DNA of 64,000 bases from an uncultured Rhodocyclaceae bacterium. GTDB lineage: Bacteria > Pseudomonadota > Gammaproteobacteria > Burkholderiales > Rhodocyclaceae. The stretch covers positions 1 to 64,000 of the forward strand of contig CAJQTY010000004.1 in assembly GCA_907163075.1 (NCBI GenBank). The letters are read 5' to 3'. The position numbers and the translations under genes are program-made. Positions 1-64,000 of this stretch are shown here, one piece after another. The stretch's first letter is position 1; every line of letters starts with the position of its first letter. The notes under the pieces were generated by a model. It did not search any database and was not told the origin of the DNA. It worked only from the letters and a program-made list of their open reading frames with translations.

Positions 1-1309
1 CGCGCTCGAAAGCGACATGGGCGATACATCGTCCATCTCGAGGCGAGAAGCCCTCGCAACATCATGCAATGCCGGCGATCCACAAGGACACAACACAGGC
101 AGATCGCCAGGCTGTTCGCCCGAAAAGGGCGGGGCGCCAGCTACACCGATCGGGGGTCGACGAACTGAGCCGTCATCGGCACCGCGCCTGTGCTGCGTGA
201 AAAGTTATGCCGCCGAGAAGCGGCCTCTCCGCGCGTCAACTTCGCCTTCGGCCGAAACAGGCACTCCTCTGACCTTCTTCCGAGAACGAAGCAAGGGCCC
301 GCAATGATGCAACACAAACCGTGTCGGACGTGCATATTCGCATCACCGTGATTGAAAAAGTCGTGCGAGCAGCCCTTTCCGAACACGTGCCGCCGCTGTT
401 GCACCTTCTCACAGCCCTCGTGCGATACACGTCCAGATAATCACTCTCCTACTTGCAACAGATCAACCGGCCTCTCAGCATTTCGAGCTGTATGGCTCCC
501 AAGGAATTACACCATGTTGCTCTCTCGTGACAAACGGCCTCGGACTCAGTCCTACTTCCTGGCCTAGCAGATTCTCTCCCCGTCTCTGCATTTCACCTCT
601 TACTTCTCGTGCATTAATCGACTGTCCGGTATCTAACGAGCATTGGCGTCCCCGCCTACGGCACCACCTCCCCCTGCCTATCGGCGAAATCATCGTCGCC
701 ACACATTAGGGGGGCCATCCGCACGGTGCCACCCAGCGGCCCTGCTCGAGCCGCGATCGACTCTTGTGACTTCGCTGGCGGCGAAAGTGGGGTGCCCCCG
801 GTCAAGATCCCGATGTCCCCCGACCTGCTCCTAACCGCCTGCGCGCGGAAGCAACTCACGTACACGCGCGCACCCGGCCATGCGCCGCTGGTCTGCCAGT
901 GGCGCGCCAGGAGTGCGCTGATTGGATTATCGTCGTTTTTCCGAGCTGGGCGGCGCTGGATTCTCGCCACCGCCAGCGCATACCCTCTCCTTCGTGCTTC
1001 TGGCGACGCGCTTATTTTGACCCGCTTCCTGACACACCGAGATTACACGCCGATTGCAATCCCTGCTGAAAGGGTCGCCGTAACGCCGCTCAAACCGGCC
1101 TCCGCGCGGACACTGCGCGACAACTCGCTTGCGGGCACTTGAAGACGTGAATCCCTGACGGCTGGATTCAGTACCGGCCGCGCGACGTTTTCATTCTTAC
1201 GCGCCAAACAACCGTTTTTTTCCTCGCTCTCGCGGCACTCATCTATTTCCTGCCCATTCCATACCCGAGCATTGCTCATAAAGCGCGCAAGCGAAGTGAC
1301 AAACGCTCG
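1..1309. other. Region without a supportable gene
   Basis: I find no convincing gene here. Open frames on both strands are short, lack good ribosome binding sites, and their translations are low-complexity Arg/Ala/Pro-rich peptides typical of frames opposite GC-rich DNA. Composition is uneven, with some less GC-rich stretches around 330-650. It could hold decayed coding sequence (the neighbouring patatin gene is itself decayed) or a structured RNA, but I cannot assign either. Confidence 0.5.
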
Positions 1310-4300
1310 TCAATTGGCTCCAATGCCGTTTTTCAAGGCCGATGTGGACAGATGCCAGCCGAGCGGGTACAGGCTCTTGTGGTCTTCACGCTGTTCGATG
1401 TTGACCACAGCGCTCCTGCTCTTCGCCGCATCGATGCCCGCCGAGCGCGAGGCAAACCGATTCGACGTCGCGCTTCAGGTCGGCCTCGGGACAGCTTGCC
1501 GTTGGCGCCGATGCCCGTGGTGTTTATGGCGGTGATCAAAGGGCCAAGCTGGTCCACGTACAATTTGAGTTCGCCTTTACCAGCCCGGCCGGGCCGGGTT
1601 GTATGCGCGGGAATCTTTCTTGTCATAGCTCACGACCTTAATGTCGCCGGCCGTCGGCGGATACGGCGCTTGGCAGTTCGCGTCGGTACTGCCCTGCGCG
1701 GCGCGGCCCGATCTGGCGTCAGCCCTCGCATCAACGCCATTGCGGATCATGATCACTTGCGGGACGAGATGTTGCCGCAGCCATTGCGCCCTGTCATTTC
1801 CTTGTCATTCAACTTTGCCAGGCACGTGGATTGGCGCCCCGGCGCCAGGCAGCGCGCCAGCGCGCGCAGGATATCCTGCGTCGTATGTCCGCCGCTGTTG
1901 TCGAAGTAACCGCCGTCGGCGAGATGGCCGCAGAGATTGCCGGAGTCGGATTTCCACGGGCAGTTTTTATTGCCGGTTTTCACTGCGCCAATGGCATTGG
2001 TGAAGGGGAAACGCGCCGAGTTGTGCGCCGCCGTCGCCAACGAGATGCCGCCCAGCAGATCGACCTGGTCGATGGCCCTCGGAAAAATGACGTCCTGGCA
2101 GGGCGCTGACGCGATCTTGATCTCGCTCGCGATCGCCCGGTCGCCGCTTTCGACCCAGGTGCTGTTGAGGAAGAGATACGGTTCGTGTGCCCCGCCCTCG
2201 CCCGTGACCAGGCCGATCCGGCTTTGTTCGAGCCCGGACTGCAAATGCAGCGACGCCCTCAGCAGCGCGCGCTCGAACAACACGCCTCGCGAGAGAAACC
2301 CGCATCCGGGCGTTGTGCACCACGAACTCGGCAGCAGCCAGCCGATGACGTCCTCGAACAGCCATCCCGAAATCAGATCCGAGAGCAAATCCGTTTTTCC
2401 GAATTGCTCGACGCACTTGGGTGCACTGCCGCGATTATCGCGTTCGCCGATCTGGCACGCGCGATCCACGGCCATGCCCACGGAGCCACCGGAAACGCCG
2501 GAATACGAGAAAGTGCGCCGGTGCGAACGTCGCGTCCATGCGCAACTCGCGCAGCACAGCGGCCGTCCAGTACGCGGCGCGTATCCCGCCGCCTTCGGAG
2601 TTGACGAAATAGACGCGAACGGGTCCGTTCTCGTCACTCTTGCGGTGTGCATCATGCACGCCGCGCAGCCATTCGCCGAGCGCCGTATCGAGGTCTTGCC
2701 GCGCACTGGCTGCACTGGCCGACGACTCGCGCGAGCGCGTCTGGCTTGCCCGGTGGTCGCCGAGCGCGAGTACCAGTTCGGCAAAGCAAACGGCGACGAG
2801 CACGAGCAGCGCCCCCTTCCAGAACGACAGCCCGGACTGGCTATTCCTTGTCAGCCCGACCCGCGCGAGCGCATTCCGAAGACGTGCAAATGGTCTGTGC
2901 TGTTGAGGGCGACAAATGCCGCGAACACAGCCAAAATGGGCGCCGCCAGCAGTATCGTGAAAAATGTCGCGGGCACTGCGCCAAAAAACTTCAGAAATAT
3001 CGCGAGCACTGCGCCCAGAAACTTCAGAATACCGCTGGTTGACTCGTCGACAACCGGAACGACGAGATGATTCTGCGTCCATCCCGCGTAGCCGAAGACC
3101 CCGCCGGCGACGATCAACAGCCCGACCCAGGGCACCGCGATACGTTGCTCGTTGAGCGAAATCCAGCCGAAGATCGAAAGCCAGAAGGTCAGCGCGAAGA
3201 GCATGCTCGGCACGAGCGCCGGCGGCGCGCCATCGAACCCGGAAATCCAGCGGCTGACGAAGAACAGGGCAAGCGCGAGAAAGGGCAGCTGGAACGGCGA
3301 AACACTCCGCAAGAACCTGTACTTCTTCGCGTGCACCCCCGCACCCGCGAGCCACGCGTCGAGCCAGTCGTCGAAACTCTTCAAATCGTAGAAATGTGTT
3401 TCCGTGTCGGGCCAGTGGAAAAAGACAAAAAGAACACACAACACGGCAGCCAAGAACGAAAAAACGCCGAGTGCGCATAAGGTGGATGAGTCCCCGGCCC
3501 AGACCGCGTCGCGCAGGGTGGCGCCGCACAAGAGCAGAAAGAGGACGGGCGGCATCAGTCCCAGGAAGCGCGCCCAGTCCTTGGCAAAACGGTCGGAGAG
3601 CCGGGCCGGGGCCGTGTCCGCCGGGCACGGAGTGTCGGGTGATCGCATCAAATTGACGCTGCGCGTCCACAACCAGCAGGCGAAGGCGAACGCCCACATG
3701 GCGAGCGCCGAAAGGATCAGAACGCCAATGGACAGCGCGTCCCAGTGGCGCGAGGCCACGGAGTAAAGCACGTCGCGGCCCTGGTCCATGACGACGACAA
3801 GGCCGGCGAAGGCAATCAGCGCGACGAGCACGTAACGACTGCGCAGGATGATGTCGCCGAACTCGCGGCGGAACCGGGAGCGACCCTCGTAAGCCTCCGT
3901 CACCGGCTTCGACGGGAGGTTCTCGCTTTGTTCCGTCGTCGCTGTCTGCGCGTCAAAAAAGAAACCAAAAAACCACGCGGCGGCGAGCAGCACAAGCGCA
4001 ACGAGGTAGACCTGAAGCACTCCGATGTCCGGATCGTGCCTCATCAGCGTCTTGATGTGGTGCGCCCAAACCACGGGTGAAAACGCAATTTTTTCGACAT
4101 AAAGAATGCCGGCACAGACCACGCACAGAAACACGATCGCGCCTGCGAAAACGCGGCCATGCAGCAAGCGGCCGTATTCCCTGAATTCGCTCCGCCACTG
4201 ATCGCTCCACCACCAGGAAGCCCGGCGTGTCGACACGACAAGGACGACAATCAAGCCGACAAGGGAAACGTATGCCCAGCCCAACGCATCCAGCCGGATC

Positions 4301-4740
4301 AGCCCGAAAAAATTCTCGATCAGATCGACGACCAACAGGAAAGCGAGCATTGCCGTGAAAATCGACGCCCACCACCGCAATGGCGTCTGGTCGATGTCCG
4401 ATCGTCCGACGGCCCGGTCCCGGGCTACGGCAAGCATGAACTTGTCGCTCAGCGCCAGCAGCAGCGCTCCGTAGAGCGGCATGAACACGACGGTATCGAC
4501 CACCAGATAGGCGCGCGCGACCCAAACGACCCCGAACCCCTCCCACACGCCGAAAAGCGCCGGAACCGGATCGTCCTTACGTCCGTGACTGACCCAGCCC
4601 AGGTAGTCCTCGATGCCGAATCCGCTGGGAACGGTCAGCACCTGGCTCATGACCTGAAGAATCACCGCGACGAGGCCCGCCAGAAGAGCCAGGATACGAA
4701 TTCCGCGCAAGGAATCTTGTCTGTCGAACAAATTCGGCAT
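1310..4740 (-). pseudogene. Frameshifted membrane-anchored patatin-like phospholipase
   Basis: Read on the minus strand, one protein can be followed through several frames. The first 629 residues (4740 down to about 2870) hold roughly ten or more hydrophobic membrane segments. The frame then shifts near 2870 to a last membrane segment and the patatin oxyanion-hole motif SEGGGIRAAYW. It shifts again near 2500 (at a TTT run) to the nucleophile motif SGVSGGS and the catalytic DGGYFDNSG. Further shifts near 1785, 1575, 1490 and 1450 lead to a plausible C-terminus ending at a stop at 1310. Patatins are Ser-Asp acyl hydrolases; here the catalytic half would be tethered to the membrane. At least five shifts argue for real decay, although clustered sequencing indels remain possible. 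It lies just downstream of an intact patatin gene on the same strand. Confidence 0.7.
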
Positions 4741-4777
4741 CGTCGTGCTCCCCGGTTGATGGCTCGTCCGAGCCGGA

Positions 4778-6919
4778 TTAATCGCAGGTCGAATCGCTGT
4801 TTAGCGCTACCTTTGCCGCCTGATGCGTGGTCCCGTCGCCGGCGTCGATGACCGCATGCAATGGACATCGCGTCTGCACGTCCAGCGCACGCCGGTAGCC
4901 ACCGTGCGCGTCGCGTATCGCCTTCATCGCCGCCAGCGTCCGGCTGCGCGCCAGGTCCTTGTACGCCCCGTAGCTCGCCGCGCTGGAGTCGAGCGTCAAA
5001 CTCACCGTCGAATGCTGCGGGAAGTCGAATGGCGCGTACGTCCCGGGACGCGCTGGCAAGGTCTGGCCCTCCGCGCGAGCACCGCTCTTCATCAAGGTAT
5101 GAACGTAAGTCGCCGCTTCGCACGGGAGTTCCTCGTCGTCGCCACACCTGTGAACCAGCCCATGATCGTCGAGCTGGGTACGAATGAATCGCGCAACGTC
5201 GAAAGCCGGCTTGATCAGGAGCACTTTCCGGCTGCGCTCGTCGTCGCAGTTTCTCAGCTCGCCTTCGTTCACCAGGCAGCCTGCGATGAACGGGTAGCGC
5301 CACTCGTGAATCGGGAAAACGATTTTTGGCGCCGATGAACACGCGGCCCGCTCTTCCGGCGACAGCGTCTCCGCACACGCTTGTCCCGCCCGCTCCGAGC
5401 GGTCGGCGAATCGCCGGCAGACGCGATGGATGTCGCCAAAGGCCGGCAGAACGGCGAAGAGCGGCTTTTCGCGACGCGCCATTTCATTGACCAGGTCGCA
5501 CAGGTCGAGCATCTCGCCGTGCCGGTCGTAGGCGTGATCCGAGATCAGGATTGTGGCGAAATCGTTGTCAATCAGCGAATACGCTGCCAGGTTGTCGCTG
5601 TTTCCGCCGTCGTGAAGTCGGACGTAAACCGACTGCTGATTGTCGCGCACGCCCGACAGACGCGCCGCCAGTCCGTCCAGGTAATAGAAGGGGATCGGCA
5701 GGGCGGCATGAACCTTCTCGCGCAGATGGTCCGGAATCTGGGGATTGTGTACATCGAGTCCCCAGTCGAGATTCAACAGATGCTGCCCCGTGGCGGCGAG
5801 AAATCGCCACGGCTGGCTGACGGCCTTCTCGTTCGCGTCGAAAAAAGCCGCGGAGACGTTGACCGCGTCGAGCAGATCGAATCCTTCGTCGCTTTCCAGC
5901 GCTATGTTTCCGAACTGCCCGGAACACTGGGCGACGGGCGACATGGCGAACACATAGCGATCGAAGTTGTTACGGTTCGTGCCCGCCCAGCCGAACAGGC
6001 TGCGGTTGCGGCTCGCCGTCGCCTGCGAGATCCACAGCGGCATGTCGTCGTAGGCCGCGTAGGCGGCCTGCAGCGTTGAAAACGTGAGCCGATTCGGGCC
6101 GGGTGCCCGGTCGAGCCCCGGCCCGTGGCCGAGATCAGTACAGTTGCGGAACGCCCCCTCGCGGCACGCGTCGTCCAGCGAACGGCTGGCAAACGCCTGA
6201 TTGCTGTTCGGGTAAAGGCCGTAGGCCGTTCCTATCCCCTCACGGTAGGCGATGCGCGAGGGCGAAATATTGACCGGCCAGTCGAAAACCGAGCGCATCA
6301 GGAAGTTCGGTATGGCCGAAAACAGCGTAGCGAATGACAAAAGGCCAATGCTCGCAAACTCGGATACATCAGCGCCGCCGCTCTCGAAATTGCAGTCGCC
6401 TTCGAGGACATCCTGGCGACAGCGCAAGAACTGCTGAAAACGAAACTCGGCTCGTGGATCGCCCTCGTCGGACTGGCAAAACGCAGCTTGCTTCGATTGC
6501 GCGAGGTCAGGCGTCATGCGCGGGAGATATCTCGCCGGAATGCAGTCACTAAAATAAGGCGCCGCGGCCGGGCCGACACGGCTGCCTGGCGCCGTATCGA
6601 GGATCAGCTTGCTGAATAGAAAGAACGCCGCGTAGCTACCGCCGGAGACGCTGCTGATTGCGCCCACATCGCCAAGCGCATCCAGTTCGGAAAGCGCGCT
6701 CAATACGCCCATCGAAAAGCTTGCGGCTTTTGTCCCGCCGCCCGCCAAAGCGATGCCGAGTTTCTTTTTGGCTGGAGGAAAATCTTCCGGGAGTACCTGG
6801 CAACGGAATGCTTCGGAGCGCTCGGACTCGAATGCGTAGGCGTCGGCGGGGCATACGCCATACACGAATACGCAAATGAATGTGCTGGCGATCACGCTGC
6901 CCGTTCTGCGCCTGTGCAT
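4778..6919 (-). CDS. Secreted/periplasmic patatin-like phospholipase
   Basis: A predicted serine acyl hydrolase of the patatin family, 713 residues. It shows the oxyanion-hole motif GGGTK (residues 60-64), the nucleophile elbow SVSGGS with Ser92, and the catalytic Asp in DGG at residue 437. The N-terminus has two Arg-rich residues then a hydrophobic stretch ending near Ala-Asp-Ala-Tyr-Ala, a signal peptide, so the enzyme should leave the cytoplasm. I start at 6919 because AGAAAGG lies about 8 bases upstream; an in-frame ATG 18 codons earlier lacks this and would spoil the signal peptide. It is intact, unlike the related gene 37 bases downstream on the same strand, and the two probably formed an operon. 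The lipid substrate is unknown. Confidence 0.82.
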   Translation of the reverse strand: MHRRRTGSVIASTFICVFVYGVCPADAYAFESERSEAFRCQVLPEDFPPAKKKLGIALAGGGTKAASFSMGVLSALSELDALGDVGAISSVSGGSYAAFFLFSKLILDTAPGSRVGPAAAPYFSDCIPARYLPRMTPDLAQSKQAAFCQSDEGDPRAEFRFQQFLRCRQDVLEGDCNFESGGADVSEFASIGLLSFATLFSAIPNFLMRSVFDWPVNISPSRIAYREGIGTAYGLYPNSNQAFASRSLDDACREGAFRNCTDLGHGPGLDRAPGPNRLTFSTLQAAYAAYDDMPLWISQATASRNRSLFGWAGTNRNNFDRYVFAMSPVAQCSGQFGNIALESDEGFDLLDAVNVSAAFFDANEKAVSQPWRFLAATGQHLLNLDWGLDVHNPQIPDHLREKVHAALPIPFYYLDGLAARLSGVRDNQQSVYVRLHDGGNSDNLAAYSLIDNDFATILISDHAYDRHGEMLDLCDLVNEMARREKPLFAVLPAFGDIHRVCRRFADRSERAGQACAETLSPEERAACSSAPKIVFPIHEWRYPFIAGCLVNEGELRNCDDERSRKVLLIKPAFDVARFIRTQLDDHGLVHRCGDDEELPCEAATYVHTLMKSGARAEGQTLPARPGTYAPFDFPQHSTVSLTLDSSAASYGAYKDLARSRTLAAMKAIRDAHGGYRRALDVQTRCPLHAVIDAGDGTTHQAAKVALNSDSTCD

Positions 6920-7226
6920 ATCCGAGCCTTTCTGAAAATTCGTGACGCGGGTGTCGCGAGACTGCGTCGGCAATGACGTACGGGCATTCCGAATGTGTAA
7001 GGTATGAACCCGTACGGGACAGAAAGTTCACGACCGAAGCGGGCAGGCCATGGATCGCCTTGTCGGACGCAATGCGAGGATTTGCCATATCCTCGACCAA
7101 CTCGACTGTCTGCATGCCCCGGAACCTTGGCCCGAAACCGGCGGAGTCAGTAAAATAAGGTTTGCCGGAACCCGGGAGTCTTTTTTGGGCCACAGACTGG
7201 CTGCGCGATTGGATGCGGAGATCAAG

Positions 7227-8405
7227 ATGGACACTGACTTTGTATTTGCCCGAATCCCCGAGATTCATTTCGGACCTGGGAAACTCTCGCAGTTGCCTAA
7301 ATTGATCGGACGCAAGGGTAGCCGCGTCTTGCTGGTTACCGGATCGTCGTCTTTTCAGCACTCGGCTCACTTCGAGTCATTGACACAAGCGCTCAAGCAG
7401 GACGACATCGAGTACTTCCACGCTGCTGTTTCAGGCGAACCCTCCCCCGCCTTCGTTGACCAGAACGTCGATCGCTATCGCGACGAGCGACTGGACTGGG
7501 TCATCGGCATCGGCGGCGGCAGTGCCGTTGATGCCGGCAAAGCCATCTCGGCCATGTTGCTGCAGGACGGCTCGGTGGCTGCCTGTCTGGAAGGCATGGA
7601 AACGAAGAAACACGATGGACGAAAAGTTTCCTTCATCGCTGTTCCCACCTCGTCCGGCACCGGCTCGGAAGCGACGAAAAATGCCGTGCTCAGCGAGATC
7701 GGCAACCGCGGCTACAAAAGCTCGCTGCGGCACGACAGTTTTGTTCCGGATATCGCCCTGGTCGACCCGGAACTGATGCTCTCCTGCCCGCCGCAGGTGA
7801 CCGCCGCCTGCGGACTCGACGCGCTCACCCAGCTCCTCGAATCCTACGTGTCGACCAAGGCCTCGCCGATGACCGATGCGCTGGCGCTGAGCGGCCTGGA
7901 GCACGTCGCCAAGGGATTCATCGCGGCCTTTGAAAACGGCCAGACCGATATCGAAGCGCGCAGCCACATGGCGTATGCCGCCTTGCTCTCCGGACTCACA
8001 CTGGCCAACGCCGGGCTTGGCGTGGTTCATGGGTTCGCCTCGCCGATCGGCGGCTACCACGCCATTCCGCATGGCGTGGTCTGCGGGACCTTGCTTGGCG
8101 AAGCCACGCGCATCACCATTGAAACCCTATTTTCGGACCCGGACAAGAATCAGCGGGCACTGGAAAAATACGCCAGGGCCGGGATCCTGCTCTCGGGAAA
8201 ACGCTCGATTTCTCTCAACTACGATTGCGATCTGCTGATTCAAACGCTGCGTGAATGGATTGAGCTGACCGGCATTCCGCGGCTTCGGCAGTTAAACCTG
8301 GGCGAGGCCGATTTCCCGAAAATTCTGGACAAGACGAGCAGCAAGAACAGCCCTGCCCCGCTCAACCGGGCGCAATTGACGGCGATTCTGGCCGCCCGGC
8401 TATAG
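7227..8405 (+). CDS. Iron-containing (group III) alcohol dehydrogenase
   Basis: A 392-residue member of the iron-dependent alcohol dehydrogenase family, which reduces aldehydes/ketones or oxidises alcohols with NAD(P). The N-terminal nucleotide-binding half has GIGGGSAVDAGKAIS, and the second half carries the metal-ligand region with GVVHGFASPIGGYHAIPHG. The start at 7227 follows GCGGAGAT; reading further upstream to 7050 would add 59 residues with no family similarity. It is transcribed away from the patatin genes and is followed 34 bases later by a TauE/SafE permease, so the two may be co-transcribed. The substrate cannot be told from sequence; related enzymes include ethanol, 1,3-propanediol and 4-hydroxybutyrate dehydrogenases. 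Confidence 0.88.
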   Translation: MDTDFVFARIPEIHFGPGKLSQLPKLIGRKGSRVLLVTGSSSFQHSAHFESLTQALKQDDIEYFHAAVSGEPSPAFVDQNVDRYRDERLDWVIGIGGGSAVDAGKAISAMLLQDGSVAACLEGMETKKHDGRKVSFIAVPTSSGTGSEATKNAVLSEIGNRGYKSSLRHDSFVPDIALVDPELMLSCPPQVTAACGLDALTQLLESYVSTKASPMTDALALSGLEHVAKGFIAAFENGQTDIEARSHMAYAALLSGLTLANAGLGVVHGFASPIGGYHAIPHGVVCGTLLGEATRITIETLFSDPDKNQRALEKYARAGILLSGKRSISLNYDCDLLIQTLREWIELTGIPRLRQLNLGEADFPKILDKTSSKNSPAPLNRAQLTAILAARL

Positions 8406-8439
8406 GGCGCCCGTAAATTTTTCTTTACCGGAGAGACAT

Positions 8440-9240
8440 GTGAGTTGGTGGTTGTCGTATATCGGGCTCGGCCTGTTCACCGGCTTGTTTGCCGGTATGC
8501 TGGGAATCGGCGGCGGACTGGTGATGGTGCCGACACTGACCATGATGTTCGCCGCGCAAGCCGGTTTCCCCCCCGGTGAAGTGCTGCACATGGGGCTTGG
8601 CACGTCGATGGCGACCATCCTGTTCACCTCGCTATCAAGCCTGCATGCGCACCACCGGCACGGCGCGGTCATCTGGAAAGTCGTGATCCAGATCACGCCG
8701 GGCATCCTGCTCGGCACTCTGCTCGGTACGCTGTTCGCATCGAGCGTACCGGCCAAGCCGCTGGCTTTGTTCTTTACGATATTCGTCTGCTGTGTAGCCG
8801 TGCAAATGGTTCTCAACCTAAAGCCCAAGGCCGCGCGCCAGTTGCCGGGAAGCAGCGGTGTCTTTGCCGTGGGTGCGGGCATTGGCGCTATTTCGGCGCT
8901 GGTCGCCATCGGCGGCGGGGCCTTGACCGTGCCCTTCCTGACCTGGTGCAATGTCCGCGTCCAGAATGCGATCGGCACGTCGGCGGCAATCGGCTTCCCG
9001 ATCGCCGTAGGCGGCACCCTGGGCTACATCTACAACGGCCTGGGACACAGCGACCTGCCGGCATGGAGCCTGGGATTCGTCCACCTTCCGGCGCTGGCCT
9101 GGCTGGTTCCGCCCAGCATGTTGATGGCCCCGCTCGGTGCCAGGCTCGCCCACCGCCTGCCGGTGTTAACGCTGAAACGGATTTTTGCCTGCGTGCTGAT
9201 AGCACTGGCGTCAAAAATGCTGTGGAAATTTTTTTCCTGA
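8440..9240 (+). CDS. TauE/SafE family sulfite/organosulfonate exporter-like permease
   Basis: A 266-residue integral membrane protein with about eight hydrophobic segments and the two glycine-rich repeats of the TauE/SafE (DUF81) family, GMLGIGGGLVMVPTL near the N-terminus and ALVAIGGGALTVPFL in the middle. The start is a GTG at 8440 preceded by GGAGAG at good distance. Family members are thought to move small anions such as sulfite, sulfoacetate or sulfolactate. It follows the alcohol dehydrogenase by 34 bases. The transported compound is unknown. Confidence 0.88.
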   Translation: MSWWLSYIGLGLFTGLFAGMLGIGGGLVMVPTLTMMFAAQAGFPPGEVLHMGLGTSMATILFTSLSSLHAHHRHGAVIWKVVIQITPGILLGTLLGTLFASSVPAKPLALFFTIFVCCVAVQMVLNLKPKAARQLPGSSGVFAVGAGIGAISALVAIGGGALTVPFLTWCNVRVQNAIGTSAAIGFPIAVGGTLGYIYNGLGHSDLPAWSLGFVHLPALAWLVPPSMLMAPLGARLAHRLPVLTLKRIFACVLIALASKMLWKFFS

Positions 9241-9465
9241 GCGGCGTGCGTGCCGAATCAGCCGCTTTCCGGTCTCGGATTTCAGGCACGGCAAGCCACT
9301 GGAATACCTGCTTTTCCTTGCCTTGATCCAGTGGATAAAGTAGCATTGGATACTTGTGGCGAGATTGCCGCCGCTGGCCCGTGCAACGCTTGGAACCGGT
9401 TTCCGGTATTCTGTTTTCCGGTTTTAAGAACGCCCCAAGTTTCTTACTTCCTGAAAGGTTTTGTC

Positions 9466-11640
9466 ATGTCCACCGAGAACAAACCCGCACTTCTTGACTC
9501 GTCAAATCTCGATGTCTGGAAAAAAGCAGCCACAAAATCAGCACCTGGTGGCGACATCAATGCGCTGAACTGGGTATCGCCCGAAGGCATCGTCGTCAAG
9601 GCCCTATATACCAAACAAGATGTTTCCGGCCTGGAATATACCGATACGCTGCCTGGCCTCGCCCCCTATGTGCGCGGACCGCAGGCGACGATGTATGCCG
9701 TGCGCCCGTGGACCATTCGCCAGTATGCCGGTTTCTCGACCGCTGAAGCGTCGAACGCCTTTTATCGCAAGGCCCTGGCCGCCGGCGGACAAGGCGTTTC
9801 AGTCGCCTTCGACCTGGCGACGCACCGCGGCTACGACTCCGATCATCCGCGCGTTACCGGCGACGTCGGCAAGGCCGGCGTGGCCATTGATTCGGTCGAG
9901 GACATGAAGATCCTGTTCGACGGCATTCCGCTCGAAAAGGTCTCGGTCTCGATGACCATGAACGGCGCCGTGCTGCCCATCCTCGCTGGCTACATCGTCG
10001 CCGCCGAAGAGCAGGGCGTCGCGCAGGACAAGCTGTCGGGGACGATCCAGAACGACATCCTCAAGGAGTTCATGGTTCGCAACACCTACATCTACCCGCC
10101 GGCCCCGTCGATGAAGATCATTTCCGACATCATCGGCTACACCTCGCAGAACATGCCGAAGTTCAACTCGATCTCGATCTCCGGTTACCACATGCAGGAA
10201 GCGGGTGCGACGGCGGCTCTCGAACTCGCCTTCACACTGGCCGACGGCCGCGACTATGTCAAGACCGCCATTGACTCCGGTCTCGACGTCGATGATTTCG
10301 CTGGCCGCCTGTCTTTCTTCTTCGCCATCGGCATGAACTTCTATCTCGAAGTGGCCAAGCTGCGCGCCGCCCGTCTGCTGTGGTGGAAGGTCATGCAGGA
10401 ATTCAACCCGAAGAGCCCGAAGTCCTCGATGCTGCGTACCCACTGCCAGACCTCGGGCTGGTCGCTCACCGAGCAGGATCCCTACAACAACGTCGTGCGC
10501 ACCACCATCGAAGCGATGGCCGCCGTATTCGGCGGCACGCAGTCGCTGCACACCAATGCGCTCGACGAAGCCATCGCCCTGCCGACCGATTTCTCCTCGC
10601 GCATTGCGCGCAATACCCAGCTGATCATTCAGGAAGAAACCCACATCACCAACGTCGTCGATCCGTGGGCCGGTTCCTACATGATGGAAAAACTGACGCA
10701 GGACCTGGTCGACGAAGCCTGGAAGATCATCAAGGAAGTCGAAGGCATGGGCGGCATGACCCACGCCGTCGAGTCGGGCTGGGCCAAGATGCGCATCGAG
10801 GCCTGCGCAGCGGACAAGCAGGCGCGCATCGACTCGGGCAAGGATGTCATCGTTGGCGTGAACAAGTACAAACTGGCCAAGGAAGATGCGATCGACATCC
10901 GCGACATCGACAACAACGCCGTACGCGATTCGCAGATCGCCCGCCTCAAGAGCATCCGCGCCAGCCGCGACGGCGCCGCCGTCCAGGCCGCACTCGACGC
11001 TCTGACGCAGTGCGCGGGCAGCGGTGAAGGCAACCTGCTCGACCTGGCGGTCAAGGCCATGCGCGCGCGCGCTACGGTGGGTGAAATCTCCGACGCCCTT
11101 GAAAAGAAATTCGGCCGCTTCCGCGCTACGCAGCAAACCGTCTCGGGTGTCTACGGCTCGGTCGTCGAAGGCCTCGCCAGTTGGGAATCGCTCAAAGCCG
11201 ACATCGAGAAGTTCAATGAAGAAGAAGGTCGCCGCCCGCGCGTCATGATTGCCAAACTCGGTCAGGACGGCCACGACCGCGGCGCCAAGGTGGTAGCCAC
11301 GGCCTTCGCCGATCTGGGCTTCGACATCGACGTCGGTCCGCTCTTCCAGACACCGGAAGAAGCCGCCCGGCTTGCCGTCGAAAACGATGTACACGCGGTC
11401 GGCGTATCGTCGCTGGCGGCTGGACACAAGACGCTGCTGCCGGCCTTGGTCCAGGCGCTCAAGGATCAGGGCGCCGATGACATCATCGTTTTCGCGGGCG
11501 GCGTTATTCCGGCACAGGACTACGACTATCTGTTCAGTGCCGGTGCCAAGGCTGTTTTCGGCCCGGGTACGCGCATCGAGGATTCGGCAACGACGGTTCT
11601 TGCAGAGATTCGCAAGGCACGCGCTAATGTAAAAGCCTAA
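9466..11640 (+). CDS. scpA: Methylmalonyl-CoA mutase (single-chain, B12-dependent)
   Basis: Interconverts succinyl-CoA and (R)-methylmalonyl-CoA with adenosylcobalamin. The 724-residue chain has the TIM-barrel substrate domain (about residues 1-560, with [15 protein letters not shown]) and a C-terminal cobalamin-binding domain with the base-off motif DGHDRG (His603 is the lower cobalt ligand) and the later AGGVIP loop. Length and domain order match the homodimeric/large-subunit enzyme, and no separate small subunit lies nearby. The start at 9466 follows GAAAGG; an open frame continues upstream but has no family similarity. It is followed 24 bases on by its GTPase chaperone and then by pccB and pccA, so the cluster can link propionyl-CoA to succinyl-CoA in either direction. 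Confidence 0.96.
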
Positions 11641-11664
11641 GCAGTAAAGCACAGGTCATTACTA

Positions 11665-12669
11665 ATGGACGTGATTTCCACGCCCAGAGTGCCTGTTTCC
11701 GCCATCGACCAGCAACTGGTCGATGGCGTTCTGGCAAAAAACAGACGCTCGCTGGCGAAAACCATTACCCTACTCGAGTCGACGCGCAACGATCATCAGG
11801 TTCGCGCGCAACAGGTACTGACTGCACTATTGCCGTACACTGGCAAGGCTATCCGGGTCGGGATATCCGGTGCGCCCGGTGCCGGCAAATCGACTTTTAT
11901 TGAAACCCTTGGCATTCATCTCATCGAGAACGGAATGCGCGTCGCCGTTCTGGCTGTCGACCCGTCATCGACGGTTTCCGGCGGATCCATCCTTGGCGAC
12001 AAGACGCGCATGGAACTACTCTGCCAGCACGAGGAGGCCTTTATTCGCCCGAGCCCGTCCGCCGGCGCACTGGGCGGCGTTGCCGACAAGACACGCGAGG
12101 CGATGCTGGTTTGCGAGGCATCCGGTTTCGATGTCGTTATCATTGAAACCGTCGGCGTCGGGCAGTCCGAAACCACCGTCGCCGGTATGGTCGATGTTTT
12201 CGTTCTGCTGCAGTTGCCCAACGCTGGCGACGATCTGCAAGCGATCAAGAAAGGCATCGTCGAGATTGCCGACATAATCGTGTTTAACAAGGCGGATATC
12301 GACGAACGCGCCGCTCAATTCGCGCGCGTGCAAATGAAAACGGCCCTCACCATGTTGCGTTCGGCCAGCCCCAACTGGCGCCCGCCGGTACTTACCATCA
12401 GCGCCCTGGCCAAACGCGGGATCCCGGAGTTCTGGGCCGAAATCGAGCGTTATCGTACGACCATGTCGGCCAGTGGCGAGTTTGATGCCAAGCGCCGGCG
12501 GCAGGCCGTAAACTGGATGTGGGGTCTGATCGACTCGGGCCTGCGTCATTATTTTCGCGAACATCCGGCAGTTCATGCAGCGCTGCCCGGATTGTTGCAC
12601 GACGTTGCTGAAGGCCGCACGACGCCTGGCTCTGCGGCATACCAACTGTTGCATAGCCTGCAGGTTTGA
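11665..12669 (+). CDS. meaB: MeaB/ArgK-type GTPase chaperone of methylmalonyl-CoA mutase
   Basis: A G3E-family P-loop GTPase of 334 residues that loads cobalamin into methylmalonyl-CoA mutase and protects it from inactivation. The Walker A motif GAPGAGKS is at residues 69-76, followed by DPSS and the switch segment ETVGVGQSE, and the base-recognition motif NKAD. Its place 24 bases behind the mutase gene is the usual arrangement. The ribosome binding site is weak (AGGTC about 10 bases upstream), suggesting translation coupled to the mutase. Old annotations call this family ArgK or LAO/AO transport kinase; the context argues for the mutase role. Confidence 0.94.
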   Translation: MDVISTPRVPVSAIDQQLVDGVLAKNRRSLAKTITLLESTRNDHQVRAQQVLTALLPYTGKAIRVGISGAPGAGKSTFIETLGIHLIENGMRVAVLAVDPSSTVSGGSILGDKTRMELLCQHEEAFIRPSPSAGALGGVADKTREAMLVCEASGFDVVIIETVGVGQSETTVAGMVDVFVLLQLPNAGDDLQAIKKGIVEIADIIVFNKADIDERAAQFARVQMKTALTMLRSASPNWRPPVLTISALAKRGIPEFWAEIERYRTTMSASGEFDAKRRRQAVNWMWGLIDSGLRHYFREHPAVHAALPGLLHDVAEGRTTPGSAAYQLLHSLQV

Positions 12670-12735
12670 AACGAGATTGAACTGCCTGTCATTTTTACAG
12701 TATCATTCAATTCGAATAATTAGGGAGGTCGCTTC

Positions 12736-14268
12736 ATGCATGACATCATTCGCCAACTGGCGGACAAGCGCGATGCCGCTTGTCTCGGCGGTGGCCAGAA
12801 TCGTATCGACAGCCAGCATAGCAAAGGAAAACTTTCAGCCCGGGAGCGAATCGAGCTTTTGCTCGACGCCGGATCCTTTGAAGAGTGGGACATGTTCAAG
12901 GAGCACCGCTGTACCGATTTCGGCATGGCGGAACAATCTGTTCCGGGCGACGGGGTTGTAATTGGCTACGGCACTATCAACGGCCGGCTGATATTCGTCT
13001 TCTCGCAGGATTTCACGGTCTTCGGTGGCTCGTTGTCGGAAGCGCACGCGGAGAAGATCTGCAAACTGATGGATCACGCGATGAAAGTCGGCGCGCCGGT
13101 CATCGGCCTTAACGACTCGGGCGGCGCGCGTATCCAGGAAGGCGTTGCCTCGCTCGGCGGCTATGCCGATGTCTTCCAGCGTAACGTCCTGGCCTCGGGC
13201 GTCATTCCCCAGATTTCGCTGATCATGGGTCCATGCGCCGGAGGGGCAGTGTATAGCCCGGCGATGACCGATTTCATTTTCATGGTCAAGGATTCATCGT
13301 ACATGTTCGTCACCGGCCCAGAAGTGGTCAAGACGGTGACGCACGAAGACGTCACCGCCGAAGAGCTCGGCGGCGCCATCAGCCATACCAGCAAATCGGG
13401 CGTTGCCGACCTGGCGTTCGAAAACGACGTCGAAGCGCTGATGATCATGCGCCGCTTCGTCGGCTACCTACCGGCCAACAACCGTGAGAAGCCTCCGCTG
13501 TTGCCGGCCCAGGATCTTGCCGACCGTCTCGACTACTCGCTCGACACCTTGGTGCCGGACAACCCCAACAAGCCTTACGACATCAAGGAGCTGATCCTCA
13601 AGACAGTCGACGACGGTGATTTTTTTGAACTGCAGCCCGACTACGCAAAGAACATCGTAATCGGTTTTGGGCGCATGGACGGTTCGCCCGTCGGCATTGT
13701 TGCCAACCAGCCGCTGGTCATGGCCGGCTGCCTCGACATCAAGAGTTCGACCAAGGCGGCGCGCTTTGTCCGTTTCTGTGATGCATTCAACATCCCGGTG
13801 GTGACTTTTGTCGACGTACCCGGCTTCATGCCTGGAACGGCCCAGGAATACGGCGGAATTATAAAACACGGCGCCAAGCTGCTTTACGCCTATGCCGAAT
13901 GTACCGTCCCCAAGATCACCGTCATCACGCGTAAAGCCTACGGTGGTGCCTACGACGTGATGTCGTCGAAACATCTGCGTGGCGACGTCAACTTTGCGTG
14001 GCCATCCGCGGAAATTGCGGTCATGGGTCCCAAAGGTGCGGTTGAAATCATTTTCCGCGAGGAAAAGGGCGATCCGGCCAAACTCGCGGAGCGCGAAGCC
14101 GAATACAAGGCCAAGTTTGCCAACCCCTTCGTTGCCGGAGCCCGCGGGTTCATTGACGACGTCATCATGCCGCACGAAACGCGCAAACGTATCTGCCGTT
14201 CGCTGGCCATGTTGCGCGACAAGCAACTTGCGAATCCCTGGCGTAAGCACGGCAATATTCCGCTGTAA
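12736..14268 (+). CDS. pccB: Propionyl-CoA carboxylase beta (carboxyltransferase) subunit
   Basis: A 510-residue acyl-CoA carboxyltransferase that moves CO2 from biotin to propionyl-CoA. Both halves of the crotonase-fold duplication are present, with the glycine-rich loops [12 protein letters not shown] and [11 protein letters not shown] in the N half and [17 protein letters not shown] in the C half, which bind acyl-CoA and biotin. A strong GGGAGG lies upstream of the ATG. The alpha subunit with biotin carboxylase follows 123 bases later, supporting propionyl-CoA carboxylase. Two other carboxyltransferases of the same family occur in this window (18551-20104 and 58944-60494); the pairing with a biotin carboxylase is what distinguishes this one. 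Confidence 0.92.
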
Positions 14269-14286
14269 AGGCCCTGAACGCAAGCC

Positions 14287-14347
14287 ACGTAGAGAGAGCA
14301 CGAAGGTGACAGAAGTGAACAGTTGTCCTGCCCGTCGTCCTCTACGT
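14287..14347. repeat. Dispersed-type intergenic repeat with inverted arms
   Basis: The gap between pccB and pccA holds ACGTAGAG (14287-14294) and its exact inverse complement CTCTACGT (14340-14347). The purine-rich GAGAGAGCACGAAGG and pyrimidine-rich TTCTTTGCGCCTC flanks resemble a widespread low-complexity intergenic repeat that I have seen in many proteobacterial genomes. It may be a mobile palindromic relic or influence pccA mRNA. Only one copy is visible in this window. Confidence 0.4.
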
Positions 14348-14391
14348 TCTTTGCGCCTCCGCATACTCTGCGTTGAAAGAGGTATAAAAAC

Positions 14392-16380
14392 ATGTTCAAG
14401 AAAATTCTGATCGCCAACCGCGGCGAAATTGCCTGCCGCGTCATCAAGACCGCCCGCCGCATGGGGATTGCTACCGTCGCCGTGCATTCCGAAGCGGACA
14501 AGGATTCACTGCACGTTCTGAGCGCCGATGAAGCCGTATGCATCGGCCCGGCACCCTCGAAAGACTCCTATCTGGTAATCGATAAGATCATCGAAGCGTG
14601 CAAGCAAACCGGGGCCGAGGCCGTGCACCCGGGTTATGGCTTTCTCTCCGAGAACCAGGAGTTTTCGCGGCGCCTCGAAGAAAACGGCATCATCTTCATC
14701 GGACCGAAGCACTATTCGGTGGCGGCGATGGGGGACAAGATCGAATCGAAAAAATTGGCCATCGCGGCCAAGGTCAATACCATCCCCGGTTACAACGACG
14801 CCATCGCCGACGCCGCGCAAGCGGTCAGCATCGCCAAAGGAATCGGTTATCCGGTAATGATCAAGGCTTCGGCCGGGGGTGGCGGTAAGGGCTTGCGCGT
14901 GGCCTTCAACGACGCTGAAGCTGCCGAGGGCTTCGACTCCTGTCGCAACGAAGCGCGTAACAGTTTTGGTGATGATCGCGTCTTCATCGAGAAATTCGTC
15001 GAGGGCCCACACCACATCGAGATTCAAATCATCGCCGACTCGCTCGGCAATACCGTTTATCTCCTCGAGCGTGAGTGTTCGATTCAGCGTCGCCATCAGA
15101 AAGTCATCGAGGAAGCCCCTTCGCCGTTTATCGACGACACGATCCGCAAAGCCATGGGCGAACAGGCCGTGGCACTGGCCAAGGCGGTCAAGTATCAGAG
15201 CGCGGGTACCGTCGAGTTTGTCGTTGGCTCGGACAAGTCGTTCTATTTCCTGGAAATGAATACCCGCCTGCAGGTTGAGCACCCGGTTACCGAGATGATT
15301 ACCGGACTCGACCTGGTCGAATTGATGATCCGGGTCGCGGCCGGAGAAAAACTCCCCTTTACGCAAGACGACATCAAGCCCAAGGGTTGGGCGATGGAGT
15401 GCCGAATCAACGCCGAGGATCCGTTCCGCGGCTTCCTGCCGTCAACCGGGCGACTCGTCAGATTCCAGCCGCCCGAAGCCGTCGACAACCAAGTGCGCGT
15501 CGACACCGGCGTCTACGAAGGCGGCGAAATCTCCATGCATTACGATTCGATGATCGCCAAGCTGATTTGCCACGGTGAGAATCGCTACCAGGCCATTGAG
15601 CGCATGCGTGATGCACTCAATGCATTTTTCATTCGAGGCGTCAGTTCTAACATTCCGTTCCAGGCCGCACTGATGCAGCACCCACGCTTCGTTTCGGGCA
15701 TTTTCACGACCGCTTTCATCGCCGAAGAGTACCCGAACGGTTTCATTGCGGCCGAAGTACCATACGAAGATCCGGGACTGCTCGCTGCCGTCGCCGCCTT
15801 CGCGAGACGTCGCTACATCGACCGTGCGGTGAACATCAGCGACCAGATGCTAGGACACCCACGCAAAGTGGGCACGAACTGGGTGGTAGTCATTGATGGA
15901 ACCAACTACCCGGTCGTCCTCGACCCGATTCCGGGAGGCTATTCGGTAAGCTGGGGCGCGAAGCGCTACGACATCATTTCCGATTGGCTATTCAGGGAAC
16001 TGGTATTCCGTGGTACCTGCAATGGCCAGCCAATCTGCCTGCAACTCGAACGCTCGGGGCTGGAGTATAGAATCAGCCACTTTGGCAAGCAGGTTAAGGC
16101 CGTGGTCATGTCGGCGAAAGCCGATCGTCTGCTCGCGCTGATGCCCACCAAGACCCCCCCGGATCTCTCAAAATACCTGCTCTCGCCGATGCCGGGTCTG
16201 CTACGGGAAGTCTCGGTTCACGCCGGGCAAAAAGTTCGTGCAGGCGAGAAACTGGCGGTCATCGAGGCAATGAAGATGGAAAATATCCTCAAGGCCGAAA
16301 AGGATTGTGAGGTGAAGAAGATCGTTACCGAGGCCGGAGAAAGCCTGTCTGTGGATCAGGTCATCATTGAGTTCGAATAA
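14392..16380 (+). CDS. pccA: Propionyl-CoA (acyl-CoA) carboxylase alpha subunit: biotin carboxylase plus biotin carrier
   Basis: ATP-dependent carboxylation of its own biotin, feeding PccB. The 662-residue protein starts with the biotin carboxylase N-domain (KILIANRGEIACRV), the ATP-grasp glycine loop GGGGKGLRV near residue 165 and EMNTRLQVEHPVTE, then a linker/BT domain (about 450-580), and ends in a biotinyl domain with Lys628 in EAMKMEN. Length matches propionyl/methylcrotonyl-CoA carboxylase alpha chains (about 660) rather than stand-alone AccC (450). GAAAGAGG precedes the start. With pccB it makes methylmalonyl-CoA from propionyl-CoA at the cost of ATP; the convergent decarboxylase operon does the opposite. 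Confidence 0.95.
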   Translation: MFKKILIANRGEIACRVIKTARRMGIATVAVHSEADKDSLHVLSADEAVCIGPAPSKDSYLVIDKIIEACKQTGAEAVHPGYGFLSENQEFSRRLEENGIIFIGPKHYSVAAMGDKIESKKLAIAAKVNTIPGYNDAIADAAQAVSIAKGIGYPVMIKASAGGGGKGLRVAFNDAEAAEGFDSCRNEARNSFGDDRVFIEKFVEGPHHIEIQIIADSLGNTVYLLERECSIQRRHQKVIEEAPSPFIDDTIRKAMGEQAVALAKAVKYQSAGTVEFVVGSDKSFYFLEMNTRLQVEHPVTEMITGLDLVELMIRVAAGEKLPFTQDDIKPKGWAMECRINAEDPFRGFLPSTGRLVRFQPPEAVDNQVRVDTGVYEGGEISMHYDSMIAKLICHGENRYQAIERMRDALNAFFIRGVSSNIPFQAALMQHPRFVSGIFTTAFIAEEYPNGFIAAEVPYEDPGLLAAVAAFARRRYIDRAVNISDQMLGHPRKVGTNWVVVIDGTNYPVVLDPIPGGYSVSWGAKRYDIISDWLFRELVFRGTCNGQPICLQLERSGLEYRISHFGKQVKAVVMSAKADRLLALMPTKTPPDLSKYLLSPMPGLLREVSVHAGQKVRAGEKLAVIEAMKMENILKAEKDCEVKKIVTEAGESLSVDQVIIEFE

Positions 16381-16402
16381 CGCGAACGCGTTGTTTGCGG
16401 CT

Positions 16403-16438
16403 CACAAAAAAACCCGCCTTGCCGCGGGTTTTTTTGTG
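16403..16438. terminator. Bidirectional rho-independent terminator
   Basis: Perfect 14-base inverted arms, CACAAAAAAACCCG (16403-16416) and its complement (16425-16438), around an 8-base loop. Each arm carries a T or A run, so it works in both directions between convergent pccA and mmdB. Confidence 0.92.
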
Positions 16439-16461
16439 TTCATGCGTAGTCGTAAGTTCGA

Positions 16462-17589
16462 TTAACCGCCCGCCCCCATGAGGGCGAGCAAGACACCGCC
16501 CGCCACCACGCTGGCCACCTGTCCGGCGGCATTGGCGCCCATGGCGTGCATGAGCAGGAAGTTCTCGAAGTCATCTTCCTGGGCAACACGCTGCACAACA
16601 CGCGCAGCCATCGGGAAGGCACTGATCCCTGCCGCACCAATGATCGGATTCACCTTGCCGCCGCTGAGCCAGTTGAGAACCTTGGCGAACATAACGCCGG
16701 CAGCGGCATCAACGGCAAACGCGACAATGCCCAGCACCAGAATGAATAGTGTGCTGGTTTTCAGAAACTCGGATCCGACCATCGTTGAACCGATCGCGAG
16801 GCCAAGGAAGAGCGTAACGGTATTGGCAATTTCTGCCGCCGAGGCCTTGGTCAGACGCTCTACCGCACCCGACTCCTTCATCAGGTTGCCGAGCATCAGC
16901 ATGCCGATCAGTGGCGTGGCAAACGGCACCAGTGTCCCGACCAGCACGGTCACGACGATCGGGAACATGATGCGTGTGCGACGGCTGATCTTGCGCGAAC
17001 TGTAGGGCATGCGGATCATGCGCTCTTGCTTGCTGGTAAGCAGGCGAATGATCGGCGGCAGGATGATCGGCACCAGCGACATGTAGCTATAGGCCGCGAC
17101 GGTAATTGGCCCAAGCATGTGCGGTGCCAGAATGCCGCTGACGTAGATTGAGGTCGGACCGTCGATGGCGCCAATGATACCGATCGATGCCGACTCATTT
17201 GGCGTAAACCCGAGCAGCAGCGCAAAAATCAGCGTCATGAAGATGCCGAACTGGCCCGCCGCGCCAAGCAAGACCAATCGCGGGTTTTCCAAAAGTGGCC
17301 CGAAGTCGGTCAATGCTCCAATACCGACAAAAATCAACAAGGGAAACATCTCGTTGGTGATGCCCATGTTGTACAGCACTTTCAACATGCCATCCTCGGC
17401 AATCATCGGCGAGAGCGGCAGGTTGGCCAGCATGCAGCCGGCGGCGATGGGCAGCAACAGCAGCGGCTCATAATCCTTGGCGATCGCCAGATACATCAGG
17501 ACAAACGAGACGCCAATCATGAACATCGACTGCCACGTGACGTTATTAACGCCTTTGAGCAACAGGACGATCGTTTCTTGATCGATCAT
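16462..17589 (-). CDS. mmdB: Sodium-pumping decarboxylase beta subunit (methylmalonyl-CoA decarboxylase)
   Basis: The membrane subunit that decarboxylates carboxybiotin and exports Na+. It has 375 residues, about nine to ten membrane spans, and the family's conserved half-membrane loops, GAIDGPTSIYVSG (the key Asp of the Na+ site) and the later GNLMKESG and GSTMVG segments. Length agrees with OadB/GcdB/MmdB. A strong AAGGAGG is embedded in the end of mmdC, three bases separate the genes. Last gene of the mmdA-oadG-mmdC-mmdB operon. OadB and MmdB cannot be told apart by this subunit alone; the partner carboxyltransferase is of acyl-CoA type, so methylmalonyl-CoA is the likely substrate. Confidence 0.94.
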   Translation of the reverse strand: MIDQETIVLLLKGVNNVTWQSMFMIGVSFVLMYLAIAKDYEPLLLLPIAAGCMLANLPLSPMIAEDGMLKVLYNMGITNEMFPLLIFVGIGALTDFGPLLENPRLVLLGAAGQFGIFMTLIFALLLGFTPNESASIGIIGAIDGPTSIYVSGILAPHMLGPITVAAYSYMSLVPIILPPIIRLLTSKQERMIRMPYSSRKISRRTRIMFPIVVTVLVGTLVPFATPLIGMLMLGNLMKESGAVERLTKASAAEIANTVTLFLGLAIGSTMVGSEFLKTSTLFILVLGIVAFAVDAAAGVMFAKVLNWLSGGKVNPIIGAAGISAFPMAARVVQRVAQEDDFENFLLMHAMGANAAGQVASVVAGGVLLALMGAGG

Positions 17590-17592
17590 CGC

Positions 17593-18099
17593 TCAATCCT
17601 CCTTGAACTTGATGATCGGATCACCGTGATCGACATTTTGACCGGCGGTCACGAAAACTTCGGCAACCGTACCGGCACGCGTTGCACCAATCATATTATG
17701 CATCTTCATCGCGTCAAGGATGGCCACCTGTTGCCCGCGTTCGACCTGATCGCCAACTTTGACGTTGACTTCCAGAATCACGCCGGGCATCGGCGCCGTC
17801 AGCGCTCCCTTTCCTCCACCCGCGCCGCCTGCCGGCTTGCGCGGCGCCGCCGCAGCCGCCGGTGTCGCCGACGGCTCCTTGCGCACGCGTGCCACCGCGC
17901 TGGCCGTGCTCGACCGAGTCGCCGCACCTGAAGCCGGCAACAACCCCGGCGTAATGGTAGCCTCGGTAAGGTTTTCGTCGCCCGATAGAGTCACTTCATA
18001 GGACTCGCCACCAACGAAGACCTCGAAACGGTCGGCGGCAAGTTCCTGCACGTCGATCGTAAATTCCCGGTCACTAATATCCAATGTATAGCGTCGCAT
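17593..18099 (-). CDS. mmdC: Biotin carrier subunit of methylmalonyl-CoA decarboxylase
   Basis: A 168-residue biotin carrier. The first 60 residues form a small beta-rich domain, then comes an Ala/Pro/Gly-rich flexible linker (about 65-98), then a biotinyl domain with Lys132 in the motif DAMKMHN. Having His-Asn rather than Glu/Met-Asn after the AMKM core is slightly unusual. The start at 18099 has AGAGGA upstream and overlaps the oadG stop as TAATG, so the two are translationally coupled. It shuttles carboxybiotin from the MmdA carboxyltransferase to the MmdB pump. Confidence 0.92.
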   Translation of the reverse strand: MRRYTLDISDREFTIDVQELAADRFEVFVGGESYEVTLSGDENLTEATITPGLLPASGAATRSSTASAVARVRKEPSATPAAAAAPRKPAGGAGGGKGALTAPMPGVILEVNVKVGDQVERGQQVAILDAMKMHNMIGATRAGTVAEVFVTAGQNVDHGDPIIKFKED

Positions 18100-18503
18100 T
18101 ATTTTCCTCTCGGCTGCCAACTGTAGTTTTGCCGCACGCGGCCCGTCGCAACCCAACGGCTAGCAAACATCTTGCTGCCCGGCCAGTAGCTGCGCATGAA
18201 CGGCGCCGCCTGACGCCGAAGTGTCAATTTGTGTTTCATCGTGGCCACCATGATAGCCGCCACCAGATCGGCCGGCATGCCGTTTACCGTGGCCGGCTCG
18301 GGAACCTGAGCACCAACGGCATCGTCAGCAACCGCCGCAATGCGTTCCGCTTCAGCAATCGCTTCCTTCGCCGAAACCGGGACCGAGGGTTCCTTGTCGA
18401 GCACCAGGACAAGCGTCAGCAAGCCCCAAAGCAACCCGAGCAAAGAGAAGACCAGCCCCATTCCGAGGACTGTCATCTTCAAACCCCATTCCAAATTCTC
18501 CAT
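18099..18503 (-). CDS. oadG: OadG-family gamma/delta subunit of the sodium-pumping decarboxylase
   Basis: A 134-residue protein with one N-terminal membrane span (about residues 8-35, LKMTVLGMGLVFSLLGLLWG), an acidic Ala-rich middle and a basic C-terminal tail, as in OadG/MmdD, which assemble the decarboxylase and stabilise the beta subunit. The C-terminal MVATMKHKLTLRR segment is also typical. GAGAGG precedes the ATG. It is the second gene of the operon, 47 bases after mmdA, and overlaps mmdC by one base. Confidence 0.87.
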   Translation of the reverse strand: MENLEWGLKMTVLGMGLVFSLLGLLWGLLTLVLVLDKEPSVPVSAKEAIAEAERIAAVADDAVGAQVPEPATVNGMPADLVAAIMVATMKHKLTLRRQAAPFMRSYWPGSKMFASRWVATGRVRQNYSWQPRGK

Positions 18504-18550
18504 GTCAACCTCTCGTCAGATTTGATGTGAGTGAGTCGATACAACAAGCA

Positions 18551-20104
18551 TCAGACCGGACACAATCCGTGTTTCTTGGGCGGATTCTGCTGCACCTTGG
18601 TGCGCAGGACTTCAAGCGCACGCGCAAGACGCGGACGAGTTTCGCGTGGCTCAATGACTTCATCAATCTGGCCTACGTCTGCGGCACGATAGGGGTTGAA
18701 GAATTTTTCGCGGTACTCTTCGATCAGTTCCTTCTCGCGCGCAACCGGATCGGCGGCCTTCTTGATTTCGTCGCGGAACAGGATGTTGACCGCACCTTGC
18801 GGACCCATCACGGCGATCTGCGCCGATGGCCAGGCAAAGGTAATGTCGTTGCGCATCTGTTTGGAACCCATGGCCACGTAGGCACCACCCATGGCCTTGC
18901 GGGTCACGATGGAAATCTTCGGCACGGTGGCTTCGCAGTAAGCATAAATGATCTTCGCACCATGCCGAATCACGCCACCGTATTCCTGGCCGGTTCCCGG
19001 CAGGAATCCCGGACAATCGACAAAAGTGACGATCGGCACATTGTAGGCATCGCACAGGCGGATGAAGCGCGCGATCTTGTCGCTGGCGTCGATGTTCAGG
19101 GCGCCGGACATGAAGGCGGGCTGGTTGGCCACCACACCGATCGAAAAACCGTCCAAGCGGGCAAAGCCGATCACGGCATTGGCGGCGTAGTTTGGCTGAA
19201 TTTCAAGGAAGCTGTCCTGATCGAAAATCGACTCGATGGCGTCGCGAATATCGTAAGACTGGTTCTCGCCGTCAGGAATCAGTTCATTCAGGGACTCATC
19301 CATGCGGTCCACCGGATCTTCCGGCCTGATCTGTGGCGGCTCTTCGTTGTTGTTCTGCGGCAGATAGCTGAGCAGAAGCTTCGATAGCGCAATACCTTCT
19401 GCCTCGGTTTCAGCCGAAAGGTGAGCCACGCCGCTGCGTCCGGTATGGACCCCGGCACCGCCCAGATCTTCTGCGGTTACCACCTCGCCGGTTACCGACT
19501 TGATAACCTCCGGGCCGGTCAGGAACATGTAGCTGTCGCCGGCCATGATCACAAAGTCGGTCAGCGCCGGGGAATACACTGCACCACCGGCACAGGGCCC
19601 AAGAATGATCGAGATCTGCGGGACGACGCCCGAGGCCAGCACGTTACGGACGAAGACTTCGCCATAAGCGGCCAGACTGCGTACGCCTTCCTGAATGCGG
19701 GCACCGCCCGAATCACCCAGGCCGAGGACCGGAATGCCGGCCTCGAGTGCCATATCCATGATGCGGCTGATCTTCTGCGACTGCACTTCGGAGAAGGAAC
19801 CGCCCATGACAGTAAAGTCCTGAGCAAAAACGGCGACACGACGACCGCTCACCTTGCCGAAACCGGTTATGACGCCATCACCTGGGAAACGCTGCTGGTC
19901 CAGGCCAAAAGCGGTGAAGTCGTGGGTGGCCAAGGCGCCGAATTCCTGAAACGATCCTTCGTCAAGCAACAGGGCCAGGCGCTCGCGCGCGGTTAGCTTG
20001 CCACGCGCATGCTGCTGGTCGATACGCTTCTGACCGCCGCCCAACACGGCACGGCTGCGCATCTCACGCAACACCTCCAAGTGCTTCTTCGTCTTTCCGC
20101 CCAT
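18551..20104 (-). CDS. mmdA: Methylmalonyl-CoA decarboxylase alpha (carboxyltransferase) subunit
   Basis: A 517-residue acyl-CoA carboxyltransferase that moves the carboxyl group from methylmalonyl-CoA to biotin. Motifs include GGSFSEVQSQKI and [11 protein letters not shown] in the first half and FVDCPGFLPGTGQEYGG in the second. GGAGT lies 5 bases before the ATG. Its homologues are PccB and the 12S transcarboxylase subunit; the operon with OadG, a biotin carrier and MmdB fixes its role as the catalytic subunit of a Na+-pumping decarboxylase, giving propionyl-CoA and CO2 while building a sodium gradient. No biotin carboxylase is in this operon, as expected. Confidence 0.93.
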   Translation of the reverse strand: MGGKTKKHLEVLREMRSRAVLGGGQKRIDQQHARGKLTARERLALLLDEGSFQEFGALATHDFTAFGLDQQRFPGDGVITGFGKVSGRRVAVFAQDFTVMGGSFSEVQSQKISRIMDMALEAGIPVLGLGDSGGARIQEGVRSLAAYGEVFVRNVLASGVVPQISIILGPCAGGAVYSPALTDFVIMAGDSYMFLTGPEVIKSVTGEVVTAEDLGGAGVHTGRSGVAHLSAETEAEGIALSKLLLSYLPQNNNEEPPQIRPEDPVDRMDESLNELIPDGENQSYDIRDAIESIFDQDSFLEIQPNYAANAVIGFARLDGFSIGVVANQPAFMSGALNIDASDKIARFIRLCDAYNVPIVTFVDCPGFLPGTGQEYGGVIRHGAKIIYAYCEATVPKISIVTRKAMGGAYVAMGSKQMRNDITFAWPSAQIAVMGPQGAVNILFRDEIKKAADPVAREKELIEEYREKFFNPYRAADVGQIDEVIEPRETRPRLARALEVLRTKVQQNPPKKHGLCPV

Positions 20105-20700
20105 CTTGACTCCTTATGGCAAACCGGCTCACCGAATACCCATGAACAGGATTAGTTTGAATAACTTATTAATTATCCGTCCGCGCGACAACTGCGTCAA
20201 CGCATAGTTCCCCGCCGGTTGCCATCAAAAGTATTGGTCAAAGGAGTCTAAGCAGCCAGAGCATCGCAATTGCGATTTCAACCGCCATTGGCGCGAGTAC
20301 GGCGAAGGTCGAGCATGGCTTGTGCGTTATTGGGTATCGACCAGACGCTTGAGAGTCCGAGGTGTTTCTGCGTTTCTGAGCGACATGGCGCACCGAGTTG
20401 TTGCTCGCACAACGCTCCAGCTCGATTCAGTTCTGATCATTCAGTCACCACCAGGACTTTCGACTGCACCCTTCAGCGGCTCCGTCCAAGAATCTCAACG
20501 TCATTTCACAAGTCTCCGTCGGGATTTCGGGAAATATTCATAACGACTTGCATAGAAGATCTCGGGCCTCTTTGCTATGCAGCAACAAAGGGTAGAATGC
20601 ACGAAGTTGCGGATGGATCTTGAGTAGTCAGTTGCTCTAGGAGGGAGATCATCTGGTTCTCGCCCCGAAAAGAGCGTGTTCGACATAATTGGGAGAAAAC
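20105..20700. other. Long divergent intergenic region upstream of mmdA and the EF-G-like gene
   Basis: About 600 bases with no supportable gene. It must hold the mmd promoter (minus) and that of the EF-G-like gene (plus). A possible plus-strand promoter is TTTGCT then, 16 bases later, TAGAAT near 20571-20599, but this is weak. Open frames across 20270-20623 give no recognisable protein and lack ribosome binding sites; decayed insertion-sequence DNA is possible but not shown. Confidence 0.4.
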
Positions 20701-22758
20701 ATGGGTCAGAATACCACCGTCAATCTTCGCGCTGTCGCCCTCGTGGGTCATGGAGCGGCCGGAAAAACGACGCTCGCGGAAACTTTGCTCGCCGCCGCCG
20801 GCGCAATCGCCAGCCGGGGATCGGTCGAAAAGGGAAACACCGTCTGCGATTTTGATCCGCAGGAAAAGGAACTCGGGCACTCGCTCAATTCCGCGATGGC
20901 CAGTTTCAACTGGCTGGATGCCCAGATACACATGATTGACACCCCCGGATACCCCGACTTCGCTGGACAGGCCATTGGCGCGCTGGCCGCAGTTGACACC
21001 GCACTGATCGTCGTCAATGCGCAGACCGGCATTGAGCTATCGACCGAACGCATGATGAAGTTCGCCGGAGCACGCAATCTGTGCCGCATGCTGGTCATCA
21101 ACAAGATCGATGCCGACAATGTCGACCTGCCGAAACTGGTCGGCGAAATCCGCGAGCGCTTCGGCCGTGAGTGCATGCTTCTCGATCTGCCAGCCCGTCA
21201 AGGCCAGGAAGTGGTCGAACTGCTCGGTCACGACAGCGGCGAAAGCGACTTTGAATCGGTCGCCACAGCCCACCGTGCCCTGATCGACCAGATCGTCGAG
21301 GAAGACGAAGACCTCCTGGCGCGTTATCTCGAAGAAGGTGCGGACCCCAGCCCGGAGGAACTGCATGCGCCATTTGAAAAGGCGCTGCGCGCCGGTCACC
21401 TGATCCCGATCCTCTTTGTTTCAGCAAAAACCGGCGCCGGCATTCCGCAGTTGCTCGATGCCCTGGCCAAACTGGCGCCCAATCCAACCGAAGGCAACCC
21501 CCCTCCTTTCTACAAGGGCAAGCCGGGCGACACGGACAGCGAGCCGTTTTACGCGGAACCCGACGCGAGCAAGCACGTACTTGCACACGTTTTCAAGGTT
21601 GTCAGCGACCCGTTCATTGGCAAACTCGGTGCTTTCCGCGTACACCAGGGCACAATAAAAAAAGACACCCAGCTTCTCGTCGGTGATGCCAAGCGCCCAT
21701 TCAAGGTTGGCCACCTTTACCGTCTGCAGGGCAAGGAGTACGTCGAAGTCGATAGTCTGATACCCGGTGACATCGGCGCCATTGCAAAGGTCGATGAAAT
21801 CGAATTCGACTGCGTCTTGCATGATTCGCATGCCGAAGACCACATTCATCTGAAGCCCCTCGAATTCCCGCAACCCATGCAGGGCCTGGCCGTCGAGACC
21901 AAGCGCAAGGCCGACGAACAGCGGCTCTTCGATGTGCTGCACAAGCTTGAGATCGAAGACCCCTGTTTCAAGGTCGAGCGCCATCCCACGACCAATGAAA
22001 CCGTCATCCGGGGACTCGGTGAAATGCATCTGCGCGCCAAGCTGGCACGCATGGCACAGCAATACAAGATCGAACTTGAAACCCGTCCGCCGCAAATCGC
22101 TTACCGCGAGACGATTACCAGCAAGGCCGAAGGCCACTGCCGGCACAAGAAGCAGAGCGGCGGCGCCGGCCAGTTTGGCGAGGTCATGCTGCGCGTCGAA
22201 CCCCAGGAGCGTGGCGCTGGTTTTGAGTTTGTCGATATCGTGAAAGGTGGCACGATCCCCGGCGTCTTCATGGCTGCCGTTGAAAAAGGCGTGCGTCAGG
22301 CACTGGAAGACGGCGTGGTCGGCGGCTTCCCGGTGCACGACCTGCGTGTAATCGTCCATGACGGCAAATCGCACTCTGTCGACAGCAAGGATATCGCGTT
22401 TTTTTCGGCCGGCCGGAAAGCCACTATTGACGCAATTCGCGCAGCATCTCCGATCATTCTGGAGCCGGTTGTCGACATCGAAATCCTGGCTCCGGACGCC
22501 GCTGTCGGCGATCTCACCGGAGACCTCTCTAGCAAACGTGGCCAGGTCACCGGCACGCAACCGCGCGGTGTCGGCAGCATGTCGATCGGCGGCAAGGTTC
22601 CGCTCGCCGAGCTTGATGACTATCAGGGTCGACTCAAATCGCTTACCGGAGGACAGGGCTCCTACAGCATCTCGTTCTCGCACTATGCGCCCGTTCCGGC
22701 AAGCACCCAGCAGCAACTGGCTTCGCAACACAAGGCCGTCGGGCTCGAGGACGATTGA
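20701..22758 (+). CDS. Elongation factor G-like translational GTPase (EF-G paralogue)
   Basis: A 685-residue five-domain EF-G-like GTPase. G1 is GHGAAGKT (residues 16-23), G3 DTPGYPDF, G4 NKID and G5 SAK; the C-terminal domain IV/V region (SKAEGHCRHKKQSGGAGQFG) is present. The switch I/G2 stretch reads EKELGHSLNSA and lacks the usual RERGIT threonine segment, as in the divergent EF-G-2 group, so canonical translocase activity is doubtful. The ATG at 20701 has GGGAGA just upstream; an in-frame TTG four codons earlier is less likely. It stands alone, far from str operon genes, which also argues for a paralogue. Function in such paralogues is poorly known. Confidence 0.88.
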   Translation: MGQNTTVNLRAVALVGHGAAGKTTLAETLLAAAGAIASRGSVEKGNTVCDFDPQEKELGHSLNSAMASFNWLDAQIHMIDTPGYPDFAGQAIGALAAVDTALIVVNAQTGIELSTERMMKFAGARNLCRMLVINKIDADNVDLPKLVGEIRERFGRECMLLDLPARQGQEVVELLGHDSGESDFESVATAHRALIDQIVEEDEDLLARYLEEGADPSPEELHAPFEKALRAGHLIPILFVSAKTGAGIPQLLDALAKLAPNPTEGNPPPFYKGKPGDTDSEPFYAEPDASKHVLAHVFKVVSDPFIGKLGAFRVHQGTIKKDTQLLVGDAKRPFKVGHLYRLQGKEYVEVDSLIPGDIGAIAKVDEIEFDCVLHDSHAEDHIHLKPLEFPQPMQGLAVETKRKADEQRLFDVLHKLEIEDPCFKVERHPTTNETVIRGLGEMHLRAKLARMAQQYKIELETRPPQIAYRETITSKAEGHCRHKKQSGGAGQFGEVMLRVEPQERGAGFEFVDIVKGGTIPGVFMAAVEKGVRQALEDGVVGGFPVHDLRVIVHDGKSHSVDSKDIAFFSAGRKATIDAIRAASPIILEPVVDIEILAPDAAVGDLTGDLSSKRGQVTGTQPRGVGSMSIGGKVPLAELDDYQGRLKSLTGGQGSYSISFSHYAPVPASTQQQLASQHKAVGLEDD

Positions 22759-22791
22759 TCGGAAGCGTGCAAGCTGGTATGGAAACCCGAC

Positions 22792-25260
22792 ATGACCGGC
22801 TTTTTTGACTTACCCGGCTGGGTCTTTCCGCTGGCCCGCCGGGCCTTGTTTTTCTGGGTGCGCACCACAGTATTGCCGGAGCATCCGCGGGAGCTGGCTC
22901 TCGATCCATCGAAACCGGTCTGCTACGTCTTGCAGGACCACCACCTTTCGAATCTGCTGGTGCTCTTCCAGGAATCACAGCTTGCCGGCCTCCCGCCGGC
23001 GGAATCCCCACTCAAGTTGGGCGATCACCGATTCGCGCATTCTGCCTTCTTTCTCAACCGGAAACATTCGCTCAACGCCACGGCGCGCGAACGGTATGCG
23101 CACTCTTCGTTGATGACCGCCCTCCTCCGAGAAGCGATTGCCGACGAAGGACTTGATGCCCAACTCGTTCCCGTCGTCATTCTGTGGGGACGCAGCCCGG
23201 ACAAGCAGGAATCCATACTCAAGGCGCTGTTTTCCGAAACCTGGCGACAACCGGGTCCATTTCGCCGCCTATTGACCATCCTGTTGCATGGCCGCAACGT
23301 TCTGGTGCGTTTCAATGCGCCCATCTCGTTGCGCACGCTGTCCCGTGAAGGACTCGACGAAAACCAAGCCCTGCGCAAGCTGTCTCGCGTCTTGCGCGTG
23401 CACTTTCGCCGTCAGCGGCAGATGGCCATCGGACCGGATCTATCCCACCGCAACACGCAGGTGGAAACCCTGCTCGCCGCGCCTGCCATGCACTCGGCGA
23501 TTGCCGCCGAGGCGGCTACGCACGGCATCCCGTACGATCAAGCGCAACTGCGCGCGCGCCGTTTCGCACTGGAAATCGCCTCGGATTATTCCTACGGCGC
23601 CGTGCGCGCCCTCGAGTTGTTCCTCTCGTGGCTATGGACGCGCCTTTATGACGGCATCGACATCCACAATATTGATGTCGTTACCCGAATCGCTCCCGGC
23701 CACGGCATCGTCTACGTGCCGACGCATCGTAGCCATATTGACTACCTGTTACTGTCATACTGCCTGCATCGGCAGGGCCTGACACCGCCCCATATCGCCG
23801 CGGGCACCAACCTTAACCTGCCGCTCGTCGGTCCGCTACTGCGTCGCAGCGGCGCCTTCTTCCTGCGCCGCAGCTTCAAGGGTGAGCCGCTCTATGCGGC
23901 CGTTTTCCACGAATACCTGCATCTGATGCTGACCCGCGGCTTCCCACTCGAATATTTTATCGAGGGCGGGCGTAGCCGCAACGGACGAACGCTCAACCCA
24001 AGAGCCGGCATCCTGGGCATGACGGTGCGCAGCTTCATCCGCGAACATGCACGGCCGCTCGTATTTATTCCGGTTTATATCGGCTACGAAAAACTTCTCG
24101 AAGGCCGTTCCTATCTTCGGGAAATGTCCGGCAAGCCCAAGAAGAAAGAGTCTTTGTGGGCCATTTTGAAGAACGCGCGCCAACTCAAGCGAATCTTCGG
24201 CAAGGTGCATCTTAACTTCGGAGAGCCTCTGGTATTGGCCGACTTCCTTGACACGCATCACCCGAACTGGAGCAATGAAACGCTTGACGCCAGCGGCGAC
24301 TGGTCGCGCGAAGCGACACACGGCGCCGCCATCGAACTTGCCAAGCGACTGAATGAAGCAGCGGTGATCAATCCGATCAATCTGGTCGCCCTGGCCCTAT
24401 TGTCTACTCCCAGGCATACGGCGGACGAACAGGTGCTGGATCGCCTTCTGTCGCATTACCAGGCGCTTGTCGCCGAGGCCCCATATTCTTCGGCGACTAT
24501 TCCGTGTGCGCTGGATTCCAGGCAGATCGTGGCCTACGCCGAACGACTCGGGATCGTCAAGCGCATCCCGCATCCTTTCGGCGATCTGATCGGCGTACCC
24601 GAAGGCGAGGCCCCTCTGCTCGCCTATTTTCGCAACAATGTGCTGCACATCTTTGCCTTGCCGGCGCTGATCGCGTGCCTTCTGAGCCATAACCGGCACC
24701 TCGGAACCCAGCGCGTAACTGAAGCCGTTGCAGGGATATACGGCCTGATGGCGACGGAACTCTTCCTGCGCTGGTCACCCGAGGAACTTCCCGCCACGAC
24801 GGAAGCCATCGTCGACGTTTTTCTCAAACGCCACCTGTTGCTGCGCAATGAGGCAGGACGAATGTCAGCGCCCGAACCAAACAGCCAGGAATTCGCCGAA
24901 CTGCAGCTGATCGGCGAAACTTTGCGCCCAGTACTCGAACGCCACTTCCTCACGCTGGCCTTGCTCCACCATTGCGGATCTGGCTCAAGGACGCGCCTCA
25001 CGCTGGAAAACGATTGCCACCTTCTAGCCCAGCGACTGGCACTGCTTTACGAATTCAACGCGCCGGAATACACCGAGAAGACAACATTTTCTGCGCTCAT
25101 CAGCCAGCTTGTCGATGCTGGCCTTCTACGCGAGGATGAAACAGGGCGACTGCATTTTGACCAGCGCATCACCACGCCGCTGGCTCACGCCGAGCTGGTG
25201 CTTCCGGCAGAAGCCAGGCAGGCGATACGGCGCATGACCCGCGCCGCGCTGGTCGCCTAG
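22792..25260 (+). CDS. plsB: Glycerol-3-phosphate 1-O-acyltransferase
   Basis: Inner-membrane enzyme that puts the first acyl chain on glycerol 3-phosphate in phospholipid synthesis. The 822-residue length is typical of PlsB. The acyltransferase block is clear: the HX4D motif HRSHID at residues 312-317, then GAFFLRR, FIEGGRSRNGR and the FIPVYIGYEKLLEG block. The N-terminal third and the long C-terminal region are PlsB-specific and absent from PlsC. The gene begins 33 bases after the EF-G-like gene on the same strand; no strong ribosome binding site is visible. Confidence 0.94.
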   Translation: MTGFFDLPGWVFPLARRALFFWVRTTVLPEHPRELALDPSKPVCYVLQDHHLSNLLVLFQESQLAGLPPAESPLKLGDHRFAHSAFFLNRKHSLNATARERYAHSSLMTALLREAIADEGLDAQLVPVVILWGRSPDKQESILKALFSETWRQPGPFRRLLTILLHGRNVLVRFNAPISLRTLSREGLDENQALRKLSRVLRVHFRRQRQMAIGPDLSHRNTQVETLLAAPAMHSAIAAEAATHGIPYDQAQLRARRFALEIASDYSYGAVRALELFLSWLWTRLYDGIDIHNIDVVTRIAPGHGIVYVPTHRSHIDYLLLSYCLHRQGLTPPHIAAGTNLNLPLVGPLLRRSGAFFLRRSFKGEPLYAAVFHEYLHLMLTRGFPLEYFIEGGRSRNGRTLNPRAGILGMTVRSFIREHARPLVFIPVYIGYEKLLEGRSYLREMSGKPKKKESLWAILKNARQLKRIFGKVHLNFGEPLVLADFLDTHHPNWSNETLDASGDWSREATHGAAIELAKRLNEAAVINPINLVALALLSTPRHTADEQVLDRLLSHYQALVAEAPYSSATIPCALDSRQIVAYAERLGIVKRIPHPFGDLIGVPEGEAPLLAYFRNNVLHIFALPALIACLLSHNRHLGTQRVTEAVAGIYGLMATELFLRWSPEELPATTEAIVDVFLKRHLLLRNEAGRMSAPEPNSQEFAELQLIGETLRPVLERHFLTLALLHHCGSGSRTRLTLENDCHLLAQRLALLYEFNAPEYTEKTTFSALISQLVDAGLLREDETGRLHFDQRITTPLAHAELVLPAEARQAIRRMTRAALVA

Positions 25261-25277
25261 CCTATTGACTTTCAGTG

Positions 25278-26036
25278 CTACCCTGGCGACACGCGATCAG
25301 CATCGGTAGCCGCAGCTGGACCACGCCGCGCCGCCGCCTGTTCCAGACGTTCCTTCTCGGCCAGCACCTTGGTCGCGTAACCGCCTTCGGAGTCCGAGGA
25401 ACCGGCATACTGCTGAAGACCGGGAACAAGCCCGCCACGACGCTTGATCGCCTCATCGAGAACATGAACGCCAACCCGGATGTTGATTACCGGGTCGAGC
25501 AACGGCTTGGCTCCCGCACCCGCCGGAACCTTGTCCTTGTGGAATCGCGGAATAACCTGCATCAAGCCCTGTGCACCCATGGTGCTTTCGGCAAACGGAT
25601 TAAACCTTGATTCAATGCCAATGATGGCCACGATGAGTAAGGGATCAATACGCCGCTCCTTGCCGATCAGTTGAGCCATTTCAAAAACCGGCACCAAGGC
25701 CTCGGCAGAAACCTTATAGCGCCGTTTTACATACTCCAGCGCACCTTTCATGCGTGGCGACAGCGCTGCCGTGACCGGAGCGGCTTTGGGCGCAGGGGCA
25801 GGAACAGGGGTCGTCTCTTGTATGACATCCGTAGATACGTCAGGAATTTCCTGCAAAGTGGAAGAATCGGAAAATGCGGGCTTGAATAACTCCAATGGCT
25901 GCGCATCCTTGGCGAAAACATTGATGAATCCGAGAAAAAGCAAAAGGCCGGCAATCATCAATCCATGTTGAACAAGGTTCAAGGCGGCATCGGTACTGCG
26001 TGCCATCGTATGTTTGAGCGTAAATGTTGAAGACAT
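25278..26036 (-). CDS. Membrane-anchored lytic transglycosylase (SLT domain)
   Basis: A 252-residue putative murein transglycosylase. One N-terminal membrane segment (about residues 22-42, LMIAGLLLFLGFINVFA) is followed by a Pro/Ala-rich linker and then the lysozyme-like SLT domain with the catalytic Glu in GIESRFNPFAES and the following GAQGLMQVIPRF. The start at 26036 is set by AAGGAGAG 6 bases upstream; an upstream extension lacks this. It is convergent with plsB, 17 bases apart, with no obvious terminator between. Likely role is local peptidoglycan cleavage in the periplasm. Confidence 0.87.
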   Translation of the reverse strand: MSSTFTLKHTMARSTDAALNLVQHGLMIAGLLLFLGFINVFAKDAQPLELFKPAFSDSSTLQEIPDVSTDVIQETTPVPAPAPKAAPVTAALSPRMKGALEYVKRRYKVSAEALVPVFEMAQLIGKERRIDPLLIVAIIGIESRFNPFAESTMGAQGLMQVIPRFHKDKVPAGAGAKPLLDPVINIRVGVHVLDEAIKRRGGLVPGLQQYAGSSDSEGGYATKVLAEKERLEQAAARRGPAAATDADRVSPG

Positions 26037-26587
26037 GCTCTCTCCTTCACAGTTGTCATCGCACGACAAAACAGACGCCGAGCGACAAACGGTTTTAGGC
26101 GGGTGCAAAGCCCAAGAAGCGGTTAAATGAACCGCAGGGCGGATAATTCTAGAAGAATGGTTACCCTGCATGAGGCCAGCAGGATAGATTAAAGTTCCAC
26201 ACCGCACATGCGTTACGCATAAGGTTGCAGTGCAACAACAATCGAAGTGTATTGATTAAATTGAGTATTGTCAACCCACAGGTCCATGGATGCATAATGT
26301 GGCCAATGGCTGTTGCACAAAATCGGCTGTAGCCCAGGCAAACAGGGCCTTGCCGCGATTGACTCGGCAAGCGCGAAATTGACGCGGCTCACGATAAAAA
26401 AATGGGGGCGATGCAATCCCGACCGCGTCGCGATCGGGTGCGATGATGAATCGCACCGAACTGGCTGAATTCACTATTCCATACCGAAGTACTCGATATT
26501 CCTGATTGCCGTGCACTCCTGGAATCCAACGCGCTGCCACCGTCTGACGCGTTAAAATGAACTTCACTGACCTTAACGGCCATCGCG
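26037..26587. other. Intergenic region, possible insertion-sequence relic
   Basis: Some 550 bases without a credible gene. On the minus strand a short in-frame stretch around 26280-26400 reads KALFAWATADFVQQPL and is followed by GTGCAACAGCCATTG, resembling the 3' end and terminal repeat region of IS5/IS1182-type elements. No transposase body accompanies it, so this is only a possible remnant. Confidence 0.3.
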
Positions 26588-27679
26588 ATGCCTTTACCCA
26601 ACTCGACCGAAGGTGCGACTCCCGGCAGGGCGCAAGCGCCGCCAACCCTGCTGCCGCGCTATCTGGCGCTGGCTTACACCGCTTTGATCGTCTATGCCAG
26701 CCTGCACCCCTTCTCCGACTGGCGCGACCCCGGCTTGTCGCCGTTTTCTTTTCTCGACGCTGCCTGGCCCCGTTACTGGACCGTGTTCGATCTGACCACC
26801 AACGTGCTCGCCTATTTGCCCCTAGGTTTCTTGCTCACGCTGGCGTTGCGGCACTTGCCTGGCCGCTGGACTCCGGCATTCGCGGGATGGTTGTTTGGCG
26901 CGCTGATCAGCTTCTGTCTTGAATCCCTGCAAACATGGCTGCCGTCACGCGTTCCGTCCAATCTTGATCTCGCTTCCAATTCCATCGGCGCGGGCATCGG
27001 TGTTCTCTTCGCCATCTGGCATGGTGGGCGCTTCTTCAGCCAGGTAGCGCTGATGCAGCAACGGCTGCTGGCGCCCATCCCGCACTCGGAACCCGGCCTG
27101 GTCCTGATCGCGCTGTGGTTGCTGACCCAACTCTCTCCGGAAACGATCCTCTTCGGTGCCGGCGACCTGCGCCACCTTCTCGAAATAACACCAGCCCTGC
27201 CCTATGCAGCTCCCTCGTTTTTTGCCATTGAAACGGGCATCATCATCTGCAACACGGTTGCCATCGGCCTGATCACGCGGACCCTTCTTGCCGACCACAA
27301 CTCGTCCTACTTGGCGCTGGCCGCTTTCTTCCTGCTCGCGCTGTCGATTCGCACACTGTCGGCGGCCATACTTGTTGACCCGTCGCATGCCTTTGTGTGG
27401 CTGACTCCCGGTGCCGGCCTTGGCATGATGATCGGCAGCGCGATGCTCCTGCTCATGCTTCTGCTCCCTGTCGCATGGCGCATTTCCCTGGCTGGCCTGG
27501 CACTAATGGCCGGCACCGTGCTCGTTAACCTTACCCCGCCCAATCCTTATTCTGCCGTCGCATTGGCCACCTGGCGACAAGGACACTTCCTGAATTTCAA
27601 CGGACTTACCCGGCTGACGGCAAGCTTCTGGCCGTTCTTCGCACTCCCTTACCTGACGATAATCGGACGACGGATCTAG
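26588..27679 (+). CDS. VanZ-like family membrane protein
   Basis: A 363-residue membrane protein. The N-terminal half matches VanZ: YASLHPFSDW, then DLTTNVLAYLPLGF, and the signature SLQTWLPSRVPSNLDLASN with a following glycine-rich helix. The C-terminal half adds four or five more hydrophobic segments. VanZ proteins are linked to teicoplanin resistance in enterococci, but in proteobacteria the role is unknown. It heads a run of plus-strand genes (ferredoxin, hydrolase, ABC exporter). No good ribosome binding site is seen at 26588, so the start is less certain. Confidence 0.8.
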   Translation: MPLPNSTEGATPGRAQAPPTLLPRYLALAYTALIVYASLHPFSDWRDPGLSPFSFLDAAWPRYWTVFDLTTNVLAYLPLGFLLTLALRHLPGRWTPAFAGWLFGALISFCLESLQTWLPSRVPSNLDLASNSIGAGIGVLFAIWHGGRFFSQVALMQQRLLAPIPHSEPGLVLIALWLLTQLSPETILFGAGDLRHLLEITPALPYAAPSFFAIETGIIICNTVAIGLITRTLLADHNSSYLALAAFFLLALSIRTLSAAILVDPSHAFVWLTPGAGLGMMIGSAMLLLMLLLPVAWRISLAGLALMAGTVLVNLTPPNPYSAVALATWRQGHFLNFNGLTRLTASFWPFFALPYLTIIGRRI

Positions 27680-27746
27680 CGAGCCATTGAATCAAGCCCC
27701 GAATCAGCGGTCACAGGAGGCACAATCGACAATAAGGTTCTCCCGA

Positions 27747-28055
27747 ATGAGCTACTTCAAACATCACGTATTTTTCTGCTGCAACCAACGCCCCGAAGGC
27801 GAAAGCTGCTGCAACAACCTCGGCGCCACCGACGCTCAAACCTACGCCAAGGATCGCATCGGCCAGCTCAAGCTCAAGGGCCGCGGCAAGGTCCGCATCA
27901 ACAAGGCTGGCTGCATGGATCGCTGCGACGACGGCCCGGTCATCGTCGTCTACCCGGAAGAAGTGTGGTACAGCTACGTGGACAACGAAGACATCGAGGA
28001 GATCATCCAGGAACACCTGGTGCACGGCCGTATTGTCGAACGCCTGAAGATCTGA
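27747..28055 (+). CDS. Thioredoxin-like [2Fe-2S] ferredoxin
   Basis: A 102-residue ferredoxin of the thioredoxin-like [2Fe-2S] type (Azotobacter FdI-like/NuoE-like fold). The four candidate cluster cysteines lie in FFCCNQRPEGESCC near the N-terminus and GCMDRCDDGP about 55 residues later. I take the ATG at 27747 because it directly precedes this fold; an upstream in-frame start adds 20 unrelated residues. It sits 67 bases after the VanZ-like gene and 19 bases before a hydrolase gene. Its redox partner is unknown. Confidence 0.87.
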   Translation: MSYFKHHVFFCCNQRPEGESCCNNLGATDAQTYAKDRIGQLKLKGRGKVRINKAGCMDRCDDGPVIVVYPEEVWYSYVDNEDIEEIIQEHLVHGRIVERLKI

Positions 28056-28074
28056 GCAGAGAGACCATAGACGC

Positions 28075-28713
28075 ATGAAACTGAACGAAGAAAAAATTCA
28101 TTTCGATGGTCCCGCCGGAGCCATCGAAGCAATCGTTGAGAATCCGGGCGCGCCGCGCGGCATCGCGCTGATCTGCCACCCACACCCGCTGTTTGGCGGA
28201 ACCAACACCAACAAGGTGACGCAAACCCTGGCGCGAACCTTCGCGCGTCTGAACTACGTGGCCGTGCGGCCGAACTTTCGCGGGGTCGGCGAAAGTGCCG
28301 GAATTCATGACGATGGGCGCGGCGAATGCGAAGACATGCTCGCCGTTATCGCCGAAGCCAAACGCCGTTTCGGCGACCTGCCCATCGCCCTCGCCGGCTT
28401 CTCGTTTGGCGCTTATGTCCAGACCCGTGTGGCGCAGGCGCTGGCCGAGTCCAATCATCCGGCGCAGCGACTGGTCCTGATCGGCACCGCCGCTGGCCAT
28501 GTCGAGGGCGCACGCCGCTACGCCACCAAGGCCGTCGCCAATGACACCATCGTCATTCATGGCTCGGTGGACGAGACCGTTCCGCTGGCCAATGTCCTGG
28601 CCTGGGCCGAACCGCTGGATCTACCGGTGATTGTCGTTCCCGGAGCCGACCATTTCTTTCATCGTCGCCTGCACGTCATCCGCGATGTCGTCACCCGCGC
28701 ATGGCGGCACTGA
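28075..28713 (+). CDS. Alpha/beta hydrolase
   Basis: A 212-residue alpha/beta hydrolase of the compact CocE/YfhR-like type without a lid. The oxyanion segment [14 protein letters not shown], the nucleophile elbow GFSFGAY (Ser), a late Asp in GSVDETVP and the final His in GADHFFH form a full catalytic triad. It overlaps the following ABC transporter ATPase by 13 bases, so the two are co-translated. The substrate is unknown. Confidence 0.85.
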
Positions 28714-29627
28714 ACCCCGGCGAGGCGCTTAGCGTCACCGGCCTGCGCAAAAGCTACGACGGCAACGAAGTGGTTGCCGGGATCGATTTCAAGGTATCGC
28801 CCGGCACCTGTTTTGGCCTGCTTGGCCCGAATGGCGCCGGCAAGACGACCACCCTGCGCTGTTGCCTCGGGCTGACCACGCCCGACGCGGGCCGCATCAC
28901 CCTTCGCGGCTACGCCATCCCGGAGCAGGCCGAGGCGGCGCGCGAACGCGTCGGCGTGGTGCCGCAGTTTGACAATATCGACCCCGACTTCACGGTCGCC
29001 GAAAACCTGATGGTTTATGGCCGCTACTTTGGCATCAAGGCGGCGACGATCCGTGCCCGCATCCCCGGGCTGCTCGAATTCGCCGGGCTGGGCGGCAAGG
29101 AGAAGGCACGCATCCAGACACTTTCCGGCGGCATGAAACGACGCCTGACGCTGGCTCGCGCGCTGGTCAACGAACCGGATATCATTTTCCTTGATGAACC
29201 GACGACCGGGCTTGATCCGCAAGCCCGCCACCTGATCTGGGAGCGTCTGAAGCAACTCACCGCACGCGGCAAGACACTGATCCTAACCACGCACTTCATG
29301 GACGAGGCCGAGCGTTTGTGCGACCGGCTGGCGGTCCTCGACCATGGCCGCCTGGTAACCGAGGGCGCACCGCGGGAATTGATCGCCGCGCACATCGAAC
29401 CGCAGGTCGTCGAAGTTTTCGGCGATGACGCCGCGGCCTGGGCGCGATCCAGGAATACACTCGGCGAGCGCCTCGAAATCGCCGGCGATACCGCCTTCTT
29501 CTACTGCCGCGATACGACGCCGCTACTAACGGCCCTGGCCGAAGAACCGACACTTCGCTACATGCACCGTGCAGCCAGCCTGGAAGACGTTTTCATCAAA
29601 CTCACCGGGCGCGAACTGAGGGATTGA
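28701..29627 (+). CDS. ABC exporter ATP-binding protein, NodI-like
   Basis: A 308-residue ABC ATPase. Walker A is GPNGAGKTT, the signature is [15 protein letters not shown], Walker [13 protein letters not shown], and the switch His is in [12 protein letters not shown]. Length and the C-terminal extension with [16 protein letters not shown] match the NodI/daunorubicin-resistance exporter family. Together with the permease it should export a lipid, polysaccharide or small hydrophobic compound. NodI in rhizobia exports Nod factors, but non-nodulating betaproteobacteria carry the same pair with unknown cargo. Confidence 0.9.
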
Positions 29628-29629
29628 GC

Positions 29630-30427
29630 ATGGGAAAACACCGAATCTTCGCCCTCCCCCGCCCCGGCCTGCGCTGGCTGCCCGTGTGGCAGCGCAATTT
29701 CCTCGTTTGGCGCAAGCTGGCCATTCCCTCGGTACTCGGCAATCTCGCCGACCCGCTGATCTACATGCTCGGACTCGGCTACGGGCTAGGTGGCCTGCTG
29801 CCGCAGGTGAGCGGCATCAGTTACGTGAGTTTCCTGGCCGCCGGCACGATCGTCTCCAGCACCATGAATGCCGCTACCTTCGAAGCGCTCTACTCCGCCT
29901 TTTCGCGCATGCACGTGCAAAAAACCTGGGAGGCCATCCTCAACACACCGCTTTCGCTCGACCACGTATTGACCGGCGAGTTGGTCTGGGCGGCGAGCAA
30001 AAGCCTGCTTTCCGGACTGGCTATTCTGGTTGTCGTCGCCGCGCTTGGGCTGACCACCTCACTGCTGGCACTGTGGGTGATTCCGGTCATTTTCCTCACC
30101 GGCCTGGCCTTTGCCGCCATGGGGCTGATCGTCTGCGCGCTGGCGCCATCCTACGACTTCTTCATGTACTACTTCACCCTCTTCATCACGCCGATGCTGC
30201 TCGTGTCCGGCGTATTTTTCCCCGCCGACCAGTTCGACCAGTTGCCCGCCGCGGTGCAAGCGATCGCCGCCGGGCTGCCGCTGGCGCACGCCGTGCTGCT
30301 CGCCCGCCCGCTCCTGCTTGGCGAGGTCCCGGCAAACGCCAGCGTGCACGTGGCCGCACTGCTGACCATCGCCATTCTCGCCTTTATAGCGGCTACTGTG
30401 CTGACACGACGACGATTGCTCAAATAG
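29630..30427 (+). CDS. ABC-2 type exporter permease, NodJ-like
   Basis: A 265-residue inner-membrane protein with six hydrophobic segments and the ABC-2 pattern (LADPLIYMLGLGYGLGG near the N-terminus, TLFITPMLLVSGVFFPADQF in the middle). It is the membrane partner of the preceding ATPase. The ATG at 29630 follows the ATPase stop almost at once; a TTG two codons earlier is also possible. A strong hairpin follows the gene. Confidence 0.88.
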   Translation: MGKHRIFALPRPGLRWLPVWQRNFLVWRKLAIPSVLGNLADPLIYMLGLGYGLGGLLPQVSGISYVSFLAAGTIVSSTMNAATFEALYSAFSRMHVQKTWEAILNTPLSLDHVLTGELVWAASKSLLSGLAILVVVAALGLTTSLLALWVIPVIFLTGLAFAAMGLIVCALAPSYDFFMYYFTLFITPMLLVSGVFFPADQFDQLPAAVQAIAAGLPLAHAVLLARPLLLGEVPANASVHVAALLTIAILAFIAATVLTRRRLLK

Positions 30428-30451
30428 CATTCAATCGTGGAGTGCACATGA

Positions 30452-30478
30452 AAACGGGGCGGTAAAACCGCCCCGTTT
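30452..30478. terminator. Bidirectional hairpin terminator
   Basis: Perfect 11-base arms AAACGGGGCGG (30452-30462) and CCGCCCCGTTT (30468-30478) with a 5-base loop, between the convergent permease and oxidoreductase epsilon genes. The T tract is short. Confidence 0.8.
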
Positions 30479-30521
30479 GCTTGACATCACCGGTCCGAAA
30501 ACCAGGCCGAAAAGTAAAACG

Positions 30522-32144
30522 TCAGATATCCTCCGGCACCATGTTGATCGCCCCGCACGGACACTCCGCGACGCACATGCCACAACCCTTGCAATAGTCG
30601 TAGTTGAACTCGAAGCGCTTGCCCGGCCCGAGCTTGATCACCGCATTGTCCGGACAGACGCCGTAGCAGTTGTCGCACTCGAAACAGTTGCCGCAGGACA
30701 GGCAGCGGCGCGCCTCGAACAGCGCCGTGCTTTCATCCAGCCCGCCCTGAACTTCGTCAAAGGTCGACTGGCGACGAATGATGTCGAGCATCGGACGCAC
30801 GGTCTTCGGCGCGTCGGCGTAGTACCAGGTATTGAGCTTGTCGAAGGTCGCCACCTGATGCTTGGGTGGCGCGACGTAGGTGGTGCCGCGCAGCCAGGCG
30901 TCGATGTTGCGTGCCGCCTTTTTGCCGTGACCGACGGCAATGGTGATGTTGCGGTCAGCCGGCACCATGTCGCCGCCAGCGAAAACACCCGCCCGACCGG
31001 TCATCATGTTAGCGTCGACCTGGACCACGCCATCGCTCAATTCAAGGCCGGGAACACCCTCAAGGAGGCTAAGATCGACATCCTGACCGAGGGCCAGAAC
31101 GACCGAATCGGCCTCCAGCGTTTCGAATTCGCCGGTGGGCTGCGGAAAGCCCGAGGCGTCAAGCTCCATTTTTTCAATGGTGATCTCCGTATCGCCGGCC
31201 TTTTTAATCGTCGATAGCCAGCGGATCATCACGCCTTCCTGCATCGCTTCCTCGATTTCAAAGTCGTGCGCCGGCATCTTGTCACGCGTACGGCGGTAGA
31301 CGATGATCGGTTCGGCGCCCATGCGCTTGGCGGTACGCGCCACGTCGATCGCCGTATTGCCGCCGCCATAAACGATGACGCGGCGCCCGAGCATCGGCTT
31401 GTCTTCGCCTTCCATGCTGCGCAGAACCGAGACCGCATCGACGATTTTCGAGACTTCCCCCGACGGAATGTAGGCGCGCTTGGCGATATGGGCGCCAACA
31501 GCTAGGAAAGCGGCATCGAACCCGCCGGCCGCCATCGTTTCGAGAATGTTGTCGACCTTGGTGTTGACCACCACGTTGACACCCATCTCGACGACGCGCT
31601 GCATCTCGGCGTCAAGCACGTCGCGCGGCAAGCGGTATTTCGGAATACCGAAACGCATCATGCCGCCCAGCATCGGCCCCGCCTCATACACCGTGACGCG
31701 GTGACCGAAGCGACGCAGGTGATAGGCGGCCGACATGCCGGAAGGTCCGGCGCCGACGATCAGTACGTGCTTGCCGCTTTCGGTGGCCGGCTCCACAAGC
31801 TTCCAGCCACGCTTGATGGCTTCGTCGCCAAGGAAACGCTCAACCGAATTGATGCCAACCGGCGCATCCAGATTGCCGCGATTACAGGCGCCTTCGCAAC
31901 TGTGGTAACACACACGGCCCATGATCGCCGGGAAGGGGTTGTCCTTGGTCAGGTGCTGCCAGGCTTTTTCGTAGTTACCTGACTCGGCGTGAAACAGCCA
32001 GCCCTGAATGTCTTCACCTGCCGGACACTGGCTGTTGCAGGGCGGCAACCGGTCCACATAGACCGGGCGCTCGGTGCGCCACGAGCCCGTGTGGTTGGCA
32101 AGCGACGAACCGGGGTTGAGCGTGATTGCAAACGGCTTGTTCAT
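30522..32144 (-). CDS. 2-oxoacid:acceptor oxidoreductase flavoprotein subunit with fused ferredoxin domain (GltD/PadH-like)
   Basis: A 540-residue FAD/NAD(P) oxidoreductase. It has the GltD-type N-terminal Fe-S region (CNSQCPAGEDIQGW and CYHSCEGACNRG), an FAD-binding GAGPSGMSAA, an NAD(P)-binding GGGNTAIDVA, and a C-terminal double [4Fe-4S] ferredoxin domain (SCGNCFECDNCYGVCP and CKGCGMCVAECPCG). It should pass electrons between the oxoacid oxidoreductase and NAD(P). The start codon overlaps the beta-subunit stop as TGATG. The same architecture is the epsilon subunit of phenylglyoxylate dehydrogenase; here the ferredoxin (delta) function seems fused to it because no separate ferredoxin gene lies in the operon. 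Confidence 0.86.
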   Translation of the reverse strand: MNKPFAITLNPGSSLANHTGSWRTERPVYVDRLPPCNSQCPAGEDIQGWLFHAESGNYEKAWQHLTKDNPFPAIMGRVCYHSCEGACNRGNLDAPVGINSVERFLGDEAIKRGWKLVEPATESGKHVLIVGAGPSGMSAAYHLRRFGHRVTVYEAGPMLGGMMRFGIPKYRLPRDVLDAEMQRVVEMGVNVVVNTKVDNILETMAAGGFDAAFLAVGAHIAKRAYIPSGEVSKIVDAVSVLRSMEGEDKPMLGRRVIVYGGGNTAIDVARTAKRMGAEPIIVYRRTRDKMPAHDFEIEEAMQEGVMIRWLSTIKKAGDTEITIEKMELDASGFPQPTGEFETLEADSVVLALGQDVDLSLLEGVPGLELSDGVVQVDANMMTGRAGVFAGGDMVPADRNITIAVGHGKKAARNIDAWLRGTTYVAPPKHQVATFDKLNTWYYADAPKTVRPMLDIIRRQSTFDEVQGGLDESTALFEARRCLSCGNCFECDNCYGVCPDNAVIKLGPGKRFEFNYDYCKGCGMCVAECPCGAINMVPEDI

Positions 32145-33157
32145 CAGTTCGCCTCCTTGTCGAGCATTTGGTATCTGCGAATATTCTTGTCGGCCAGCGC
32201 TTGCAGACGAACAATGGTGCCGACGGCAGGCGATTTGCCAAAAAGATGGGCGAAGCGCTTCTGCGGTTTGAGGTACTCCTCGACCGGCAGCAGGCGACGA
32301 ATCTTCGATGAGTTGGTGAGTTCGCCGTATTCGGCCTCGAAGACCGGGAACATGCCGGTTTCCTTGGCCAGGCGCGACAGCTTGATGGTGTCTTGCGAGG
32401 CCGATCCCCAGCCGAGCGGACAGGGAACGAGAATGTGGATGTAGCGCGCGCCGCGGAAGGTCATGGCCTTTCGGACCTTGTGCTCGAGATCGCGCAAGTC
32501 GGCGACGGTGGCCGTTGCCACGTAGGGAATCTCGTGCGCCATGGCGATGGCCGGCATGAATTTGCCTTGGCCAAAGACGTTGCCCGGTTGCTGGCCGACC
32601 GGCATGGTCGTCGCCGTGCGTGCCGCCGGCGGCGTCGCCGAACTGCGCTGGACACCGGTGTTCATGTAGCCACCGTTGTCGTAGCAGATATAGAGCACGT
32701 CGTCATTGCGCTCGAACATGCCGGAGAGACAGCCGAAACCGATATCGGTGGTGCCGCCGTCACCGCCTTGCGCGACGACGCGCACGTCATCCTTCATGCC
32801 CTTCTGCCGCTTGACCTTGATCGCCGCGGCGATACCGGTCGCCACTGCCGGCGCATTGCCGAACAGCGAGTGCATCCACGGAATCTGCCACGAGGTTTCA
32901 GGATAAGGGGTCGAGAAGACTTCCAGGCAGCCGGTGGCGTTGGCCGCGATCAACTGGTTGTTGGTGGCATGCATTGCGGCATCGATCGCGTAGCGCGCGC
33001 CGAGTGCCTCGCCACAGCCCTGGCACGCACGGTGTCCGGAGTTGAGCGAGTTGGTGCGCTCCATATTGGCCTGAACGCTGCGCTCTTCGGGCACCAGCAA
33101 ACGGTTGCCAACAGTGAAGGTGCCGGTCTGGTAAAACTTGACAGGTTGAAAGCTCAT
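32144..33157 (-). CDS. 2-oxoacid:acceptor oxidoreductase beta subunit (TPP-binding)
   Basis: A 337-residue thiamine-diphosphate subunit. The TPP motif runs from GGDGGTTDIGFG to CYDNGGYMNTG, and the [4Fe-4S] cysteines appear in CQGCGEA, ATGCLE and VPCPLGW as in PorB. It decarboxylates a 2-oxo acid and reduces ferredoxin-type clusters, forming an acyl-CoA with the alpha and gamma subunits. GAGGACA precedes the ATG, 10 bases after the alpha gene. The substrate could be pyruvate, another 2-oxo acid or phenylglyoxylate. Confidence 0.9.
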   Translation of the reverse strand: MSFQPVKFYQTGTFTVGNRLLVPEERSVQANMERTNSLNSGHRACQGCGEALGARYAIDAAMHATNNQLIAANATGCLEVFSTPYPETSWQIPWMHSLFGNAPAVATGIAAAIKVKRQKGMKDDVRVVAQGGDGGTTDIGFGCLSGMFERNDDVLYICYDNGGYMNTGVQRSSATPPAARTATTMPVGQQPGNVFGQGKFMPAIAMAHEIPYVATATVADLRDLEHKVRKAMTFRGARYIHILVPCPLGWGSASQDTIKLSRLAKETGMFPVFEAEYGELTNSSKIRRLLPVEEYLKPQKRFAHLFGKSPAVGTIVRLQALADKNIRRYQMLDKEAN

Positions 33158-33167
33158 GGTCGTGTCC

Positions 33168-34421
33168 TCAACTGAGATTGGCGGCAGTGGTACTCACATC
33201 GCGCAGGATATTCTCGGCCGCCGGGCCGGAACGACGCTGCTGACGTTCGCGCGCCAATTGCTTATTGACGACCTTCCAGTCGAGGTCGAGGAAGGTCAGC
33301 GGAACCAGGTCGTCGCGACCGGCCTTTTCGAACAGCTCGTGCAGCGACTTCATGGTGATCGGGCGACCGCCGAGGCCAGCGATGACCGTGTAGGCCAGGA
33401 TGTCGATGCCGGCAAAAGCCGTCCGCACGTCGGTCGAAAGGATGCCGCCAATACCGACAGCGAAGGTCTTTTCGAGCACCACGACGCGCTTGACGTGCTG
33501 GATCGCCTGCCGCACGGCGTCGAGCGGGAAGGGTCGGAAGGACGTAATGCCAAGGACGCCGATCTTGACGCCGGCATCGCGCATTTCGTCGACGGTATCC
33601 TTGATCGTACCGAGCACGGAGCCCATGGCGATAACGATGGTTTCCGCATCCTCGGTGCGATAGGTGCGAACCAGGCCGCCGCTGTCGCGCCCGAAGATGG
33701 CTTTGAATTCCTCGGCCATCTTGGGCACCAGTTCCAGCGCCTGCATCTGCTTCTCGTGGGCGAGGTAGCGGACTTCCGTGAACGCTTCCGGGCCGACCAT
33801 GGCGCCGATCGAAACCGGCGCGCTGGTGTCCAGCATCTGGCGCGGTTCATAGGGCGGCAGGAAGGCGTCAACCTGCTCCTGCGTCGGAATATCGACACGT
33901 TCGTAGGCATGCGTGAGAATGAAGCCGTCCATGCAGACCATTACCGGCAGGCTCAATTCCTCGGCCAGCTTGAAGGCCTGAATGTGCAGATCGAGCGCTT
34001 CCTGGTTGGTTTCGGCGAACAGTTGAATCCAGCCACTGTCACGCTGCGAGATCGAGTCGGAGTGATCGTTCCAGATATTGATCGGCGCGCCGATGGCGCG
34101 GTTGGCCACGGTCATGACGATCGGCAAGCCGAGGCCGGACGCGTTGTAAACCGCCTCGACCATGAACAGCAGGCCCTGCGACGCGGTGGCCGTATACGTG
34201 CGCGCGCCGGTCGCCGACGAGCCGATGGCGACGCTCATGGCGGCGAATTCTGATTCGACGTTGATGAACTCGCAATTGGCGATCTCGCCCGCCTTCACCA
34301 TTTCGCCGATGCCTTCGACGATGTGCGTTTGCGGGGAAATCGGGTAGGCACAAATCACCTCCGGTCGGCAAAGCGCCACCGCTTCGGCAACGGCGTGTGA
34401 ACCTTCCATCTGCTTAAGCAT
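33168..34421 (-). CDS. 2-oxoacid:acceptor oxidoreductase alpha subunit
   Basis: A 417-residue alpha subunit (PorA/PadG-like). It shows EGSHAVAEAVALCRPEVICAY, YPISPQTHIVEG, ESEFAAMSVAIGSSATG and TATASQGLLFM of the pyrimidine-binding domain, then VANRAIGAPINIWNDHSD. I start at 34421 because AAGGAGG lies directly before this ATG and homology begins there; the frame is open further upstream only as an antisense-like extension over the gamma gene. It overlaps the gamma gene by 8 bases. The strong resemblance I recall to phenylglyoxylate dehydrogenase alpha makes pyruvate only one of the options. Confidence 0.9.
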   Translation of the reverse strand: MLKQMEGSHAVAEAVALCRPEVICAYPISPQTHIVEGIGEMVKAGEIANCEFINVESEFAAMSVAIGSSATGARTYTATASQGLLFMVEAVYNASGLGLPIVMTVANRAIGAPINIWNDHSDSISQRDSGWIQLFAETNQEALDLHIQAFKLAEELSLPVMVCMDGFILTHAYERVDIPTQEQVDAFLPPYEPRQMLDTSAPVSIGAMVGPEAFTEVRYLAHEKQMQALELVPKMAEEFKAIFGRDSGGLVRTYRTEDAETIVIAMGSVLGTIKDTVDEMRDAGVKIGVLGITSFRPFPLDAVRQAIQHVKRVVVLEKTFAVGIGGILSTDVRTAFAGIDILAYTVIAGLGGRPITMKSLHELFEKAGRDDLVPLTFLDLDWKVVNKQLARERQQRRSGPAAENILRDVSTTAANLS

Positions 34422-35007
34422 GGGCAACCTCCTTGCGCGCACTTTCAATCGCTGCGCGAACCGTTTCAAATGCTTCAGTGGCGCCGGCGATATTGCCTTG
34501 CGCCACCTTTCCGGAAAATTTCTCGTTAATCGCCATACACACGGATTCGAGCTTGATGATGCCCGAGAGCGCGGCAAAGCCCGCCAGCAGCGGCACATTG
34601 GGCATCGGCCGACCGACATGCTTGAGCCCCAGGTCCGTTGCCGCAAGCGTACACAGACGACCCGGCGGCCAGTCGCGAACATAGTCGCTGAGGCCGAGCT
34701 CATCGAAAGTGCTCTTGGTATTGATGAGGATGAAACCGTCCTTCTTCAGGCCGGAAAAGACGTCGACCTGATGCAGCAAGGTCGGATCCTGGATGATCAG
34801 CGCGTCGGGTTTCATGATCGGTTCGCGCAGCCGGATCTCCTTGTCGGCGATACGGCAGAAAGCGACAACCGGAGCCCCGGTACGCTCTGAACCAAAACTC
34901 GGGAAGGCTTGTGCGTGGCGCCCCTCCTCGAATGCAGCAATGGACAGCATCTCTGCCGCAGTTACCACGCCTTGGCCGCCACGGCCATGAATACGGACCT
35001 CGAACAT
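34414..35007 (-). CDS. 2-oxoacid:acceptor oxidoreductase gamma subunit
   Basis: A 197-residue gamma subunit (PorG/PadE type) with IHGRGGQGVVTAAEML at the N-terminus and FPSFGSERTGAPVVAF, the family's two signature blocks. It is the first gene of the operon gamma-alpha-beta-epsilon, with GGAGAG before the ATG. With the other subunits it should complete a CoA-dependent oxidative decarboxylase that can also run in reverse. Confidence 0.9.
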   Translation of the reverse strand: MFEVRIHGRGGQGVVTAAEMLSIAAFEEGRHAQAFPSFGSERTGAPVVAFCRIADKEIRLREPIMKPDALIIQDPTLLHQVDVFSGLKKDGFILINTKSTFDELGLSDYVRDWPPGRLCTLAATDLGLKHVGRPMPNVPLLAGFAALSGIIKLESVCMAINEKFSGKVAQGNIAGATEAFETVRAAIESARKEVAHA

Positions 35008-35401
35008 ATTCTCTCCACTTCGTGAGTTTTCGAGGGCTACCTAGCTCCGTCACTTGGTGTCACAACGGAACTACGATATGCCACTCCGGAACGAAGTATT
35101 CTACCAACATTCCATCTGGGCAATAAGACGAGATTTTAAAAAAACTTCTGGGAAACAAATGGCGGGTTCAATTCCCGTTCACGCAAGAAAGAATTTGCGG
35201 GACACAAAAATCAGGCTCGAACGAATTCTGAGCGACGGAACCCGGTGCGCAACGCTGGTTGTTTGTTTGAAGGCACTTCGGAACGCGCTAAGGAAACGCG
35301 GACTAAATGAGCAATAGTCATTCCGGTGAAAGCCGGAATCCATAAAAATCAACGAACTGGACACCGGATTCCGCCGGTGCGACGAATAAATCAGCACCTC
35401 C
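35008..35401. other. Intergenic region with a tRNA T-arm-like sequence
   Basis: No gene is supported. At 35162-35178 a GCGGG stem, TTCAATT loop and CCCGT stem mimic a tRNA T-arm, followed by TCACGCA like an acceptor end, but no matching 5' acceptor or anticodon arm lies within the 80 bases upstream. It may be a tRNA 3'-end remnant, such as an old attachment site, or chance. The promoter of the oxidoreductase operon should be at the 35.0-35.1 kb end. Confidence 0.35.
35320..35379. repeat. Double-hairpin intergenic repeat
   Basis: Two adjacent hairpins: ATTCCGG (35320-35326) with CCGGAAT (35333-35339), and CACCGG (35362-35367) with CCGGTG (35374-35379). The wording GTCATTCCGGTGAAAGCCGG resembles the dispersed palindromic repeats common between genes in betaproteobacteria. 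It lies just past the pilU stop and may help end its transcript. Confidence 0.55.
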
Positions 35402-36538
35402 CTAAACGACTTCGAGATGTCCGATGCCCGAAGTAAGGTCGCGATCCTTTGATTCCTTGCCATGCAACTTGATCTGCAAACGCAGGTCATTAAGCGAGTC
35501 GGCGTTGCGCAAGGCATCTTCGTAGGTGATGCGCCCGGCTTCGTAGTGATCGAACAGCGCCTGATCGAAGGTTTGCATGCCGAGTTCACGCGACTTTTTC
35601 ATGATCTCCTTGATCTCATGCACTTCGCCCTTGAAGATGAGATCGGAAATGAGCGGCGCGTTGAGCATGATTTCGATGGCCGCCACACGCCCCTTGCCAT
35701 CCTTCTTGGGCAGCAAGCGCTGGGAAACGAGGGCGCGCAGGTTGAGCGAGAGATCCATCAGCAGTTGGTGGCGGCGCTCTTCCGGAAAGAAGTTGATGAT
35801 GCGGTCGATGGCTTGGTTGGCGCTGTTGGCGTGCAGGGTGGCGAGGCACAGGTGACCGGTCTCGGCAAAGGCGATGGCGTGATCCATCGTTCCCCGGTCA
35901 CGGATTTCGCCCATCAGGATGACATCGGGCGCCTGGCGCAGCGTGTTCTTCAACGCCGCCTCCCACGAATCGGTATCGACCCCGACTTCGCGCTGCGTAA
36001 CGATACAGCCCTTGTGGTCGTGAATGAACTCGATCGGGTCTTCGATCGTGATTATGTGGCCATGACTGTTCTTGTTGCGGTGATCGACCAGCGCCGCCAG
36101 CGAGGTGGTTTTCCCGGTACCGGTACCGCCGACGAAGATCACCAGTCCGCGTTTGCCCATCGCGATATCTTTGAGCACGACCGGCAGGCCAAGTTCATCC
36201 AGCGTCGGCACCAGCAGGTTGATCGTCCGGCAGACAACGGCCACGCGCCCCTGCTGGATCATGGCATTGACCCGGAAGCGGCCGATCCCCGATGGCGAGA
36301 TGGCGAAGTTGCACTCCTTGCTCGACTCGAATTCAGCCGCCTGCCGGTCGTTCATGATCGAACGCGCCAGATCGGCGGTGTGCTGGGACGTCAGGTTCTG
36401 GTTGGAGACCGGGGTTATCTTGCCATCGACCTTGATTGCCGGCGGGAAATTGGTCGTGATGAAGAGGTCCGAGCCATTTTTCTGCGACATCAGGCGCAGA
36501 AGGTCGTGCATGAATTTCAGAGCCTGATCGCGTTCCAT
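35402..36538 (-). CDS. pilU: Type IV pilus retraction ATPase PilU
   Basis: A 378-residue PilT-family secretion ATPase that assists PilT in pilus retraction, acting at the inner membrane base of the pilus machine. Walker A is GGTGTGKTT, the Asp box is TIEDPIEFIHDH, Walker B DVILMGEIRD and the His box is TGHLCLATLHAN. The C-terminal tail after the ATPase core is longer than in PilT, as usual for PilU. It follows pilT by 24 bases, the standard order. Confidence 0.94.
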   Translation of the reverse strand: MERDQALKFMHDLLRLMSQKNGSDLFITTNFPPAIKVDGKITPVSNQNLTSQHTADLARSIMNDRQAAEFESSKECNFAISPSGIGRFRVNAMIQQGRVAVVCRTINLLVPTLDELGLPVVLKDIAMGKRGLVIFVGGTGTGKTTSLAALVDHRNKNSHGHIITIEDPIEFIHDHKGCIVTQREVGVDTDSWEAALKNTLRQAPDVILMGEIRDRGTMDHAIAFAETGHLCLATLHANSANQAIDRIINFFPEERRHQLLMDLSLNLRALVSQRLLPKKDGKGRVAAIEIMLNAPLISDLIFKGEVHEIKEIMKKSRELGMQTFDQALFDHYEAGRITYEDALRNADSLNDLRLQIKLHGKESKDRDLTSGIGHLEVV

Positions 36539-36562
36539 GATTTACCTCGTTTTTCCTGAATC

Positions 36563-37609
36563 TCAGGAGCCCGGAAAAGCGTCCTTGTTGGCGGCCTTGC
36601 CGCGCGCCTCGACGGCGGAAACCACGTTCCGGCGCACCAGGTCGAGCAGGTTCTGGTCGAGCGTCTGCATGCCAAGCTGAGCGCCGGTCTGGATTGCCGA
36701 ATACATCTGCGCCACCTTGTTCTCGCGGATCAGGTTACGAATGGCCGGCGTTCCGATCATGATTTCGTGAGCCGCCGTTCGCCCAGTGCCATCCTTGGTT
36801 TTAAGCAGCGTCTGCGAGATGACCGCACGCAGTGACTCGGAGAGCATCGAGCGAACCATTTCCTTTTCAGCCGCCGGAAAGACGTCAACGATGCGGTCAA
36901 TGGTCTTGGCAGCGCTCGACGTGTGCAAGGTGCCGAAGACGAGGTGGCCGGTTTCGGCGCCGGAGAGGGCAAGGCGAATGGTTTCCAGATCGCGCATTTC
37001 ACCGACCAGGATGACGTCCGGATCCTCGCGCAGCGCCGAGCGCAGTGCGTTGGCGAACGACAGCGTATGCGGACCGACTTCGCGCTGGTTGATCAGGCAT
37101 TTTTTCGATTCGTGCACAAATTCAATCGGATCCTCGACGGTCAGGATATGGGCGTGCTCGTTTTCATTAATATGGTTGACCATCGCGGCCAGCGTCGTTG
37201 ACTTGCCTGACCCGGTAGGGCCGGTGACCAGCACGATGCCGCGCGGATACTCGGAAATGTCCTTGAAGATTTTCGGGCAGTTCAGTTCCTCGAGCGACAG
37301 GATTTTGGAAGGAATCGTCCGAAAGACCGCCGCTGCACCCCGGTTCTGATTGAAGGCATTGACGCGGAAACGCGCCAGGTTGGGAATCTCGAAGGAAAAG
37401 TCGCACTCGAGGACTTCTTCGTAGTGCTTGCGCTGGCCGTCGTTCATGATGTCGTACACCATGGCATGCACGTCCTTGTGCTCCATCGGCGGCAGGTTGA
37501 TGCGCCGCACATCGCCATGCACCCGGATCATCGGCGGCAGACCTGACGACAGGTGCAGGTCGGACGCCTTGTTCTTCACGCTAAAGGCCAGCAGTTCGGT
37601 GATATCCAT
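36563..37609 (-). CDS. pilT: Type IV pilus retraction ATPase PilT
   Basis: A 348-residue hexameric ATPase that powers pilus retraction, twitching and DNA uptake. It carries GPTGSGKST (Walker A), TVEDPIEFVHES, DVILVGEMRDLETI (Walker B) and the His box TGHLVFGTLHTSSAAKTIDRI; the C-terminal AIRNLIRE motif needed for retraction is present (TPAIRNLIRENK). It is divergent from yggS, the usual arrangement in betaproteobacteria. Confidence 0.96.
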   Translation of the reverse strand: MDITELLAFSVKNKASDLHLSSGLPPMIRVHGDVRRINLPPMEHKDVHAMVYDIMNDGQRKHYEEVLECDFSFEIPNLARFRVNAFNQNRGAAAVFRTIPSKILSLEELNCPKIFKDISEYPRGIVLVTGPTGSGKSTTLAAMVNHINENEHAHILTVEDPIEFVHESKKCLINQREVGPHTLSFANALRSALREDPDVILVGEMRDLETIRLALSGAETGHLVFGTLHTSSAAKTIDRIVDVFPAAEKEMVRSMLSESLRAVISQTLLKTKDGTGRTAAHEIMIGTPAIRNLIRENKVAQMYSAIQTGAQLGMQTLDQNLLDLVRRNVVSAVEARGKAANKDAFPGS

Positions 37610-37677
37610 CAGGGCTCATCCTCGGCGGTAGGCGGGGCGCGGTGCTATACTTCGACGCATCCGGGCAACACTCGAAT

Positions 37678-38367
37678 ATGACTACAATTTCCGCAAACCT
37701 GCAAGCCGTTCACGTACGCATTGACGCGGCAGCACGACAGTCCGGACGTAATCCTGACGACATATCGCTGCTCGCTGTCAGCAAGAGCTGGCCGGCATCC
37801 GCGGTGCGCGAGGCGGCCATGGCCGGACAGCAGGCCTTTGGCGAAAACTATGTACAGGAAGGTGTCGACAAGCAGTCCGAACTCGGCGCGCTTAAACTCG
37901 AATGGCACTTCATCGGACCATTGCAGAGCAACAAGACGCGACGGGTCGCCGAGTCGTTCGACTGGGTGCATTCGGTTGATCGGCTGAAGACCGCGGAGCG
38001 GCTTGCCGAACAGCGCCCCGAAGCCTTGCCGCCCTTGCAGATTTGCCTGCAGGTCAATGTCAGCGGTGAAACGACCAAGAGTGGCCTCCCGGTCGATGAA
38101 CTGCCGGCGCTTGCGAATCGCGTTGCGCGATTGTCTCGCCTGAAACTGCGCGGCTTGATGGCGATCCCGGCGCCGCTTGCGGACTTCGATGAACAGAGAA
38201 GCGCGTTTCGCCGCCTGCGTGAGGCTTATGAGCAGTTGAACAAGGATGGCCTGGCGCTCGATACGCTGTCGATCGGCATGACGCACGACCTCGAAGCGGC
38301 CATCGCCGAAGGCGCGACTTTGGTGCGCGTGGGTACGGCAATTTTTGGTGAAAGAAACAGAAGATGA
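37678..38367 (+). CDS. yggS: YggS/PROSC family PLP-homeostasis protein
   Basis: A 229-residue PLP-binding protein that buffers pyridoxal phosphate and affects amino-acid pools; it has no known catalytic role. The Schiff-base Lys36 lies in LLAVSKSW, followed by FGENYVQE and the WHFIGPLQSNKTRRV motif. I start at the ATG at 37678; an in-frame GTG 12 codons earlier overlaps a TATACT box (37646-37651) that could be its promoter. The stop overlaps the proC start as ATGA. Confidence 0.93.
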   Translation: MTTISANLQAVHVRIDAAARQSGRNPDDISLLAVSKSWPASAVREAAMAGQQAFGENYVQEGVDKQSELGALKLEWHFIGPLQSNKTRRVAESFDWVHSVDRLKTAERLAEQRPEALPPLQICLQVNVSGETTKSGLPVDELPALANRVARLSRLKLRGLMAIPAPLADFDEQRSAFRRLREAYEQLNKDGLALDTLSIGMTHDLEAAIAEGATLVRVGTAIFGERNRR

Positions 38368-39176
38368 GAATTACCTTTATTGGCGGCGGCAACATGGCCT
38401 GCGCGCTGATTGGCGGCCTGCTCAATCACGGAATTCCGGCCAGCGAGATCGCCGTCATCGAAATCAGCGCCGAGAGTCGTACACGTCTGACAAAAGACTA
38501 CCGGATACGCTGTTACGCGGAGCCGGAAACGTCGGCCTTTCACTGCGACGCCCTGGTGCTGGCGGTCAAGCCGCAGCAGATGCGCGACGCGTGTACGCCG
38601 CTGCGGAAATATCTCAAGCAGCAACTGGTGATCAGCATTGCGGCCGGTTTGCGCCTGGCCGATCTGTCGCGCTGGCTGGGCGGCTACGACAAGCTGGTGC
38701 GCACCATGCCCAACACGCCCGCACTGATCGGTTCCGGCGTCACCGGGCTGTTTGCCCTGCCGACCGTCTCCGAGGCCGAGCGCCTGGGTGCCGAGCGTGT
38801 CCTGCAGGCGGTCGGTAGCACCGTGTGGGTCACTGAAGAAGCACAGATCGACGCCGTCACTGCGATTTCCGGAAGTGGGCCAGCCTATGCCTTTCTGTTC
38901 ATTGAAGCCTTGCAGCAGGCGGCCGTGGAACTTGGCTTCACCGCCAAGCAGGCACGCCTGCTTTCGATCGAAACCCTGCTCGGTGCGGCCAAGCTGGCGG
39001 CCCAATCCGAAGACTCGGTCAGCGTGCTGCGCGAACGGGTAACCTCGAAAGGCGGAACAACCGAGGCGGCATTGCTGGTGATGGCCGAGCGACGCGTCAA
39101 GGAAGGCATTGTCGCCGGTGTCATGGCGGCCCATGCGCGCGGCTCCGAACTCGGTGAAATGCTCGGCAAGGATTGA
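38364..39176 (+). CDS. proC: Pyrroline-5-carboxylate reductase
   Basis: Last step of proline synthesis, reducing pyrroline-5-carboxylate with NAD(P)H. The 270-residue protein has the Rossmann start ITFIGGGNMACALIGG, the MPNTPALIGSGVTGL block and SGSGPAYAFLFIEAL, with the C-terminal VTSKGGTTEAAL. The overlap with yggS by four bases and the following yggT and yggU make the conserved yggS-proC-yggT-yggU unit. Confidence 0.96.
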   Translation: MRITFIGGGNMACALIGGLLNHGIPASEIAVIEISAESRTRLTKDYRIRCYAEPETSAFHCDALVLAVKPQQMRDACTPLRKYLKQQLVISIAAGLRLADLSRWLGGYDKLVRTMPNTPALIGSGVTGLFALPTVSEAERLGAERVLQAVGSTVWVTEEAQIDAVTAISGSGPAYAFLFIEALQQAAVELGFTAKQARLLSIETLLGAAKLAAQSEDSVSVLRERVTSKGGTTEAALLVMAERRVKEGIVAGVMAAHARGSELGEMLGKD

Positions 39177-39180
39177 TCAC

Positions 39181-39729
39181 ATGGCGAATATGCTGTTGCA
39201 GGTCGGAGTGCTGATCGTCCAGTCGCTGAGCGATTTCTTATCGATAGTGCTGCTCTTGCGCTTCCACATGCAGGTCTGCCGCGTGTCTTTCAAGAGCCAG
39301 ATCGGCGCCTTCGTACTGCAACTGACCAACTGGCTGGTCATGCCGTTGCGCCGCTTCATACCTGGCGTGTTCGGGCTCGATCTGGCCAGTCTGGTGGCCA
39401 CCTACCTGTTGCAGGTGATCGTGCTGGCGATCCTGGCGTCGCTGCGTCCCGGCCTCGACGGACTGGGTCCGCAGGGCATGGCCCTGTGGATACTCTCACA
39501 CGGCGTACTGACGGTCCTGCGCCTGGCCGTCTATCTGCTGATCGGCCTGCTGATCCTGCAGGCCGTGCTCTCCTGGGTAAACCCCTACTCGCCCTTGAGC
39601 CGGCCGATCGGACAGATGACCGAGCCCATCCTGCGTCCGGTCCAGCGGGTTGTGCCGCCGATCGCCAACATCGACCTCTCGCCGCTGGTCGTCATCCTGT
39701 TGGCGCAGATTGTTCTTCTCTTCCTGTAA
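39181..39729 (+). CDS. yggT: YggT family membrane protein
   Basis: A 182-residue membrane protein with two YggT repeats, each a pair of hydrophobic helices around an arginine/proline motif (LRFHMQVCR and VNPYSPLSRPIGQMTEPILRPVQ). Homologues have been linked to osmotic or K+ stress tolerance and to cell envelope roles; the exact function is unsettled. The ATG at 39181 is 4 bases after the proC stop; the longer upstream reading overlaps proC and is unlikely. The stop overlaps the yggU start as TAATG. Confidence 0.88.
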   Translation: MANMLLQVGVLIVQSLSDFLSIVLLLRFHMQVCRVSFKSQIGAFVLQLTNWLVMPLRRFIPGVFGLDLASLVATYLLQVIVLAILASLRPGLDGLGPQGMALWILSHGVLTVLRLAVYLLIGLLILQAVLSWVNPYSPLSRPIGQMTEPILRPVQRVVPPIANIDLSPLVVILLAQIVLLFL

Positions 39730-40025
39730 TGTCACCCGTATGGCTGCACGTGCGCGGCGCAGAAACGACGCTCAGCCTGCACATCCAGCCCGCCGCCCGA
39801 AAAACTGAAGTGGCCGGCGCGCATGGCGATGCGCTGAAGATAAGGCTCGCCGCGCCGCCGGTCGACGGCAAGGCCAACGCCGCACTGATCGGCTTCGTCG
39901 CCGATCGACTGGGGCTGGAAAAATCGGCGGTCAGCCTGAAAAGCGGGCAGACGTCGCGACGCAAGGTGCTGGCCGTAATCGGCGCACCGGCGGATACGGC
40001 GCAGCGCCTGCTGCCGGACGCCTGA
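39729..40025 (+). CDS. yggU: DUF167 (YggU) family protein
   Basis: A 98-residue protein of the DUF167/YggU family, with the conserved core LHIQPAARKTEVAGAHGDAL and LAAPPVDGKANAAL and a C-terminal SGQTSRRKVL. The start at 39729 shares bases with the yggT stop, so the pair is translationally coupled. Function unknown; the gene travels with proC and yggT in many proteobacteria. Confidence 0.88.
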   Translation: MSPVWLHVRGAETTLSLHIQPAARKTEVAGAHGDALKIRLAAPPVDGKANAALIGFVADRLGLEKSAVSLKSGQTSRRKVLAVIGAPADTAQRLLPDA

Positions 40026-40130
40026 GCGAACAGTACTCACCGGGCGCCGCGCCACACACACAGGCACACGGCCCGTCAATAGGTCATCCGGGCTGCCAGG
40101 CGCGTCCGGCCGCGCCAAGGACACCTCGGC

Positions 40131-41423
40131 TCAAGCCTCGAACACGACGCGCCCGCCGACCAGGGTGGTGCGCACGCGGCCGGTCATCTCGTCACCCATG
40201 AAGGGCGTATTCTTGCCCTGGCTGCGCAGGCGTTCCGGAGTCAGCACCCAGGTTTCGAGCGGATCGAAGAGACAGACGTCGGCCGGGCTGCCGACCGTCA
40301 GCGAACCGCTCTCGATACCCAGGATAGCGGCCGGATCGCTGGTCACCCGGGCCAGCGCCGTGAGCAGCGGCAGTTCCATTTCGCGCGCCCATTTCAGGAT
40401 CAACGGCAGCAGGAGTTCGAGGCTGCTGGCTCCGGGCAGCGCTTCGGCGAAGGGCAGTTGCTTGCCGTCGTCGTCAACCGGCGTATGGTCGGAACAGACG
40501 GCGGCCAGTCCTTCGGCGGCGGCGGCACGCAGGGCGTCGCGGTCGCTGCCGGAACGCAGCGGCGGGTCGAAGCGGGCCTGGCTGTCGAAGAAGCCGATGT
40601 CCCGGTCGGACAAATGCAGGTAGTGAATGGCGACGTCGCAGCTGACCTTCAGGCCATTGTGCCGCGCTTCGCGCACCAGGGCGACGCCGGCCGCCGAGGA
40701 CAGGCGCGCCAGGTGCAGGCGAACGCCGGTGTCGCGGGCCAGGTGCAGGGCGGTGGCGATGGCCACCGTTTCGGCGCAGACGGGAATGCCGGCCAGGCCG
40801 AGCCGTGAGGCCACCTCGCCGTCGTGGGCGACGCCGTCGCGTGCCAGGTAGTGGTCCTGGGGCCGCAGGCGGACGGCGTAGTCGAAGGTGGCGGCGTATT
40901 GCATGGCGCGCAGCAGGACCTGGGTGTCGAGCACCGGTTGCTTGGCCTGCGAGAAGGCGAGGCAGCCGGCCTGTTTGAGGCTGATCATTTCGGACAGTTT
41001 GACGCCGGCCAGTTGCTGGGTGAGCGCGCCGATCGGGAAGACGCGCGCCAGTCCGAGCGCTTCGCTGCGCCGGATCAGGCGTTCGACCAGTCCCGGTTCG
41101 TCGAGCGGCGGTTTGGTGTCGGGCGGGCAAGCGACGGCGGTGACGCCGCCGGCGACGGCCGCGGCCAGTTCGGATTCGAGGCCGGCCAGCCGCGTCGAGA
41201 GGTCGACGAGGCCCGGGCAGACGATGAGGCCGCTGGCGTCGAGCACGCGGTCGGCGGCAAAGCCGGCTGGCGGCTGGCCGATGGCGGCGATGCGGCCGTC
41301 GGCGATGTAGACGTCGGCGACAGCGTCAAGGCCGTTTTTGGGGTCGATGACGCGGCCGTTCCGGAGGTGGAGGCGCGGGGTGCCAGGTTCGTTGTTCACT
41401 GGGTTGCTCAGTTGGTCGTGCAT
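40131..41423 (-). CDS. pyrC': Dihydroorotase-like non-catalytic protein (PyrC'/PyrX)
   Basis: A 430-residue amidohydrolase-fold protein next to pyrB. Active dihydroorotases have a metal-binding His-x-His just after the PGLVD motif; here residues 71-78 read GLVDLSTR, so both histidines are lost (Ser76 and Arg78). Later SDHTPVDDD and the terminal composite domain remain. In Pseudomonas such inactive pyrC' chains are structural partners that hold the aspartate carbamoyltransferase dodecamer together, with the real dihydroorotase encoded elsewhere. The start is 4 bases after the pyrB stop. I therefore do not call it a working dihydroorotase. Confidence 0.88.
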   Translation of the reverse strand: MHDQLSNPVNNEPGTPRLHLRNGRVIDPKNGLDAVADVYIADGRIAAIGQPPAGFAADRVLDASGLIVCPGLVDLSTRLAGLESELAAAVAGGVTAVACPPDTKPPLDEPGLVERLIRRSEALGLARVFPIGALTQQLAGVKLSEMISLKQAGCLAFSQAKQPVLDTQVLLRAMQYAATFDYAVRLRPQDHYLARDGVAHDGEVASRLGLAGIPVCAETVAIATALHLARDTGVRLHLARLSSAAGVALVREARHNGLKVSCDVAIHYLHLSDRDIGFFDSQARFDPPLRSGSDRDALRAAAAEGLAAVCSDHTPVDDDGKQLPFAEALPGASSLELLLPLILKWAREMELPLLTALARVTSDPAAILGIESGSLTVGSPADVCLFDPLETWVLTPERLRSQGKNTPFMGDEMTGRVRTTLVGGRVVFEA

Positions 41424-41426
41424 GGT

Positions 41427-42386
41427 TCAGTTCCCCGCCAGTATGCTCATGACCGCCATGCGGACGGCGATGCCGAAGGTGACTTGCGGCAGGATGACGG
41501 CCTGCGGTCCGTCGGCGACTTCGGAGGCGATTTCGACGCCGCGGTTCATCGGCCCCGGGTGCATGACGATGGCGTCCGGCTTGGCGAGGGCGAGTGTTTT
41601 GGGGGTCAGCCCGTAGCATTTGAAGTATTCGCGGGCCGAGGGCAAGAGGGTGCCGTTCATGCGTTCGTTTTGCAGGCGCAGCATGATGACGACGTCGCAG
41701 CCCCGGAGTCCGTCGTGCAGGTCGTGGCAGACGCGCACGCCCATTTTTTCGAGGGCGGTGGGCAGCAGGGTCTGCGGGCCAACGGCGCGCACTTCGGCGA
41801 CGCCCATGGTGTTCAGGGCGAGGATGTCGGAGCGGGCGACGCGCGAGTGGAGGATGTCGCCGACGATGGCCACCGTCAGGTGGGCGAAGTCTTTCTTGTA
41901 GTGGCGGATGGTGTACATGTCGAGCAGGCCTTGCGTCGGGTGGGCGTGCCGTCCGTCGCCGGCGTTGACGACGCGGACGTCGCTGCGGCCGGTGCGGCGC
42001 AGGTGGTCGACGATGAGGTAGGGGGCGCCAGAGGCGGCGTGGCGGACGACGAACATGTCGGCGTGCATGGCGACGAGGTTGTCGATGGTGTCGAGCAGGG
42101 TTTCGCCCTTGGCCGTGGAGGAGCGGGCGACGTCGAGGTTGATGACGTCGGCGGAGAGGCGTTTGGCGGCGATTTCGAAGGTGGTCCGGGTACGCGTGGA
42201 GTTTTCGAAGAAGAGGTTGAAGACGCTTTTGCCGCGCAGGAGGGGGACTTTCTTGACGTCGCGGTCGGAGACTTCGAGGAAGCTGGAGGCGGTGTCGAGG
42301 ATGCGCGTGAGGATGTCGCGCGAGAGGCCGTCGATCGAGAGGAGGTGGGCCAGTTCGCCGTGGGCGTTGAGTTGGGGGTTAGGCAT
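41427..42386 (-). CDS. pyrB: Aspartate carbamoyltransferase catalytic subunit
   Basis: First committed step of pyrimidine synthesis: carbamoyl phosphate plus aspartate. The 319-residue chain shows the carbamoyl phosphate loop [13 protein letters not shown], the 80s loop [21 protein letters not shown], and the aspartate-binding MLRLQNERM and [10 protein letters not shown]. Having both aspartate motifs contrasts with the second carbamoyltransferase at 44268-45269. It overlaps pyrR by 8 bases and precedes pyrC', the usual pyrRBC' operon. Confidence 0.95.
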
Positions 42387-42885
42387 GCTCGGGGTTCCTC
42401 CAGTGGAAGTGCCCGCTGGCGTCGGTTTCGAGGACGAGTTCTTCGGCCGGGTCGAGTTTGGGGTACCACGTGCAGAATTCGGCGTAGATCGGCAGTTCGC
42501 GTCCGCCGCGGTCGGCGAGGACGGCCAGTTTGATGCTGGCCGGCCGGCCGTAGTCGAACAGTTCGTTGATGGCGGCGCGGGTAGTGCGTCCGGTGAACAG
42601 GACGTCGTCGATGAGGATCAGCGAGCGGCCTTCGACGTCGAAGGGAATGGAGGTGGGTTTGATCTGGGGATGCAGGCCTTTTTCGCCGAAGTCGTCGCGG
42701 TAGAAGGAGACGTTGATGAGGCCGATTTCGCCAGGCAGGGCGAGCCGTTCGTTGAGGCGCCGGGCGATCCAGGCGCCGCCGCTGTGGATGCCGACGAGCA
42801 GGGTGTTCGCTTGCAGTTGTGGGCGGATGAGTTCGGCCAGTGCGGCGCATTGCGCTTCGGCGTCAGGGAGCGGTGTTGGGAGCAT
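42379..42885 (-). CDS. pyrR: PyrR-type uracil phosphoribosyltransferase / regulator
   Basis: A 168-residue PRTase with the PRPP-binding loop [17 protein letters not shown] and the preceding [12 protein letters not shown]. In Firmicutes PyrR attenuates pyr transcription by binding mRNA; in proteobacteria it is mainly thought of as a uracil phosphoribosyltransferase. It is the first gene of the operon, behind the TATAAT box at 43021-43026. I see no convincing anti-terminator/terminator pair in the 135-base leader. Confidence 0.92.
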
Positions 42886-42927
42886 GGGGTCAGGGTCCGT
42901 GGTGGGGGCAGAGGTGTCTTCAAGCGT

Positions 42928-43002
42928 TCATTCAGGCAACCGTTCAGCCTCGCGGTCAAGAAAACATTGCAGAATGATCTGCGCGGCCAGCGCGTCGCGG
43001 TG
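42928..43002 (-). pseudogene. ruvX: C-terminal remnant of ruvX (Holliday junction resolvase-like)
   Basis: A 24-residue tail, reading RDALAAQIILQCFLDRE and then to a stop, fits the C-terminus of RuvX/YqgF, whose gene normally lies immediately upstream of pyrR in betaproteobacteria. Upstream of it the reading frame has no RuvX similarity and instead contains the pyr promoter and the terminator of allE. The body of ruvX seems to have been lost here, probably when the purine cluster was placed next to pyrR. A complete ruvX may exist elsewhere. Confidence 0.55.
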
Positions 43003-43020
43003 CTGGCGCGCATGTTGCGC

Positions 43021-43049
43021 ATTATAACCGCTTGCACGCCGGCCAAGAA
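43021..43049 (-). promoter_or_regulatory. Predicted sigma-70 promoter of pyrR-pyrB-pyrC'
   Basis: On the minus strand, TTCTTG (43049-43044), a 17-base spacer, then a perfect TATAAT (43026-43021). It lies between the allE terminator and pyrR and would give a leader of about 130 bases. Confidence 0.6.
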
Positions 43050-43098
43050 TTCGACCGCGCCGGGATGCGGCAGGGCACGCTCGGCAGCGGGCCCAGGC

Positions 43099-43135
43099 AA
43101 AAAAAATGGCGCCACGCACTTCCATGCGCGGCGCC
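43099..43135 (-). terminator. Rho-independent terminator of allE
   Basis: Minus strand: GGCGCC (43135-43130), an inner GCGCA/TGCGT stem around a short loop, GGCGCC (43113-43108), then A and eight T (43106-43099). Located 25 bases after the allE stop. Confidence 0.9.
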
Positions 43136-43159
43136 GTTCAAGATCCTGTATCGATTGGA

Positions 43160-43960
43160 CTATAGATCCTGCGTGTAATCGCGATTCACATCTTTGTACA
43201 GGAGGTAGGACGATTTTTCCCAACCCATGGCGTAGTAGAACTGCGGGCAATAGGGCGCCATGTAGATGAAGTCATCCTTCTGCACTTCGATCAAGTCGTT
43301 GTTCAGGAAATACAGTCCGCATCCGTCGACCATGTACAGTCCGTGCTCCATGACATGGGCTTCAACGTAGGGGAAATAGACGCCGGCATCGAAAATCTGG
43401 AAATTGATGCCCATGTCGAAACCCATCGACTCGTACGGCGTCAGGTGCTTTTCCCAGTAGGTGTCGCACGGCTCGCCCGGCACATCGCTTTCGTGCGCGA
43501 AGATCGGCGCCGGAATCGCGATGCCGGCCACTTCTTCGTAACGACGGCGGATCCAGACGACGCGGCAGCGCTCGCTACCGTTGTTGACGAACTCGTAGGC
43601 GCAGTGGGGGGGCAGCCAGGTAAAGCTGCCGCGCACCATCTTTTGCAGCGAACCGCCGGCATAGCTGAACTGGAGCTCGCCTTCGAGAACGAAGAAGAAC
43701 TGCTCGAAGTCTTCGTCACGCGGCCTTACCGTACAGCCGTTGGGGTGTACCCACAGTTCGTGTTCGACGAACTTGGCGCCATGCTGCGGCGTCGCCAGAA
43801 CCTGGGCCTGGACGCCCTTGAATCCCGGCAAGTTGTGTTCGACCCGGTTGGCGCGCGGGAAGATCATATAGCTTCCCGGCTTGTTGACGCAGCGGCAACG
43901 CGAGGTGATATCGGCATCGCCGAGAATCGACATTCCGTTTGGAAGTTTTCCTGGTAGCAT
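43160..43960 (-). CDS. allE: (S)-ureidoglycine aminohydrolase
   Basis: Mn2+-dependent bicupin that hydrolyses (S)-ureidoglycine to (S)-ureidoglycolate and ammonia in allantoin breakdown. Of 266 residues, two cupin domains (about 50-140 and 180-250) are visible; the C-terminal cupin has the metal ligands E200, H202, H206 in EAHVMEHG and Q240 in CPQFYY, as in plant and E. coli enzymes. The start at 43960 is set by AGGAGA 9 bases upstream; a 33-codon upstream extension has no ribosome site. It is followed by its own terminator. It faces the same way as the carbamoyltransferase gene 307 bases upstream, but the hairpin between suggests separate transcripts. Confidence 0.92.
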   Translation of the reverse strand: MLPGKLPNGMSILGDADITSRCRCVNKPGSYMIFPRANRVEHNLPGFKGVQAQVLATPQHGAKFVEHELWVHPNGCTVRPRDEDFEQFFFVLEGELQFSYAGGSLQKMVRGSFTWLPPHCAYEFVNNGSERCRVVWIRRRYEEVAGIAIPAPIFAHESDVPGEPCDTYWEKHLTPYESMGFDMGINFQIFDAGVYFPYVEAHVMEHGLYMVDGCGLYFLNNDLIEVQKDDFIYMAPYCPQFYYAMGWEKSSYLLYKDVNRDYTQDL

Positions 43961-44267
43961 GAAATTTCTCCTAGATATCGGTTGGCACCCCGATTGGTAC
44001 CCGTTTCCGGCGGCGCACGACATTGTGCGATTGCCGGTGAATAAAACACCTTGGTTCAATGCAAACCAAGCACTCTTGTTGTATCAAAAGGCCCGTCACC
44101 TCTGATCACATCGGTAGCCTTGGTGTTCGCAATGACAAGTAAAGCCACCATGGAAAACCCCGGCAAAAGACCTTTCCGGCCGGGGTCTGCGCGTAGTTAT
44201 TGTTCGCTGTGCGCGCTCGTCGAGCCCATGGTGGATCAAATCAGAGCACTCAATATTTGCCTGCTGC
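43961..44267. other. Intergenic region between carbamoyltransferase and allE
   Basis: No gene. It holds a terminator-like hairpin after the carbamoyltransferase gene (listed separately) and should contain the allE promoter; I see no clear promoter boxes. Confidence 0.5.
44154..44185 (-). terminator. Probable terminator of the carbamoyltransferase gene
   Basis: Minus strand: CCCCGGC (44185-44179), a 14-base loop, GCCGGGG (44164-44158), then four T (44157-44154). The T tract is short, so strength is uncertain. Confidence 0.6.
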
Positions 44268-45269
44268 TTACATTCCCAGCATGGAAAGAATCAGCGCCAT
44301 GCGAATCGAGACGCTGTACGAAACGGCTTCGAAATAAAGCTGGTGCGGCGAGTTGTCGATGCGCAGATCCATTTCGCCGGCGCGGCGCGGCAGCGTGTGC
44401 GTGACGTAGATCGTCCGGTTCTGATCCTTGGCCACCTTGTCCAGCATTTCGAAGCGCAGGAAGTAGTCGTCCATGATCGCCTTGAACGCTTCGGCGGCGG
44501 CGCCCTTCGGTGCGCTGCAACCCGGTAAGTACACCATGTCCATCCCGGAGCACAGTTCGTTGAACGAATCCTGCGAGCAGTCGAGGACTTCTTCGACCTT
44601 GATGCCGCGAGCGGCAATCTTGGCCATCACTTCTTCCGGAATGCGGCGTTCCTTGGTGCTCGCCAGGTAGACCTTGGCGCCCAGGCGGGCCAGACCCTGG
44701 GCCATCGAGTGACCGGTACGCGCCTCGATCAGGTCCGGACTTGCCACGCAGACCTTCAGGCCTTCGATACGGCCGTAGGTGCGGTACAGCGTGTAAAGGT
44801 CAAGCAAGGCCTGCGTCGGATGCTCCCAGTGGCCCCAGCCGCAGTTGATCACCGGTACTTCGGAATAAGGCGCCGCTTCACGCGCAGCGACATCGTCAAA
44901 GTGCCGCATGGCGATGATATTGGCGTACTTGGAGACGACCTTGATCATGTCCGGGAGGCTCTCTTCCTTCGCTGCGGCGGAAGTTACCAGCGGGTTGGCT
45001 TCGCTGATCACGGCGCCGCCCAGGCGGTGCATGGCCGTTTCAAAACTCATGCGGGTGCGGGTGCTGGGCTGGAAGAAAAGCGTTGAAATCACATTGCCGG
45101 TGGCCAAAGGCACAACGGAACGATTCCATGGCTCCAACTGCAACGCCAGTTCAAACAGGCCATACAACTGGTCGTCGCTCAGATCATTGATCGATAAAAG
45201 ACTTTTTCCCTCGAAACCAATGGCGTTGACTACTGACTTCAAGGTGCGAATCTTGGCACTATTACTCAT
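44268..45269 (-). CDS. Aspartate-carbamoyltransferase-like enzyme of purine catabolism, substrate unknown
   Basis: A 333-residue carbamoyltransferase of the ATCase/OTCase fold. The carbamoyl phosphate site is intact: FFQPSTRTRMSFE (STRTR 69-73), an ATCase-like 80s loop SAAAKEES (Ser97, Lys101, Glu103), HPTQ at 150-153 and THTLPRRAGE near the end. But where ATCase has the aspartate-binding RLQ/RVQ motif after the hydrophobic strand, this reads MVYLPGCSAPKG, so aspartate is unlikely to be the substrate. pyrB, with all motifs, is present 2 kb away. The neighbours allE, allA and a carbamate kinase gene point to release of carbamoyl phosphate from a ureido compound such as ureidoglycine, ureidoglycolate or oxalurate. 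It is not the FdrA-type oxamate carbamoyltransferase of E. coli. GGAGAT precedes the ATG. Confidence 0.82.
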   Translation of the reverse strand: MSNSAKIRTLKSVVNAIGFEGKSLLSINDLSDDQLYGLFELALQLEPWNRSVVPLATGNVISTLFFQPSTRTRMSFETAMHRLGGAVISEANPLVTSAAAKEESLPDMIKVVSKYANIIAMRHFDDVAAREAAPYSEVPVINCGWGHWEHPTQALLDLYTLYRTYGRIEGLKVCVASPDLIEARTGHSMAQGLARLGAKVYLASTKERRIPEEVMAKIAARGIKVEEVLDCSQDSFNELCSGMDMVYLPGCSAPKGAAAEAFKAIMDDYFLRFEMLDKVAKDQNRTIYVTHTLPRRAGEMDLRIDNSPHQLYFEAVSYSVSIRMALILSMLGM

Positions 45270-45493
45270 GATCTATCTCCGTTTAAGTATGAATGAAACT
45301 TTAAAAACTGTTACCAAACAAACAATCTGTCGCTCAATAAAAGTCAAAAAAACAACCGGGTGTCGACGGCATTGCCACTGCTGACAACGATCAAACGGCG
45401 GAAAACGGCGAATATCCTCGTCCGGAAAATCCGCCTGCCTCGTGGCGTCGATCAAGCGTTGGACGAACTATAGGCGAGGCCAGGCGAGTCCGG

Positions 45494-45526
45494 CATCGAG
45501 ATCACTTATGACTGGCATAAGACGTT
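45494..45526 (+). promoter_or_regulatory. Left copy of a 33-base inverted repeat containing a palindromic operator
   Basis: The 33-base unit contains the perfect 17-base palindrome CTTATG-ACTGG-CATAAG (45505-45521). It recurs in inverse orientation at 45648-45680 with one mismatch. A palindrome of this size in a divergent promoter region suggests a dimeric transcription factor site; the LysR protein encoded at 46806-47711 is one candidate to bind it. Confidence 0.65.
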
Positions 45527-45647
45527 TGCTCCTGCCCGGCTGCCGCGCTGGCGGGCGCGCTGATCGCGTAGCGGGATTTGCAAGGCTTTTCCGGTATGGA
45601 ACGCGGCGAACCCGCAGCGGGCGACTGGTCGTGCCGACCGCAGGCCG

Positions 45648-45680
45648 AACGTCTTATGCCAGTCATAAGTGATGTCGATG
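45648..45680 (-). promoter_or_regulatory. Right copy of the 33-base inverted repeat with palindromic operator
   Basis: Inverse copy of 45494-45526, 32 of 33 bases identical. Its palindrome (45653-45669) is centred 148 bases from the left one, about 14 helical turns, placing both on the same DNA face. It ends 69 bases before the carbamate kinase start. A short inverted-repeat element (MITE-like) is the other reading. Confidence 0.65.
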
Positions 45681-45749
45681 TCCAGTTCCCTTGGCCACGC
45701 CTATAGTTTTGTCAGCCCATTCGATAAACGTCACGCAGGAGATAATCAG

Positions 45750-46721
45750 ATGACCAAGAACACCACGATTCCACGCCGCCTTATCATTGCCGTCGGCGGT
45801 AACGCACTACAAGTCGCCGGATCCAAGGGAACGCCGCACGAGCAGATGGACGTTGCCGCCGCTACCGCGCGCGCGCTGTTGCCTATTTTTCTGCTCGACA
45901 ACGAACTGCTGATCACGCACGGCAACGGCCCCGCCGTCGGCAAGCTGCTGCTGCGCAACGCCTTTTCCCGCGACCGCGTCGTTCCGATGTCGCTCGACAT
46001 CCTGGTTGCCGACACTCAGGGCGCTACCGGCTACATTCTGGCGCAGGCCTTCGAAAACGCATTGCGCGAAGTCGGCAGTCAACGCGCCGCCGTCGGCCTG
46101 GTGTCGCAAGTCGAAGTGGACCCCAAGGATCCCGGCTTCCAGAACCCGACCAAGCCGATCGGCTATTTTTTCAACGAGGCGGACGCCAAGGCCCTGATGG
46201 CCGAAGTCGGCTGGAAGATGAAGGAAGATGCCGGGCGCGGATGGCGGGTCGTCGTCGCTTCGCCACAGCCGAAACACATTTGCGACATTTCGCTGGTCGA
46301 CGCCGTGATGAAACAGGGATCGATCGTCATTTCGGGCGGCGGCGGCGGCATCCCGGTGGTGCGCGATGAAATCGGCCGCCGCCATGGCGTCGAGGCGGTC
46401 ATCGACAAGGATCTGACCAGCGCCAAGATGGCCAACATCCTGGGCATCGACACGATGATGATCCTGACCGCCGTTCCCCGCGTGGCGATCAATTTTGGCA
46501 AGCCCAACCAGCAGGAACTCGACTGGGTAACGCTTTCCGAAGTCCGCAAACATCACGCCGATGGGCAGTTCCCCGCCGGCAGCATGGGCCCCAAGATCGA
46601 GGCCGCCATCAAGTTCATCGAGGGCGGCGGCAAACGGGCGATCATCGCCAGCCTCGAGGATGCGCTTCCTGCACTGCGCGGTGAAACCGGCACCCACGTC
46701 GTCCCGGACGGCGAGCTTTGA
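45750..46721 (+). CDS. arcC: Carbamate kinase
   Basis: Turns carbamoyl phosphate plus ADP into ATP, CO2 and ammonia. The 323-residue protein has the amino-acid-kinase start IIAVGGNAL, the loop THGNGPAVGKLL, SGGGGGIPVV near residue 205 and the MGPKIEAAIKFIE block. I start at 45750, where AGGAGATA lies upstream; the longer reading from 45669 runs into the inverted repeat. No arginine deiminase or ornithine carbamoyltransferase gene is near, and the divergent neighbour is a non-aspartate carbamoyltransferase, so it most likely serves purine catabolism as in the E. coli all cluster. A strong terminator follows. Confidence 0.93.
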   Translation: MTKNTTIPRRLIIAVGGNALQVAGSKGTPHEQMDVAAATARALLPIFLLDNELLITHGNGPAVGKLLLRNAFSRDRVVPMSLDILVADTQGATGYILAQAFENALREVGSQRAAVGLVSQVEVDPKDPGFQNPTKPIGYFFNEADAKALMAEVGWKMKEDAGRGWRVVVASPQPKHICDISLVDAVMKQGSIVISGGGGGIPVVRDEIGRRHGVEAVIDKDLTSAKMANILGIDTMMILTAVPRVAINFGKPNQQELDWVTLSEVRKHHADGQFPAGSMGPKIEAAIKFIEGGGKRAIIASLEDALPALRGETGTHVVPDGEL

Positions 46722-46742
46722 TGCGCTGAAAGTCGCCACAAG

Positions 46743-46780
46743 CGGCGCCCCGCCTGACCGGGTGGGGCGCCGGATTTTTT
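46743..46780 (+). terminator. Rho-independent terminator after the carbamate kinase gene
   Basis: CGGCGCCCC (46743-46751), 12-base loop, GGGGCGCCG (46764-46772), then GA and six T (46775-46780). The arms also work for the convergent lysR gene, though without a matching T run. Confidence 0.88.
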
Positions 46781-46805
46781 CGGGAAGGCCGAATAAGGCC
46801 AATGC

Positions 46806-47711
46806 TCAGCCGCCGCGCCCCCAGTAATCGGGATCGCCGAACGCGGTGTTCAACTGATCGACAAACAAACGGAGGCGTAGCGGCAGGTGTCGGCGTTGCG
46901 GGAATACCGCGTAGATGCCCATGGGCGGCGCTGCGAATTCGTCCAGGACCGGAATAAGGCGACCGCTTTCGATGTCGCGGCCAACCTCCCACAGCGAGCG
47001 CCAAGCCAGCCCCTTGCCGGCGAGCGCCCACTCGTGAAGAACCACGCCGTCATTGCACTCGAAGTTGCCGAGCACCTTGATGCCGACCACTTTGCCGCCC
47101 GGCGTATCGCGCAAGACCCAGGCGCGCTGCTGCCCGAGGGAAAGACAGTTGTGCGCGTGCAGATCCGCCGGCGTGAGCGGTATTCCATGACGTTCGAGAT
47201 AAGCCGGACTGGCAACCACCGCACGCCGCATTTCGCCGAGCTTTCTTCGAATCAGGCTCGAATCAGCCATTTCGCCGATGCGCACCGCGCAATCGACGCC
47301 TTCATTGAGCAGATCGACCAGTCTGTCGGTCAGATCGAGACTAACCCGCACTTCAGGGTTGTTGTCCATGAACGCCGCCACCAGCGGCGCCACGTGCTGG
47401 CGCCCGAAACCGGCCGGTGCCGACACCTTGAGATGGCCGCAGGCCCGGATTCCGCCGATGGAAACCGAGGTTTCCGCGTTGGCCAGGTCATTCAGGATGC
47501 GCTGGCAGTCTTCCAGAAACGACTGCCCTTCGAAGGTCAGTGACAGCTTGCGCGTCGTGCGCAACAGCAGTTTCACGCCGAGCCGGCCCTCCAGCGCGTC
47601 GATCCGGCGCCCGATCACGGCCGGCGTGATGCCTTCAAGCTGAGCCGCCGCCGCCAGGCTGCCACGCGTCGCGGCATTGACAAAGGACTCGATCTGCTTG
47701 ATCTGGTCCAT
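46806..47711 (-). CDS. LysR-family transcriptional regulator
   Basis: A 301-residue LysR regulator. The N-terminal winged helix-turn-helix (about residues 1-60, FVNAATRGSLAAAAQLEGIT then IGRRIDALEGRLGVKLLLR) is followed by the periplasmic-binding-like effector domain. It belongs to the CrgA/AaeR-like subgroup by its VSAPAGFGRQHVAPLVAAF segment. It starts 8 bases after the allA stop on the same strand, so it is co-transcribed with allA and is likely to regulate the purine genes, perhaps through the palindromes upstream of the carbamate kinase gene. The effector is unknown. Confidence 0.88.
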   Translation of the reverse strand: MDQIKQIESFVNAATRGSLAAAAQLEGITPAVIGRRIDALEGRLGVKLLLRTTRKLSLTFEGQSFLEDCQRILNDLANAETSVSIGGIRACGHLKVSAPAGFGRQHVAPLVAAFMDNNPEVRVSLDLTDRLVDLLNEGVDCAVRIGEMADSSLIRRKLGEMRRAVVASPAYLERHGIPLTPADLHAHNCLSLGQQRAWVLRDTPGGKVVGIKVLGNFECNDGVVLHEWALAGKGLAWRSLWEVGRDIESGRLIPVLDEFAAPPMGIYAVFPQRRHLPLRLRLFVDQLNTAFGDPDYWGRGG

Positions 47712-47718
47712 GGCGCGA

Positions 47719-48222
47719 TCAGAGCACCGAGGCCGTCGGTATCATGGCACCCTGCTCGAAAAAGCGCTCTTGGCAATTGTTGCCCGGCCCGGCCCGGTCA
47801 ATGACCAGGAAGTCGCTAACCTCGTCAACGGCCAGTAAAGGATGGTGCCAGACGCCTCGCGCGTAATTGACACCCTGCGCGCCGCTGGCGAGAAAGACGC
47901 GAAGGTCATCGACGCCGAGGTTTTCTCCCTTCTTGGCAACGGCCACCAGGTACGGACGGCCGCTCATCGGGACAAAGCACTGGCTGCCGAGCGGATGCCT
48001 TTCCATCATGCCGATTTCGAATGGGAACTGACGCGCCTGCCCGCGAAAAATACTGACAATCGGATGCCCCTGTTCATCAACCTCGATCCGCATGAGGTCG
48101 TGATATCGCTCTGTATTTCCGCCGTTGATCGTGTAATGCGTGGCCCAGTCCGCGGCTTCGATGACATCGCCGAAGTCGGCGAAGGCTTCCTTGCTGAGCA
48201 ATTCGATTTTGAGCTGTTTCAT
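47719..48222 (-). CDS. allA: Ureidoglycolate lyase
   Basis: Splits (S)-ureidoglycolate to glyoxylate and urea. The 167-residue length and the blocks HYTINGGNTERYHDL, FRGQARQFPFEIGMMERHPLGSQ, VPMSGRPYLVAVA, and GVNYARGVWHHPLLAV are those of AllA, with the catalytic/metal region in the last two. The start at 48222 has GGGAAAG upstream; an open frame extends 75 codons further without similarity. Together with AllE this gives the path ureidoglycine, ureidoglycolate, glyoxylate. The urea may feed urease elsewhere; glyoxylate can be used by the malate synthase encoded at 52973-54571. Confidence 0.94.
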   Translation of the reverse strand: MKQLKIELLSKEAFADFGDVIEAADWATHYTINGGNTERYHDLMRIEVDEQGHPIVSIFRGQARQFPFEIGMMERHPLGSQCFVPMSGRPYLVAVAKKGENLGVDDLRVFLASGAQGVNYARGVWHHPLLAVDEVSDFLVIDRAGPGNNCQERFFEQGAMIPTASVL

Positions 48223-48465
48223 TGTGCAATCTTTCCCCGCAGGCGCGGAAGCCAAATCCCGCCCTGCGGAACAATAATCAAGTGGACACGGCCGCCACTC
48301 CGGTGCCGGAGCACCGTTCCCGGAGCGTACGCGGCGCATGACCCAGGCGGCACAGGAAAGCATACCGCATAAGAAGTGCCGGCGACTTCGCCGGACGCTA
48401 TACGGGATATCAGAGATTTGGCCGTAACCTCCGCGAAGCCGTTTCACGGGGCGGCTGGTTCAAGG

Positions 48466-48485
48466 CATTCCATTACACACAACTC
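48466..48485 (+). repeat. IS4-element terminal inverted repeat (transposase 3' side)
   Basis: CATTCCATTACACACAACTC, exact inverse of 52477-52496. Confidence 0.9.
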
Positions 48486-48867
48486 ATATAGCATTGATTG
48501 ACCGCATATGTTCGACCCCTTCGACAAAATCCCTGATGCGCGCAAAGCCAAGCCAAAGCGTCTTGACGCCGGGTTCGCCGTCACTCTTTCGAGCGAGGAA
48601 GCCACCGAGCATGGCGATTCGCCGGATGACCTCGCGCAGCGTGGGCGTTGTTTTCGGGATGGGTTTCTTGCCCAGGATGTAGGCTCCTTTCCATTCCTCG
48701 TCAGTGAAGAGGGCCGTCGCGGCGAGGTCCGGATGGGTTCGTCCCAGGCGAACCCATCGCGCCAGTCGCCACGACACGACCATGTACACGGCCAAGGCCA
48801 GTTCAAGCTTGCCGACACTGCCGAGTTGCAAGGCTTCGATGCGGCAACCGTTCTTGAACACGTTGAA
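48484..48867 (-). pseudogene. IS4-family transposase, separated C-terminal part
   Basis: Begins NVFKNGCRIEALQLGS and continues through VSWRLARWVRLGRTHPDL and ARKSDGEPGVKTLW to the stop, the usual IS4-family C-terminus. The Lys of the family's Y-2-R-3-E-6-K signature is here (FKNG), while Tyr, Arg and Glu are in the other fragment at 51377-52369. The transposase can only be whole if the insert between them is removed. Confidence 0.85.
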
Positions 48868-49176
48868 CAACTGGGCGACATACTGCCCGGCAACATCTCT
48901 CCAGTGAGGTAGTCGTCTGGTATCGCTTTCATCCGTTCGCGGGTGAGCGCCTTGCGGTGGTCAGGCGACATCAGGTCCATGACGAGCCGTGTTATGTCGT
49001 GCGACGGCTTGATGGAACGACGGTATCAATTCCCGCCTGGATGACTGAACTCGCCGCCGGCGAGGTGCAGTTAACCCGTGAGCCGTGCCTGCCTCTTTTT
49101 GTATTGGTTGCGCTCCGCCGCGTGGTATCGACATTCTTATCCTTGTCGGCCTGTTCAGGCCTTACAGGAGAGCGCG

Positions 49177-49338
49177 ATGCCACTACGCGAGACAACTCAG
49201 AGAGTCCTATTCGAAGATACCGAATCTCCGCCTCTGCCGCAACTGCCGCAGAGTATTCAGGCACTGCTGTTTCAGCAAACGGTGCAGTGGTTGCAAACCA
49301 TGGCCGTGAAGTTCAACAAGGAGGCGCACGATGAGTAA
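49177..49338 (+). CDS. Small protein upstream of serine recombinase, unknown function
   Basis: A 53-residue protein with a good AGGAG before its ATG and an 8-base overlap with the recombinase start, so the two are translationally coupled. It is rich in Gln, Leu and Pro (PLPQLPQSIQALLFQQTVQWL), with a likely amphipathic helix. Small coupled genes precede similar recombinases elsewhere, from memory, but I know no function; a recombination directionality or accessory role is conceivable. Confidence 0.6.
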   Translation: MPLRETTQRVLFEDTESPPLPQLPQSIQALLFQQTVQWLQTMAVKFNKEAHDE

Positions 49339-50932
49339 GATTACCGCTGAGCATCTGTCGCGCAGGGCTTGTGTCTATGTACGTCAATCAACAGCCGACC
49401 AAGTGCAGAATAACCTGGAGAGCCAGCGCCGACAGTACGCATTGGTCGACAGGGCACGGGAATTGGGATGGGCGCAGGTCGATGTCATCGACGATGATCT
49501 CGGACGCTCGGGTTCAGGCACGGTGCGACCGGGCTTTGAGCGACTGCTGGGGTTGCTGTGTGATGGCCATGTCGGCGCGGTCCTGAGCATCGAAGCATCG
49601 CGCCTGGCACGCAACGGTCGCGATTGGCATACGCTGCTCGAGTTTTGCAGCGTCGTGGGAGCGTTGCTTATCGACGCCGATGGGATTTATGATCCTGCGC
49701 AGATGAACGACCGGCTGCTACTGGGTATGAAGGGAACGATCAGCGAGATGGAACTGGCCAGCTTCAGACAGCGAGCGCAAGCGGCCATCAAGCAAAAGGC
49801 CAAGCGTGGCGAACTATTCATGCGCGTTCCGATCGGCTACGTACGATCCTGCGACGACCGTATTGAGAAGGATCCCGACGAGCGCGTGCGCTCGACCATC
49901 GAACTGGTGTTTCGCAAATTCGCCGAGTTCGGAAGTGCACGACGCCTTTATTTCTGGCTCTGTGAGCAGTGCATCGATATGCCGGCAGTGGGTAGCGAAT
50001 GCATTATTTGGAAGCCGCCGCGTTACCACAGCTTGTTGAGCCTGCTACAGAACCCGATGTATGCCGGCGTCTACGCGTACGGTCGCACCAAATCCAATGT
50101 TCGGATCGAGCAGGGGCGCAAGCGCGTCGTGCGTACCCATCATCGGAAACCCGAGGACTGGGCGGTCATGATCGTCGATCACCACGGGGGCTACATCGAC
50201 TGGGACGTGTATCGCAAGAACCAGGAAATGATGGCGCACAATACTAACGGCCGGGGCAGCGCGGTGCGTGGATCAGTCAGGGGCGGCAGCGCATTGCTCT
50301 CAGGGCTGTTGCGCTGCGGCCATTGCGGGGCCAAGCTCACCGTGCAGTACCCAGGGCCCACAAGCATTCGTTATCAATGCCCGACGCGCATTCTTTCCCG
50401 CGAGCAGTCGTGCTGCGTCATGTTCGGTGGCCTTGGCGCTGATCGGATGGTAGTCGAGCAGGTGCTCCGCTGTCTTGAGCCTTTGGGGCTTGAAGCCGCG
50501 CTGACCGCCATCGAGAATCTGCAAGGCGTCGAGGACGAACGGCTTGTCCAGAAGCGGCTAGCGCTGCAACGGGCTGGCTACGAGGTGAGCCGCGCACAGC
50601 GCCAATATGACGCCGTCGATCCTTCAAACCGTCTCGTAGCCGGTACGCTCGAAGGGCGCTGGAACGACGCAATGGCAGTACAGTCTGGCCTTGAAGAGGA
50701 AGTCGAAGGGCTGATGCAACAACACCCCTTTGCGCCGAGCGAAGAAACGAAGCAGAATCTGCTTCTGCTGGCCAATGATCTGCCACGGCTGTGGTATCAC
50801 CCGGCGAGTTCGCATGACATCAAGAAGCATATCCTGCGTACCGTATTGAAGGAAATCATCGTCAATTCCGTGGGCGACTCAGTGCGCTTCATCGTGCACT
50901 GCACTGGCAAGGCGGCGATCACACCGAGTTAA
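49331..50932 (+). CDS. Large serine recombinase (resolvase/invertase family), C-terminally frameshifted
   Basis: A 533-residue reading frame. The N-terminal resolvase domain (about 10-150) has the catalytic Ser20 in YVRQSTADQ, then ESQRRQY and IEASRLARNGRDW. Next come the recombinase domain (about 165-300) and a zinc ribbon with CGHCGAKL and a second cysteine pair (about 330-385), then a coiled-coil stretch. It stops at 50932, but the expected C-terminal segment follows in another frame (50918-51375), so a one-base shift near 50916 shortens the protein. The catalytic core is whole. It should catalyse integration/excision of its element. Confidence 0.85.
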   Translation: MSKITAEHLSRRACVYVRQSTADQVQNNLESQRRQYALVDRARELGWAQVDVIDDDLGRSGSGTVRPGFERLLGLLCDGHVGAVLSIEASRLARNGRDWHTLLEFCSVVGALLIDADGIYDPAQMNDRLLLGMKGTISEMELASFRQRAQAAIKQKAKRGELFMRVPIGYVRSCDDRIEKDPDERVRSTIELVFRKFAEFGSARRLYFWLCEQCIDMPAVGSECIIWKPPRYHSLLSLLQNPMYAGVYAYGRTKSNVRIEQGRKRVVRTHHRKPEDWAVMIVDHHGGYIDWDVYRKNQEMMAHNTNGRGSAVRGSVRGGSALLSGLLRCGHCGAKLTVQYPGPTSIRYQCPTRILSREQSCCVMFGGLGADRMVVEQVLRCLEPLGLEAALTAIENLQGVEDERLVQKRLALQRAGYEVSRAQRQYDAVDPSNRLVAGTLEGRWNDAMAVQSGLEEEVEGLMQQHPFAPSEETKQNLLLLANDLPRLWYHPASSHDIKKHILRTVLKEIIVNSVGDSVRFIVHCTGKAAITPS

Positions 50933-51375
50933 GCCTTAAGAAGACATCAATCGGTCAACATCGCCACGTCACGAGTCCCGAAACCATCGAACTTATCACC
51001 TCGTTGGCCCGCCAACAGCCCGACGAGCGCATCGCTGCGACAATCAACCGATTAGGCCACCGCACGGCGCACGGAAAGACCTGGACTGCCGCCAGGGTGT
51101 GTTCAATCCGCCAGGGTCACCGCGTTGCCGCCTATCGCGAGGGCGAGCGCCAAGCACGCGGCGAACTGACCGTCGATGAAGCCGCCGCCGTGCTGAAGGT
51201 TACGCCAACGACCGTGCTGCGCCTGATCCGGCGGAAGGACTTGGCGGCTAAGCAAGCCTGCCGCAACGCACCGTGGGCCATTCGCCTGGACGACCTCGCC
51301 GACTACCTGGTCACCAGGACTCGGCAAAGCCCGTCAACCCACAATTCAGATCAGATGGCTCTGGATATTCAATGA
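50918..51375 (+). pseudogene. Detached C-terminal segment of the serine recombinase
   Basis: In the frame +1 to the recombinase, GDHTELSLKKTSIGQHRHV continues into ITSLARQQPDERIAATINRL and GHRTAHGKTWTAARVCSI, then a helix-turn-helix of the excisionase type (LTVDEAAAVLKVTPTTVLRLIRRK). Full-length relatives carry this tail after the coiled coil. It could be expressed alone from an internal start such as the TTG at 51004, but more likely it became separated by a single-base indel near 50916. Confidence 0.7.
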
Positions 51376-51376
51376 C

Positions 51377-52369
51377 CTACGAAGGAGTGCAGAATGAAAG
51401 GTAGTCGAAGAACATCTCGATTTCCCAGCGGCAGCGATACCATTCGATCAGTTCAACGAGATCGTCAAGGGTCTGCGCGTTCCGGTTCGTCAGCAAGCGC
51501 CACTCGACCGCCTTGATACCGTCAGGCGGCGCCGTTTCCCTTGCCATCAGGCAGGTCACGTGCAATCGGCCGCCTTGGCCGTCCGGCAGGCTGATTCGGC
51601 GTGCCCAGAGTTGTTGGCGCACCTCGCGCGCCGCCTGCCCATGGCGCGACGGCAGCCTGAATTCAATCTCGCCGAAGGACTCTCCACAGGTTACTTCCGT
51701 CCACAGCTTGCCGCCATCGGGAAGGCTTCGATTGTGTTGCGAGCGAATCAGCCAATCGGCCGGGTTGTCCAGAGCGTGAGCACATTGCATCAGTTCAAGG
51801 ATGTCGGCTTCACGGTCGGCGACATAAACAAGACGGGTTTCCGGCATCGTCAGCGCCGTCTCGGCAATCCGTTCGTACCCTTCGATCCAGCACAGGCTTT
51901 CGCGCACACCGGCACGCTTCCCGTCCGCGCCCTTGGCGGCGCGTGCCCACATCCAGGCATCGGTAATGCCCAGTGGCTCTCGCTGCGGCGTCACGGCATA
52001 GGTCGGATGGACGTACATGCCCCGTTGAGCTTCGTAGGACAGCGGACCCAGGCCGGCGATGTCCTGTCCGTTGAAATCCAGTTCGGTTGTATCTTGCAGG
52101 CAAGGAACGACCGGATGCTGGCGCATTCTGGCTTCGCTTCGGGCGATGTGCGGATCAAGGATGTCCTGCCAGCCCAAGGCACGTTTCGTGGTGCTGGCCT
52201 GATCGAAGAAGCGATAAACGGCTTGCGTCTCCGCCCAGTCCGGACAGGCCCCCGGGATGCTCGCCGTCGGCTTGTCGGCAAAGGTTGCCGCCAGTTTGAT
52301 CAATCGACGGTTCAAACGACCATCCCCCAGTGCCGCACCGGCAAATTCTTCCGCCGCCCAAGCCGTCAT
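51377..52369 (-). pseudogene. IS4-family transposase, N-terminal and catalytic part
   Basis: About 330 residues of an IS4-family DDE transposase: the N-terminal zf/Tnp_DNA-bind domain (WAAEEFAGAALGDGRLNRRL and CPDWAETQAVYRFF), the first Asp in LQDTTELDFN, the second in YVADREADI, and Tyr, Arg and Glu of the Y-2-R-3-E-6-K signature in YRCRWEIE. Native sequence ends at MFF (51407); the last eight residues and stop come from the inserted element. GAGGAG precedes the ATG at 52369. Confidence 0.88.
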
Positions 52370-52476
52370 CGCCATCTCCTCGTAGAAATGACAATTCGAA
52401 AGCAAGGGGTATACCCGTTTGCTCGGAAAAACGAAAAAATTAGTGCGGGCTATCACAGTGCCGGTTTATGCAATTC

Positions 52477-52496
52477 GAGTTGTGTGTAATGGAATG
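52477..52496 (-). repeat. IS4-element terminal inverted repeat (transposase 5' side)
   Basis: Exact inverse of 48466-48485. Confidence 0.9.
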
Positions 52497-52972
52497 GGTC
52501 AAAGGAGGAACTGCTGAAAATCGCTGAAATTTCCTGCGCTGGAGGCATTGATTTCCTTCAATATAATGATTTGCCAGAACACGCCCCGTCAGCAATAAGT
52601 TAAGGTAGAATTGTCTTATAGTTGACTAGTAAACTGGTTTACTAGTCATGCTCATCGTCACTCGTCTTGATGCAATACGTTCGGAAGCCCGGTCCGGCAT
52701 CGCACGCCGCTGAACCGGGTGTCGAACGAGCCGCGACGAAGCAGCTGTAAAAGCCATGCCATATGAAAAGCGTATTAAAATAAAACAAGGGTGCGAATGA
52801 GCCAACAATATTCGATGCACTGACTAAATCGACCCGCACTTCGTTCGCAACCAATTGAATAAAAGTAGAAACAGTTTTTTGATCCGAATGAATCCGTAAT
52901 CCCTCACGCATCGCATAGAATCATTGCGAAATCACTGCGCAACCCTATCAACTCGTAGAAAGGTGCCATCGA
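52497..52972. other. Intergenic region upstream of malate synthase
   Basis: About 475 bases, more AT-rich than its surroundings. An 89-codon minus-strand frame (52642-52911) lacks similarity I can recognise. The region holds a perfect 24-base palindrome, listed separately, and should contain the aceB promoter. Confidence 0.5.
52624..52647. promoter_or_regulatory. Perfect 24-base palindrome, probable operator
   Basis: GACTAGTAAAC and its complement GTTTACTAGTC joined by TG give an uninterrupted palindrome about 325 bases before aceB, with TAGAAT-like and TATAG boxes just to its left. It lacks a T run and its stem is AT-rich, so an operator for a dimeric regulator fits better than a terminator. 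The regulator is unknown. Confidence 0.5.
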
Positions 52973-54571
52973 ATGAACCTCAATCTGCCCGCCGGAATGC
53001 AAATTACTGGACCGATCCATCCCGGTTATGAACTCGTGCTCTCAGCTGACGCGTTGGCGTTTATCGCCAAATTGCACCACGCCTTCAATGGCCGCCGACT
53101 GGAGTTGCTGCAAGCTCGAGTTGCCCGGCAGGCACGTATCGACGCCGGCGAAATGCCCGACTTTTTACCGGAAACCAAGGCCATCAGAGAAGGTGACTGG
53201 AAGATCGCGCCGCTGCCCAAACCCCTGGAGCGTCGCCGCACCGAGATCACCGGGCCGGTAGAGGCCAGGATGATCGTCAACGGCTTCAACTCCGGTGCCG
53301 ATTCCTTCATGTGCGACTTTGAGGATGCTACCAGCCCGACATGGAAAAACATGGTCCAGGGACAAGTCAACATCTACAAAGCCATCCGCCGCGAACTCGC
53401 TTTCACCAGTGGAGTCGGCAAAGGGTATCGGCTCAACGAGAAGATCGCCACCCTGCAGATTCGTCCGCGCGGCTGGCACCTCGACGAAAAACACGTATTG
53501 ATCGACGGTCAGCGAATCTCGGGCAGCATCTTCGACTTCGGCCTGGCGTTTTTCAACAACGCCAAGGAACAGATCGCGCGCGGCGTTGGCCCCTACTACT
53601 ACCTGCCGAAGATGGAGTCACATCTTGAAGCCCGCCTGTGGAACGATATCTTTCTCATGGCGCAGGACCATATCGGCCTGCCGCACGGCACGATCAAGGC
53701 CACCGTGCTGATCGAAACGATCCTTGCCACCTTCGAGATGGAAGAAATCCTTTACGAGCTGCGCGAGCATTCGGCCGGGCTCAACAAGGGCCGCTGGGAC
53801 TACATCTTCAGCTGCATCAAGAAGTTCAGGCATAACACGGAGTTCTGCCTGGCCAACCGCAGCTTCATCAACAAGACCGTGCCGTTCATGCGCTCCTGCG
53901 CGCTGCATCTGATCAAGGTCTGCCACAAGCACGGCGCGCCGGCGATTGGCGGCATGAGCGCGCTGATCCCGATCAAGAAGGATCCTGTGGCGAACGAAAA
54001 GGCGCTGGCCGGCATTCGCCACGACAAAACCCACGACGCCATCGACGGCTTTGACGGCGGCTGGGTCGCTCACCCTGATCTTGTCGCGATCGCCGCGGAA
54101 GAATTCCAGAAGGTGCTTGGCGACCGCCCGAATCAATGGGACAAACAGCGTGACGAAGTGTTCACCGCCAAGGACTTCCTCGACTTCCAGCCCAGGGAGC
54201 CGATCACCGAAGCCGGTTTGCGCAATAACATCAACGTCGGCATTCACTACCTCGGCAGCTGGCTGGCCGGCAACGGATGCGTGCCGATCCACAATCTGAT
54301 GGAAGATGCGGCGACCGCCGAAATCAGCCGCTCGCAGGTCTGGCAATGGGTGGTTTCACCGAGGGGCATCCTCGACGACGGCCGCAAGGTCACCGCCGAA
54401 ATGGTTCGCGCCATGATTCCGGATGAGCTGGAAAAGGTGAAGGCCACTGTCGCTGATCTGGGTGAAGACACGGTCACCTATGATCAGGCCGCGGTGATTT
54501 TCGACAAGATGTCACTCTCCGAGGACTATCCGGACTTCCTGACACTGCCGCTGTACGAAGCGATGGAGTAG
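52973..54571 (+). CDS. aceB: Malate synthase A
   Basis: Condenses glyoxylate with acetyl-CoA to malate. The 532-residue length is that of malate synthase A, not the 720-residue G form. Visible blocks are CDFEDATSPTW, the LQIRPRGWHL segment, YLPKMESHLEARLWND, REHSAGLNKGRWDYIFS and VWQWVVSPRG. AAAGGTG precedes the ATG. No isocitrate lyase gene is beside it; instead it lies 4.8 kb beyond allA, across an insertion sequence, so glyoxylate from purines is one plausible source. A hairpin terminator follows. Confidence 0.96.
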   Translation: MNLNLPAGMQITGPIHPGYELVLSADALAFIAKLHHAFNGRRLELLQARVARQARIDAGEMPDFLPETKAIREGDWKIAPLPKPLERRRTEITGPVEARMIVNGFNSGADSFMCDFEDATSPTWKNMVQGQVNIYKAIRRELAFTSGVGKGYRLNEKIATLQIRPRGWHLDEKHVLIDGQRISGSIFDFGLAFFNNAKEQIARGVGPYYYLPKMESHLEARLWNDIFLMAQDHIGLPHGTIKATVLIETILATFEMEEILYELREHSAGLNKGRWDYIFSCIKKFRHNTEFCLANRSFINKTVPFMRSCALHLIKVCHKHGAPAIGGMSALIPIKKDPVANEKALAGIRHDKTHDAIDGFDGGWVAHPDLVAIAAEEFQKVLGDRPNQWDKQRDEVFTAKDFLDFQPREPITEAGLRNNINVGIHYLGSWLAGNGCVPIHNLMEDAATAEISRSQVWQWVVSPRGILDDGRKVTAEMVRAMIPDELEKVKATVADLGEDTVTYDQAAVIFDKMSLSEDYPDFLTLPLYEAME

Positions 54572-54585
54572 CAGGCAATAAAGCG

Positions 54586-54614
54586 GGCGTGGTGGTGTTC
54601 GTCAGCACCACGCC
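54586..54614. terminator. Hairpin terminator between aceB and kup
   Basis: GGCGTGGTG (54586-54594) pairs with CACCACGCC (54606-54614) around an 11-base loop. It separates convergent genes and can serve both; the T tract is poor. Confidence 0.75.
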
Positions 54615-54620
54615 TCGCCT

Positions 54621-56504
54621 TTATAGAACCACCTGTGTCCCGAGTTCAACCACTCGATTGGTGGGAATCTTGTAGAAAGTCGTTGCACTGCTGGCGTTGC
54701 GGAACAGAAAGATGAACAGCTTTTCCCGCCAGAACGCCATCTCGGACCCGACCTTGGGAACCAGAGTCGCGCGGCCCAGGAAAAAGGATGTCTCCATCAT
54801 GTCGATCGCCAATCCCTGAGCGGCACACAGGGACAGCGCCAGCGGAATGTCGGGCTCGTCCTTGAAACCGTATTGCACGGTCAGCCGGTAAAAGCCACCC
54901 TGTAGCTTGCTTATCTCGACGCGATCGATTTCCGGCACGTAGGGCACATCAAACACCTGCACGGAGACAACCAGCACGTTTTCGTGCAGCACCTTGTTGT
55001 GCATCAGATTGTGCAGCATGGCGTTGGGCACGCGGTTGTTGTTCGACGTCATGAACACCGAATTGCCTGCCACGCGCGCGGGCATCGACACGAGAAGGGC
55101 GTCGATGAATGCCTCGAGTTCGATCGCTTCGCCGCTTGTGCGCTCGGTCAGCACCTGCCCGCCGCGCTTCCAAGTGCTCATCAGCAAGAAGACCAGCGAT
55201 CCGGCGGCCAGCGGAAACCAGCCGCCATCAGGAATCTTCAGGATGTTGGCAAACAGGAAGGTCAACTCGACCGATAGGAACACGGAAAAGAGTGCGACCG
55301 ATCGTCCCCACCCCCAACCCCAACTCTTCGCCGCGACAAAGGTCGCCAGAATCGAGGTGATGACCATGTCGCCGGTGACGGCGATGCCGTACGCGGCCGC
55401 CAGGTTGTTGGTCGATTTGAAACCGAGCACGAGAATGACCACAGCAATAAAAAGGCCCCAATTGACCCCCGGCAGATAAACCTGGCCCTGCGCCTTCTCG
55501 GACGTGTACTGGACCTCGAAACGCGGCACGAAACCAAGCTGCATGGCCTGCTGGGAGACCGAGAAGGCGCCCGAGATGACGGCTTGCGAGGCGATCACCG
55601 TGGCCATCGTCGCCAGTCCCACCAAGGGGAAAAGCAGCCACTCAGGCGCCATGTGGTAGAAGGGGTTTTCGACCGCCGACGGATCGGCAAGCAGCAACGC
55701 ACCCTGCCCGAAATAGTTGAGCATCAGCGAAGGCAGGACAAAACAGAACCAGGCCTGACGGATCGGCTTGCTGCCAAAGTGCCCCATGTCGGCATAGAGC
55801 GCCTCGGCGCCGGTGACCGAAAGCACGACCGCGCCCATGGCGACGATGGCAATACCTCTGTTCGCGATCAGGAAGCCGAGTCCATACGCCGGATTGAGCG
55901 CCTTGAGCACCGCCGGGCTGGCGGCGATATTCCACAGCCCGAGCGCAGCGAGCGTGCCAAACCAGAGCATCATCACCGGACCGAACAGGGCGCCGACCGA
56001 GGCCGTCCCTCGCCGCTGAAAATAGAACAGGATAAAGAGCACCGCCAGCGTTCCCGGAATGACGAACGGACGTAAAGCCGGCGTGGCGACATCCAGGCCT
56101 TCAAGCGCGGAGAGTACAGAAATGGCCGGAGTGACCATGCCATCGCCGTAGAACATTCCGGCACCCAGAAGCCCCGCCACCATGATTGCTCGCTCGAGCT
56201 TCGGGTTGCCCTTCGCATTGTGCAGTGCCAGCGCGATGAGGGCCATGATGCCGCCCTCGCCGCGATTGTCGGCACGCATGATAAACACCACGTACTTGAT
56301 CGAAACGACGATGATCAGCGACCAGAGAATCAGGGAGACAATACCAATGACGTTGTCGGAGGTCAGCGGGATCGCATGAATTCCGGCAAACACCTCCTTC
56401 ATGGTGTACAGCGGGCTGGTACCGATGTCGCCATAGACGACACCGAGTGCTGCCAAGGCAAGTGCCGCCTGTTGCGCCTTGCTTTGCGTTGTTGCCTGAT
56501 GCAT
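54621..56504 (-). CDS. kup: Low-affinity potassium uptake transporter Kup
   Basis: A 627-residue proton/potassium symporter of the KUP/HAK family. About twelve membrane spans fill the first 430 residues, starting with the signature GVVYGDIGTSPLYTMKEVF, with GGIMALIALAL after it, and a cytosolic C-terminal domain follows (from about 440). GAGAAG lies before the ATG. Many betaproteobacteria carry more than one kup; nothing here shows specific regulation. Confidence 0.96.
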   Translation of the reverse strand: MHQATTQSKAQQAALALAALGVVYGDIGTSPLYTMKEVFAGIHAIPLTSDNVIGIVSLILWSLIIVVSIKYVVFIMRADNRGEGGIMALIALALHNAKGNPKLERAIMVAGLLGAGMFYGDGMVTPAISVLSALEGLDVATPALRPFVIPGTLAVLFILFYFQRRGTASVGALFGPVMMLWFGTLAALGLWNIAASPAVLKALNPAYGLGFLIANRGIAIVAMGAVVLSVTGAEALYADMGHFGSKPIRQAWFCFVLPSLMLNYFGQGALLLADPSAVENPFYHMAPEWLLFPLVGLATMATVIASQAVISGAFSVSQQAMQLGFVPRFEVQYTSEKAQGQVYLPGVNWGLFIAVVILVLGFKSTNNLAAAYGIAVTGDMVITSILATFVAAKSWGWGWGRSVALFSVFLSVELTFLFANILKIPDGGWFPLAAGSLVFLLMSTWKRGGQVLTERTSGEAIELEAFIDALLVSMPARVAGNSVFMTSNNNRVPNAMLHNLMHNKVLHENVLVVSVQVFDVPYVPEIDRVEISKLQGGFYRLTVQYGFKDEPDIPLALSLCAAQGLAIDMMETSFFLGRATLVPKVGSEMAFWREKLFIFLFRNASSATTFYKIPTNRVVELGTQVVL

Positions 56505-56688
56505 CTATGGCTTCTCTTTCAATTGTTTAGAGGCATCGTCAGCATCGGGTCAAAGGCAGCCGGAGCAGCAGCCGCATCCTCATGTCGGGCATGAAATGGC
56601 AAATGGGGAGCGAGGCGCACAAGGCCTCTCACTCCCCACTACCCATTGTTTCCCGTTTACGACCCAACCGAGTCGATTACCTCGGCTC

Positions 56689-58659
56689 CTACTCTATGAC
56701 GCAGAGCACGGCGCCCTTGGCAACGCTATCGCCGCTCTTGTACTTGATCGCCTTGACGATCCCGTCGCACGGCGCAACAAGAGCATTCTCCATCTTCATG
56801 GCTTCCAGAACCACAACGGCCTCGCCCTTGGTCACGGCATCGCCCACGTTCTTGACATACCGGATGACCATTCCCGGCATCGGAGCCAGCAGTCGCGTTC
56901 CGTGCGCATCGGCGGCCGGCGCCGCGGCCACCGCCGCCGCGGGCGCCGGTGCTGGTGCCGGTTTTGGCGCCGCCGCGGCCACCGGAGCGGCGGCGGCGAC
57001 TGCACGCGGTGCGCTCACTAGCGGAGCATCACCTGTCGGATCGACATCGACAGTGAAGTACTCGTTGTCGATGAAGACGTTGAAGGTTCGCGCCCTTTCC
57101 GACTTCGCCGGTGCATCGGCCTTGCGTTCAACCAACTCGCCGGCCTTGGCCTTCTTGACTAGCGCGTCCTGTTTCTTGACGAACTCCATGGTGATCGGCT
57201 TGACGTTATCGGGGACCTCGGCGCGGCCGTATTTCCACTCCAGGAACTTCTTGCCGGTGACCGGGAACTGGGCGTAGATCAGCAAATCGTCCATGTCGGC
57301 CGCCAGGTCTCCGATTTCGGCCTTGGCCTTCTCCAGTTCAGGCGCCAGGACTTCCGCCGGGCGGCAGGTAATCGGCTCTTCACCGCGCGGATAACCCTTT
57401 AGCGCCTTCTTTTGCACCTCGACGTCAATCGGGATCGCGGTCTTCCCATAAAGGCCGTAGCACAAGTCCTTCACCTGCCCGGTGATCATCTTGTAGCGCT
57501 CTTCCGGCGTGTCGTGCAATACGTTGTTGACGGTCTGCACGCCAACGATCTGGCTGGTCGGCGTGACCAGCGGGATTTGGCCGAGATCCTTGCGCACCCG
57601 CGGCAATTCCTTGTAAACCTGATCGATCTTGTCGAGCGCATCCATTTCGCGCAACTGGCTGACCAGATTGGAAAGCATCCCGCCGGGCGTCTGATGCAAC
57701 AGCACGTTGATGTCGATAATCGAAACCTTGGAGTCGTCGAGCAGGTGCTTGTATTTCGGCATCACCTGTTTCTCCAGCACCTCGTTGATTTCGGCCAGCT
57801 TGCGGATGTCGAACCCGGTATCACGATTGGTTCCCAGCAGCGTCATCACCAGCGGCTCGATGGCCGGATGCGAAGTGCGGAAGGCGTAGGGCGTCATACA
57901 GGTGTCGAGGATATCGACGCCGGCTTCGACCGCCTTGAGCTGGCTCATTGATGCCATGCCCGAGGTGAAATGGCTATGCAGGTGGATGGGCACCGTCACG
58001 ACCGCCTTCAACGCCTTGACCATGGCATAGACGTCGTACGGCGCGATCATGCCGGCCATGTCCTTGATGCAGATGGAGTCGGCACCCATATCGACAAGTT
58101 CCTTGGCCTTGCCGATGTAGTAGTCGAGGTTATAAACCTCGCCGCCGAGACGCGGCTCGGTCAGCGTGTAACACATGCATCCCTGGAAATGCTTCCCGCT
58201 CCTCTTGATCTGCTTGACGACGGTCTCGAAGTTCCGGTAGTCGTTCAGCGCGTCGAAGGTGCGGAAAATGTCCATGCCGTTTTCCGCCGCGCGATCGACA
58301 AAGGCCGTCGCCACGTCGTCGGCGTAGTTGCGATAGCCGACCAGATTCTGGGCGCGCAACAGCATGCTGAACGGCGTCTTCTTGGCGTAGCGCTTGAGCG
58401 CGCGCAGCCGCTCCCATGGATCCTCGTTGAGGAAACGGTGCATCGTGTCGAACGTCGCCCCGCCCCAGGTTTCCAGAGCCCAGAAGCCGATTTCATCCAT
58501 CATCTCGGCGACCGGAATCATGTCCTCGGTACGCCCGCGCGTCGCAAAAATGGACTGGTGCCCGTCGCGCAGGCTCAGATCCATGATCTTCACCGGATTG
58601 CTGGCTTTCGGACGGTCACTATCGTAATTCATTGCGGTCATCACTACGTTGTCGCTCAT
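56689..58659 (-). CDS. oadA: Biotin-carrying carboxyltransferase: OadA / transcarboxylase 5S-like subunit
   Basis: A 656-residue protein that moves a carboxyl group between oxaloacetate/pyruvate and its own biotin. The TIM-barrel carboxyltransferase (about 15-300) has DLSLRDGHQS, LETWGGATFD, the carbamylated-Lys site ICIKDMAGM and metal His in HLHSHFTSG. After a PYC-OADA conserved domain (300-470) comes an Ala/Pro linker (about 540-580) and a biotinyl domain with Lys622 in EAMKMEN. The start at 58659 has GGAG upstream. No oadB/oadG follows. Instead the operon begins with an acyl-CoA carboxyltransferase, so a methylmalonyl-CoA:pyruvate transcarboxylase is more likely than a sodium pump, though it could also borrow MmdB. 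Confidence 0.92.
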   Translation of the reverse strand: MSDNVVMTAMNYDSDRPKASNPVKIMDLSLRDGHQSIFATRGRTEDMIPVAEMMDEIGFWALETWGGATFDTMHRFLNEDPWERLRALKRYAKKTPFSMLLRAQNLVGYRNYADDVATAFVDRAAENGMDIFRTFDALNDYRNFETVVKQIKRSGKHFQGCMCYTLTEPRLGGEVYNLDYYIGKAKELVDMGADSICIKDMAGMIAPYDVYAMVKALKAVVTVPIHLHSHFTSGMASMSQLKAVEAGVDILDTCMTPYAFRTSHPAIEPLVMTLLGTNRDTGFDIRKLAEINEVLEKQVMPKYKHLLDDSKVSIIDINVLLHQTPGGMLSNLVSQLREMDALDKIDQVYKELPRVRKDLGQIPLVTPTSQIVGVQTVNNVLHDTPEERYKMITGQVKDLCYGLYGKTAIPIDVEVQKKALKGYPRGEEPITCRPAEVLAPELEKAKAEIGDLAADMDDLLIYAQFPVTGKKFLEWKYGRAEVPDNVKPITMEFVKKQDALVKKAKAGELVERKADAPAKSERARTFNVFIDNEYFTVDVDPTGDAPLVSAPRAVAAAAPVAAAAPKPAPAPAPAAAVAAAPAADAHGTRLLAPMPGMVIRYVKNVGDAVTKGEAVVVLEAMKMENALVAPCDGIVKAIKYKSGDSVAKGAVLCVIE

Positions 58660-58699
58660 TTTTCTGCTCCACAAAGACTTGAAAATAGAATACTGAAAC

Positions 58700-58912
58700 C
58701 TATCGTGCGTTGGAGAATGCCCGCAACTGAATCAGCCGGCGCCCGGTCATCATGTCAACACGTCCGTAGTGCGCCCACTGTCCCGGCTCGTTTGGCATGT
58801 TCCGTGCCGAAGACACCGGTTCCACCTGGGCACAGGCCGCGTCCTCTTCCTGTTGCAGGTAGAGTTGTACCGCTGCCAGTGCCGCCGCTACTTTTTTTCC
58901 TGTTTTCTGCAT
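58700..58912 (-). CDS. Small conserved-looking protein between carboxyltransferase and OadA-like genes
   Basis: A 70-residue protein. The first half is a helix (KVAAALAAVQLYLQQEEDA), the second half ends in a basic stretch (GRRLIQLRAFSNAR) after a Trp/Gly segment (GQWAHYGRVDMM). AAGGGG lies 9 bases before the ATG. It lies 31 bases after the carboxyltransferase gene and 40 before the oadA-like gene, on the same strand, so it is part of the operon. The layout resembles small subunits that dock carboxylase components (OadG C-terminal tail, acyl-CoA carboxylase epsilon), but it lacks a real membrane span and I do not recognise the family. Confidence 0.65.
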   Translation of the reverse strand: MQKTGKKVAAALAAVQLYLQQEEDAACAQVEPVSSARNMPNEPGQWAHYGRVDMMTGRRLIQLRAFSNAR

Positions 58913-58943
58913 CGTTGTACCCCTTGAAGACCTGGCCGCCAAA

Positions 58944-60494
58944 TCACATCGGAATGTTGCCGTGCTTCTTCATGGGATTCGTGTCGCGCTTGTTTTGCAG
59001 TATCCCGAGCGCCTTGATGATACGGAAACGTGTCCGCGCCGGAATGATGATGTCGTCGATATAACCCCGTTGCGCGGCGATGTAGGGATTGGCGACCGTT
59101 TCGTGGTACTCCTCTTCTTTCGCCGCGAGGAAGGCGGCGGGGTCGTCCGATTCCCTGGCCTGGCGGCCGTAGAGCACCTCGGCGGCGCCCTTGGCCCCCA
59201 TGACGGCGACTTCGGCGCTCGGCCAGGCGTAGTTCATGTCGCCGCGCAGGTGCTTGGACGACATGACGCAATACGCTCCGCCGTAGGCCTTGCGCGTGAT
59301 CACCGTGACCTTGGGCACGGTCGCCTCGGCATACGCGTAGAGTATCTTGGCGCCGTTGCGGATCACGCCGCCGTATTCCTGCGCCGTACCCGGCAGGAAG
59401 CCCGGAACATCGACGAAGGTCACGAGCGGGATGTTGAAGCAGTCGCAGAAACGCACGAACCGCGCGCCCTTGATCGACGAATCGATGTCGAGCACTCCGG
59501 AAAGATACGCCGGCTGGTTGGCGACAATGCCGACGCTGATACCGTTGTAGCGGGCAAAGCCGACGATGATGTTGGGCGCGAACTGTTCCTTGATCTCGAA
59601 GAAGTCGCCGTCGTCGACCGTCTCCCGGATAACCGACTTCATGTCGTAGGCGGCGTTCGGGTTATCGGGGAGGATCGTCTTCAGGACTTCGGACGTCCGG
59701 CTGACCGGGTCCGCGCACGGCAGCACCGGCGCCGATTCGAAGTTGTTCTGCGGCAGGAAGGACAGCAAGCGCTTGATGTAGGCGATGGCATCCTCGGTCG
59801 ACTCCGCGGCGTAGTCGGAAATCCCGCTCTGCGACGAGTGCATGTCAGCGCCGCCGAGTTCCTCGACGGTCACGTCTTCGTGCGTCACCGACTTCACCAC
59901 CTTGGGACCGGTGAGGAACATGTAGGAATTGAGCCGCTCCATGATGACGAAGTCGGTCAACGCCGGGGAGTAGACGGCACCCCCCGCGCACGGGCCTAAA
60001 ATGGCTGAAATCTGGGGAACGACGCCGGAGGCCATGACATTGCGCAGAAAGATATCCGTGTAACCGGCCAGACTTTCGATGCCTTCCTGGATGCGCGCCC
60101 CGCCCGAGTCGTTCAAACCGATGACCGGCGCGCCGTTCTTCATCGCCAGGTCCATGATCTTGCATATTTTCTCGGCCAAGGTTTCCGAGAGCGAGCCGCC
60201 GAGAACCGTGAAGTCCTGGGCATAGACATAGACAATCCGGCCATCGATCGTGCCGTGACCGGTCACCACGCCGTCGCCGGGAATGATCGTCTCCTCCATG
60301 CCGAAATTGTGGCAGCGGTGCGTCTTGAACATATCGAACTCTTCGAAGGAGTCCGCGTCCAGCAGCAACTCTATTCGCTCACGAGCGGTCAATCGCCCCG
60401 CCGCGTGCTGTTTGTCGATTCGGTCCTGCCCCCCACCCAGAAGCGCTTCTGCACGGAGTTGCAAGAGGTGATCCAGCTGCTTGTTCGTATCCAT
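58944..60494 (-). CDS. Acyl-CoA carboxyltransferase, transcarboxylase 12S-like
   Basis: A 516-residue PccB/MmdA-family carboxyltransferase, with [23 protein letters not shown] and [17 protein letters not shown]. It is closer in wording to the pccB product of this window than to mmdA (for example the NIPM/NIPL C-terminal end and [12 protein letters not shown]). It is the first gene of an operon with a 70-aa protein and a biotinylated OadA-like subunit and no biotin carboxylase. That combination matches the 12S and 5S/1.3S parts of propionibacterial methylmalonyl-CoA carboxytransferase. Pairing with PccA as a second propionyl-CoA carboxylase cannot be excluded. Confidence 0.88.
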
Positions 60495-61055
60495 TCGATG
60501 TACCTGACAATAAGAAATCTTTGAGCAGTGACGGACTTGGCTGTTTCTTCAGAAAACTCGAGGATTCCACATCAAGCAGTTTTCAGTCTCGCGTTTTGAT
60601 CCCACTGCCATCCACAGAATCGCGATTCTAGCCCTTTTCCATGAATCACAGGGACTCTTTAATGCGAAAAAATAGCGGCCGGGAATTTTCAGTCGCGACC
60701 CTCGCGCCGTCGGCCCGACAGCCACGAAACAAGGCGCGTCCGAGCCGGCTCGTGGTCGGCCCTCGATTGATACCAGACGCAGACGCGGCAACGAACGGGA
60801 AGCAATCGAGACCAGAGGGGATCGGCTGGAACACGGTCACACTATTTCCCGACGGCATTGAAAGTCGCCTTTGTCATCGCAAACACGCTCGGCGACTCAA
60901 AGAGGAAAACGCCAGTCAAACCGCCACCCGCACATAAATTGAATGGGCATTTGACTGGAATAGGGCGTCCGGTGATACTTGACCGTTAATCGCCGGAACA
61001 AAGAAATCATAAACAGGTCTTCAATCAACCAACTATTTGCGAAAAAGAGAAAACC
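60495..61055. other. Divergent intergenic region before the class III FBPase gene
   Basis: About 560 bases, no gene supported. It must carry the promoters of the transcarboxylase-like operon (minus) and the fbp gene (plus); I see no box good enough to call. Short frames on both strands are Arg/Pro-rich and lack ribosome sites. Confidence 0.45.
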
Positions 61056-63023
61056 ATGCAAAAAAACCCGCTCAAATATCTGAAACTCCTCTCGGAAAAA
61101 TACCCCTCGATCCAGGCGGCCTCCACGGCAATCATCAACTTTTCCGCACTGCTCCAGTTGCCCAAGGGTACCGAACACTTCGTCTCCGACATTCACGGCG
61201 AGAACGAAGCCTTTCAGCACGTCGTCCGCAATGGCGCGGGTTCGATCCTGCGCAAGATCGACGAAATGTTTTCGAACACGATGTCGAAATCGGAAAGGCG
61301 AAACCTGGCGACGCTGATCTATTACCCCGAGCTGAAAACGCCGCTCATGCTGCAGTCGGTACCCGACCGGGACGAATGGTGCCGCCTGACGCTGGTTCGC
61401 CTCGTGAAGTTCAGCCGGCGACTGAGCGCCAAGTACCGACGCGACGCGGTGCGAAACTTCCTGCCCAAGAATGTTTCGGAAACGATCGAGGAACTGTTGT
61501 ACGACCAGGAAGGCGTCGAACACAAGGCGGCGTACTACCAGAGCCAGATCGACACCATCGTCTCGACCGGCAGTGCGCACACCTTCATCGTGTGCCTGGC
61601 CGAACTGATCCAGCACCTGGCCGTAGAACGCATCCACGTCATTGGCGACATCTATGACCGCGGCCCCGGCGCCCACATCATCCTCGACTCGCTGATGGAA
61701 CATCATCAGGTCGACATCCAGTGGGGCAACCACGACATCCTGTGGATGGGCTCGGCTGCCGGCAGTGAAGCCTGCATCGCCAACGTCATCCGCGCCAGCC
61801 TGCGCTACGGCAACATGGAGACGCTGGAAAACGGCTACGGCATCAGCATTCTGCCGCTGGCATCGTTTGCGCTCGAAACATACAAGGACGACCCCTGCGA
61901 TCTGTTCGCCCCCCGGCTTTCGGCGGACAGCTCATTCACCGCCCAGGAAATCCGGCTCATGGCGCTCATGCAGAAAGCCATGGCTGTGATCCAGTTCAAG
62001 GTGGAAAGCCAGGTCATCAAACGCCGTCCGCATTACCAGATGAACGATCGGCTATTGCTCGACAAGATCGATTACGAGCGCGGCGTCGTCAACCTGAACG
62101 GTACCGAATATCCGCTGCTCGACACCTTCTTCCCGACCATCGACCCGAAGAATCCCGACGTACTGACGGCCGAGGAACAGGCCGTGATGGAAAAACTCGT
62201 GCTTTCCTTTACCAACAGCAAGAAGCTCCAGCAGCACGTCCGCTTCCTGTTCTCGACCGGCAGCCTGTATTTGATCCACGACGGCAACCTGCTCTATCAC
62301 GGGTGCATCGCCATGAATGACGACGGTGAGTTCCGCGCCTTCAACGTCGATGGCCGCTCCTTTGCCGGCAAGGAATTTCTCGACCGTGTCGATCGTCTTG
62401 CCCGGCAGGGTTATTTCGACACAGACAATCTGGAAAAGAAGCGCTACGGCATGGACGCCATGTGGTTCCTGTGGTGCGCGCCGCAGTCGCCGCTCTTCGG
62501 CAAGGAAAAGATGGCCACTTTCGAGCGCTACTTCCTGGCCGACAAGGCGACTCACACCGAGAAACGCAATGCTTACTACACGCTGCGCAACACGGAAGAA
62601 TCGGCAAGCAAGATTTTGCGGGAGTTCGGGCTGAACCCGGACACCGGCCACATCGTCAATGGGCACGTGCCGGTCAAGGTGGCCAAGGGCGAACGCCCGA
62701 TCAAGGCCAATGGACGGCTGATCGTCATCGACGGCGGTTTTTCGCGCGCCTACCAGAAGCAGACCGGAATTGCCGGCTACACGCTGATCTCCAATTCGCG
62801 CGGCTTGCTGCTCGCCGCGCACCAACCCTTTGAGTCAACGCAAAAAGCGGTGTCCGAGGAAATCGATATCGATACCGAAACGGAGATCATCCACAGCCAT
62901 CCCCACCGGATGCGGGTGCGCGATACCGACAGGGGTCGCGAGATCCAGGAGCATATCGATGAACTGCAGGACCTGCTGCACGCCTACCGCGAAGGCATGA
63001 TCAAGGAACACAGCGTTGAATAA
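61056..63023 (+). CDS. fbp: Fructose-1,6-bisphosphatase, class III
   Basis: Gluconeogenic phosphatase of the class III (Bacillus-type) family, a metallophosphoesterase fold unlike the usual proteobacterial class I/II enzymes. The 655-residue length matches. Metal motifs are SDIHGEN (Asp45, His47), GDIYDRG and GNHDILWMG, and the C-terminal half holds HDGNLLYHGC and NGHVPVKVAKGE. A purine-rich GAAAAAGAGAAAA precedes the ATG. It is divergent from the transcarboxylase-like operon. An unusual class for this bacterial group, so horizontal origin is possible. Confidence 0.93.
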   Translation: MQKNPLKYLKLLSEKYPSIQAASTAIINFSALLQLPKGTEHFVSDIHGENEAFQHVVRNGAGSILRKIDEMFSNTMSKSERRNLATLIYYPELKTPLMLQSVPDRDEWCRLTLVRLVKFSRRLSAKYRRDAVRNFLPKNVSETIEELLYDQEGVEHKAAYYQSQIDTIVSTGSAHTFIVCLAELIQHLAVERIHVIGDIYDRGPGAHIILDSLMEHHQVDIQWGNHDILWMGSAAGSEACIANVIRASLRYGNMETLENGYGISILPLASFALETYKDDPCDLFAPRLSADSSFTAQEIRLMALMQKAMAVIQFKVESQVIKRRPHYQMNDRLLLDKIDYERGVVNLNGTEYPLLDTFFPTIDPKNPDVLTAEEQAVMEKLVLSFTNSKKLQQHVRFLFSTGSLYLIHDGNLLYHGCIAMNDDGEFRAFNVDGRSFAGKEFLDRVDRLARQGYFDTDNLEKKRYGMDAMWFLWCAPQSPLFGKEKMATFERYFLADKATHTEKRNAYYTLRNTEESASKILREFGLNPDTGHIVNGHVPVKVAKGERPIKANGRLIVIDGGFSRAYQKQTGIAGYTLISNSRGLLLAAHQPFESTQKAVSEEIDIDTETEIIHSHPHRMRVRDTDRGREIQEHIDELQDLLHAYREGMIKEHSVE

Positions 63024-63069
63024 CAACTGATCCGCGCGGCAGGCGAACTAATCTGCGACGCTTCAGCGA

Positions 63070-63112
63070 CGATGCCCTGATAGCCGCCATTCATGCGGCT
63101 TTCAGGGCATCG
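63070..63112. terminator. Long hairpin between convergent fbp and PfkB-kinase genes
   Basis: CGATGCCCTGA pairs with TCAGGGCATCG, with an inner AGCCGC/GCGGCT stem and a 7-base loop (63070-63112). It is very stable but has no T tract, so it may end transcription weakly or act as an mRNA-end stabiliser. Confidence 0.6.
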
Positions 63113-63142
63113 TCCATTGCGGGGCGCCGATTGGCGCCGGGT

Positions 63143-64000
63143 TCAGCGGATCACCCGCGCCCCCTTGCCCTTCATGGCCGCCTCGACCTCCTCGACGCGC
63201 ACCATCGAGGTATCGCCGGGGGTGGTCATGGCCAGCGCGCCGTGCGCCGCGCCATATTCGACCGCCGCCTGCGGGCCCTTGCCTTCGAGGAAACCATAGG
63301 CCAGGCCGGAGGCGAAGCCGTCGCCGCCGCCGACGCGGTCGTAGATCTCAAGATTCTCGCGTTTCATCGACTGGTACAGTTCGCCCTGGTAGTAGAGCAG
63401 CGCCGCCCAGTCGTTGAGCGTCGCCGTGGTGGCCTTGCGCAAGGTCGTGGCCGCCACCTTGAAGTTGGGGAACTCGGCGACCGCGGTCTGGATCATCTTC
63501 TTGAAGCTGTCGGTCTCGATGTGCGTCAGGTGTTCGTCGGCGCCTTCGACTTCAAAGCCGAGGCAGGCGGTGAAGTCTTCTTCGTTGCCGATCATCACGT
63601 CGACGTAGCGGGCGATCTCGCGGTTGATCTTCTGCGCGCCGGCCTTGCCGCCCTGGCTTTTCCACAGGGAAGCGCGGTAGTTGAGGTCGTAGGCGACGAC
63701 GGTGCCGTATTTCTTGGCCGCTTCGACCGCTTCGATGACCGCTTCGGCGGTGTTGGAGGCCAGCGCGGCGAAGATGCCGCCGGTCTGGAACCAGCGTACG
63801 CCCTGTTCGCCGAAGAGTTTTTCCCAGTTGACTTCGCCGGGGCGGATCTGTGAGGCGGCGGTGTGCCCGCGGTCGGAGCAGCCGAGCGCTGGACGGATGC
63901 CGAAGCCTTTTTCGGTGAAGTTGAGGCCGACGCGGGTGTTCTTGCCGAGGCCGTCGAAGTCGCGCCAGATGACGTGGCTCATGTCGACGCCGCCTTGCAT
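63143..64000 (-). CDS. PfkB-family sugar kinase (2-keto-3-deoxygluconate kinase-like), partial
   Basis: The last 285 residues of a ribokinase-fold kinase whose 5' end probably lies beyond the window edge. The C-terminal PfkB signature DRVGGGDGFASGLAYG contains the catalytic Asp and anion hole, and AYDLNYRASLW and MIGNEEDFTACLGF are typical of KdgK. It would phosphorylate KDG or a related sugar acid for the Entner-Doudoroff route. The family assignment is firm, the exact sugar is not. The gene converges on fbp. Confidence 0.85.
   Translation of the reverse strand: MQGGVDMSHVIWRDFDGLGKNTRVGLNFTEKGFGIRPALGCSDRGHTAASQIRPGEVNWEKLFGEQGVRWFQTGGIFAALASNTAEAVIEAVEAAKKYGTVVAYDLNYRASLWKSQGGKAGAQKINREIARYVDVMIGNEEDFTACLGFEVEGADEHLTHIETDSFKKMIQTAVAEFPNFKVAATTLRKATTATLNDWAALLYYQGELYQSMKRENLEIYDRVGGGDGFASGLAYGFLEGKGPQAAVEYGAAHGALAMTTPGDTSMVRVEEVEAAMKGKGARVIR

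What the first reader, a model, noticed from the sequence alone, without database searches (positions are those of the whole stretch)
44268..46721. Purine-linked carbamoyltransferase without an aspartate site, paired with carbamate kinase
The 333-aa protein keeps all carbamoyl phosphate motifs of ATCase (STRTR, a Ser/Lys/Glu 80s loop, HPTQ) but has PGCSAPKG where the aspartate-binding RLQ motif should be; the bona fide PyrB in the same window keeps RLQ. It is divergent from a carbamate kinase gene and flanked by allE and allA. This suggests a phosphorolytic ATP-yielding route from ureidoglycine, ureidoglycolate or oxalurate that does not use the FdrA-type enzyme known from E. coli. A ureidoglycine-acting transcarbamylase has been proposed in the literature, from memory, so it is rare rather than certainly new.
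Basis: partly seen in the sequence, partly recalled or inferred. Interest (0 to 1): 0.72.

Follow-up and report, generated by a model that had tools for sequence, protein, structure and literature searches.

The report
Allantoate-splitting ureidoglycine carbamoyltransferase gene cluster
The odd enzyme is a member of a family described in 2013 that splits allantoate, a purine breakdown product, with phosphate so that a partner kinase can make ATP; the gene set looks acquired from elsewhere, but the kind of enzyme is already known.

Summary
The 333-aa protein (44268-45269, minus) keeps the carbamoyl-phosphate motifs of ATCase, but Gly250 and Ser252 stand where ATCase has the aspartate-site Arg229 and Gln231; the PyrB of the same window keeps RLQ. 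It is not new in kind. It is 65.8% identical (219 of 333) to the protein read here as Rubrobacter xylanophilus Rxyl_2847, has the same PGCSAPKG, and lies in its clade (99/97) inside a 44-row family at 100/100. Rxyl_2847 was assayed in 2013 as ureidoglycine carbamoyltransferase (UGTCase): allantoate + Pi gives ureidoglycine + carbamoyl phosphate. Among 54 related loci, AllE or a ureidoglycine transaminase lies within 8 kb in 42, never both; carbamate kinase in 41; allantoicase in 0. The cluster looks horizontally acquired: 1 of 199 sampled genomes of the family has the gene, nearest relatives are Chloroflexota (up to 80%), and it adjoins a cut ruvX. The genome also encodes allantoicase and an FdrA-type operon, so this is probably an extra route. 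Activity of this protein is untested.

The parts
44268..45269 (-). ureidoglycine carbamoyltransferase (UGTCase; allantoate phosphorolysis), 333 aa; Gly250-Cys251-Ser252 in place of ATCase Arg229-Val230-Gln231
43160..43960 (-). AllE, (S)-ureidoglycine aminohydrolase, 266 aa from the likely ATG at 43960 (mechanical ORF runs to 44059)
   Evidence: TIGR03214 241.8 bits over cut-off 200; PDB 1rc6 and 4e2q are homologues; E-x-H-x3-H and a Gln shared with E. coli AllE (that these bind the metal is recalled)
45750..46721 (+). carbamate kinase, 323 aa from the likely ATG at 45750; divergent from the TCase
   Evidence: NF009007 328.6 bits over cut-off 266; arcC TIGR00746 355.2 bits, just under its cut-off 358.25; PDB 1e19 E 8.4e-87
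46806..47711 (-). LysR-type regulator, candidate regulator of the cluster
   Evidence: no single NCBIfam regulator model reached its cut-off among the 25 shown
47719..48222 (-). AllA, ureidoglycolate lyase, likely ATG at 48222
   Evidence: PF04115 197.3 bits; NF009932 195.9 over cut-off 160, profile begins at residue 76 of the mechanical ORF
45505..45521 (.). perfect dyad CTTATG-N5-CATAAG in the divergent intergenic region; candidate operator
   Evidence: this and 45653-45669 are the only matches in the window with fewer than 3 mismatches; the pattern was read from this site
45653..45669 (.). second perfect dyad CTTATG-N5-CATAAG, about 80 bp upstream of the likely kinase ATG
   Evidence: both dyads lie in an inverted repeat 45466-45526/45648-45708, 61 nt, 85% complementary
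42904..43038 (-). remnant of ruvX (only its last 25 to 41 codons match); left edge of the acquired segment
   Evidence: DNA match of pyrC-pyrB-pyrR to 5 same-genus genomes stops at 42867-42870; only the C-terminal part of their next gene matches the window; that gene is RuvX in the one relative scanned (TIGR00250 124.4 bits, cut-off 43.25)
48484..48870 (-). C-terminal fragment of an IS4/Tn5-type transposase; right edge of the acquired segment

Best explanation
The protein is a UGTCase that works in the catabolic direction: allantoate + phosphate gives (S)-ureidoglycine + carbamoyl phosphate. The divergent carbamate kinase then makes ATP, NH3 and CO2 from carbamoyl phosphate and ADP; AllE deaminates ureidoglycine to ureidoglycolate; AllA splits that into glyoxylate and urea. 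It is an ATCase fold in which the shared Arg184 would hold the carboxylate of allantoate, while the Arg/Gln pair that in ATCase holds the aspartate side (roles recalled) is replaced by small neutral Gly/Ser, making room for the neutral ureido group. Shown here: closeness to the assayed enzyme, motif identity, clade, fold, gene neighbours. Inferred: activity of this protein, its direction, the binding mode, regulation by the LysR protein and the dyads, and use as a second route beside allantoicase.
For: 65.8% identity over 333 aligned residues to the protein taken for Rxyl_2847, same PGCSAPKG and HTLP, with the Thr at position 298 as the 2015 review numbers it. Rxyl_2847 was assayed: 5.9 umol/min/mg from allantoate + phosphate at 60 C; at 37 C activity with phosphate or arsenate and none detectable without them. 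Tree: 44 UGTC rows one clade 100/100, window plus Rxyl in a 15-row subclade 99/97, both PyrB rows outside. Neighbours within 8 kb in 54 related loci: AllE 32, ureidoglycine-glyoxylate transaminase 10, either 42 (28 of the 32 with at least 4.9 kb on both sides), never both; carbamate kinase 41; allantoicase 0. The same families were found in 0 of 26 archaeal ATCase loci. The transaminase of L088 matches PDB 3nnk at E 6.7e-163. In 46 genomes (46 of the 54 loci), 0 have AllC over its cut-off, 17 have no AllC-family match at E 0.001, and none of those 17 has an allantoicase match.
Against: No assay of this protein. The own genome has an allantoicase (454.9 bits, cut-off 277.9) and an M20 enzyme far under the AllC cut-off (261 of 597.75) but over two NCBIfam subfamily cut-offs named allantoate amidohydrolase, so allantoate has other possible fates here. 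No allantoinase is in the cluster; the likely one, PuuE, is on another contig, and no AllB passes its cut-off. 29 of 46 genomes have some AllC-family match and 3 of 46 allantoicase. Of 54 loci, 7 carry an M20 carbamoylase within 8 kb, 12 show neither AllE nor the transaminase (8 of these have short flanks; L056, L057, L058 and L070 do not), and 13 no carbamate kinase. The assayed enzyme is 66%, not 100%, identical.
Confidence: 0.88

Rival explanations
1. A transcarbamylase of the same fold acting on another purine ureide (ureidoglycolate or oxalurate).
For: AllA and AllE sit beside it, so ureidoglycolate is probably made nearby; some relatives sit beside FdrA or YlbE genes (8 and 10 of 54 loci within 8 kb).
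Against: The closest assayed homologue acts on allantoate. Where FdrA/YlbE are present they would be the oxalurate enzyme, and the TCase is kept as well. The recurrent neighbour is a consumer of ureidoglycine, the product of allantoate phosphorolysis.
Confidence: 0.06
2. A second aspartate or ornithine carbamoyltransferase.
For: The best NCBIfam match is asp_carb_tr; the nearest solved sequences and folds are ATCases.
Against: Below the ATCase cut-off; Arg229 and Gln231 replaced in 44 of 44 rows; separate clade 100/100; the genome already has PyrB and two near-identical ornithine carbamoyltransferases.
Confidence: 0.02
3. A decayed or non-functional passenger on a mobile segment.
For: Neighbouring ruvX and transposase are fragments; 1 of 199 sampled family genomes carries the gene.
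Against: Open full-length frames for all five genes; the carbamoyl-phosphate and Arg167 positions are kept, except that the Ser80 column is Ala98 with Ser97 beside it; a coherent set of genes.
Confidence: 0.04

Closest known systems
UGTCase Rxyl_2847 of Rubrobacter xylanophilus (Barba et al. 2013, PMC4016543)
   Same: clade, 65.8% identity, PGCSAPKG and HTLP motifs, adjacent carbamate kinase, purine context
   Different: here AllE and AllA accompany it and the kinase is divergent; in R. xylanophilus an asparaginase-like gene follows, and the paper suggested spontaneous decay of ureidoglycine or its deamination by that protein
Aspartate carbamoyltransferase (PyrB)
   Same: fold (Foldseek best hit 1ml4, TM 0.83/0.89), carbamoyl-phosphate motifs, Arg167
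   Different: no Arg229/Gln231, no Pro266 (Thr292), Gln67 for Glu50
E. coli AllFGH (FdrA/YlbE/YlbF) oxamic transcarbamylase with a catabolic carbamate kinase (PMC11326118, abstract start and passages seen)
   Same: phosphorolysis of a purine ureide to carbamoyl phosphate
   Different: other proteins and a different step (oxalurate); FdrA and YlbE relatives are elsewhere in this genome
YgeW knotted carbamoyltransferase
   Same: superfamily, purine context; this genome has one
   Different: 27% identity, different clade, HCLP instead of HTLP and no Arg aligned with ATCase Arg167
AllC allantoate amidohydrolase / allantoicase
   Same: same substrate, allantoate
   Different: hydrolytic, no carbamoyl phosphate, unrelated families

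Membership tests
UGTCase (pseudo-ATCase with H[ST]LP and GX[SC]) | STRT and HPTQ carbamoyl-phosphate motifs | tested here: met
UGTCase (pseudo-ATCase with H[ST]LP and GX[SC]) | H[ST]LP and GX[SC] in place of HP[LG]P and RXQ | tested here: met
   HTLP and GCS; the protein taken for Rxyl_2847 has the same
UGTCase (pseudo-ATCase with H[ST]LP and GX[SC]) | clade with the assayed enzyme | tested here: met
   99/97 subclade, 100/100 family clade
UGTCase (pseudo-ATCase with H[ST]LP and GX[SC]) | allantoate phosphorolysis activity | not testable with these tools
   needs an enzyme assay
ATCase | Arg229 and Gln231 for aspartate | tested here: not met
   Gly250, Ser252
ATCase | placement with PyrB and score over the curated cut-off | tested here: not met
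OTCase / YgeW / AOTCase | HCLP and family cut-offs | tested here: not met
   HTLP; 109.4 bits against 280.85 for OTCase, 27 against 500 for YgeW, 63.9 against 288 for AOTCase
FdrA-type oxamic transcarbamylase | FdrA/YlbE/YlbF genes in the cluster | tested here: not met
   none found among window ORFs; FdrA and YlbE relatives elsewhere in the genome

The most novel reading that the evidence does not exclude
UGTCase is not a Rubrobacter oddity but the core of a mobile, energy-saving allantoate module found in at least seven phyla, in which phosphorolysis often stands in for AllC and allantoicase and the product ureidoglycine is passed to one of two interchangeable sinks, AllE or ureidoglycine-glyoxylate transaminase; this bacterium took the module up from a Chloroflexota-like donor, and in Anaerolineae a second, uncharacterised transcarbamylase with a ketol-acid-reductoisomerase-family protein may harvest the second carbamoyl group.
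Probability: 0.45. Interest if true: 0.55.

Novelty: new member of a known kind. Interest (0 to 1): 0.33.

Why it matters
In the papers searched, only one UGTCase was seen to have been assayed. The family signature, the complete replacement of the two aspartate residues and the pairing with ureidoglycine consumers would let many proteins that pass for aspartate carbamoyltransferases be renamed, among them those of Sutterella, Neisseria, Cardiobacterium and Peptidiphaga (that these live in gut and mouth is recalled), and it points to ATP gain from allantoin that needs no oxygen.

Tried and rejected
ATCase or OTCase paralogue: rejected by clade, cut-offs and replaced residues. The ornithine carbamoyltransferase beside PuuE on C3 looked at first like another purine-linked enzyme; it is a near-copy of the C1 one, with HCLP and SMG, so dropped. 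Relatives on plasmids: no match at 1e-60 in 72,556 plasmid records. Sole-route idea for this genome: rejected, because allantoicase is present. The idea that FdrA-type enzyme is absent: rejected at genome level. The ORF L134:15485-16621 is spurious; the opposite frame is an asparaginase. G+C content does not mark the cluster clearly: 0.56-0.64 in its bins, 0.64-0.70 just left of it, 0.59 further left. The order-wide search at 1e-20 mostly returned other carbamoyltransferases: 156 of 300 genomes matched, but only the own genome and G235 have a match with E below 1e-60.

Rows dropped before counts: the 72-row tree used 41 of the 54 loci L044-L097 (13 near-duplicates left out) and 17 chosen ATCase loci (8 of the 26 archaeal ones, 9 of the order's); the AllC and allantoicase searches used 46 of the 54 loci; the structure alignment used 38 of the 54 loci plus the window; 5 of 12 matching same-genus genomes were inspected beyond pyrR. 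A distant class-V aminotransferase in L051 (27%, 107 bits) was not counted as a transaminase hit (limit 150 bits). YgeY-like M20 genes of Anaerolineae were not counted as carbamoylases.

Full report
Observation. The listed ORFs exist. The 333-aa protein at 44268-45269 (-) has both OTCace domains and scores 221.5 bits for ATCase against a cut-off of 236.95, while the window PyrB at 41427-42386 scores 292.8. The order is allE(-) TCase(-) | carbamate kinase(+) lysR(-) allA(-). Likely starts read from the sequence: AllE ATG 43960, kinase ATG 45750, AllA ATG 48222.

What it is. Aligned against E. coli ATCase (44 family rows, 19 ATCase rows), the family keeps S52-T55, K84, R105, H134 and R167 in 44 of 44 and Q137 in 43 of 44; Ser80 is Ser in 34 and Ala in 10 (Ala here, with Ser97 next to it). 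It has Gly for R229 (44 of 44), Ser for Q231 (44 of 44), Ser/Thr for P266 (29/15) and Gln for E50 (44 of 44); the ATCases have R, Q, P and E in 19 of 19. In a 72-row tree the family is one clade at 100/100 and the window protein lies in a 15-row subclade (99/97) with Rubrobacter; the window PyrB lies outside. Caveats given by the tool: win_PyrB and the outgroup rows are long branches, and the ATCase rows are not one side of a branch. The AlphaFold2 model (39 sequences, mean pLDDT 89.4, pTM 0.89) has the PALA-liganded ATCase 1ml4 as best solved match (TM 0.83/0.89).

The known enzyme. Barba et al. 2013 (PMC4016543, parts 1-4 of 7 read) assayed Rxyl_2847: allantoate + Pi to ureidoglycine + carbamoyl phosphate. 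That protein has PGCSAPKG and is 219/333 = 65.8% identical to the window protein. The paper reports mismatches between its cloned gene and the genome record. Its Table 1 gives H[ST]LP and GX[SC] to 'pseudo-ATCase 2', yet the Figure 5 legend puts R. xylanophilus in group 1; the sequence fits row 2, so the row labels may be exchanged.

Neighbours. In the 54 UGTC loci L044-L097 of one capped genome-collection scan (best 80 kept of 469 relatives; contexts), within 8 kb: AllE 32, ureidoglycine-glyoxylate transaminase 10, carbamate kinase 41, AllB 33, PuuE 6, asparaginase-like 14, FdrA 8, YlbE 10, allantoicase 0, M20 carbamoylase 7. Of 32 loci with at least 4.9 kb on each side, 28 have AllE or the transaminase; L056, L057, L058 and L070 have neither. 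No locus has both. None of these families was found in the 26 archaeal loci of the same scan, whose only reference match was PyrB; this is a weak control because archaea may lack the pathway anyway. The transaminase of L088 is closest to PDB 3nnk, ureidoglycine-glyoxylate aminotransferase (E 6.7e-163), and 3isl, PucG. So two unrelated enzymes that share ureidoglycine as substrate alternate next to the TCase, which points to ureidoglycine as its product. In 46 of these genomes AllC is over cut-off in 0, 17 have no AllC-family match, 3 have allantoicase and none of the 17 does. Completeness of these genomes was not shown and many are MAGs, and the AllC cut-off is passed by only 1 of 14 control genomes, so these absences are soft.

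In this genome. An NCS1-family transporter (allantoin-permease-like, under all cut-offs) and PuuE (528.5 bits, over cut-off) lie on C3; allantoicase on C1; FdrA, YlbE and a carbamate kinase on C1; YgeW, YgeY and a dihydropyrimidinase on C1; an M20 enzyme related to AllC on C1. The window cluster is therefore probably an added, energy-saving branch, not the only one.

Origin. The TCase is 80% identical to two Chloroflexi MAG proteins and 77-78% to Anaerolineae ones; AllE is 68-77% identical to those of L044, L045, L046 and L052; but the kinase is closest, among loci fetched, to kinases of the Acidiferrobacteraceae-type UGTC operons (62-65%), so the cluster may be assembled from two sources. 1 of 199 sampled family genomes and 2 of 300 sampled order genomes carry a match below E 1e-60, the own genome counted in both. 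In 5 of 5 same-genus genomes inspected the DNA match ends at pyrR (window 42867-42870), and of their next gene only the C-terminal 25 to 41 codons remain in the window; in the one relative scanned that gene is RuvX. A transposase fragment and a serine recombinase lie on the other side.

Regulation, inferred. Two perfect CTTATG-N5-CATAAG dyads lie between the divergent genes; the other seven matches in the window have 3 mismatches, and the total of 9 is what shuffles give (mean 9.45). The chance of the two perfect ones was not computed, and the pattern was read from the site. They lie in a 61-nt inverted repeat.

Literature. Searches. The name UGTCase or ureidoglycine transcarbamylase is listed for the 2013 paper and two reviews only. 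PMC4581275, PMC6022934, PMC12625717, PMC11326118, PMC5270733, PMC3793230 and PMC10163214 were seen as passages; PMC12949509, PMC12535856 and PMC11822668 as listings. None of the passages seen describes the AllE or transaminase pairing of this enzyme; most subscription journals are not held, so this is no claim that it is unpublished.

Verdict. A new, apparently horizontally acquired member of the UGTCase family; observation right, substrate guess off by one step.

Noticed in passing
L044:15594-17714, L045, L052, L055; apart in L053: A second carbamoyltransferase (SLRT or STRT, HPCQ, HCLP; nearest to AOTCase but under every cut-off listed for the two scanned) sits next to a ketol-acid-reductoisomerase-family gene (in L044 over the ilvC cut-off) near AllE in Chloroflexota and a spirochaete that also carry the UGTCase; it might act on oxalurate.
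   Followed up: partly
L088, L066, L093 (Acidiferrobacteraceae and kin): Gene order PuuE - UGTCase - asparaginase-like - carbamate kinase - ureidoglycine transaminase - YlbE - FdrA could release both carbamoyl groups of allantoate as carbamoyl phosphate.
   Followed up: partly
L095, L097 (Planctomycetota): Clusters with AllB, FdrA, YlbE, AllE, UGTCase, AllD and carbamate kinase, another possible two-step phosphorolytic set.
   Followed up: no
L134:15512-16591 (-), L088:11015-12031, L054:11947-12933: An asparaginase-type gene recurs near UGTCase (14 of 54 loci within 8 kb) and, in the own genome, beside PuuE on C3; its role in the pathway is unknown.
   Followed up: no
L136:7749-8684 (-) and L134:16819-17754 (+): Two near-identical ornithine carbamoyltransferase genes in the genome, one of them beside PuuE on another contig.
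   Followed up: no
PMC4016543, Table 1 and Figure 5 legend: Motif row labels 1 and 2 of the pseudo-ATCase groups seem exchanged relative to the sequence taken for R. xylanophilus.
   Followed up: partly
window 42904-43038: ruvX is cut: only C-terminal codons remain next to the acquired cluster; whether another copy exists in the genome was not tested.
   Followed up: partly
L059, L060, L067, L068, L069, L077, L081, L082, L083, L085: The order AllE - UGTCase - YfcC-like transporter - AllB - carbamate kinase is shared by these ten loci (Sutterella, Cardiobacteriaceae, Pseudomonas delhiensis, Neisseriaceae, Saezia), so the YfcC-like protein may carry allantoin or a product.
   Followed up: no
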